Shown in pieces: positions 1 through 35,365 of a DNA stretch of 35,365 nt. Source of the DNA: an uncultured Oscillospiraceae bacterium (GTDB lineage Bacteria; Bacillota; Clostridia; Oscillospirales; Oscillospiraceae); NCBI GenBank assembly GCA_947624395.1, contig CANQKA010000013.1:1-35365 (forward strand). Reading direction: 5' to 3'. The notes under the pieces were generated by a model. That model did not search any database, had not been told where the DNA came from, and was given only the letters and a program-made list of their open reading frames with translations. The position numbers and the translations under genes are program-made. Each line of letters opens with the position of its first letter. Positions within the stretch are counted from its first letter, which is position 1.

Positions 1-1865
1 TTGGCGTAATAGTGCAGGGCCTTCCAGCGGCCATAGTAGTCGATGCTGGCCCAGCTGGCCACGGGCCAGCAGTCGTTGAGCTGCCATATCACCGCGCCCA
101 TGCACCGGCCACGGTGCCGCCGCCAGTGCTCCACGCCGTACTGCATGGCCTGGGCCTGCAAAAGCTGGGAGGCGTAAATGAGCCCGTCCAGGTCCGCGGG
201 GTAGAGGTACATCTGGGACAGATAGGACACGATGCGCCCGTTGGCGGAGGCGTTGCGCTGGTGCTTCTCCATCACATAGGAGAAGATGTTTCGGTCCGCG
301 GGCTGGGTGAAGCTCTCCACCGTTTCCAGGCACGGGAAGGACTGGAACCCGAACTCGGACACATAGCGGAACAGGTAGTTCCGGTAGTCCGTGAAGGGTT
401 TCAGGCCGTGCCACACGTCCCAATAGTGCACGTCGCCCCGGTCAGGGTCCTGGGGCGCGTCAAAGCTGCCGCCGCTGCTGGGGCTGGCCGGCCAGTAAAA
501 CGCCTGGGGGTCCTCCTTTTTGAGGACCTTGGGGATGATGTACTCGTACATCTTGATGTAGTCCGCCTTTTGCTTGCAGCTGGACACCCACTCGCCCACG
601 GCCACGAACTCCTCCATCTCGTTGTTGCCGCACCACAGGGCCAGGGAGGGGTGAGAGCGCAGACGGCGCACGTTGTCCACGAACTCGGCGGTAATGTTGG
701 CCTCGAAGGCCTCCGTCAGGTCGTATACCGCGCAGGCGAACATGAAGTCCTGCCACACCAGAAGACCCAGCTCGTCGCAAATGTCATAGAACGCGTCGGA
801 GGGGTAATAGCCGCCGCCCCAGACACGGACGCAGTTCATGTTGGCGGCGCGGGCGTCCTCCAAAAGGCGGCGTGTCCGCTCCGGCGTCACACGGGGCAGC
901 AGGTTGTCTTCCGGGATGTAGTCCGCGCCCATGGCGAACACGTCCACGCCGTTGACGCAATGGCTGAAGCTCTCGCCCCACTCGTCCTTTTTCCGGGTCA
1001 CGGTCATGGTCCGCAGGCCGATGCGCTTTTCCCATGCGTCCAGCGCGCCTTTTTCGCCGGAGAGGGTCACCGTCACGGTGTACAGGGGCTGACCGCCCAG
1101 GCCGGCGGGCCACCAGAGCTGGGGGTCCGGAATGGCGACGGTGCAGCGCTCGCCCTCGGCGGTGAATTTTTTACCGTCCGGGGCCGTGACCGTCACGACT
1201 ACCTGCGTGTCCCCGCCGGTGAGGTGGGTCAGGTTGGTATGTATTTCCAGGGTCACCGCGCCTTTTTCGTGGTGCTGGAGCACCAGCACGTCCCGGATAC
1301 GGGCGGTGTCCACGGCGATGAGCGCGATGTCCCGCCAGATGCCCGCGTCCGGCAGCCTGGGGCCCCAGTCCCAGCCGAACATGCAGTGGGCCTTGCGGAT
1401 GTGGGGAAAGCCCACCATGGCGTCGGAGGACCCGTCCGCACGGCTGGCGGCGTAGGCCTCTTTTATGAATTTCGTGGGGGAGGCGAATTGGACAGCGATG
1501 TCATTTTCGCCGGGGCGGAGCAGGGCTTTCACGTCAAATTCCCATGTCCGGTGCATGTTGTCGGCTTTTCCGGCTGTCTGGCCGTTGACCGTCACCGTGG
1601 CAAGGGTGTCCAGCCCCTCGCAGCGCAGGAGCACCTGGTCGGCTTCCAGAAACGCCCCGTCCACGGTGAAGGCGCGGCGGTAGAGAAAGTCGTGGTCCAT
1701 CAGGGGCAGGACCTCATTTTCATTGTCCCGATAGAACGGGTCCGGGATGAGGCCGGCGGCGAGCAGGTCGTTGTACACGGAGCCGGGGACCGTGGCGGGC
1801 ACGGCGGTAAAGCCGGCCTCCGGTGCGTCCAGGGTCCAGGCGCCGTTGAGAGAAAGTGTTTTCAT
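1..1865 (-). CDS. GH2 beta-mannosidase, 3' end cut by window start
   Basis: Hydrolyses terminal beta-mannose residues from short oligosaccharides; it should act in the cytoplasm because the N-terminus (MKTLSLNGAWTL) has no signal peptide. About 621 residues are visible. The N-terminal sugar-binding jelly-roll carries the DHDFLYRR region, followed by the GWDWGPRLPDAG block typical of beta-mannosidases. The TIM-barrel acid/base lies in WCGNNE (E416) and the likely nucleophile in SEFGFQSFP (E504). Family members are about 820-850 residues, so roughly 200 residues lie outside the window. The start was chosen because GGAGGAACG lies just upstream. It is divergent from the LacI-type gene and probably shares its control. 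Mannosidase rather than beta-galactosidase or glucuronidase is favoured by the WCGNNE and GWDWGP motifs; the exact substrate is inferred. Confidence 0.93.
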   Translation of the reverse strand, partial: MKTLSLNGAWTLDAPEAGFTAVPATVPGSVYNDLLAAGLIPDPFYRDNENEVLPLMDHDFLYRRAFTVDGAFLEADQVLLRCEGLDTLATVTVNGQTAGKADNMHRTWEFDVKALLRPGENDIAVQFASPTKFIKEAYAASRADGSSDAMVGFPHIRKAHCMFGWDWGPRLPDAGIWRDIALIAVDTARIRDVLVLQHHEKGAVTLEIHTNLTHLTGGDTQVVVTVTAPDGKKFTAEGERCTVAIPDPQLWWPAGLGGQPLYTVTVTLSGEKGALDAWEKRIGLRTMTVTRKKDEWGESFSHCVNGVDVFAMGADYIPEDNLLPRVTPERTRRLLEDARAANMNCVRVWGGGYYPSDAFYDICDELGLLVWQDFMFACAVYDLTEAFEANITAEFVDNVRRLRSHPSLALWCGNNEMEEFVAVGEWVSSCKQKADYIKMYEYIIPKVLKKEDPQAFYWPASPSSGGSFDAPQDPDRGDVHYWDVWHGLKPFTDYRNYLFRYVSEFGFQSFPCLETVESFTQPADRNIFSYVMEKHQRNASANGRIVSYLSQMYLYPADLDGLIYASQLLQAQAMQYGVEHWRRHRGRCMGAVIWQLNDCWPVASWASIDYYGRWKALHYYA

Positions 1866-1915
1866 ACGCGTTCCTCCGAATACGTTTTCGCACGGGATCG
1901 GTTTTGCACCATAAA

Positions 1916-1944
1916 AATATAATGGAAACCGTGGGCAAAGTCAA
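1916..1944 (-). promoter_or_regulatory. Promoter of the beta-mannosidase gene
   Basis: Read on the minus strand, TTGACT (1939-1944) is followed after exactly 17 bases by TATATT (1916-1921). Transcription would start near 1909 and leave a leader of about 45 bases. The leader contains GCAAAACCG, which resembles half of the palindrome at 3149-3172 and could be a site for the neighbouring LacI-type regulator (inference). Confidence 0.72.
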
Positions 1945-2056
1945 CAATTTCCAGCGGAAAATCCGGTGGGCGTTCTGACGGTTTTACCCTTGGAAATTTT
2001 AGGATATTAGCAGATTGTAAAAAATCCAATGCAAAAAACTGGTCATATTGTGCATA

Positions 2057-2085
2057 TTGACTTATCGGTTTTTCGGGACTATAAT
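2057..2085 (+). promoter_or_regulatory. Promoter of the LacI-type regulator
   Basis: TTGACT at 2057-2062 and TATAAT at 2080-2085 are separated by 17 bases, a near-consensus sigma-70/sigma-A promoter. Transcription would begin near 2092, which rules out the ATG at 2048 as a start and supports the GTG at 2126. GCAAAAAAC at 2031-2039, just upstream of the -35 box, resembles half of the palindrome at 3149-3172. Confidence 0.8.
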
Positions 2086-2125
2086 GACTTTACGAAATCG
2101 TTTTTGTAGGGAGGGGCACGAGCCC

Positions 2126-3133
2126 GTGGTGACCATCAAGGCGATAGCAGAGCGGTGCGGCTGCTCGCCGGCCACGGTGAGCAAGGCCCTGAACGGCGCG
2201 CCGGACGTGAGCCGTGCCATGACGCGGCGGGTCCGGGCCGTCGCCGGCGAGATGGGATACGTCCCCAACGCCGCCGCCCGAACGCTGAAGACCGCCCGTA
2301 CATACAGCTTTGGCCTTTTGTTCCGGGAGAACGCGAAGATCGGGCTGGCCCACGAGTTTTTCAGCCTGATGCTGGACGGGTTCAAGCGCAGGGCCGAGGA
2401 GCTGGGCTACGATATCTCTTTCATCAACCGGCGGCTGGGCGGGCAGGAGCTCACCTACGCCGAATATGTCCAATACCGCCGCTTTGACGGCGTGGCCATC
2501 ATCACCGCGAACTATGAGGACCCACTGGTCCGGGCGCTGGCGGTGTGCGGCGTGCCCACCGTGACGGTGGACGACCAGTTTGACGGCTGCGGGTGCGTGC
2601 TGTCGGACAACGCCGGGGGCGTGCGGGAGCTGGTGCGGTACGTGTATGAAATGGGCCACCGGCGGCTGGCGGTGCTGCGGGGGGACAATAACCGGGTCAG
2701 CCGGGTCCGCTGGGGCGCTTTCCGGCATACGTGCCAGGAATTGGGCATGACCGTGCCGGACGAGTACGACCTGCAGGGCCGGTTTCATGACCCGGAGGGC
2801 GCGGGAGAGGCCACCAGAAGGCTTATGGCGCTGGCGACGCCGCCCACCTGCATCTTTTATCCGGACGACATCTCCTATCTGGGCGGTCTGCGGGCCGCGG
2901 AGGACATGGGCCTTTGCGTGCCGGAGGATCTCTCCGCCGTGGGCTATGACGGCATCGGCCTGGTCCAGCAGATACGGCCAAGGCTCACCACCATGTGGCA
3001 GAACGCGGACAAAATGGGCGTGGAGACGGCGGAGGAGCTGGCCAGAGCGGTCAAGGAGGGCGGGGGCTATACCCCGCGGCAGATCTTGATACCCGGCGAG
3101 CTTATTAAAGGCGAGACGGTGAAAAAGCTGTAA
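2126..3133 (+). CDS. LacI/GalR-family transcriptional regulator
   Basis: A DNA-binding repressor (or activator) predicted to sense a sugar derived from the imported glycosides. The 335 residues match the usual family length. The N-terminal helix-turn-helix begins TIKAIAERCGCSPATVSKAL and ends in the hinge-helix region GYVPNAAARTL. A periplasmic-binding-protein-like effector domain follows (FGLLFRENAKIG, then DGVAIITANYEDP, VLSDNAGGVRELV and YDGIGLVQQIRPRLTTM). I chose GTG 2126, giving the usual MVTIK start, because GGAGG lies at 2110-2114; GTG 2129 is also possible. The promoter at 2057-2085 excludes longer starts. It is divergent from the mannosidase and is followed by the importer genes, so it probably controls both. 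The effector is unknown. Confidence 0.93.
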   Translation: MVTIKAIAERCGCSPATVSKALNGAPDVSRAMTRRVRAVAGEMGYVPNAAARTLKTARTYSFGLLFRENAKIGLAHEFFSLMLDGFKRRAEELGYDISFINRRLGGQELTYAEYVQYRRFDGVAIITANYEDPLVRALAVCGVPTVTVDDQFDGCGCVLSDNAGGVRELVRYVYEMGHRRLAVLRGDNNRVSRVRWGAFRHTCQELGMTVPDEYDLQGRFHDPEGAGEATRRLMALATPPTCIFYPDDISYLGGLRAAEDMGLCVPEDLSAVGYDGIGLVQQIRPRLTTMWQNADKMGVETAEELARAVKEGGGYTPRQILIPGELIKGETVKKL

Positions 3134-3148
3134 AAAAAGTAAACAGGC

Positions 3149-3172
3149 GCAAAAACGGGTACCCGTTTTTGC
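3149..3172 (+). promoter_or_regulatory. Perfect 24-bp palindrome: regulator operator or terminator
   Basis: A perfect palindrome whose half is GCAAAAACGGGT, lying 15 bases after the regulator stop codon and about 85 bases before the binding-protein gene. The A-run, GC core and T-run could form an intrinsic terminator for the regulator transcript. The perfect dyad also fits a LacI-family operator, and related half-sites (GCAAAA then C) occur at 2031 and, inverted, near 1900. I cannot decide between the two roles from sequence. Confidence 0.5.
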
Positions 3173-3194
3173 ATGGGATAGTGCCTATCCCATG
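3172..3194 (+). repeat. 10-bp inverted repeat directly abutting the palindrome
   Basis: CATGGGATAG pairs perfectly with CTATCCCATG around a three-base TGC loop, starting at the last base of the preceding palindrome. In RNA it makes a second hairpin in the leader of the binding-protein gene. I see no good -35/-10 pair between 3134 and 3256, so the importer genes may be read from the regulator promoter through both structures. Confidence 0.5.
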
Positions 3195-3256
3195 ATATGA
3201 CTTTGTAAACCCGGTCCGGGAGCGGGCCAAAAAATATTATTTTAGGAGGAACCACA

Positions 3257-5086
3257 ATGAAGAAGCTCATCGCACTGGCGCTGGCCGTGGTCATGGTCCT
3301 GGGACTGTCCGCGACAGCGTTCGCTGATGGCGACGTCGTTCTGCCCCGTGAGGAGACTCTGTACTTCTGCGGCCAGCAGTGGGGCGCTGTCAACAGCTGG
3401 AACCCCATCGGCACTAACCAGAACAACTCCATGGCCATCGCGGCCGGCGCCGGCTGGCGCGAACTGATGTTCGAGACCCTGTACATGTGGAACGTGCTGG
3501 ACGGCAAGCTGTACGGCCTGCTGGCCAACGACGATTACGCCTGGAACGACGACATGACCCAGCTGACCTTCACCATCAAGGACGCTGCCAAGTGGTCTGA
3601 CGGCTCCGACGTGACCGCCGCCGACGTTATCCGCACCTTCGACGTGGGCGTGGAGATCGGCAACGGCACCGGCTCCGGCTATGGTCCCTACATCGAGTCC
3701 ATCGAGGGCGAGGGCAAGACCGTCAAGATCAACGCCAAGCTGAATGACGCCGGCCAGCCCATCAACCCCCTGATGATCCTCAACTTCCTGGAGCTGGTGG
3801 CTATCGCCCAGGCCGACTGGATCGACACGGTCTATGAAGCCAACGGCGGCGACGCCACCGCTATCCTGAACGACGACGGCCTGAACGACGCCGGCGAGCT
3901 GGAAGTGCCCTACACCGGCCCCTACACCATGTACTTCTCCGATGACCAGAAGGTCGTTCTGGTCCGTGACGACAATTACTGGGGCCAGGATGCCTCCATG
4001 TGGGGCAAGCTGCCTGTTCCCAAGTACATCGCCCACGCTATGTACGCTGACAACGCCGCCGGCGAGGTGGCTCTGAAGGCCGGCGAGGTCGATGTCAGCC
4101 AGCAGTTCATCGGCAACGTGCAGAACCTGTGGCTGGAGGACGGCCTGCCCATCTCCACCTACTATGAAGAAGCTCCCTACGGCGTGTGCCTGACCATGCC
4201 CACCGCGTGGTACAACATGAACATCCCCGTCATCGCCGAGAACCCCGCCCTGCGCAAGGCCATCGCTATGGCTGTTGACTATGACTCCATCATCGCCAAC
4301 GCCATGACCAACCAGTCCCCCTCCTTCGCCGACGTGCCCCGTTCTCTGATGAACCCCACCGAGGGCGAGCAGGCTCTGTATGACCACGACGCCGTGGCCG
4401 ACCTGCAGTGGGCCGGCAACGACATCGATGGCGCCAACGCTCTGCTGGATGAGGCCGGCCTGGTGGATACCGACGGCGACGGCATCCGCGAGTACAACGG
4501 CGAGAACATCTCCCTGAACGCTGTCTGCCCCAACGGCTGGACCGACTGGCAGGCCTCCATGGAGCAGGTCGCCGCGGCCGGCAAGGAGATCGGCGTTGAG
4601 ATCACCACCCTCTATCCCGAGGCGGATATGTACAATACCGTGTTCACCGACCCCGATCAGACCGAGTATGCCATCTTCATGTGGTCCCCCGACGCCTCCA
4701 GCCCCTCCAACCCCTGGAGCCGTGTGAACCAGTTCATGGGCATGGATTACCTGGGTGTGACCAACAACTGGTCCGGCAACTGGGGCCAATATGAGAACGC
4801 TGAGGCCGACGCGCTCATCAAGCAGATCCCCCTGACCACCGACGAGGCGGAACTGAGGGATCTGTACACGCAGCTGACCGAGATCTATCTGACCGAGGTC
4901 CCCAGCTTCTCCCTGATGTATCGTCCCAGCGTGTTCCACGCTGTGAACGAGTCCGTCTGGACCAACTTCCCCTATGAGGGCCAGACCTACACCATGGGCG
5001 ACGGCACGGAAGTGCTCGTCCCGCCCGCTGACTGCACCGACGGTTTCGGTGTCGCAGCTCTGTACAACCTTGAGCTGGTCGGCTAA
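3257..5086 (+). CDS. ABC transporter substrate-binding protein, SBP family 5
   Basis: Extracellular solute receptor of an Opp/Dpp-type importer. With four glycosidase genes beside it, it most likely binds beta-linked oligosaccharides, as some family 5 proteins do. The 609 residues start with a signal peptide (MKKLIALALAVVMVLGLSA) and a type I cleavage site after TAFA. No lipobox cysteine is present, which is unusual for a Gram-positive binding protein. The family 5 core follows (LFETLYMW-like region FETLYMWNVLDGKLYGLLA, then LTFTIKDAAKWSDG, TAADVIRTFD and the C-terminal PSFSLMYRPSVFHAVN). AGGAGG at 3244-3249 sets the start. Codon use leans strongly to C-ending codons, as in a highly expressed gene. 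A terminator-like hairpin follows and would raise its level over the permeases. A peptide ligand is the main alternative. Confidence 0.9.
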   Translation: MKKLIALALAVVMVLGLSATAFADGDVVLPREETLYFCGQQWGAVNSWNPIGTNQNNSMAIAAGAGWRELMFETLYMWNVLDGKLYGLLANDDYAWNDDMTQLTFTIKDAAKWSDGSDVTAADVIRTFDVGVEIGNGTGSGYGPYIESIEGEGKTVKINAKLNDAGQPINPLMILNFLELVAIAQADWIDTVYEANGGDATAILNDDGLNDAGELEVPYTGPYTMYFSDDQKVVLVRDDNYWGQDASMWGKLPVPKYIAHAMYADNAAGEVALKAGEVDVSQQFIGNVQNLWLEDGLPISTYYEEAPYGVCLTMPTAWYNMNIPVIAENPALRKAIAMAVDYDSIIANAMTNQSPSFADVPRSLMNPTEGEQALYDHDAVADLQWAGNDIDGANALLDEAGLVDTDGDGIREYNGENISLNAVCPNGWTDWQASMEQVAAAGKEIGVEITTLYPEADMYNTVFTDPDQTEYAIFMWSPDASSPSNPWSRVNQFMGMDYLGVTNNWSGNWGQYENAEADALIKQIPLTTDEAELRDLYTQLTEIYLTEVPSFSLMYRPSVFHAVNESVWTNFPYEGQTYTMGDGTEVLVPPADCTDGFGVAALYNLELVG

Positions 5087-5099
5087 TATTTGATTCCCG

Positions 5100-5136
5100 G
5101 CGGCCATGCTCTTCAAGGAGCATGGCCGCTTCTTTT
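5100..5136 (+). terminator. Intrinsic terminator inside the importer operon
   Basis: A perfect 12-bp stem (5100-5111 with 5118-5129, GCGGCCATGCTC arm) with a six-base loop is followed by TTCTTTT. It lies between the binding-protein and permease genes with no promoter after it, so it is best read as a partial terminator that gives more binding-protein mRNA than permease mRNA. Confidence 0.8.
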
Positions 5137-5168
5137 AAAGAAGAAATGAGAAAGGGGGAAATCGACCT

Positions 5169-6173
5169 GTGAAAGGTTACAGGAAATACTTCGGCAAGAA
5201 GATATTCTGGTTTGTTCTGACCTTCGTCGCGGCGGTCATCCTGAACTTCATCCTGCCCCGGCTGATGCCGGCGGACCCGGTGGCGTCCATCACCGGCAAG
5301 CTGGCCGGCGGCAACGCCGACGCCCAGGCCGTGGCACGTATTTATGAGCATTACCAGGAGGAGTTCGGTACGAACCTGCCCATGTACCAGCAGTTCCTGC
5401 GCTTCTGCAAAAACGCCATTCACGGCAACTTTGGCCTGTCCTTCAGCCAGTATCCCCGCTCCGTCAGCGACATCATCGGCAGCGCCATCGGCTGGACCAT
5501 CGCCCTTCAATTGCCGGCCATCATCGTGGGGTGGCTGCTGGGCAATATACTGGGCGCCCTGGCGGCCTATATCCGCAAGGGCTTCGACAAGGTGCTCATG
5601 CCCGTGAGCCTGTTTTTGAGCAACGTGCCCGCCTTCGGCATGGCCGTCGTGCTGCTGGTGATCTTCGGCGTATACCTGAAGGTGGCGCCCATCTCGGGCG
5701 GTTACGCTTTCGACATGATACCGCATCTAAGCTGGGACTTCATCAAGTCCGTGATAAGCCACTATCAGCTGCCCTTCTGGTCCATCGTGCTGGTGTCCAT
5801 CGGCGGCCAGGCGGTGGGCATGCGCAGCATGTCCATCTATGAGCTGAACGCGGACTATGTTAAATACTCCCGGTTCCTGGGCATCAAGGACCGGAAGATC
5901 GTGGGCTATGTGTTCCGTAACGCCATGCTCCCCCAGGTCACCGGCCTGGCCCTGAGCATCGGCACCATGATCGGCGGCGCCCTGGTGGCGGAGATCATCT
6001 TCTCCTATCCCGGCCTGGGCAGCACCATGTACGCGGCCGTCACCGCGGCGGACTATCCGTTGATCTCCGCCACGACCCTCATCATCACCATCATGGTGCT
6101 GATCGTGACGTTCCTGCTGGACATCATCTATGGCTTCATTGACCCGCGGGTCAAGGCAGCCCAAGTCGAATAA
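5169..6173 (+). CDS. ABC importer permease, DppB/OppB type
   Basis: First membrane subunit of the importer. The 334 residues have an N-terminal membrane segment ([20 protein letters not shown]), the family motif [10 protein letters not shown], an external loop, and five further segments. The cytoplasmic coupling loop carries the EAA-type region ([21 protein letters not shown]) that contacts the ATPases. The start is GTG with AAAGGGGG 10 bases upstream; the next codons [13 protein letters not shown] fit a cytoplasmic N-terminus. It is 14 bases from the second permease gene and certainly cotranscribed. The substrate is inferred from neighbours only. Confidence 0.92.
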
Positions 6174-6187
6174 GGGAGGGAAAGACG

Positions 6188-7435
6188 ATGAAAAATACAT
6201 TGCGACAGGTCTTCCATTCTCCTAAGTTCGTGGGCGGCTTCGTCATCTTTCTGGCGATACTGCTGACCATGTTCATCTACCCGCTTTTTAACCCCGGTAA
6301 TCCCTTGCAGCAGATCGGCGTGGGCACCTTCGCCAAGCCCGGTACATACGTGTCCCTGTATGACGCCACCAAGGCCAAGACGGAGACCTTCCGTCTTCCG
6401 GAGGCGGCCGAGAACCGGCTGGCCGCCAGCCTGACCGACGAGGATAGAGTGGCGATGATCGAGTACTTCAACGCCATGGAGATCGACATATCCGACCTGG
6501 ATATGGACGATACCGACGCGCTGCTGCAAATGTGGGAAGAAAACTACGACCCATCCGTCCGTCCCAAGGGCATGACCGGCGCCCGTGTTAACTACTTCAA
6601 GCGCCTGAATAATTCCTTGCAGGACCTGAAGAGCGGCGACACCCTGATCATTGCCGAGGAAGGCGAGGACGGCGAGCTGGTGGAGAGCAAGAAGATCACC
6701 ACCACCGACTATGTGAACACCAACGCCGTGGCCAACGTCAAGACCCTGCCTCTGGGCACGGATAACTTCGGCCGGGACGTGCTGAAAGAGCTGGTCAGCG
6801 CCACCGGCACCTCTATCATGATCGGCCTGCTGGCCGGCACCGTGGCCACGATAATCGGCCTGAGCTTCGGCCTGCTGGCCGGGTACCTGGGCGGCTTTGT
6901 GGATGACTTCATCATGTTCATCACCAACATCTTCACCGTCATCCCCGGCTTCGTGCTGCTGATACTGATAAGCTATTCTATTGGCCAGGAGCAGCGTGGC
7001 GCGGCGGTGGTCGCCACGGTCATAGGCTTGACAGGCTGGACATGGACGGCCCGTTCGGTCCGCAGCCAGGTGATAAGCCTTAGAAACCGTGACCACGTGA
7101 ACCTGAGCAAGCTGTCCGGCCACAGCCTCCTGCGTATCATCCTGACGGATATTTTGCCCTACATCGCCTCCTACGTGGTGATGGCGTTCATCCTGCAGGT
7201 GTCCAGCGGCATCCTGGCGGAAGCCCAGTTGAGCCTGTTGGGCCTGGGTCCCCGGACCACCGAGGTCCCCACATTGGGCCTGATGATGAACTGGGCCATG
7301 CTCTATTCCGCCCATACCAACGGCTCCTGGTGGGCATACTTCCCTGTGATCCTGGTGATAACGCTCATCTCGTTCTCCCTGAACCTGATGAACACCGGCC
7401 TGGACCAGGTGTTCAACCCCACCCTGAGAGATTAA
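6188..7435 (+). CDS. ABC importer permease, DppC/OppC type, with long insertion
   Basis: Second membrane subunit of the importer. After one N-terminal membrane segment (residues about 15-37) comes an unusual hydrophilic stretch of roughly 150 residues, rich in Asp and Glu (for example [20 protein letters not shown]). The conserved DppC entry motif [11 protein letters not shown] appears only at residues 189-199, where family members have it near 70-85. The permease domain then continues with the EAA loop ([19 protein letters not shown]) and [17 protein letters not shown]. Total length is 415 against a usual 280-310. The insertion must face outward, next to the binding protein. GGGAGGG at 6174-6180 supports the start. 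Binding-protein docking is a guess for the insertion. Confidence 0.9.
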
Positions 7436-7445
7436 GGAGGACGCT

Positions 7446-8445
7446 ATGGGAAAAGTTATGTTGGAGGTCAGAAACCTCAAGACCAAATACGTCACCCGCT
7501 TCCATGAGGACGTGTACGCGGTGGACGGGGTGTCCTTCGCCATCGAGGAAGGCAAGAGCCTGGGCATCGCCGGCGAGTCCGGCTGCGGCAAGTCCACCCT
7601 AGCCCTGTCCATGATGGGCTATTACTTCCCGCCCCTGCACTACATGAGCGGCGACATCATCATTGACGGCCAGAATATATCCGGCATGGACCCGGATACG
7701 GTGCGCAAGACCATTCTGGGCAGCGAGATCGCCTATATCCCCCAGGCCGCTATGAACGCCCTGAACCCCACCCAGAAGATCATCCGCTTCCTGGAAGACG
7801 TGATACACGCCCATGACCCCAAGAAGAGCAAGGCGGAGATACGGGAAATGGCCGAGGCCCGGTTTGCGGAAGTTGGCCTGCCCCTGGACGCGCTGGACAA
7901 ACACGCGGTGGAGCTGTCCGGCGGCATGAAGCAGCGGACCGTCATCGCCGTGAGCACCATACTGAACCCCAAGGTGCTCATCGCCGACGAGCCGTCCTCC
8001 GCCCTGGACGTGACGAGCCAGAAGCTGGTCATCAAGATGATGCGCCAGCTCATGGAGAGCGGCCACGTCAAGAGCATGCTGTTCATCACCCACGAGCTGC
8101 CCTTGCTTTATAACGTGACTGATGATATCATGGTCATGTACGCCGGCCAGATCGTGGAAAAGGGCACCGCCCAGGAGATGGTGTTCGACCCGGTGCACCC
8201 TTACTCCCACGGCCTGATGGGCTCCATTCTGGTGCCCGAGGAAGGTACACGCGGCCACAAGCTGGCGGCCATCCCCGGCGCGCCCCCCAACCTGAAGCGT
8301 CCCCCCGACGGGTGCCGCTTCGCCGAGCGGTGCAAGTACGCCACCGCCGACTGCCGCTATACCGCCATCCCGGAGAAGACCTTCGGCGAGGGGCGCATGT
8401 ATCGCTGCCTGCTGGGCATCGACGAATTGAAGGAGGCGTACAGTC

Positions 8446-8453
<8 letters not shown>
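7446..8453 (+). CDS. ABC importer ATPase, DppD/OppD type
   Basis: Nucleotide-binding subunit that powers the importer, at the inner face of the membrane. The 335 residues show Walker A (GESGCGKST), Q-loop ([12 protein letters not shown]), signature (LSGGMKQR), Walker B ([13 protein letters not shown]) and H-loop (FITHELP). The C-terminal oligopeptide-transporter domain has the family cysteines in [14 protein letters not shown] and again in YRCLL; some family members bind an iron-sulfur cluster there. AAGGAGG precedes ATG 7446. The stop codon overlaps the next gene by eight bases (ATGAATGA), a sign of coupled translation of the two ATPases. Confidence 0.94.
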
Positions 8454-9303
<850 letters not shown>

Positions 9304-9309
9304 GAGCCT

Positions 9310-11571
9310 ATGGATATCAAAAACGTCATTTCCCAAATGACGCTGGAGGAAAAGGCCGGACTTTGCTCCGGCCTGGACTTCTGGCATACAAAGGCCGTGG
9401 AGCGCCTGGGCGTCAAGTCCGTCATGGTGTCCGACGGCCCTCACGGCCTGCGCAAGCAGGACGAAAAGGCGGACCACCTGGGGGTGAACGAGTCCATCAA
9501 GGCGGTCTGCATGCCCGCCGCCTGCGCCACGGCTGCGTCCTTCGACCGGGACCTTATCTATAAGATGGGCCAGTCCATCGGCGCCAGCTGCCAGCATGAA
9601 AAGCTGGCCGTGGTGCTGGGCCCCGCGGTGAACATCAAGCGCAGCCCCCTGTGCGGCCGGAACTTCGAGTACATGTCCGAGGACCCATATCTGGCCGGCG
9701 AGATGGCCGCGTCGTATATCAACGGCGTGCAGAGCCAGGACGTGGGCACCTCCATCAAGCACTTCGCCGCCAACGACCAGGAGCACCGGCGCATGAGCTC
9801 CAGCTCCAACGCCGACGAGCGGACCTTGCGGGAGATCTATTTCCCCGCCTTTGAGACGGCGGTGAAAAAGGCCCAGCCATGGACCGTCATGTGCTCGTAT
9901 AATAAGATCAACGGCGTGTACGCCTCCCAGAACCACTGGCTGCTCACGGAAGTGCTGCGGGACGAGTGGGGGTTTGAGGGCTACGTCATGAGCGACTGGG
10001 GCGCGGTCAGCGATCGGGTCCCCGGTCTGGCCGCGGGCATGGACCTGGAAATGCCCTCCTCCGGCGGCGTCAACGACAAGAAGATCGTGGAAGCCGTCAA
10101 GGCAGGCGAGCTGGACGAGGCCGTGCTGGACAAGGCCGTGGAGCGTATTCTCACCATCAACGAGAAGTATTTCGCCACCGCCAGACCCGACACCCCCTGG
10201 GACATGGAGGCGGACCATATGCTCTCCGCCGAGATAGCGGGCCAGTGCATGGTGCTTCTCAAAAACGATGGCGTGCTGCCGCTGAACAAGGCCGACAACG
10301 TAGCCTTCATCGGCGAGTTTGCCGCCAAACCCCGGTTCCAGGGCGGCGGCTCCAGCCACATCAACTCTTTCAAGACTACCTCCGCACTGGACGCGGCCAA
10401 GGACTTGCATGTGACCTACGCCCAGGGGTACAGCGTGGCCCGTGACGAGGCCACGGAGGACATGATAGCGGAAGCCGTGGCGGCGGCCAAGGCCGCCAAG
10501 GTGGCCGTGGTGTTCGCGGGCCTGCCCGACAGCTACGAGTCCGAGGGGTACGACAGGCCCCATATGGCCATGCCCGCGTGCCAGAACAAGCTCATCGAGG
10601 CCGTGGCGGCGGCCAACCCCAACACCGTGGTGGTGCTGCACAACGGCTCGCCCGTTGAAATGCCCTGGCTTTCCAAGGTCAAAGCGGTGCTGGAGGCTTA
10701 TCTGGGCGGTCAGGCCGTGGGTCTTGCCACGGTCCGGGTGCTCTACGGCGACGTGAACCCCTCCGGCCATTTGGCGGAGAGCTTTCCCATCAAGCTGGAG
10801 GATAACCCCTCCTACCTCTATTACGGCGGCGAGGCCGACCAGGCCGACTACCGGGAGGGCGTGTTCGTGGGCTACCGGTACTACGACAAAAAGCGCATGG
10901 ACGTGGCGTTCCCCTTTGGCCACGGCCTGAGCTACACGACGTTCGCCTATTCCGACCTGCGCCTGAGCGCGGACGACATCACCGATGAGGATACCCTGAC
11001 CGTCACCGTGAAGGCCACCAACACCGGCAAGCGCGCCGGCAAGACCGTGGTGCAGCTTTACGTGGGCGACAAGGAGAGCTCCGTGTTCCGGCCTGTGCGG
11101 GAGTTGAAGGGCTTTGAGAAGATCGAGCTTGCCCCCGGCGAGAGTAAGGACGTGTCCTTCACCCTGGACAAGAGGGCCTTTGCCTACTGGAACGAGCAGC
11201 TGCACGACTGGCACGTGGAGACCGGCGAATTCACCATCGAGGTGGGCCAGTCCTCCCGGGCCATCGACGTGGCCGCCACCGTGACCGTCACGGGCACGGT
11301 GAAGGTCAAAAAGCACTACACCAAGGACTCCATCTTCATGGACATTCTGGCGGACCCGGACGCGATGCAGGTCATCAAGCCCGTGCTGGACGGCATGAAC
11401 CAGATGTTCGGCGGGCACGGCGGGGACAGCGACGCGGCCCAGGAGGCCATCACCGACGAGATGGGCGCCGCCATGGTGCGGTACATGCCCCTCAGGAGCG
11501 TGATGAGCTTCAGCGGCGGGGCCGTCAGCGAGGAAATGCTGAACGGCATGCTCCAGGCCATGAACCGCTGA
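9310..11571 (+). CDS. GH3 beta-glucosidase
   Basis: Cytoplasmic retaining glycosidase that removes terminal beta-glucose (some GH3 enzymes act on beta-xylosides). The 753 residues start without a signal peptide (MDIKNVISQMTLEEKAGLCS). The (beta/alpha)8 domain has GPAVNIKRSPLCGRNFEYMSEDP-type substrate motifs (seen as NIKRSPLCGRNFEY), KHFAANDQE, and the nucleophile Asp229 in YVMSDWGAV. The alpha/beta sandwich follows, then a fibronectin III-like domain (FPFGHGLSYTTFAYSD, later GKTVVQLYVGD and LKGFEKIELAPGES). The final 80 residues, after VKKHYTKDS, form a helical tail common in Clostridia. AGGAGG at 9293-9298 supports the start. It probably shares cellodextrin or aryl-glucoside breakdown with the GH94 and GH1 enzymes. 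Confidence 0.94.
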   Translation: MDIKNVISQMTLEEKAGLCSGLDFWHTKAVERLGVKSVMVSDGPHGLRKQDEKADHLGVNESIKAVCMPAACATAASFDRDLIYKMGQSIGASCQHEKLAVVLGPAVNIKRSPLCGRNFEYMSEDPYLAGEMAASYINGVQSQDVGTSIKHFAANDQEHRRMSSSSNADERTLREIYFPAFETAVKKAQPWTVMCSYNKINGVYASQNHWLLTEVLRDEWGFEGYVMSDWGAVSDRVPGLAAGMDLEMPSSGGVNDKKIVEAVKAGELDEAVLDKAVERILTINEKYFATARPDTPWDMEADHMLSAEIAGQCMVLLKNDGVLPLNKADNVAFIGEFAAKPRFQGGGSSHINSFKTTSALDAAKDLHVTYAQGYSVARDEATEDMIAEAVAAAKAAKVAVVFAGLPDSYESEGYDRPHMAMPACQNKLIEAVAAANPNTVVVLHNGSPVEMPWLSKVKAVLEAYLGGQAVGLATVRVLYGDVNPSGHLAESFPIKLEDNPSYLYYGGEADQADYREGVFVGYRYYDKKRMDVAFPFGHGLSYTTFAYSDLRLSADDITDEDTLTVTVKATNTGKRAGKTVVQLYVGDKESSVFRPVRELKGFEKIELAPGESKDVSFTLDKRAFAYWNEQLHDWHVETGEFTIEVGQSSRAIDVAATVTVTGTVKVKKHYTKDSIFMDILADPDAMQVIKPVLDGMNQMFGGHGGDSDAAQEAITDEMGAAMVRYMPLRSVMSFSGGAVSEEMLNGMLQAMNR

Positions 11572-11591
11572 GAGTACCAAAACACAAGCGC

Positions 11592-11623
11592 GGGAGGGCC
11601 CCGATGCGGACCCTCCCATTTTT
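11592..11623 (+). terminator. Terminator-like hairpin between GH3 and GH94 genes
   Basis: GGGAGGG (11592-11598) pairs with CCCTCCC (11611-11617); the inner CCG/CGG can also pair across an ATG loop. ATTTTT follows. No promoter is visible between it and the GH94 gene, so it may lower expression of the distal genes without ending the operon. Confidence 0.6.
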
Positions 11624-11645
11624 AAAACGACAAGGAGGACCGGCT

Positions 11646-14066
11646 ATGCGGTACGGACACTTTGACGACCAGCGGCGGGAGTATGTGATCGAGACCCCCG
11701 CCACGCCCCAGCCCTGGATAAACTATCTGGGCAGTCAGGCATTTTTCTCCCTCATCAGCAACACGGCGGGAGGCTATTGCTTCTATCGGGACGCAAAGCT
11801 CCAGCGGCTGCTGCGCTACCGGTACAACAGCGTGCCGGCGGATGTGGGAGGCCGGTTTTTCTACATAAAGGAGGCGGGCAAGCCCGCCTGGAGCCCTGCG
11901 TTTCACCCGGCGGACGTGCAGCTGGACAAGTACCTGTGCCGCCACGGTCTGGGCTATACCGTCTTTGAGACGGAAAAGGACGGTCTGAGCGCGGAGATGA
12001 CCTTCCTGGTGCCCATAGGGGAGGATTGCGAGGTCCAGCGGGTGACGCTCAAAAACACCACCGACAAGCCCAAAACCCTGCGCTTCACGGCGGCGGTAGA
12101 GTGGTGCCTTTGGAACGCGGTGGACGACAGCACCAACTTCCAGCGGAACCTGAACATCGGCGAGCTGGAAGTGGAGGGGTCCGTGGTCTACCACAAGACC
12201 GAGTACCGGGAGCGCCGGGACCACTACGCCTATTACGGCGTTAACGCGCCTCTGGCCGGGTATGACACGGACCGGGACGTGTTTCTGGGCCAGTTCGGCA
12301 GCTACGCGGACCCGAAAGCCGTCCGGGAGGGCAAAACGGGCGACTATGTGGCCCACGGCGGCGCGCCCATGGCGGGTCTGGCATTGGACGCGGACCTGGC
12401 ACCCGGTGAGAAGGTCACCTACGTGTTCGTGCTGGGCTACGGGCAAAACCCCCGGGACAAGAAGTTCATCGCCCCCGGCGTCATACGCAAGGACACGGCC
12501 TATCGGGTGATGGAGAAGTTCGCCAAGCCTGAGGCGGTGGATACGGCGCTTTCTGAACTGGCGGCGTACTGGGACGGTCTGCTGGGCCGGTATCAGCTTC
12601 ATAGCACCGACCCGGTGCTGGACAGGATGGTGAACGTCTGGCACCAGTACCAGTGCATGATCACATTTAATATGAGCCGCTCCGCCAGCTACTTTGAGAG
12701 CGGCACGGGCCGGGGCATGGGCTTCCGGGACAGCTGCCAGGACCTGTTGGGCTTCGTGCATATGGCCCGCGGTCGGGCCAGGGAGCGCATCATCGACATC
12801 GCCTCTATCCAGTGGGCCGACGGCAGCACCTATCACCAGTACCAGCCCCTCACCAAGCGGGGCAACAACGACGTGGGCAGCGGCTTCAACGACGACCCCC
12901 TGTGGCTGGTGGCGTGCACCTACGCGTATATAAGCGAGACAGGGGACTGGTCCATTTTGGACCATCCAACGCCATTCGACAACGTGCCGGGAAGCGAACA
13001 GCCCCTCATGGAGCACCTGTGCCAGAGCGTGCAGTACATCATGACCCACAAGGGCCCTCACGACCTGCCCCTGATTGGCCGGGCGGACTGGAACGACTGC
13101 CTGAACCTGAACTGCTTCTCCGAGGAACCGGGCGAGAGCTTCCAGACCACGGGCCCGTCGGAGGGGCCGGTGGCGGAGTCGGTGTTCATCGCCGGTATGT
13201 TCGTACTCTACGGCGGGCAGTACGCCGCGCTGTGCAGGGCCAGAGGTCTGGCCGGCGAGGCGGCCGAGGTGGAGGCCGCGGTAAAAGACATGGAGCGGGC
13301 CATCGAGACCGCCGGCTGGGACGGGGCCTGGTTCGTCCGGGCCTATGACGCCTATTCTAACCCCGTGGGCAGTCACACCTGCGACGAGGGGCAAATTTAC
13401 ATCGAACCCCAGGGCATGTGCGTCATGGCCGGGGTGGGCAAGTCTGACGGCAAGGCGCAAATGGCCCTGGACAGCGTGCGGGAGCGGCTTCTGGGCAAAT
13501 ACGGCGTGGAGCTGGTCACGCCCTGTTACACCGTATATCACAAGGAGCTGGGGGAGATCACCAGCTACCCGCCGGGGTACAAGGAAAACGGGTCCGTGTT
13601 CTGCCACAACAACCCCTGGATCAGCATCGCCGAGACGGTCCTTGGCCGGGGGGACAACGCCTTCGATATCTATAAGCGCACCTGCCCTGCCTATCAGGAG
13701 GAGGGCAGCGACATCCGTAAGGCGGAGCCCTACTGCTACGCCCAGACCGTGGCGGCCAGGGCGTCTTACGAGGAGGGCGCGGCCCGCAACAGCTGGCTCA
13801 CCGGCGCGGCCGCCTGGTCGTTCGTGAATGTGAGCCAGTACATCCTGGGCGTAAAACCCACGCCGGAGGGGCTTTGCGTGGACCCGTGCCTGCCGGAGAG
13901 CCTGCCGGAGTACACGGTGCAGCGACTCTTCCGGGGCGCTGTGTATCACATCCACGTGCGCCGCACCGGCGCTTACAGCCTGACCGTGGACGGCAAGGCC
14001 GTATCTGGTAAGACCGTGCCCATGGAGCAGGACAAAAAAGAATATCACGTTGAGGTGACAGTATGA
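11646..14066 (+). CDS. GH94 cellobiose phosphorylase
   Basis: Splits cellobiose with phosphate into alpha-glucose 1-phosphate and glucose, saving ATP, in the cytoplasm. The 806 residues match the roughly 810 of clostridial cellobiose phosphorylases and read along their whole length like them: the N-terminal MRYGHFDDQRREYVI, then PWINYLGSQAFFSLISNTAG, FQRNLNIGE, VYHKTEYRERRDHYA, MSRSASYFESGTGRGMGFRD, YHQYQPLTKRGNN and SYPPGYKENGSVFCHNNPW. The catalytic Asp is in RADWNDCLNLN. ATG 11646 was chosen because AAGGAGGAC lies just upstream; the longer frame from 11604 starts inside the terminator hairpin. It overlaps the GH1 gene by ATGA. Chitobiose phosphorylase is the closest alternative, but the match to cellobiose enzymes is better. 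Confidence 0.93.
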   Translation: MRYGHFDDQRREYVIETPATPQPWINYLGSQAFFSLISNTAGGYCFYRDAKLQRLLRYRYNSVPADVGGRFFYIKEAGKPAWSPAFHPADVQLDKYLCRHGLGYTVFETEKDGLSAEMTFLVPIGEDCEVQRVTLKNTTDKPKTLRFTAAVEWCLWNAVDDSTNFQRNLNIGELEVEGSVVYHKTEYRERRDHYAYYGVNAPLAGYDTDRDVFLGQFGSYADPKAVREGKTGDYVAHGGAPMAGLALDADLAPGEKVTYVFVLGYGQNPRDKKFIAPGVIRKDTAYRVMEKFAKPEAVDTALSELAAYWDGLLGRYQLHSTDPVLDRMVNVWHQYQCMITFNMSRSASYFESGTGRGMGFRDSCQDLLGFVHMARGRARERIIDIASIQWADGSTYHQYQPLTKRGNNDVGSGFNDDPLWLVACTYAYISETGDWSILDHPTPFDNVPGSEQPLMEHLCQSVQYIMTHKGPHDLPLIGRADWNDCLNLNCFSEEPGESFQTTGPSEGPVAESVFIAGMFVLYGGQYAALCRARGLAGEAAEVEAAVKDMERAIETAGWDGAWFVRAYDAYSNPVGSHTCDEGQIYIEPQGMCVMAGVGKSDGKAQMALDSVRERLLGKYGVELVTPCYTVYHKELGEITSYPPGYKENGSVFCHNNPWISIAETVLGRGDNAFDIYKRTCPAYQEEGSDIRKAEPYCYAQTVAARASYEEGAARNSWLTGAAAWSFVNVSQYILGVKPTPEGLCVDPCLPESLPEYTVQRLFRGAVYHIHVRRTGAYSLTVDGKAVSGKTVPMEQDKKEYHVEVTV

Positions 14067-15409
14067 ACCGATTTCCGAAGGACTTTCTCTGGGGCGTGGC
14101 CTGCGCGGCCTACCAGTGCGAGGGCGGCTGGGACGCCGACGGCAAGGGACCCAACATCTGGGACGATTATTGCCACGACAAGGCCGCTCATCACATCAAA
14201 AACGGCGACACCGGCGACGTGGCATGCGACAGCTACCACCGCTTCCGGGAGGACGTGGCCCTGATGAAGGCCCATAATATCCAGGCGTACCGCTTTTCCA
14301 TCAGCTGGGCACGGGTGATCCCCGACGGGGACGGGGCCGTGAACGAGGCGGGCCTGGCCTATTACGACGCGCTCATCGACGAGCTTTTAAAAAACGGCAT
14401 CGAGCCCATGATAACCCTGTACCATTGGGACCTGCCCAGCGCCCTGCAGGACAAGGGCGGCTGGGTCAACCGGGCCATCGTGGACGCCTTTGGCCGCTAT
14501 GCCGGTATCCTGGCGGAGCGGTTCAAGGGCCGGGTCAAAAAGTACATGACCCTGAACGAGCCCCAGTGCGCCGCCCGGTTGGGCTACGGCGTGGGCGTGC
14601 ACGCGCCGGGGCTGAAGCTCAGCGAGGAAAAGGTGGCCCAGGTGTTCCACCACATGTGTCTGGCCCACTCCGCCGCCTACCGGGCCATCAAGGCCGCCGA
14701 CGGCGCCGCGGAAGTTGGCGTGGCCTCCTGCGGGAGCTTGTATTACCCGGAAGAGGATACCCTCGCCGGCCGTGAGGCGGCCTACAAGGCCACGTTCGAT
14801 CTGCAGCGGGACGATTGGGCGTTTACGTTCAACATCTTCCTGGACCCTCTCTGCCTGAAAAAGTACGACGAGTCCGCGCCGGAATGCTTAAAGCGCTTCG
14901 CCGCGCATATGGACCCGTCGGATTGGGAATTGATGGAAAAGCCGGACTTCATCGGCGTGAACGTGTATAACGGCCACGCGGTCCATGAAAACGGCGAGAA
15001 CGTGGTCCGCTATCCGGGCTTTCCCGTGACGGGCAATAAATGGCCCGTGACGCCGGAGGTCATGCGCTACGGACCCGCCAACATCGCCAAGCGCTACGGC
15101 CTGCCCATCTACATCACGGAAAACGGCCAGTCCTGCAACGACCGGGTCCACATGGACGGCCAGGTCCACGACCCGGAGCGGATCGACTTTCTGCACCGGT
15201 ACCTGCTGGAGCTTTCAAAGGCCGTGGAGGAAGGACTGGACCTGCGGGGCTATATGCAGTGGAGCTTCCTGGACAATTTCGAGTGGGGCGAGGGGTATAA
15301 CGAGCGGTTCGGCATCGTGTACGTGGACTACCGGACCGGCCAGCGGATACCCAAGGACTCTGCCCGGTGGTACGCCAAGGTCATCGAGACAAACGGCGAA
15401 TGCCTGTGA
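14063..15409 (+). CDS. GH1 beta-glucosidase
   Basis: Cytoplasmic retaining glycosidase of clan GH-A, hydrolysing cellobiose, cellodextrins or aryl beta-glucosides. The 448 residues are full length. The start FPKDFLWGVACAAYQCEGGW is the GH1 N-terminal signature. The acid/base is Glu166 in TLNEP and the nucleophile Glu353 in YITENGQSC; the aglycone and sugar contacts continue in QWSFLDNFEWGEGYNERFG. The FEWGEGY region and the absence of a phosphate-binding Ser/Lys/Tyr pattern favour unphosphorylated substrates, which fits ABC rather than PTS uptake. It overlaps the GH94 gene by four bases, so the two proteins are translationally coupled. Confidence 0.95.
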   Translation: MNRFPKDFLWGVACAAYQCEGGWDADGKGPNIWDDYCHDKAAHHIKNGDTGDVACDSYHRFREDVALMKAHNIQAYRFSISWARVIPDGDGAVNEAGLAYYDALIDELLKNGIEPMITLYHWDLPSALQDKGGWVNRAIVDAFGRYAGILAERFKGRVKKYMTLNEPQCAARLGYGVGVHAPGLKLSEEKVAQVFHHMCLAHSAAYRAIKAADGAAEVGVASCGSLYYPEEDTLAGREAAYKATFDLQRDDWAFTFNIFLDPLCLKKYDESAPECLKRFAAHMDPSDWELMEKPDFIGVNVYNGHAVHENGENVVRYPGFPVTGNKWPVTPEVMRYGPANIAKRYGLPIYITENGQSCNDRVHMDGQVHDPERIDFLHRYLLELSKAVEEGLDLRGYMQWSFLDNFEWGEGYNERFGIVYVDYRTGQRIPKDSARWYAKVIETNGECL

Positions 15410-15419
15410 CGGATAAAAC

Positions 15420-16775
15420 ATGGACGAGCGGACACAGTTTCGCAAGCGGCTTTTAAAGATAATACTGCCCATCACGTTCCAGCAGATCATGCTGGGACTG
15501 GTGAGCGCGTCCGACGCGCTGATGCTGGGCGCTCTGAGCCAGGACGCCCTGTCCGCCGTGAGCCTTGCAAGCCAGGTGAGCTTTGTGGAGAACATGTTCC
15601 TGGCGGCGCTGACCGCGGGTCTGTCCATTTTAGCGGCCCAGTATTGGGGCAAGGGCGACGCGGGCGCCGTGGAGCGGGTGTTCGCCTATACCATGAAGGT
15701 GACGGCGGCGCTGTCGGCGGCGTTTTTCCTGGCGGGGCTATTGGCCCCGACCTGGCTGATGCGCTTTTTCACCAACGAACAGCCCCTCATCGACCGGGGC
15801 GCGGTCTATCTGCGGGCCGTGTCCCCGGCGTTTTTGCTGACGGGCCTGAGCCAGGTCTATCAGACCGCGCTGAAAAACTCCGGCCGGGCGGGCATCGCCA
15901 GCGCGGTGAGCTGCATGAGTGTGGTGGCGAACATCGGCCTGAACGCCCTGTTCATCTTCGGCCTGTTCGGCCTGCCAAGGATGGAGATCGCCGGCGCGGC
16001 CCTGGCCACGGTGCTGGCCCGGGTGCTGGAGGCGGTGTGGTGCGTATTGGAGACAGCCCGCCCTGGCCGGGTGAAGCTGCGAACAGTTAACATAATTCAC
16101 GACGACAAGCTCCTGCGGGCCGATTTTTGGAAGTACACCTGGCCGGTGCTGGGCAACCAGATCGTCTGGGGCGTGGGCTTCACCATGTACTCGGTCATCA
16201 TGGGCCACTTGGGCACCGACGCGGTGGCGGCCAATTCCATCGCCAACATCGTGAAAAACCTGCTCAGCAGCCTGTGCTTCGGCCTGGGGCTTGGCGGCGG
16301 CATTTTGCTGGGCAACGAGCTGGGGGCCGGCCGGCTGGACCGGGCGCGGGAATATGGCCGGCGGCTGTGTCATCTGGCGCTGGTGTGCGGCGTGTGCTCG
16401 GCCCTGGCGCTGCTGGCGGTGACGCCGGTGATACTGTCCCTGGCGGACCTGAGCGAGCGGGCGACGTATTATCTCAAGTGGATGCTCATCATGTGCACCT
16501 ACAACATGGTGGGCATGAGCATGAACGTGATGACCATCAACGGCGTGTTCCCCGCCGGGGGCGACAGCCGGTTCGGGTTTTATTGCGACACGGTGACCAT
16601 GTGGTGCTACTCGGTGCCCATGGGGTGTGTGGCGGCGTTCGTGCTGAAATGGCCGGTGCTGGCGGTCTTTTTCATCATCAACCTGGACGAGATGGTGAAG
16701 CTGCCGGCGGTGTACCGGCATTACAAAAAGTATAAATGGGTCAGGGACCTGACCGTGCACGAGGAGGGCGTGTGA
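15420..16775 (+). CDS. MATE-family exporter in the glycoside operon
   Basis: Cation-coupled multidrug and toxin exporter of the cytoplasmic membrane, 451 residues and about 12 membrane segments. Visible family features are the first half ITFQQIMLGLVSASDALMLG, TAGLSILAAQYWGKGD, the duplicated second half WPVLGNQIVWGVGFTMYSVI, GLGLGGGILLGNELGAG and GDSRFGFYCDTVTMW. It lies 10 bases after the GH1 stop and overlaps the start region of the following dehydrogenase gene, so it is part of the operon. Its own ribosome site is poor (GACGGAT), so coupling to GH1 translation is likely. Export of an aglycone set free by the glucosidases is my inference; exporting a sugar product is less likely. Confidence 0.92.
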   Translation: MDERTQFRKRLLKIILPITFQQIMLGLVSASDALMLGALSQDALSAVSLASQVSFVENMFLAALTAGLSILAAQYWGKGDAGAVERVFAYTMKVTAALSAAFFLAGLLAPTWLMRFFTNEQPLIDRGAVYLRAVSPAFLLTGLSQVYQTALKNSGRAGIASAVSCMSVVANIGLNALFIFGLFGLPRMEIAGAALATVLARVLEAVWCVLETARPGRVKLRTVNIIHDDKLLRADFWKYTWPVLGNQIVWGVGFTMYSVIMGHLGTDAVAANSIANIVKNLLSSLCFGLGLGGGILLGNELGAGRLDRAREYGRRLCHLALVCGVCSALALLAVTPVILSLADLSERATYYLKWMLIMCTYNMVGMSMNVMTINGVFPAGGDSRFGFYCDTVTMWCYSVPMGCVAAFVLKWPVLAVFFIINLDEMVKLPAVYRHYKKYKWVRDLTVHEEGV

Positions 16776-16777
16776 AA

Positions 16778-18895
16778 ATGGCAAAGGAAACTCTGGGCGT
16801 GGGCGTCATCGGCGCCGGGTCCATCAGCGGTATTTATCTCAAGAACATGACCGAGCGGTTCCCCCAGCTGGACGTGGTGTGCGTGGCGGCGAACCATTTG
16901 GAAAGCGCCAAAGCGCGGGCGGCGGAGTACGGCGTGGAAGGCTGCACGGTGGACGCGCTGCTGGCGGATGCGCGGGTGGAGCTGGCCGTCATCCTCACCC
17001 CTGTGGGCAGCCACTACGGGCTCATCAAGCGGGCGCTGTTGGCGGGCAAGCACGTGTACACGGAAAAGACCCTGACCGACGATCCGGAAAAGGCGGCGGA
17101 GCTGCTGGCCCTGGCGGAGGAAAAGGGCCTCTATTTAGGCGCGGCGCCGGACACGTTTCTGGGCGCGGCATGGCAGAGCGCCCGGGCCGCCATCGACGGC
17201 GGTTTGATCGGCCGGGTGACCGGCTTTTCCATCGCCGCCAACCGGGACAACCGGGTGCTTTTGAGCCTGTTTCCCATCACGCGCCAGCCGGGCGCGGGGG
17301 TGCTCTATGATTACGGTGTGTATTATCTCACGGCGCTGGTGAGCCTGCTGGGTCCGGTGGCGCGGGTGGGGGGCATGACCACCCACGCCTACGATACCAT
17401 GGTCAACACCGTCCCCGGCACCAGGGACTTCGGCGCGAGCTTGCCCGCGCCCAACGAAAGCCGCGTGGCGGCGGTGCTGCGGCTTTCCAGCGGCGTGGCC
17501 GGCACCGTGCTCATCGACGCGGACAGCCATATCACGGACCAGGCCCATTTCGCCATATACGGCACCGACGGCATCTTATATCTCACCGACCCCAACCAGT
17601 TCGGCGGCACGGTCCGGTTTTTGCCCAACGTGACGGACTGGAATACGCCCAACGAACCCGTGGACCTGTGGAATTATTCGGCTTACGGGGACAACTGCCG
17701 GGGGCTCGGTCCGGCGGAGTTGGCTGACGCCATATTGCATGGGCGGCAAAACCGGGCCAACAAACACCTGGCCTATCACGTGCTGGAGGTGCTGACGGCC
17801 ATTTTGCGCGGCGGGGAAGACGGCGGCTTCGCGGATATGGCGTCCACCTGCGAGCGTCCCGCGCCCATGGAGCTGCGGGAGACTTTCGTGCGCAACATCG
17901 GCCACGTGTCCCTGCAAGGGCGGAACATGGACGCCATGCTGGACTTTTACGGGGGTCTTCTGGGCATGCGCCGCCAGTTCACCCTGACGGTGGGGGACTT
18001 TGCCGCCAGCCTCCGGGCCCAGTACGGCGGGGACATACCGGCGGGCCAGCGGGCCTACCTGGAGTTTCTGGGGGATGACCCGGACCGGCCATGGATCGTG
18101 TACATGAAGCTGGCGGACGGGCAGTTTTTGGAGCTTTTCTACGACATGGGCGGCAACAGCCGGACCATTGACGACCGGCGGGAAAACGTGGGCTTTGTCA
18201 AGTTCAACTATGAGGTGGAAAACGCCGCGGCCCTGCGGGAAAAGCTGGCGGCGGCCGGCGTGAAGCTCGTCCAGGACCTGCACACCACCGTGGACGGCTC
18301 CACGGAATTTGCCGTGCTGGACCCGGACGGCAACGAGGTCCAGTTCACCCAGTACCCCGCCCATGGCCGTATCCCTCTGACGGCCGACCCGGCCCACGAG
18401 AGCTGCTCCCAGGTGCGCTACACCACCCAGGCGGCCTTCCAGGTGGGCGACAGGGCCAATATGACCCGGTTTTACACCCAGGGCCTGGGGCTGAAAAAGG
18501 CCGCAACGCTGACCGTGGGGGACCTGCGTGCCGCGCTGGAACGGGAGGGCGCGGAGCCAAAAGACCTGGAAAAGCTGGCGGCGCTGGCCGGCCGGCCATG
18601 GATAGACTACATCGAGGTGGCGCCGCACCAGTACATCGAGCTTTTCTACGACTACGGCGCGCCGAAAAAGCAGGACCGGGACCTGAACGACGCTTACGGC
18701 TACCGGCACCTGTGCCTGGAAACGTCGGACATTGAGCGGGCCTACGACGCGGTGCTGGCCAACGGCCTGACGCCGGACGGACCCATCAGCCAGGGGGCCG
18801 ACGGGGCATACCAGTTCTGGCTGACGGACCCGGACGGGAACCGGCTGGAGCTGATGGAATACGCCCCCGGCGCCAAGCAACTTTTGGTAGATTAG
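16778..18895 (+). CDS. Gfo/Idh/MocA oxidoreductase fused to two VOC domains
   Basis: A three-part protein of 705 residues. Residues 5-365 are a Gfo/Idh/MocA NAD(P)-dependent sugar dehydrogenase: GVGVIGAGSISG dinucleotide motif, AVILTPVGSHYG, HVYTEKT (the family EKP with Thr for Pro) and LYDYGVYYLTALVSLLG. Residues about 374-525 are one vicinal-oxygen-chelate domain (IGHVSLQGRNMDAMLDFY to DPDGNEVQF). Residues about 546-700 are a second one (NMTRFYTQGLGLKKA, GYRHLCLETSD, DPDGNRLELMEY). The possible metal ligands are incomplete in both: H376 and a Glu in VOC1; Glu, His and Glu in VOC2. ATG 16778 was preferred over GTG 16772 because GGAGG (16763-16767) is 10 rather than 4 bases away. Last gene of the operon. 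Oxidation of a sugar moiety followed by elimination or isomerisation on the VOC domains is plausible but unproven. Confidence 0.9.
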   Translation: MAKETLGVGVIGAGSISGIYLKNMTERFPQLDVVCVAANHLESAKARAAEYGVEGCTVDALLADARVELAVILTPVGSHYGLIKRALLAGKHVYTEKTLTDDPEKAAELLALAEEKGLYLGAAPDTFLGAAWQSARAAIDGGLIGRVTGFSIAANRDNRVLLSLFPITRQPGAGVLYDYGVYYLTALVSLLGPVARVGGMTTHAYDTMVNTVPGTRDFGASLPAPNESRVAAVLRLSSGVAGTVLIDADSHITDQAHFAIYGTDGILYLTDPNQFGGTVRFLPNVTDWNTPNEPVDLWNYSAYGDNCRGLGPAELADAILHGRQNRANKHLAYHVLEVLTAILRGGEDGGFADMASTCERPAPMELRETFVRNIGHVSLQGRNMDAMLDFYGGLLGMRRQFTLTVGDFAASLRAQYGGDIPAGQRAYLEFLGDDPDRPWIVYMKLADGQFLELFYDMGGNSRTIDDRRENVGFVKFNYEVENAAALREKLAAAGVKLVQDLHTTVDGSTEFAVLDPDGNEVQFTQYPAHGRIPLTADPAHESCSQVRYTTQAAFQVGDRANMTRFYTQGLGLKKAATLTVGDLRAALEREGAEPKDLEKLAALAGRPWIDYIEVAPHQYIELFYDYGAPKKQDRDLNDAYGYRHLCLETSDIERAYDAVLANGLTPDGPISQGADGAYQFWLTDPDGNRLELMEYAPGAKQLLVD

Positions 18896-18940
18896 ACAAA
18901 ATTCGGTTGCTTTTTTCTGTAATGTTGTATAATTCCCTTG

Positions 18941-18969
18941 TTGACAAGTAGGTAATCCCGGCATAAAAT
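18941..18969 (+). promoter_or_regulatory. Consensus promoter of the 47-codon gene
   Basis: TTGACA (18941-18946), a 17-base spacer and TAAAAT (18964-18969). Transcription would start near 18976, about 32 bases before the small ORF. It is one of the strongest promoters in the window. Confidence 0.85.
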
Positions 18970-19007
18970 ATGGCCGCAATCGAAAGGAAAGCGAGGAAAG
19001 AATTGCA

Positions 19008-19151
19008 ATGTTCAACATGAAGAAACACGAGAAGAAGCTGGAAAAGCTGCGCAAGCTGGAGAACGGACGGAATCAGTTCAACGCCATCCCCCGTCCCGCC
19101 ACGACCTATGTGTTCGTGAACAACGTCTCCCTTGCCATTGCGCTGAATTAA
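19008..19151 (+). CDS. Small basic protein of 47 residues, unknown function
   Basis: I do not recognise this protein. The ORF starts MFNMKKHEKKLEKLRKLE, a strongly charged amphipathic helix with a Lys/Glu/Leu pattern, followed by a Pro-containing turn (NAIPRPATT) and a hydrophobic tail (YVFVNNVSLAIALN). GAGGAAAG at 18993-19000 is seven bases from the ATG. It has its own consensus promoter 5' and a perfect terminator 3', so the transcript is about 225 nt and holds nothing else. This arrangement could serve a small protein, a peptide that binds membranes or nucleic acids, or a small RNA in which the ORF is incidental. The clean ribosome site favours translation. Confidence 0.65.
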   Translation: MFNMKKHEKKLEKLRKLENGRNQFNAIPRPATTYVFVNNVSLAIALN

Positions 19152-19170
19152 GATAGAGCGCGAGATCATG

Positions 19171-19203
19171 AAGCGTGCGTCCCGCTTGGGACGCACGCTT
19201 TTT
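19171..19203 (+). terminator. Strong intrinsic terminator after the 47-codon gene
   Basis: A perfect 13-bp stem (19171-19183 with 19188-19200) closed by a GCTT tetraloop ends in a T-run. The A bases at the 5' foot pair with the first T bases of the tail. Confidence 0.9.
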
Positions 19204-19216
19204 AATGTCTGACGGC

Positions 19217-19255
19217 TTGCATATAACGGCCAATTATGCTAATATAAACCGTTAT
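19217..19255 (+). promoter_or_regulatory. Promoter of the GT2 gene with inverted repeat over the -10
   Basis: TTGCAT (19217-19222), 17 bases, then TAATAT (19240-19245). The perfect arms ATAACGG (19223-19229) and CCGTTAT (19249-19255) bracket the spacer end and the -10 box, which suggests an operator for an unidentified repressor. Confidence 0.65.
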
Positions 19256-19282
19256 TTAACCAGGGCAGAGGGGGCGGCGCGA

Positions 19283-20605
19283 ATGAGCGCGGTTGGAGCG
19301 AAAAAGCCGAAGGTATCGGTCATCGTCCCGATCTATAAGGTGGAAAACTATCTGGTCCGGTGCCTGGAAAGCATCGTGCACCAGACGCTTGCGGAGTTGG
19401 AGATCATTCTGGTGGACGACGGCGAGCCTGATCGGTGCCGCCAGATCATCGACTTCTATGAGCAGGCGGACAGCCGTATCGTCACCATCCATGAGCCCAA
19501 CCCGGACGCGTCTTACGGCGCGAAGGTGAACCGGGGCATCGACCGGGCCACGGGGGAGTTTATCGCCGTGGTGGAGCCGGACGATTTCATTGACCTGGAC
19601 ATGTACGAGACGATGTACAAGTGTGCCGTTGAAACCGGGGCCAACATCGTCAAGACGCCGTTTTGCAACTATCGCAGCGAGGAAGATGACAAACCCGGCA
19701 AGGGCCGGGAGTTCGTCAATACCTATGTGCCGGCGGGCAAGCCCTTCACCATCTTCCAGTTTCCCCACCTGCTGGCCATCCACCCGTCCTATTGGAGCGC
19801 CATTTATCGGACCGACGAGCTGCGCCGTCAGGGTGTGCGCTGCCCGGAGGCGCCGGGGGCCGGGTATGTGGACAACCGCTTTTTCGTGGACGCGTATATA
19901 AAGCTGGGCGCTATCGTCTGGCTGGACAAGCCCTTTTACCACTGGCGCATCAACAGCGCCAGCTCATCCAGTCTGGCGGAGAACTGGCGGCGGGACGTGA
20001 TGCTGGCCCGGTGGAACGAGAACCTGGACCTGTACCCGCCCGACAATGCCGAGTACGAGGCGCTGATGAGCGCCTTTGCCACCAAGGCCTATTACAGCGT
20101 ATTCCGCCATTACATGACCGGCTGGACCTATGACGAGCAGGAATACGCCCAGTTGACGGCGTTTCTGGCCCGGTTCAGCGAGCAGCAGCTGCGAAGCGCC
20201 CTGCGCCTTTCGGACAAGGTAAAGGAGCAGATGGTCCAGTGCCGGAACGACCCGGAGGGGTTTTACCAGGCCCACTTTGCGCCGCCCCCACCGCCTCCGC
20301 CACCGCCTCCACCCCCACCACCCCCTCCACCCGAGCCGGAGCCGGGAGCGTGGGAGCGGCTGTGCCGGCTGCTGGGCAAGCGGGAGCGGGTCGCGGCGGT
20401 GTTTTGCCTGTCGCTGTATTTGCTGCTGATGGCCCTGGCGGTACGGCTGGGCGCGTTCGGCGGTCTTTTGCCGGAGAGGGTCTGCGGGTTTTTGGCGACC
20501 GTGTGCGCGGTGGCGTCGGCGCTGTGTCTGCCGGTGCTGGCTTTGATGGTGTGCGCGTGGCTGTGGTGCAAAAAACACCCCCAGAAACGCCGCAAGGGCA
20601 AGTGA
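19283..20605 (+). CDS. GT2 glycosyltransferase with 17-proline linker and membrane anchor
   Basis: Inverting sugar transferase of family 2, likely building a cell-surface glycan. The GT-A domain starts at VSVIVPIYKVENYLVRCLES, has the nucleotide-sugar Asp pair in ILVDDGE, and the DXD-like site in VVEPDDFID. From residue 334 to 350 there are 17 consecutive prolines followed by EPEPGAWER, then two membrane segments (about 375-395 and 402-427) and a basic tail (CKKHPQKRRKGK). The prolines use all four codons, so this is not simple slippage. ATG 19283 was chosen for its ribosome site (AGAGGGGG) and the immediate GT2 start. The next gene begins 13 bases on, so the two are probably one unit. Confidence 0.9.
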   Translation: MSAVGAKKPKVSVIVPIYKVENYLVRCLESIVHQTLAELEIILVDDGEPDRCRQIIDFYEQADSRIVTIHEPNPDASYGAKVNRGIDRATGEFIAVVEPDDFIDLDMYETMYKCAVETGANIVKTPFCNYRSEEDDKPGKGREFVNTYVPAGKPFTIFQFPHLLAIHPSYWSAIYRTDELRRQGVRCPEAPGAGYVDNRFFVDAYIKLGAIVWLDKPFYHWRINSASSSSLAENWRRDVMLARWNENLDLYPPDNAEYEALMSAFATKAYYSVFRHYMTGWTYDEQEYAQLTAFLARFSEQQLRSALRLSDKVKEQMVQCRNDPEGFYQAHFAPPPPPPPPPPPPPPPPPEPEPGAWERLCRLLGKRERVAAVFCLSLYLLLMALAVRLGAFGGLLPERVCGFLATVCAVASALCLPVLALMVCAWLWCKKHPQKRRKGK

Positions 20606-20618
20606 TAGAGAGGTTTCC

Positions 20619-22160
20619 ATGATCTCTTTCGCATACGACAAGCTCAGAAGGGTCACGGCGGTCACTGTGGCGCTGCCGGTCTTAACGTTCCTGCTGGGGT
20701 ATTTAAGGCCGGTCTTTGCCATCCCGGGCGCGCTGGTGTTTTTGGCGGCCGGATATTTCGCCCTGAAAAGCCGGGCCGTGGAGCCGGGGCGGGACAGGAC
20801 CGTCACATTCACCCCGGTGGGGCTGGCGGCGCTGGTGGCCGTCATACTGCTGTGGGGCTGGCTGGGGGGCCTGAATGGCTTTTTTTACCAGAGCTCCGAC
20901 TGGGGCATGCGCAACGCCATCTACCGGGACCTTATCACCCACACCTGGCCGGTGGTGTACGAGCAGAAGATGACCTCGCTGACCTATTATATCGGCCACT
21001 GGCTGGTGCCGGCGGCGCTGTCCAAGCCCGTTTTCGCCCTGTTCGGCGAGGGCGTGGGCTGGGTCGTGGCCCGGATACTGCTGTGGCTGTGGACCAGCTT
21101 TGCCCTGGTGCTGATAGCCCTGGACCTGATGGTCTATACGGGCGCGGACAAGCCCTGGAAAAAGATACTGTGCCTTGTCGTCTTCATCGGCTTCAGCGGC
21201 ATGGACGCGGTGGGCGCATGGGTCACAGACCGGTGGCGGGAGGTCACCGCCGCCGACGTGCTGCATTTCGAGTGGTGGCGCAAGGACTATCAGTTCAGCT
21301 CCATGACCACCTGCCTTTACTGGGTGTTCAACCAGGCGGTCATCCCCTGGCTGATCGTGATGAACGTGCTGTTCGAGGCGGACCCCCGGTGCTACATGTT
21401 CTGGGGCGTGTGCTGCTTTTTGTGCGGGCCGTTCCCCTTTGTGGGGCTGGTTATCCTGATGGCGGTCAGGGCCGGAGCGTTCATGGTCCGCAAGTCCAGG
21501 GCAGGAGAGAGAAACCAGACGCTCCGGGCGCTTTTCTCGCCGGGGAACGTGCTGCTGTTTCTGACCGTGTTTCCGGCGCTGGCCATGTTCTTCCTCGCCA
21601 ACAACGCCGCCGCCGGCGGGCTCATCAGCGGCATCACGAACCGGCCGGCGGGCGTGAGCTTCCTGTATGCCCTGCAGGACAGCGTGCGTATCTATCTGCG
21701 CAAGTTCCTGCATCTTTACGTGCTGGACGTGGGCGTGTATCTCTGGTTGGTGTGCAAGCGGCGCAAGCGTGACCCGGTGTTTTACGCCGTGGCACTGTCG
21801 CTGTTCATCCTGCCCTTTTTCCGAATAGGCCGGTCCCTGGATTTCGCGGCCCGCTCCACCATACCGGGCGTGTTCGTGCTGATGGTGTACGTGCTGGAGG
21901 AAGGCATGTACGACATTGAGCGCTGGCGGAGTTTCCCCCTGGGCGAAAAGTGCCGGGGGCTGTGTCTGCTGGGGGTGTTTCTCGTGGGGCTCATGACGCC
22001 GGGGATGGAGATCTACCGGGGGATATACAACGTCCGTCAGGCGGGTACGGTCCTGCTGGAGGACGACACGGTGCACACCCTGGACGACAAGGACGTGTCC
22101 CTGAATTTTGAGACGACTATGTACGCCGACAGCGCCTTTTTTAAATACCTGGCGAAATAA
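20619..22160 (+). CDS. Polytopic membrane protein, possible GT-C glycosyltransferase
   Basis: Unknown function. The 513 residues contain about 11-12 hydrophobic segments. After the third segment, an outer loop carries SSDWGMRNAIYRDLITHTWP; an acidic residue in the first large loop of a protein like this is typical of GT-C transferases that use lipid-linked sugars. Other loops are rich in Trp and Arg (TDRWREVTAADVLHFEWWRKD). AGAGAGG precedes ATG 20619, 13 bases after the GT2 stop, so a role in the same glycan pathway is likely. A flippase or polymerase role is possible. I recognise no specific family. Confidence 0.75.
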   Translation: MISFAYDKLRRVTAVTVALPVLTFLLGYLRPVFAIPGALVFLAAGYFALKSRAVEPGRDRTVTFTPVGLAALVAVILLWGWLGGLNGFFYQSSDWGMRNAIYRDLITHTWPVVYEQKMTSLTYYIGHWLVPAALSKPVFALFGEGVGWVVARILLWLWTSFALVLIALDLMVYTGADKPWKKILCLVVFIGFSGMDAVGAWVTDRWREVTAADVLHFEWWRKDYQFSSMTTCLYWVFNQAVIPWLIVMNVLFEADPRCYMFWGVCCFLCGPFPFVGLVILMAVRAGAFMVRKSRAGERNQTLRALFSPGNVLLFLTVFPALAMFFLANNAAAGGLISGITNRPAGVSFLYALQDSVRIYLRKFLHLYVLDVGVYLWLVCKRRKRDPVFYAVALSLFILPFFRIGRSLDFAARSTIPGVFVLMVYVLEEGMYDIERWRSFPLGEKCRGLCLLGVFLVGLMTPGMEIYRGIYNVRQAGTVLLEDDTVHTLDDKDVSLNFETTMYADSAFFKYLAK

Positions 22161-22164
22161 ACAA

Positions 22165-22190
22165 CGCCTCCGGCTTTCCGGCCGGAGGCG
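22165..22190. terminator. Hairpin between convergent genes
   Basis: CGCCTCCGGC (22165-22174) pairs with GCCGGAGGCG (22181-22190). The flanks (CTTATTTG on one strand, TTGTTTATTT on the other) are T-rich but interrupted. It probably ends transcription of both the membrane-protein gene and the lipid kinase gene. Confidence 0.65.
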
Positions 22191-22206
22191 CTTATTTGTA
22201 GGATTT

Positions 22207-23100
22207 TTACAGGTTTGCCGCGATTTGTACGGCCTGGGGGATGTTCTCGCACAGTACCTCGCTGTGGCTGCCGCCGTCCTCCCCGTCCAGGGTCCAGGAC
22301 ACCTGCTCCCGGAAGGTGAAGCGCACGTTTTTGCTTTGCAGCAGCGTGACGTAGTCGCGGTCAAACTTGTTGCCCAGCAGGTCCGTCACGATGGCCCCAA
22401 GCTGCAAAACGCTCTCCGGCGTGCGGATGAGCAGGACCTCAAAAAGCCCGTCGCTCAGCGCCACGCCCACGTCCTCCTTCAGGTGGATGATGCCCGCCAC
22501 GGAGTGGGAATTGGTCACCGAGCCGAAGATGAAGTCCCCCTCCAGCACGCCGCCGTCGTGCTCCACCTTGGCCCACCGGTGGGTCAGGTTGGGCAGACGG
22601 GTCACGCCGTCCAGAAAGTAGGCGAACTTGCCCAGGGCGTTTTTCTGGTCCTGGGGGGTCTGGTAGGAGACCTCCGTGAAGGCGCCGAAGGCCGCCACGT
22701 AGGTGAAGAATTTTTCGGTGTTGAACCGGCCCACGTCCAGCGCCACCGGCTGGCCGGCGGCCGCCGTGCGGGAGGCCAGGGCTGGGTCGTGGCTCAGGCC
22801 AAGGGACGTGGCGCAGTCGTTGGTGGTGCCCATGGGGATGTACCCCAGCACCGGCCGGCGCTGGGCCTGCATCAGGCCGGACACCGTCTCGCTCAGTGTG
22901 CCGTCCCCGCCCACGCAGACGATACGGTCAAAGTCCTCCGCCATCTCCGCGGCGATGCGCGGCGCGTCCCCGTGCTTGTCCGTAAAAGCCACCGTGGTGG
23001 AAAAGCCCGCCCGGTGGAAATTCATCAGCGTCTCCCCCAGGCTGTGGCGGTACCCGCCCTTGCCCGCGTTGGGATTGATAAGCAGCAATAATTTCTTCAT
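22207..23100 (-). CDS. Diacylglycerol kinase-family lipid kinase
   Basis: Phosphorylates diacylglycerol or a related lipid from ATP at the cytoplasmic membrane; in Gram-positives this recycles diacylglycerol left by lipoteichoic-acid synthesis (DgkB role). The 297 residues are usual for the family. The catalytic domain shows INPNAGKG, the nucleotide loop GGDGTLSE and IPMGTTND. The C-terminal beta-rich domain contains EGDFIFGSVTNSHSVAG, DGLFEVLLI and SWTLDGE. The ribosome site is AGGTGA upstream of ATG. It is a single-gene unit with its own promoter. Specific identity (DgkB or YegS-like) cannot be settled here. Confidence 0.92.
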   Translation of the reverse strand: MKKLLLLINPNAGKGGYRHSLGETLMNFHRAGFSTTVAFTDKHGDAPRIAAEMAEDFDRIVCVGGDGTLSETVSGLMQAQRRPVLGYIPMGTTNDCATSLGLSHDPALASRTAAAGQPVALDVGRFNTEKFFTYVAAFGAFTEVSYQTPQDQKNALGKFAYFLDGVTRLPNLTHRWAKVEHDGGVLEGDFIFGSVTNSHSVAGIIHLKEDVGVALSDGLFEVLLIRTPESVLQLGAIVTDLLGNKFDRDYVTLLQSKNVRFTFREQVSWTLDGEDGGSHSEVLCENIPQAVQIAANL

Positions 23101-23119
23101 TCTAAATCACCTAGGCGCT

Positions 23120-23148
23120 ATTATACCGGTTGCAGGGCGAAAAAGCAA
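23120..23148 (-). promoter_or_regulatory. Promoter of the lipid kinase gene
   Basis: On the minus strand TTGCTT (23143-23148), 17 bases, then TATAAT (23120-23125), giving a leader of about 13 bases. Confidence 0.8.
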
Positions 23149-23204
23149 TAAGAAACGCTTTTTCGATAAATTGCAAAAAAATTCGGCTTTTTTTGCAATA
23201 CCAC

Positions 23205-23233
23205 TTGGAATTGTGGCCGTGGACATGTATAAT
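23205..23233 (+). promoter_or_regulatory. Promoter of the Sel1-like/SH3 protein gene
   Basis: TTGGAA (23205-23210), 17 bases, TATAAT (23228-23233). The start point would be near 23240, about 60 bases before the gene. It is back to back with the lipid kinase promoter. Confidence 0.8.
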
Positions 23234-23301
23234 AACTATATGTGCGATTGTAAACAAGCGTCTGAGCCCCCGGCGCACGGGATTTGGAGGTACATAATAA
23301 G

Positions 23302-24432
23302 ATGAATGAATGGACAGAACAGGAAGAGCAACAGATCATCGAACGGGCCAAGACCGGTGACCCGGAAGCGAACTATGCCCTGAGCCTGTGGGCCCTGGAA
23401 CGGGGCGAGGAGGAGCCGGACGAGCCCAGGTGGAATCGTCTGGCGGCCAAGTGTCTGGTGAAGGCGGCCCAGGCGGGGTACGGCCCTGCCCAGGAGCAGA
23501 TGGCCTCCCTGCTCAGACAGAGCGGTCAGGCCGAGCAGCCCGCCCGGAAAAGCCCGCCGCCTGCGGAGCCGGCGCCTGTGCGGCCCATACGCCGGCCGGT
23601 CCGGGAGGAATATGAGGAGCCGGACGAGGCCGAGCCGGAGGATGATGTGGACGACAGCGACGTGAAGGTGGCCCCGCCGGCCCGCAGGAGCGCGCCCGTG
23701 CGGCCCACGTCCACGGTCCGGCGGCCCGCGCCCCGGCGGCGCGTGCCCGACGAGGCGGAGGAAGACGCCTACGACGAGGACGAGCCGGCGTGGGACGACG
23801 AGGAAGAGGAAGAAGCGCCCCGCGGCCGGGGCAGAGGCCGGGGTTTTTCCCGTCCGGCACGGCCTGCCCGTCCGGCGCGTCCGGCCCGCCCAGCCCGGGA
23901 CGAGGAACGCGGCGGCGGCAGCCGGTGGACCGACGATAAGTGGCGGAAGATGGAGTTTATATGCGTGGCCGTGTGCGCGGTGCTGCTGGTGGTCATCGCG
24001 GTGCTGCTGCTGACCAGCCGCCACGGGGGCGAGGGAAACAACAATTCCTCCATCCCCCAGGCGGGCGAGGTCGGCGGCGGCCAGACCGTCAGCGATTATC
24101 CCGACGAGGCCACCAAGAGCGCCGTCATGGCCGCCGGACTGGACATCCAGCCCGCGGCGGAGGACTATGTGACCGCGCCCACCAACGGCACCGTCAGCGT
24201 CAGCTCCGAGTATCTGCGGGTGCGCAAGGGGCCCAACACCACCTATGACCCCATCGACCAGCTCGCCAACGGCACGACCGTGTCCATCCTGGCCCAGAAA
24301 AACGACTGGGACCTCATTAGCTACCAGGGGGAGAGCGGCACAGCCTACGGCTGGTGCAACGGCGGATACGTCATCATCACGGCCGGTACCGCCGCAGGGC
24401 AGACAAACAACGCCGACAACGGCGCGGGCTGA
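23302..24432 (+). CDS. Sel1-like, disordered, membrane-anchored SH3 protein
   Basis: Architecture without a known function. Of 376 residues, 1-75 resemble a Sel1/TPR-like helical unit (GDPEANYALSLWALERG, CLVKAAQAGYGPAQEQMASL) and should be cytoplasmic. Residues about 76-215 are low-complexity, with acidic blocks (EEEEEEA), basic GRGRGRG and five RPA triplets, and are surely disordered. One membrane segment follows (about 218-240, FICVAVCAVLLVVIAVLLL). Outside lies a linker and a bacterial SH3 domain (VSSEYLRVRKGPNTTYDPI to GWCNGGYV), a fold that often binds cell wall. ATG 23302 is 11 bases after GGAGG; the TTG at 23284 is less likely. It precedes the response regulator and may be cotranscribed, so it could sense wall state, which is inference. 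Confidence 0.85.
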   Translation: MNEWTEQEEQQIIERAKTGDPEANYALSLWALERGEEEPDEPRWNRLAAKCLVKAAQAGYGPAQEQMASLLRQSGQAEQPARKSPPPAEPAPVRPIRRPVREEYEEPDEAEPEDDVDDSDVKVAPPARRSAPVRPTSTVRRPAPRRRVPDEAEEDAYDEDEPAWDDEEEEEAPRGRGRGRGFSRPARPARPARPARPARDEERGGGSRWTDDKWRKMEFICVAVCAVLLVVIAVLLLTSRHGGEGNNNSSIPQAGEVGGGQTVSDYPDEATKSAVMAAGLDIQPAAEDYVTAPTNGTVSVSSEYLRVRKGPNTTYDPIDQLANGTTVSILAQKNDWDLISYQGESGTAYGWCNGGYVIITAGTAAGQTNNADNGAG

Positions 24433-24446
24433 AGATGACAAGAACC

Positions 24447-24477
24447 ATTATTCCGGGGCCGTTGGCCCCGGAATAAT
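24447..24477 (+). terminator. Perfect 14-bp hairpin without T-run
   Basis: The arm ATTATTCCGGGGCC (24447-24460) pairs perfectly with 24464-24477 across a GTT loop, 15 bases after the SH3-gene stop. No T-run follows (ACTATAAAGG), so it may be a weak terminator or an mRNA-processing structure just ahead of the response regulator ribosome site (24486-24490). Confidence 0.55.
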
Positions 24478-24497
24478 ACTATAAAGGGAGTTATGCC

Positions 24498-25169
24498 GTG
24501 AAGAATATACTGATAATCGACGACGATGTGCCCATCGGGGATATGCTGGCCGAGGCGCTCACAAGGGAGGGTTACCGGGTCAGTCGGGCCTATTCCGGCA
24601 CGGAGGCGCTTTTGGCGCTGCCAAAGGTCCGGCCCGATCTGGTGCTGCTGGACCTGATGCTGCCGGGGCTTTCCGGGGAAGAAGTGCTGCCCAGGCTCCG
24701 GGGCGTGCCCGTGATCGTGGTGTCCGCCAAGATAGACGTGCAGGACAAAATAGATCTGCTGCTGGGCGGCGCGGCCGACTATGTGACAAAGCCATTCGAC
24801 CTGGGGGAGCTATTGGCCCGTATCGCCGTGCGCCTGCGGGAGGCGCCGGCGCCGGACGCGCCCCACTTTTCCGCCGCCGGGCTGGAGCTGGACGCCAATA
24901 CCCGCACCGCCACCGCCGAGGGCGGGAGCGTGCGCTTGACCCGGACCGAGTGCGCCATTTTGAAGCTGCTGATGACCAACCCCGACCAGGTGCTCACCAA
25001 GAGCGTGCTGCTGGACCGGATAAGTCTGGATACGCCGGACTGCACGGAGAGTTCGCTTAAGATGCACGTGAGCAATCTGCGCAAAAAGCTGCGCCAGATC
25101 ACGGGCCGGGACTGCGTGGAGGCCGTCTGGGGGATAGGATTCAGGCTGAGAGGGGAAGGGGAGAATTAA
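24498..25169 (+). CDS. OmpR-family response regulator
   Basis: Phosphorylation-controlled DNA-binding protein of a two-component system. The 223 residues comprise a receiver domain (acidic D8-D10, phospho-acceptor D52 in LLDLMLPG, Ser76, K98 in VTKPFD) and a winged-helix C-terminal domain (LTRTECAILKLLMTN, then DCTESSLKMHVSNLRKKL and WGIGFRLR). The start is GTG with GGGAG at 24486-24490. Its probable kinase is encoded at 28785, beyond the four ABC genes. The module order regulator, ATPase, permeases, kinase resembles peptide-antibiotic (bacitracin or lantibiotic) resistance systems. It likely binds the TTTAC repeats at 25315-25344. Confidence 0.94.
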   Translation: MKNILIIDDDVPIGDMLAEALTREGYRVSRAYSGTEALLALPKVRPDLVLLDLMLPGLSGEEVLPRLRGVPVIVVSAKIDVQDKIDLLLGGAADYVTKPFDLGELLARIAVRLREAPAPDAPHFSAAGLELDANTRTATAEGGSVRLTRTECAILKLLMTNPDQVLTKSVLLDRISLDTPDCTESSLKMHVSNLRKKLRQITGRDCVEAVWGIGFRLRGEGEN

Positions 25170-25171
25170 TA

Positions 25172-25303
25172 TCTCTCCCCCAGTCAGCGCCAAAGGCGCT
25201 GACAGCCCCCTCGTCAGAGGGGGCCATATTCTGTACCACGTAGTGAATCAGCCTCCCTCTGACGAGGGAGGTGGCGCGGCGTAAGCCGCGACGGAGGGAG
25301 AGA
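25172..25303 (+). repeat. Multi-hairpin repeat type A, copy 1
   Basis: About 132 bp, bounded by TCTCTCCCCC and GGAGGGAGAGA. In order it holds the hairpins AGCGCC-AAA-GGCGCT, GCCCCCTC-GTCA-GAGGGGGC, a non-conserved centre, CCTCCCTC-TGAC-GAGGGAGG and CGCGGC-GTAA-GCCGCG. It begins three bases after the response-regulator stop codon. A second copy lies inverted at 32137-32269. No transposase is present, so it is a non-autonomous element or a REP-like sequence. Confidence 0.88.
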
Positions 25304-25314
25304 CGATCAAATCT

Positions 25315-25359
25315 TTTACCCTCTCCTTTACCGTTTTCTTTACTCCGGTGGTTTATGCT
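25315..25359 (+). promoter_or_regulatory. Three TTTAC(C/T) direct repeats and -10 of the ABC operon
   Basis: TTTACC (25315-25320), TTTACC (25327-25332) and TTTACT (25339-25344) lie at an exact 12-bp period, about one helical turn. TATGCT (25354-25359) is a plausible -10, but the -35 position (25331-25336) is poor and falls on the repeats. This is the layout of a promoter activated by an OmpR-family regulator, here probably the one encoded upstream. Confidence 0.6.
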
Positions 25360-25388
25360 GGGGACAACAAAACACTGGAGGTCATGCG

Positions 25389-26303
25389 ATGGAATACGTC
25401 TTACGCACGGCGGGGCTATGTAAGCGCTACCGCCACTTCACGGCCCTGAACGGCCTTACCATGCACGTGCCCAAGGGGGCCATTTACGGCCTGGTGGGGC
25501 GAAACGGGGCGGGCAAGACAACGCTCATCCGCCTTATCTGCGGGCTGCAAGCGCCCACCGGCGGCAAATATGTCCTGTACGGCCGGGAGAACACGGACCG
25601 GGACATAAGCCGCGCCAGACGGCGCATGGGCGCGGTGGTGGAGACGCCCTCAATTTATCTTGACATGTCCGCCACGGACAATTTGAAGCAGCAGTACCGG
25701 GTGCTGGGGCTGCCGTCTTTCGAGGGCATACCGGAGCTTTTGGAGCTGGTGGGCCTGGAGGACGCGGGGAAGAAAAAGGCACGGCATTTCTCCCTGGGCA
25801 TGAAGCAGCGTCTTGGCATCGCCGTGGCGCTGGCCGGTGACCCGGACTTTCTGGTGCTGGACGAGCCCATCAACGGCCTGGACCCCCAGGGCATCATTGA
25901 AATTCGTGAGCTCATATTGCGCCTCAATCGGGAGCGTCAAATCACCGTGCTCATATCCAGCCATATCCTGGACGAACTTAGCCGCCTCGCCACCCACTAC
26001 GGCTTCATCGACGGCGGGCGGATGGTGAAGGAGATGTCCGCCGAGCAATTGGAGGCTGCGTGCCGGAAGTGCGTGCGCCTCACGGTCACGGACACGGCGG
26101 CGTTGGCCCGGGTGCTGGACGGCATGGGCGCGGAGTATAAAATTCTGGACGAGCGGACCGCGGACGTGTACCAAAAGCTGAACGTGTCCCGGCTGACGGC
26201 GACGCTGGCCGGCGAGGGCTGCGAGCTTCTGGACATGCGGGAGCGGGACGAGAGTTTGGAGAGCTATTTCGTCTCCCTGGTGGGAGGTGGAAGCCGTGGG
26301 TGA
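25389..26303 (+). CDS. ABC exporter ATPase, bacitracin/lantibiotic-resistance type
   Basis: Nucleotide-binding subunit of an ABC-2 type transporter thought to expel or detach membrane-active peptides. The 304 residues show Walker A (GRNGAGKTT), the acidic Q-loop variant (AVVETPSIYLDMSATDNL) typical of BcrA-like proteins, the signature SLGMKQRLG, Walker B (FLVLDEPINGLDP) and H-loop (ISSHILDELSRLA). The C-terminal 80 residues are the family regulatory extension. GGAGG at 25377-25381 is seven bases from the ATG. It overlaps the first permease gene, so all four ABC genes and the kinase gene form one operon. Confidence 0.92.
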   Translation: MEYVLRTAGLCKRYRHFTALNGLTMHVPKGAIYGLVGRNGAGKTTLIRLICGLQAPTGGKYVLYGRENTDRDISRARRRMGAVVETPSIYLDMSATDNLKQQYRVLGLPSFEGIPELLELVGLEDAGKKKARHFSLGMKQRLGIAVALAGDPDFLVLDEPINGLDPQGIIEIRELILRLNRERQITVLISSHILDELSRLATHYGFIDGGRMVKEMSAEQLEAACRKCVRLTVTDTAALARVLDGMGAEYKILDERTADVYQKLNVSRLTATLAGEGCELLDMRERDESLESYFVSLVGGGSRG

Positions 26304-27123
26304 ACTCTTGCGGGCCGGGTTCGCCCGACTGTGGCGTGCCCCGGTGTTCTGGCTGGGCGTGGCGTTCATGGCCGCGTGGGGCGGCATGGTCTGCTACAGC
26401 GCATGGGACGGCTCCCGGAACAACATGGTGGTCTACTTTATGGGCGACCTGTGCCGGTACCACTGCATCGCGGCGGTGTTCCTGCCCGCCGTGTTCTGCG
26501 CGCTGTTTCTGGGTACGGAGTATGAGCACGGGGTCATTCGCAATAAGCTGGTGGCGGGCAAGAGCCGGAGCGCCGTGTATCTTTCCGGCCTCGTCGTGAG
26601 CCTCACCGCCTGCTTTATCATGATCGCGGCCTATTTCCTGCCGGTGGTGTGCGTCGGCCATTTCTTCACCGAAGGGCTGGGGATAGCGCCCGGTATGCTG
26701 GCGCTGATTATTGCGGGAGAGCTTCTCATGGTCGCGGCGCTGTGCGCCCTGTGCGTGCTGGGCAGCATGCTCATATCCCGCAAAGCGCTTTTGGCGGTGA
26801 CGCTGCTGCTGGTCACGCTGGCGGGGCTGGCCGTGGGCGCAAATTTGGAGGGCCGGTTGGAGGAACCGGAGTTTAATCATGTCGTCATGATGAACGAGGA
26901 GGGTGAACTGGCCGAGTCGGATAGGGAGAATCCCAGCTATCTCCGGGGCCGGGAGCGGGAGGTCTACCAGTTCGCGGCGGACTTCCTGCCCACGGGACAG
27001 GCGCTGCTTTATAACTTCGATATGGTGGTCCACCCGGTGCGGATGTGCCTTTACTCGCTGCTCATTTTCCTCGCGTCCACCGCCGGGGGCCTTGCCGCCT
27101 TCCGCCGGAAGGACCTGAAATAA
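26296..27123 (+). CDS. ABC-2 type permease, first of three paralogues
   Basis: Membrane subunit with six predicted segments. It begins GELLRAGFARLWRAPVFWLG, carries the conserved block FLGTEYEHGVIRNKLVAGKS after the second segment, and ends AAFRRKDLK. A large outside loop between the fifth and sixth segments (about 60 residues, with Glu-rich MMNEEGELAESDREN) may meet the peptide. GTG 26296 was chosen because GGAGG at 26283-26287 is eight bases away; the GTG at 26287 overlaps that site. Length 275 residues. It overlaps the ATPase gene by eight bases. Confidence 0.9.
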   Translation: MGELLRAGFARLWRAPVFWLGVAFMAAWGGMVCYSAWDGSRNNMVVYFMGDLCRYHCIAAVFLPAVFCALFLGTEYEHGVIRNKLVAGKSRSAVYLSGLVVSLTACFIMIAAYFLPVVCVGHFFTEGLGIAPGMLALIIAGELLMVAALCALCVLGSMLISRKALLAVTLLLVTLAGLAVGANLEGRLEEPEFNHVVMMNEEGELAESDRENPSYLRGREREVYQFAADFLPTGQALLYNFDMVVHPVRMCLYSLLIFLASTAGGLAAFRRKDLK

Positions 27124-27135
27124 GGGGGCGGGGAT

Positions 27136-27948
27136 ATGGGAAGTCTTATCCGCTCCCATTTGGCGCGGCTCGGGAAAAGCCCGGTGTTCTGGCTGGCCCT
27201 GGCCGTCATGGTCCCCTATGGCCTGGGCCTTTCCGGCTCAGCTGCCGGGGAATATCAAAGCGGCTCCGCCGGCCCCGGCCTGTGGGGCCAGGTCCTGTGC
27301 GGGCCGGGGCTGATGATGGGCATCATTCTGGCGGCGGTGTGCAGCCTGTTCTTCGGCGCGGAGTACGCCGACGGGACCATCCGCAATAAGCTCATCGCCG
27401 GCCACGGGCGGGCGAGCATCTATCTGGCGACCCTGGCGGCCAGCGTTCTGGCGGCGCTGGCGCTGTACGCCGTGGCGCTGCTGGCCTCGCTGCCCAATCT
27501 TCGCTGGCTGGTGCGCTTTCCCGCGCCGGAGATGAAGACCCTGGCGCTGTGTATTGCCGGGACGGCGCTGCTGCTGGCGGGGTATTGCTCGGTGTGCGGC
27601 TTGCTGTGCATGCTGGTCCAGCGCCGGTCGGTGCTGGCGGTGGTGCTCCTGCTGCTGATGGCGGGCCTCTTTGTCGTCTCCATGCAGGTGCAGGACGCCT
27701 GGGAGACCGCCACCGCCGGGGGCATGCAGATGACCGTCAACGCCGCCGGAGAGCAGCAGTTCGTCTTTCACGAGCCGGGTCAGGCGGATGCCGTTACGGC
27801 CTTTCTCTACGACGCGCTGCCCGGTTGTCAGGCGTACCGGTACATGGACATGGAGGCCACGCCACGGATGCTGGCCTGTTCGGCGGGGCTGACCGCGCTC
27901 ACCACGGCCCTGGGCCTGGTCCTGTTCCGGCGAAAAGACATACGGTGA
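27136..27948 (+). CDS. ABC-2 type permease, second paralogue
   Basis: Same design as its neighbours: LIRSHLARLGKSPVFWLALA at the start, FFGAEYADGTIRNKLIAGHG after the second segment and LVLFRRKDIR at the end. The outer loop (about 50 residues: METATAGG-like region ETATAGGMQMTVNAAGEQQ) differs most from the other two, as would be expected if it faces the ligand. The start follows GGGGGCGGGG with a 12-base gap from the previous stop. 270 residues. It is closest to the third paralogue. Confidence 0.9.
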   Translation: MGSLIRSHLARLGKSPVFWLALAVMVPYGLGLSGSAAGEYQSGSAGPGLWGQVLCGPGLMMGIILAAVCSLFFGAEYADGTIRNKLIAGHGRASIYLATLAASVLAALALYAVALLASLPNLRWLVRFPAPEMKTLALCIAGTALLLAGYCSVCGLLCMLVQRRSVLAVVLLLLMAGLFVVSMQVQDAWETATAGGMQMTVNAAGEQQFVFHEPGQADAVTAFLYDALPGCQAYRYMDMEATPRMLACSAGLTALTTALGLVLFRRKDIR

Positions 27949-27961
27949 AGGAGGCGGGGAT

Positions 27962-28771
27962 ATGGGTAATCTCATCCGCGCCCACCTGGCGAGGCTTTGG
28001 AAAAGTCCGGTGTTCTGGCTTGGTACGGCGGCCTCGGCGGCGTCAGGGGCCCTTCTGTGGTTCCCCAACGCCGCGGGACTGGCCGTGGTGCCGCCCATAT
28101 GCTGCGCGGCGGTGTTCAGCCTCTTCTTCGGCGCGGAATACGCCGACGGGACCATGCGCAATAAGCTGGCCGCAGGACACAGCCGGGAGGCGATCTATCT
28201 GGCCACGCTGGTCGCGGCGCTGGCGGTAATGGGGCTGTTTCTGGCCCTGTCCAGCCCCGGCATACTCGTCACCGCCCGGTTATATCCATTCGGGCGCTAT
28301 ACTCCCGGCCAGGGGGCGCTGGCCATCGTCACCGTGGTGCTGGCCTCGGCGGCGACGGCGGCGGTGATGGTCTGTCTGTGTATGCTGGTGCACAAGCGGG
28401 CCGTGCTGGCCCTGGCGCTGGTGTTTCTGGTGCTGGGCGGCGTCATGGCGGCTTCGGCCGTGTACGACGAGATGCAGGCATACGCCGGGTACTGGACGGT
28501 GGAATACGACCCTGTGGAGCCCGCGGAGGGCGAACTGCCCCTGCCGGCGGGGGACGGTCCCGTTCAGGAGCTCAGCGTGTACGTCCCGCCGTCAAAGCCC
28601 CCGGCGGCGCTGAGGGCTTTGGCGCATATTTTGCCAGCTACGCAGGTGTTCCTGGCCGTGGACCCGGGGAACTTCGCCGTACCATGGACCATGCCCCTGT
28701 GCTCTCTGGCCGAGATCGTACTGGTCACGGGGTTGGCTCTGGCGCTGTTTAAGAGGAAAGACATCAAATAA
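27962..28771 (+). CDS. ABC-2 type permease, third paralogue
   Basis: Third tandem copy: LIRAHLARLWKSPVFWLGTA, FFGAEYADGTMRNKLAAGHS and ALFKRKDIK match the second copy almost word for word. The hydrophilic outer loop, about 70 residues (VYDEMQAYAGYWTVEYDP onward), is the least conserved portion. AAGGAGG is eight bases from the ATG. 269 residues. Known peptide-resistance transporters usually have two different permeases, so the active complex may use pairs of these three in alternative combinations (inference). Confidence 0.9.
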   Translation: MGNLIRAHLARLWKSPVFWLGTAASAASGALLWFPNAAGLAVVPPICCAAVFSLFFGAEYADGTMRNKLAAGHSREAIYLATLVAALAVMGLFLALSSPGILVTARLYPFGRYTPGQGALAIVTVVLASAATAAVMVCLCMLVHKRAVLALALVFLVLGGVMAASAVYDEMQAYAGYWTVEYDPVEPAEGELPLPAGDGPVQELSVYVPPSKPPAALRALAHILPATQVFLAVDPGNFAVPWTMPLCSLAEIVLVTGLALALFKRKDIK

Positions 28772-28784
28772 AGGCGGTGTATTT

Positions 28785-29684
28785 ATGGCGGTGCTGGCCG
28801 TGGCGTGCGTCATACTGGCCGGCGTTGCCCTGGCGCTGGGCGGGAAAATTCTGTCCATGCGTCGGGCGGCGCGGGAACTGCTGCGGGAGCTTTCCGAAAA
28901 GCTCTCGGAGGACACCAATACCCTGATCTCCCTGTCCACTTCCGACAGGGAGATGCGCCGTCTGGCGGCGGGGCTGAACCGGGAGCTGCGCGCCCTGCGG
29001 ACCCAGCGGCTGCGGTACCGCCAGGGCGACAGGGAGCTCAAGGACGCCGTGACCAACGTGTCCCACGACCTGCGCACGCCACTGACCGCCATATGCGGGT
29101 ATCTGGCGCTTTTGGAGCGGGAGGATATGAGCGACAACGCCCGGCGGTACCTCGCCACCATCGCCGAGCGGACCGAGGCCATGAAGGCGCTGACGGAAGA
29201 GCTCTTCCGATACTCCGTGATACTGTCCACGGACGGGGACGGCACCCTGGAGCCGGTGGACATGAACGCCGCTCTGGAGGAGGCCGCCGCCGGGTTTTAC
29301 GCCGCGCTGACGGAGCGGGGCATCGAGCCGGTCATCGACCTGCCGGAAGAGCATGTCATCCGCACCCTGGACCGGGCGGGGCTGAGCCGCATTTTCGCCA
29401 ATCTCTTTTCCAACGCCATCAAATACAGCGCCGGTGACCTGCATATCGCGCTTACAGTTGACGGGACCGTATCGTTTTCCAACGCCGCGCCGGGTCTGGA
29501 CCCGGTGCAGGTGGGGCGGCTGTTCGACCGGTTTTTCTCCCTGGAAGCAGCGCGGGAGTCCACGGGGCTTGGTCTCGCCATCGCACGGACCCTGGCCGAG
29601 CGCATGGGCGGGTCCGTCGCCGCCGCGTACGAGGACGGCCGGCTCACGGTGACAATAACGTTTCCAGGTGAGCGCGTAAATTAA
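28785..29684 (+). CDS. Sensor histidine kinase with minimal sensor region
   Basis: Membrane kinase that should phosphorylate the response regulator at 24498. Of 299 residues, only one N-terminal membrane segment (3-23) is visible and there is no outside domain, so stimulus detection probably depends on the ABC transporter, as in BceS/BcrS-like kinases. The dimerisation helix contains phospho-acceptor H94 in VSHDLRTPLTAI. The ATPase domain shows the N-box (IFANLFSNAIKYS), an F-box (FDRFFS) and the G-box (STGLGLAIARTLAERMGG). It lies 13 bases after the third permease. It ends before repeat B, copy 1, which supplies a terminator. Confidence 0.92.
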   Translation: MAVLAVACVILAGVALALGGKILSMRRAARELLRELSEKLSEDTNTLISLSTSDREMRRLAAGLNRELRALRTQRLRYRQGDRELKDAVTNVSHDLRTPLTAICGYLALLEREDMSDNARRYLATIAERTEAMKALTEELFRYSVILSTDGDGTLEPVDMNAALEEAAAGFYAALTERGIEPVIDLPEEHVIRTLDRAGLSRIFANLFSNAIKYSAGDLHIALTVDGTVSFSNAAPGLDPVQVGRLFDRFFSLEAARESTGLGLAIARTLAERMGGSVAAAYEDGRLTVTITFPGERVN

Positions 29685-29704
29685 ATATCTTTTCCTTATG
29701 GAAA

Positions 29705-29822
29705 GGCCCCCTTGTGAAAGGGGGCTGGCATGCGTCAGCATGACTGGGGGATTGTCCTTCATCCAACAGCAATCCCCCCGAGCCGCCATTCGGCGGCCCA
29801 CCCCCCTTTGACAAGGGGGGCT
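29705..29822 (+). repeat. Multi-hairpin repeat type B, copy 1
   Basis: About 118 bp. In order: CCCCCTT-GTGA-AAGGGGG, CATGC-GTCA-GCATG, GACTGGGGGATTG, a loop TCCTTCATCCAACAG, CAATCCCCCC, GCCGCC-ATT-CGGCGG, and CCCCCCTT-TGAC-AAGGGGGG. The middle GGGGGATTG/CAATCCCCC arms form a large stem. The inverted second copy is at 33678-33796. It lies 21 bases after the kinase gene. Confidence 0.88.
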
Positions 29823-29825
29823 TTT
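29801..29825 (+). terminator. Terminator formed by repeat B, copy 1
   Basis: CCCCCCTT (29801-29808) and AAGGGGGG (29813-29820) form an 8-bp stem, TGAC loop, then C and TTTT. The orientation matches the kinase operon. T-run is short. Confidence 0.6.
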
Positions 29826-29893
29826 AGTCGGAGATGTGCCAAATCGCTCAAATCCAACCGTAATGCACGGGGAAAAATCATATACTTTTCAAC

Positions 29894-29922
29894 TGGAAAT
29901 CCCCGGGCGCGGCATCTATAAT
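29894..29922 (+). promoter_or_regulatory. Promoter of the second MATE gene
   Basis: TATAAT at 29917-29922 with a fair -35 (TGGAAA, 29894-29899) 17 bases upstream, giving a leader of about 25 bases. Confidence 0.6.
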
Positions 29923-29952
29923 GTGCCTGCCTCAAGGAAAGGGGGTATTTCC

Positions 29953-31377
29953 ATGACAAAGGACTTGACGACGGGAAGTCCCATGAAGCTTATTCTGGGC
30001 TTTGCCGTTCCTACGCTGTTTGGGATGCTGTTCCAGCAGCTATACAGTATGGTGGACACCATGATCGTGGGCAAGCTGCTGGGGGCCCAGGCCCTGGCGG
30101 CGGTGGGCGCCACCGGGTCCATCAGCTTTCTCATCATCGGCTTCTGCATCGGCGTGTGCAGCGGCTTCGCCATCCCTGTGGCCCGGGAAATGGGCGCAAA
30201 GGAGCACAGCGCCATGCGCCGGTATGTGGCCAACGCCGCGTATCTGTCGGTGCTGTTCGCGCTGGTCATGACCGTGGCGACCTGCGCGCTGTGCCGCGGA
30301 ATATTGACCGCCATGCACACGCCGGCGGATATATTCGCCGACGCCTATCGCTATATCTTCATCATTTTCGCCGGTATCCCCGCCACGTATCTCTATAACC
30401 TGCTGGCGGGGGTGATACGCTCGCTGGGGGACAGCCGCACGCCGGTGTATTTTCTGGCGCTGTCGTCGCTTTTGAACATCGCGCTGGACGTGGCGCTCAT
30501 TTTATGGGCCCGCATGGGAGTGGCCGGGGCCGCGGTGGCTACGGTGGCGTCCCAGACCGTGTCGGGCCTGGCATGCCTTTGGTATGTGCGCCGTCGCTTT
30601 CCCGTTTTGCGCATCACGCGCCAGGAGCGTGGTCTGGACGGGAAGCTGTGCCGGGATCTGTGCGTCATGGGTGTGCCCATGGGGCTTCAGTACTCCGTCA
30701 CGGCCATCGGGGCCATCGTGCTGCAATCGGCCGTCAACGGCCTGGGCAGCCTGTACGTGGCGGCCACGGCCGCGGGCAGCAAGCTAGGCGGGTTCCTGGC
30801 CTGCCCCTACGACGCCATGGGCGCGGCGATGGCGACTTACTGCGGCCAGAACGTGGGCGCGGGCAAGCTGGACCGGCTGGGCCGGGGCGTGCGGGACTGC
30901 TCGGCCCTGGGCTTTGGCTACTGGCTTGTGGCCTATGGGGCGATGCTGGCCTTCGCGCCGGCCTGCGCCATGCTGTTCATAGACGCCGGCGAGGGGGAAC
31001 AGCTTGCCACACTGGTGGCGCTGGTGAGCCAGTACGTGCGGGCCAGCACGGCGTTTTTCTTCCCGCTGGCGCTGGTGAACATCGTGCGCTTTTCCATTCA
31101 GGGAATGGGGTACAGCGTGCTGGCCATTCTGTCCGGCGCGCTGGAAATGGTGGCCCGGATGGTGGTGGGCCGCTGGTTCGTGCCTGCGTTCGGGTACGGC
31201 GCGGCGTGCTTTGCCTCACCGGCGGCCTGGGTCTGCGCGGATATATTTTTGCTGCCGGCGTGCGCGCTGTGCATCCGGCGGCTGCGCCGTGGCCGGGAGA
31301 ATTACCGGCGCTATGAGCGCCGCCGGTCTCTGCGGGTGCTGCACCGGACAAAGCATACACATGATAAGATCGCGTGA
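29953..31377 (+). CDS. MATE-family exporter
   Basis: Second MATE transporter of the window, unlike the one at 15420 in sequence and context. 474 residues, about 12 membrane segments. The N-terminal half shows FAVPTLFGMLFQQLYSMVDT and GATGSISFLIIGFCIGVCSG; the second half shows MGLQYSVTAIGAIVLQSAVN, a conserved pair for this family. The start ATG 29953 follows AAAGGGGG; frame-extending codons to 29836 are upstream of the promoter and were rejected. The following histidine phosphatase gene begins 15 bases later. The substrate is unknown; drug or toxin export is the usual role. Confidence 0.92.
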   Translation: MTKDLTTGSPMKLILGFAVPTLFGMLFQQLYSMVDTMIVGKLLGAQALAAVGATGSISFLIIGFCIGVCSGFAIPVAREMGAKEHSAMRRYVANAAYLSVLFALVMTVATCALCRGILTAMHTPADIFADAYRYIFIIFAGIPATYLYNLLAGVIRSLGDSRTPVYFLALSSLLNIALDVALILWARMGVAGAAVATVASQTVSGLACLWYVRRRFPVLRITRQERGLDGKLCRDLCVMGVPMGLQYSVTAIGAIVLQSAVNGLGSLYVAATAAGSKLGGFLACPYDAMGAAMATYCGQNVGAGKLDRLGRGVRDCSALGFGYWLVAYGAMLAFAPACAMLFIDAGEGEQLATLVALVSQYVRASTAFFFPLALVNIVRFSIQGMGYSVLAILSGALEMVARMVVGRWFVPAFGYGAACFASPAAWVCADIFLLPACALCIRRLRRGRENYRRYERRRSLRVLHRTKHTHDKIA

Positions 31378-31392
31378 GAGGGACTGTTGCCT

Positions 31393-32127
31393 ATGAAACT
31401 CATCATCGTCCGACACGGGGACCCGGATTATGAGCGCGATTCCCTGACGGAAAAGGGCTTCCGGGAGGCCGAATACCTCTCCCAGCGGCTGGCGAAGCTC
31501 ACGGACGTGCGCGGCTGCTACGTATCCCCGCTGGGTCGGGCAAAGGCCACGGCCGCGCCCACCCTGGAAAAGACCGGGTGGCCCTGCGAGGAAAAACCCT
31601 GGCTGCGGGAGTTTGCCGCCTATATCTACCGGCCCGACTGCCCCGAGCACCGGAACGTGGCCTGGGACTGGCTGCCAAAGGACTGGACGGCGGAGCCAAG
31701 GTTTTACGATAAGGACAGGTGGTCCGAGCCGGCGGCGATGGCCGAGGCCGGCGTGGGGCAAGAGGCCCGCTGGGTGGCCGAAGGGCTGGATGCGGTTCTG
31801 GCCGAGCACGGCTACCGCCGGGATGGAAATTATTACCGGGCGGAGCGGGCAAATAACGGCGCGCTGGTGTTCTTCTGCCACTTTGGGGTGGAGTGCGTGA
31901 TGCTGAGCCATCTGCTGGGCGCGTCGGCCATGGTGCTGTGGAACGGCATGTGCGCCGCGCCCAGCTCCGTCACCACCGTGACCACCGAGGAACGCCGCCC
32001 CGGCGCGGCCATCTTCCGGGTAAACGCATTCGGGGACATCTCCCACCTGTACGCCCACGGCGAGCCGCCGGCCTTCTCCGCCCGGTTTCGGGAGTGCTAC
32101 GCGAACGATTGGGAAAGACGGGATTGA
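31393..32127 (+). CDS. Histidine phosphatase family protein
   Basis: Phosphoglycerate-mutase-like phosphatase fold. The N-terminal KLIIVRHGDPDYE contains the phospho-histidine His8 in the RHG motif. DSLTEKGFREAEYLSQRL and VSPLGRAKATAAPTL are family blocks, and the second catalytic His is in FFCHFGVECVMLSHLLG. 244 residues. ATG 31393 was preferred to the TTG at 31387 on spacing from GAGAGGGA. The reaction is not predictable: small-molecule phosphatases, cobalamin-pathway CobC-like enzymes and mutases share this fold. Cotranscribed with the MATE gene and stopped by the type A repeat. Confidence 0.88.
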   Translation: MKLIIVRHGDPDYERDSLTEKGFREAEYLSQRLAKLTDVRGCYVSPLGRAKATAAPTLEKTGWPCEEKPWLREFAAYIYRPDCPEHRNVAWDWLPKDWTAEPRFYDKDRWSEPAAMAEAGVGQEARWVAEGLDAVLAEHGYRRDGNYYRAERANNGALVFFCHFGVECVMLSHLLGASAMVLWNGMCAAPSSVTTVTTEERRPGAAIFRVNAFGDISHLYAHGEPPAFSARFRECYANDWERRD

Positions 32128-32168
32128 AATAATAAGTCTCTCCTTCCGACGCGGCTTGCGCCGCGCCA

Positions 32169-32195
32169 CCTCCCTCGTCAGAGGGAGGCTTTTTT
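32169..32195 (+). terminator. Terminator in repeat A copy 2, plus strand
   Basis: CCTCCCTC, GTCA loop, GAGGGAGG, then C and TTTTTT. A complete intrinsic terminator for the MATE/phosphatase unit, made from the left hairpin of the repeat. Confidence 0.85.
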
Positions 32196-32212
32196 CAATG
32201 AATTTTCCATAT

Positions 32213-32238
32213 AAAAAGGCCCCCTCTGACGAGGGGGC
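32213..32238 (-). terminator. Terminator in repeat A copy 2, minus strand
   Basis: On the minus strand GCCCCCTC, GTCA loop, GAGGGGGC (plus 32219-32238), then C and TTTTT. It ends the peptidoglycan hydrolase gene, so the one repeat terminates both convergent transcripts. Confidence 0.8.
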
Positions 32239-32279
32239 TGTCAGCGCTTTGCGCTGACTGGGGGAGAGAAACATTTGGT

Positions 32280-33569
32280 TTATGAGAAATACGTAAACGC
32301 CATGGGGTTGATGGGGGTGGCGGTGGCGCTGGCCCGTATCTCAAAGTGCAGGTGCGGGCCGGTGGAGTTGCCGGTGGAGCCCACGTAGCCCAGCACCGAA
32401 CCCATACTCACGCTCTGGCCGGCGCTCACGGCGATGCGGGACATGTGGCCGTATACGGTGGTGTACCCGTTGCCGTGGTTGACGATTACGCACTTGCCAT
32501 AGCCGCCGTTCCAGCCGGCGCTGACCACCGTGCCGCCGGCGGCCGACCAGATGGCGGAGCCGTAGCTGGCGCCGATGTCCACGCCGTTGTGGCTGCGGAC
32601 ATAGCCGTACAGGGACAGATACCGGGGCCCGAAGCGGCTGGTGAGATATTTGGTGTAGCTGGGCCACATCATCCAGGTGGTGCCGTCGGCCACATAATTG
32701 GCGGTGTTGGCGCTGAGGCCGAGGGCCGCCTGCTGGGCTGCCAGAGCCGCCAGACGGGCCGCCTCTTCCTTGGCCTTGGCCGCTTGCAGCTCTTTCTCCT
32801 TGTCGATGATGAGCGCCTGGATCTCCGCCTGGGTCGCGGCCTCCTGGGCCAGGACCGCCTCATAGTCCGCCGTGTCCTGCTCCATGCTGGCGATCAGCGC
32901 GCAGGCCGCCGCAATGTCGGCTTCCAGCTGGGCCTTCTTGGCCTCCTGCTCCGTGCGGCGGGCCTCGTTCTCCTTGAACATGGTCTCCGCCTGGGCCTCC
33001 AGGACCTCCACCTTCTGGCGGGCGGCGATGTACTGCTGCTCCAGAGACTCGTCATAGTCCATGACCTCGTTGACCATGTCCAGCCGGGTCAGCAGGTCAG
33101 AAAAGCTGGTGGCGTCGAACAGCACCTCCAGATAGCCCACGTCGGAGCTCTCCTCCATGGCCCGCAGACGGCTCATCCAGAGCTGCTTCTGGTATTCCTC
33201 TTCACGGCGGGCGTCCTCCAGGTCCTCCCGCACGCTCTCCATCAGGCCGTCGGTGATGTCGATCTGCTCCTGGATAACGTCCAGTTCCTCCTGGGCCAGC
33301 ATGTTCCGCTGGTCCAGTATCTCTTTCTTTTCCAGGGTGTTGGCCTTCTCATAATCCAGGCTGTCGATTTCCGACTGGATCTCGTTCATCCGGCCCTGTA
33401 TCTCGTTTTTCTGGCCGTTGAGGTCGTCGATCTCCTTCTGGATCTCCTTGCTGGTGGCCGCTTGCGCCTGAACGCCGGCGCAGGGGGCAAACAGGCTCGC
33501 CGCCAGCACGAACGCCAGCAGCCCGCCCATACCCCGTCGCAGCCACCGGCGCGCTCTTGAGTGGTTCAC
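32280..33569 (-). CDS. Coiled-coil M23 peptidoglycan endopeptidase (EnvC/PcsB-like)
   Basis: Secreted cell-wall hydrolase or activator, likely for cell division or separation. The 429 residues begin with an Arg-rich n-region, a signal peptide (GGLLAFVLAASLFAP) and cleavage after AQA. Residues about 38-295 are a long coiled coil (KEIDDLNGQKNEIQGRMNEI, LEKKEILDQRN). Residues about 310-429 are an M23 domain: His327 and Asp331 in HNGVDIG, the GH in TTVYGHMS and the metal or catalytic residues in HLHFE (406-410). All three zinc-site motifs are present, so it should be active, unlike degenerate EnvC. The start is GTG 33569 because AAGGAGGTC lies just upstream; a longer frame would begin in the promoter. 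Confidence 0.93.
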   Translation of the reverse strand: MNHSRARRWLRRGMGGLLAFVLAASLFAPCAGVQAQAATSKEIQKEIDDLNGQKNEIQGRMNEIQSEIDSLDYEKANTLEKKEILDQRNMLAQEELDVIQEQIDITDGLMESVREDLEDARREEEYQKQLWMSRLRAMEESSDVGYLEVLFDATSFSDLLTRLDMVNEVMDYDESLEQQYIAARQKVEVLEAQAETMFKENEARRTEQEAKKAQLEADIAAACALIASMEQDTADYEAVLAQEAATQAEIQALIIDKEKELQAAKAKEEAARLAALAAQQAALGLSANTANYVADGTTWMMWPSYTKYLTSRFGPRYLSLYGYVRSHNGVDIGASYGSAIWSAAGGTVVSAGWNGGYGKCVIVNHGNGYTTVYGHMSRIAVSAGQSVSMGSVLGYVGSTGNSTGPHLHFEIRASATATPINPMAFTYFS

Positions 33570-33597
33570 GGTGAAGGACCTCCTTCCATATGGAGAG

Positions 33598-33626
33598 ATA
33601 ATAACACCGTTTTGTAATAATTGCAA
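33598..33626 (-). promoter_or_regulatory. Promoter of the M23 endopeptidase gene
   Basis: On the minus strand TTGCAA (33621-33626), 17 bases, then TATTAT (33598-33603). The region upstream is very AT-rich. Confidence 0.75.
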
Positions 33627-33674
33627 GAGTTTTTGTAATTTATTGACATTATTTCAAAATTTTTGTTACTATTG

Positions 33675-33696
33675 AAAACCCCCTTGTCAAAGGGGG
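33675..33696 (-). terminator. Terminator formed by repeat B, copy 2
   Basis: On the minus strand CCCCCTT, TGAC loop, AAGGGGG, then TTTT. It faces the direction of the glutamate-dehydrogenase-like gene upstream. Confidence 0.65.
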
Positions 33697-33796
33697 TGGG
33701 CCGCCGCAAGGCGGCTCGGGGGGATTGCTGTTGGACGAAGGACAATCCCCCAGTCTCCGGCTAACGCCGGAGCCAGCCCCCTTTAACAAGGGGGCC
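33678..33796 (-). repeat. Multi-hairpin repeat type B, copy 2, inverted
   Basis: About 119 bp, matching the reverse complement of copy 1 (29705-29822). The central GGGGGATTG, loop and CAATCCCCC block is nearly identical, while hairpin arms differ in step: TCCGGC-TAAC-GCCGGA here against CATGC-GTCA-GCATG in copy 1. Confidence 0.88.
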
Positions 33797-33828
33797 ATAA
33801 ACTGTGCGGCTGGCGCCGCGATTCTTTC

Positions 33829-35154
33829 TCACAACCCCTTTGCCAATATGGCGTCGGCCAGACGGCGGAAGGCGGCGATACGGGCTCCGGCGCCCAGGTC
33901 GCCTGGGCGGCCGGCCAGAACGGCCTCGTCCCACACGGTGCGGAACACGCTCTCCATGCCGGCGCGCAGCACTCGCGCCGCCTCCCACTGGCTGCAAGGT
34001 TCGTCCCGCCGGCGGTAGGCCATCAATGCCCCGCCGGCCCCGGAGGCGATGGCGGGGCTGTAGGGAACGGCGCCGGCTGCCAGTACCCGTGCGGCCAGCG
34101 CGGTGCAGGAGCGGGGCACGGCCTCGAACACGCCCGTCGGATGGCGGGCCACCAGCCGTCGGGCGTCCTCCACGTCCAGCCGTGCGTGGCCGTCGCAGAG
34201 AAACACCAGCTCCGCCGGGATGTCCCACAGGCCGGGTCCGGGCCGGTATTCCACGCCTGGTGCCCGGATGGCCCACAGCAGCAGCGGCAGCTCCGGCTGG
34301 GCGGCAACTTTGCGCAGTACGGCCAGGGGCAGACCGTCGGGGGCGTATAAACACCCGGAGGCATCCCCCAGGGCGATCACCTGCGCGCCCATGCGGGCAG
34401 CCCGCTCACCGGCCCAGGCCGCAGGACCGTCCCGGCCGGCGATCAGTACGGTCCGGCTTTCCAGGGCTGGCAGTCCCATGTGCCGCAGCGTCAATTCCGC
34501 GAAGGCGCACAGGCCGTGGCCCGTGGCCTGCTGGCGGGGCATGAGCTCCGGCTCCGGCGGGATCGAAAGACCCCGCAGGCATGGGTCCATGGCGGCCAGA
34601 CGCTCATGCTGTCCGGCCAGGTAGTCAAGCTCACGGCGGTGAATAAGCCCCGCCCAGTCTAATGGCCGGAAAGACCGGGGGAGAAAGGGGTAAAGCGCCA
34701 GCATAAAGCCCTGGCAGAACCGGCGGCTCTCCCCGTCGTCCCAGCCCGCCGGCGACACGTCCGCACCCAGAAAACCGCCGCCCAGGGGCAGCCCCGTCAG
34801 ACTGTGCTCCAGCGTAGATTCCAGGGCCAGGGCCTTGGCCGCGGCCATGTCCAGGCCGGTCCGGAACAGCACAGAGCCCCGGCATGGACCCAGAACGGTG
34901 CTGTATTGGATGAAGAACCCCCTGGCCTGGCGGGGCAGACCCCGGCCGTCGGTCCAGAGGATGGGGAAGCAGACGGCCTGTTCCGGCTCGCCCAGCCGCT
35001 CCAATAGCCCTGCGGCCGCGTATCGGGGCCGCGCCTCCAAAAAGGGCGCCAGTGCGCCGTAAAATGTCTCCAGGGCCTGCAAAAAGCCGGTCTCGCCCGG
35101 GTCCCTTGCCGCGGCGGTCCCGTAGGCCCGGCGTATCGATGGGTTTTCTGTCAT
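33829..35154 (-). CDS. Glutamate dehydrogenase-like protein without catalytic residues
   Basis: Intact 441-residue homologue of hexameric glutamate dehydrogenase (usual length about 450) that cannot be a normal enzyme. The fold is recognisable throughout: RGFFIQYSTVLGP, HSLTGLPLGGGFLGADVSP, RRFCQGFMLAL, RRELDYLAGQHERL, WDIPAELVFLCDGHARLDVEDA and the C-terminal RIAAFRRLADAILAKGL. Measured against the known catalytic set of the clostridial enzyme, K89 is R92, K113 is E116, K125 is F128 (LPMGGxKGG reads LPLGGGFLG), D165 is A168 and the active-site Ser near 380 is Ala or Arg. The Rossmann loop GSGNVA reads GRDGPA. ATG 35154 follows GGGAGG. A long intact frame argues for selection, perhaps as a regulatory or structural partner. 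Function unknown. Confidence 0.85.
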   Translation of the reverse strand: MTENPSIRRAYGTAAARDPGETGFLQALETFYGALAPFLEARPRYAAAGLLERLGEPEQAVCFPILWTDGRGLPRQARGFFIQYSTVLGPCRGSVLFRTGLDMAAAKALALESTLEHSLTGLPLGGGFLGADVSPAGWDDGESRRFCQGFMLALYPFLPRSFRPLDWAGLIHRRELDYLAGQHERLAAMDPCLRGLSIPPEPELMPRQQATGHGLCAFAELTLRHMGLPALESRTVLIAGRDGPAAWAGERAARMGAQVIALGDASGCLYAPDGLPLAVLRKVAAQPELPLLLWAIRAPGVEYRPGPGLWDIPAELVFLCDGHARLDVEDARRLVARHPTGVFEAVPRSCTALAARVLAAGAVPYSPAIASGAGGALMAYRRRDEPCSQWEAARVLRAGMESVFRTVWDEAVLAGRPGDLGAGARIAAFRRLADAILAKGL

Positions 35155-35240
35155 ACGCTCCCTCCCACAACTGCGCTTTTTCCTAATCGTATGCCCAGCC
35201 GGGGCCGTCCTATGCGGCGGGGAAATTTCGCATTTTGCCG

Positions 35241-35269
35241 TTGACAAGCGGACGGTTTTATGGTATAGT
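35241..35269 (+). promoter_or_regulatory. Promoter of tRNA-Thr
   Basis: TTGACA (35241-35246), 17 bases, TATAGT (35264-35269), and a 19-base gap to the tRNA. Confidence 0.85.
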
Positions 35270-35288
35270 TCAACGGCTGAGAAGATTG

Positions 35289-35364
35289 GCTGGTATAGCT
35301 CAGTTGGTAGAGCAGCTGATTTGTAATCAGCAGGTCGGGGGTTCGAGTCCGTCTACCAGCTCCA
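35289..35364 (+). tRNA. tRNA-Thr (anticodon UGU)
   Basis: 76-nt cloverleaf with acceptor arm GCTGGTA paired to TACCAGC, T discriminator and encoded CCA. The anticodon arm GCTGA/TCAGC encloses the loop TTTGTAA, anticodon TGT, which reads ACA. D-loop TAGCTCAGTTGGTAGAGCA and T-arm GGTTCGAGTCC are canonical. It runs to one base from the window end, so genes after it are not visible. Confidence 0.97.
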
Positions 35365-35365
35365 T

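Follow-up and report, generated by a model that had tools for sequence, protein, structure and literature searches.

A catalytically dead relative of glutamate dehydrogenase with a predicted sigma-E-type promoter in a genus of uncultured Oscillospiraceae

The locus and its glutamate dehydrogenase-like product

The window, that is the whole stretch of 35,365 nucleotides analyzed here, comes from an uncultured Oscillospiraceae bacterium. By frame calling, Pfam searches and alignments we defined on its minus strand a coding sequence for a relative of glutamate dehydrogenase (GDH) of 441 amino acids (P0001; positions 33829 to 35154, ATG at 35154-35152 and stop codon at 33831-33829), referred to below as dead GDH. 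Four nucleotides upstream of the ATG lies a ribosome-binding site, GGGAGGGA (35159 to 35166, minus strand), and a GGGAGGG- or GGAGG-like site is also present upstream of the gene in the relatives listed. This confirms the full-length open frame of 441 codons with its own ribosome site described in the initial annotation, which had left the strand unstated. Further upstream, on the minus strand at 35186 to 35215, a sigma-E-type promoter is predicted (GCATA-N17-CATACGAT, -35 at 35215-35211 and -10 at 35193-35186), 31 nucleotides before the ATG, and beyond it a tRNA-Thr(TGT) gene is oriented divergently from dead GDH (35289 to 35364, plus strand).

The next gene downstream, which we do not count as part of the system, encodes a PcsB-like coiled coil with an M23 peptidase (32280 to 33626, minus strand); apart from the window, 5 of 20 stretches compared have relatives of it (6 of 21 with the window). 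Between the two genes there is a palindromic repeat (33679 to 33794, no strand assigned) with a predicted long hairpin (z -6.2), which is a possible terminator. A second copy of this repeat lies at positions 29707-29819 of the window; both copies are of about 115 bases and have CCCCCTTTxACAAGGGGG ends, and weaker single matches to the repeat were seen at 25206 and 32220. The region 25389-31377 carries co-directional genes for an ABC transporter ATPase, three ABC-2 permeases and a histidine kinase; a MatE transporter comes next.

Dead GDH is divergent from a tRNA-Thr(TGT)-tRNA-Tyr(GTA) pair in 15 of the 21 stretches scanned. As for the remaining ones, the window and L091 end at tRNA-Thr, L092, L093 and L096 end earlier, and in genome G019 the dead gene is on a different contig from the tRNA pair. 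Among the neighbours that were identified, no gene common to all 21 stretches compared was found. A CarD-like gene of about 200 amino acids is located near dead GDH, on the opposite strand, in 10 of the 21 stretches (L078:5712-6314, L082:6393-7004 and eight more). In four genomes of a distant subclade an ORF of 105 amino acids lies between the tRNA pair and dead GDH, on the strand of the latter (L087:8551-8868, L088:6901-7218, L089:7264-7581 and L090:4867-5184); the two that were scanned both gave a weak S24-peptidase match, one of them over the cut-off.

Pfam recognized both ELFV domains in dead GDH (ELFV_dehydrog_N and ELFV_dehydrog, 87.4 and 59.3 bits) and, at E-values of up to 1, returned ELFV models only. 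The alignment to solved hexameric GDHs proposed in the initial annotation runs end to end: 5ijz, which we take to be the C. glutamicum GDH, aligned with residues 2-440 at 207 bits, and a profile of the dead family reached 310 bits on solved GDH relatives. As in hexameric NADP/NAD GDHs (5ijz, 3sbo and 1bgv), the two ELFV domains occur in order and at full length, and some structural Gly and Ala residues are retained. In contrast to those enzymes, the dead family is without the catalytic Lys and Asp, the substrate Lys and the Asn of the dinucleotide loop, and has the active-site Ser in one of 28 members. Against the NCBIfam GDH equivalog, dead GDH scored 229 bits, under the cut-off of 536.

We compared the individual residues using the numbering of an active-type GDH from the same genus and functional roles (catalytic, substrate and dinucleotide-loop) that we take from the GDH literature. 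Dead GDH has Arg and Glu at the positions of the two substrate lysines (K92>R92 and K116>E116), Phe at that of the catalytic Lys (K128>F128, GGGKGG>GGGFLG), Ala at that of the catalytic Asp (D168>A168) with Trp at the adjoining position (G167>W167), and Ala at that of the active-site Ser (S381>A379). The dinucleotide loop GSGNVA reads GRDGPA, in which the first Gly and the last Ala are retained, and further changes are K371>I369 and N349>P347. Which residue falls in the D168 column varies with the alignment, the D168 loop being heavily altered: Asp occurs in this column in none of the 28 dead rows and two columns earlier in 11 of them. With this reservation about the Asp, the alignment bears out the losses first noticed by the initial annotation (catalytic Lys and Asp, both substrate Lys, Ser and the GSGNVA loop).

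These losses extend across the family. K128, K116, D168 and N244 are retained in none of the 28 aligned members and S381 in one, and all five are retained in 41 out of 41 comparison GDHs. The K92 position is Arg in 26 of 28 members (Trp in one, a gap in one), most members have Leu, Phe or Ala in place of the catalytic Lys, and the dinucleotide loop differs between them. In the window's own copy the lysines and polar residues of the pocket are replaced by Arg, Glu, Trp, Ile and Phe; since the pocket is changed and the dinucleotide loop varies within the family, use of the cofactor appears unlikely. Judged from its sequence, the product of 33829-35154 is a predicted catalytically dead, full-length relative of hexameric GDH. 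An AlphaFold2 model computed from four sequences (the window and L033-L035) had a mean pLDDT of 35.1 and a pTM of 0.21; this pLDDT is too low, and the fold and oligomer of dead GDH therefore rest on homology.

As reference we used 172 columns that are at least 95% conserved among 40 active-type GDHs, a column being counted as kept when at least 80% conserved in the dead family; L075 (G017), which is split in the assembly, was excluded from these counts and from those on the promoter. The dead family keeps 16 of 36 Gly, 9 of 14 Ala, 5 of 8 Leu and all 3 Trp columns, and none of 9 Asn, none of 5 Ser, none of 3 Thr and one of 11 Lys columns, so that what it retains is, on this count, mainly residues of presumably structural role (Gly, Ala, Leu and Trp). 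Another 49 columns, including Arg92, Asp102, Trp247, Cys268 and Asp311, are newly conserved; 23 of them fall within residues 261-320, the best conserved stretch of the family, and no Lys or His was found among the 49.

Distribution, active GDH and selection

Orthologues of dead GDH were found in 29 of the 35 genomes of the genus, 27 of them full-length, one N-terminally cut (G025) and one a C-terminal fragment (G005). The G025 copy (L024) is truncated at the contig end, was read from an internal GTG and has no upstream region, and G005 holds fragments only, one of the dead family (96% to L026) and two of active type. A tree of 69 rows places the aligned dead members, 28 in number, together on one side of a branch with a support of 100/100; the tree was rooted at its midpoint, and the program warned of long branches and unusual composition. 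The duplicates L001 and L033-L035 and the distant GDH L036 were left out of the tree and of the counts. The dead-family profile gave 497-747 bits on the 28 dead copies that are complete or mostly so and at most 378 bits on the active-type GDHs of the genus. In profile searches no genome except our own exceeded 353 bits among 394 sampled from the order, and none except our own passed 1e-103 among 398 sampled from the phylum (the two samples overlap, and at most four first-look candidates were scored per genome). Within the samples searched, a single Oscillospiraceae genus, known here from MAGs alone, has so far yielded the dead family. A contig search with dead GDH led to four loci, three of which belong to the dead family. 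The nearest named records, at 96% identity, are MAGs labelled uncultured Oscillospiraceae with the isolate names 'Lapin', which suggests rabbits as their source.

The dead gene is absent from six of the 35 assemblies (G006, G008, G017, G020, G023 and G024). G006, G008 and G017 are without the tRNA-Thr(TGT) site and G020 has the tRNA-Tyr half only, and absence is therefore not decisive in these four. In G023 and G024 the tRNA pair is intact and the dead gene is missing. Both have sigG-like genes, so that, if those two bacteria sporulate, the protein would not be a genus-wide requirement for sporulation.

Active-type GDH, whole or in fragments, occurs in 25 of the 35 genomes: six have it alone, 19 have both copies (whole or fragments) and ten have the dead copy alone (G000, G002, G009-G013, G018, G025 and G033). 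In these ten, made up of our own genome and nine relatives, no active-type GDH was found. Nine of the ten form one clade of the tree with a completeness of 73-97%, which makes it very unlikely that an active GDH is missing from the assembly in all of them. A GDH partner is therefore not required, and partnering with an active GDH, one of the functions put forward in the initial annotation, finds no support as a general explanation; a sensor or a scaffold, the other two functions named there, may apply. The second PF00208 match of our own genome (C69, 26.6 bits) was rejected as an active GDH, being malic-enzyme-like (named by eye), and the weak PF00208 matches in other genomes (at most 26.3 bits) were assumed to be of the same kind. 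Nine of the ten dead-only genomes have a GOGAT match of about 490 bits, and G025 (73% complete) gave weak matches only. In five genomes some 240-280 bases separate the active-type gene from a sigma-factor-like gene, measured to the part of the latter that was matched (G001:C6, G014:C18, G021:C14, G022:C17 and G034:C22), and the active-type frame of L053 (G016:C60) seems to extend about 100 residues beyond the usual stop.

All 27 full-length dead copies have open frames, which alone is a weak test because the GC content of our own copy is 71% and simulations predict just 1.1-2.4 stops per pair. Pairwise dN/dS was 0.09-0.34 (22 closest pairs listed) with bootstrap upper limits of at most 0.43 (14 pairs). 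In neutral simulations of 500 runs, which used the fourfold-site substitution pattern, the observed amino-acid changes were fewer than in every run for 10 out of 10 pairs, two of which share L003. Nine genome pairs with both copies gave a dN/dS of 0.15-0.31 for the dead gene versus 0.016-0.068 for the active one, and dN of the dead gene was 1.9 to 31 times that of the active gene; dS was unequal as well, by up to about threefold between the two copies, and pairs with L053, where trimming seems to drop about 100 N-terminal residues, use 345 codons. This higher dN is what speaks for a decaying pseudogene that is open by chance. Set against it are the 27 open frames, the dN/dS values well below 1 and the rejection of neutrality in every pair; by the simulations and the dN/dS this reading is already refuted, and we give it a negligible probability. 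Dead GDH is a predicted pseudoenzyme maintained by purifying selection, not a pseudogene. The selection for some role that the initial annotation had suggested is thus upheld, since evolution is non-neutral, instead of running at neutral rates, and the gene, instead of being absent from close relatives, is present in them.

A conserved, predicted sigma-E-type promoter

The predicted promoter, which points to sporulation, was not noticed in the initial annotation. In 16 aligned upstream regions GCATAGGAC-N12-GCATAGGAT (GCATACGAT in two) is found shortly before the start codon of dead GDH. With a strict pattern (at most one mismatch) we obtained one match in each of 21 of the 35 genomes, always at dead GDH, and 35186-35215 is the sole match in our own genome; the reversed control gave one match in the 35 genomes. 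Out of the 14 genomes without the strict pattern, six are geneless, five have distant copies, G026 has a spacer one base shorter, and G005 and G025 offer no upstream sequence. The looser pattern ATA-N16-18-CATAnnAT lies upstream of 26 of the 27 dead copies, 24-42 nucleotides before the ATG and with a spacer of N16 or N17, versus 0.04 copies expected from shuffles; the 27th copy (G019) has CATAAGCT instead. The same looser pattern was found before none of 40 active-type GDH genes, and the promoter motif upstream of none of 13 SASP genes. In the five distant dead copies the -35 is CATATT (ATATT form) and the -10 box is unchanged. A second sigma-E-type match, ATA-N16-CATATTAT, was observed in L026, where it overlaps the first one, 20 nucleotides before the ATG. 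No sigma-70-like promoter was found on the gene's strand between dead GDH and the window end.

We also scanned eight genomes with GCATA-N16-18-CATAnnAT and obtained 31 matches versus nine for the reversed pattern. Eight of the 31 are at dead GDH, five are before spoIID orthologues and 18 are elsewhere without a sporulation tie. The spoIID orthologue promoters, present in five of the eight genomes, read GCATA-N16-CATAGTAT or CATAATAT, and the -10 of dead GDH is CATAGGAT or CATACGAT versus CATAnTAT at spoIID. This single positive-control gene family was met by a pattern-first scan, and its identity was checked with Pfam for four of the five proteins.

Our own genome has a SigE at 385 against a cut-off of 339, a SigG that passes one of its two cut-offs, and a SigF-like protein under the cut-off, and SASP genes are present in 12 of 14 genomes searched, our own included. 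Sigma-G was rejected for the dead-GDH promoter: the -10 is without the TA of the sigma-G form, TA in the -10 being part of the sigma-G consensus, and the motif is at none of the 13 SASP upstream regions. A simple sigma-G pattern was also found at none of these 13, and that pattern is therefore no positive control. Sigma-K was rejected as well, as the AC of a main-clade -35 would be 13 bp from the -10 and not 16-18 (counted by eye). In C. difficile, according to PMC3789822, sigma-E promoters combine an ATA -35 with a CATA-type -10, classically spaced by 16-18 bp, and spoIID is among the sigma-E genes; the motif of this consensus is present in the upstream regions of 26 of the 27 dead copies. 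The conserved promoter indicates that dead GDH would be transcribed by the mother-cell sigma factor, sigma-E.

The double box might instead be an operator for a DNA-binding regulator and no sigma-E promoter, in which case the link to sporulation would be spurious. The boxes GCATAGGAC and GCATAGGAT are alike, and in the main clade both boxes are GCATAGGA, 21 bp apart (the second box being GCATACGA in two copies), so that a direct-repeat operator could explain the main clade; the 18 out of 31 scan matches without a sporulation tie fit it too. It fits less well with the five distant copies, where the upstream box is CATATT and the -10 box stays constant, with the spacer of 16-17 and the position 24-42 nucleotides before the ATG, and with the similar form carried by the five spoIID genes. 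We regard an operator as fairly unlikely.

Proposed role and comparison with known proteins

On balance we find it probable that dead GDH is a non-catalytic GDH paralogue that is transcribed by sigma-E in the mother cell during sporulation and acts by binding or assembly. After asymmetric division, sigma-E in the mother cell would switch the gene on, the dead protein would self-assemble through its retained GDH fold, and the assembled protein may then build into or dock on a spore-forming structure; alternatively, its remodelled surface and pocket may bind a partner or a ligand. For this reading we infer that sigma-E uses the promoter, that these uncultured bacteria sporulate, that dead GDH oligomerises and that it has a bound target. 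Among the modes of action we give the largest share to the structural or docking form, over a sensor. The more specific proposal, namely that a genus-specific dead GDH was recruited as a mother-cell structural or docking spore protein and outlived active GDH in one clade, is a tentative one, possible but short of what we would call probable.

Other roles have to be weighed against this. Dead GDH might be a nitrogen or 2-oxoglutarate regulator: by binding a metabolite or a transcription factor it would adjust glutamate synthesis through GOGAT, perhaps while the cell sporulates. The presence of GOGAT at about 490 bits in nine of ten dead-only genomes is consistent with this, and the conserved Arg92 (26 of 27 letters) and the new Trp167 and Ile369 suggest a remodelled pocket. 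The CarD family acts on RNA polymerase, and the CarD-like gene that 10 of 21 stretches carry near dead GDH, oriented opposite to it, could be counted in favour of a regulator; however, no regulator gene is on the strand of dead GDH or adjoins it in all stretches (part of the neighbours being identified), and the substrate Lys and the Ser are lost. GDHs that bind a regulator are known, the active RocG and GudB of B. subtilis acting on GltC (PMC10938345 and PMC6978683). We judge this role unlikely, and still less likely that of a new enzyme with its pocket rebuilt for a different reaction. The 49 newly conserved columns, with Arg92, Asp102, Trp247, Cys268 and Asp311, would fit such an enzyme, but there is no Lys or His among them, the site of the former catalytic Lys is in most members occupied by Leu, Phe or Ala, and the dinucleotide loop varies. 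Less probable again is a regulatory subunit in a mixed hexamer with active GDH, as in Thermus thermophilus GdhA/GdhB. Such hexamers are known (PMC9570180) and 19 of the 35 genomes have both copies, whole or in fragments; yet ten genomes keep the dead copy with no active-type GDH found, dN/dS in the dead-only clade is 0.09-0.32, and the promoter motif is absent from the 40 active-type GDH genes.

The closest parallels to the proposed non-catalytic paralogue come from a few inactive or regulatory GDHs. T. thermophilus GdhA, a regulatory subunit with no catalytic activity according to PMC9570180, is like dead GDH by this description a GDH paralogue and inactive; it works with an active partner, GdhB, whereas ten genomes with dead GDH show none. 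The cryptic GudB(CR) of B. subtilis 168 is inactive through an in-frame tandem repeat (PMC10938345), in contrast to dead GDH, where residue loss is common to a genus-wide clade. Staphylococcus aureus YwlG, a GDH-like hexamer 11% identical to GudB, is a possible pseudo-GDH that binds a hibernation factor (PMC9522360); both it and dead GDH are candidate pseudo-GDHs by description, and in Pfam dead GDH matched ELFV models only. B. subtilis RocG affects spore formation and quality, but it is active and thought to act via glutamate catabolism, unlike dead GDH (PMC11841064). Among the known proteins compared, there is no dead hexameric-type GDH that spans a genus and has a sporulation-type promoter of its own, and in the open-licence literature we found no dead GDH relative with so complete a loss of the active site. 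Described dead GDH relatives are few; here there are ten genomes in which no active GDH was found, measurable selection and a promoter that predicts time and cell. The family would be a natural experiment in the turning of an enzyme of central metabolism into a developmental protein, and is a candidate new spore factor for a group of uncultured bacteria.

Finally, we observed that the sigG gene of G022 is split by about 16 kb (L186, G022:C13:6500-24200). The insert carries a large serine recombinase, a ParB-domain protein, a DNA methylase with a type III restriction-like helicase and a SIR2-domain protein, and resembles a skin-type element that harbours defence-type cargo. A sigG piece covering model positions 90/91-253 only was seen in ten genomes of the genus, and both pieces are on one contig in G022 and G020. 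In G020 (L187, G020:C9:10300-25800) the two pieces enclose a fructose-bisphosphatase gene and are separated by about 14 kb, an arrangement unlike that of G022.
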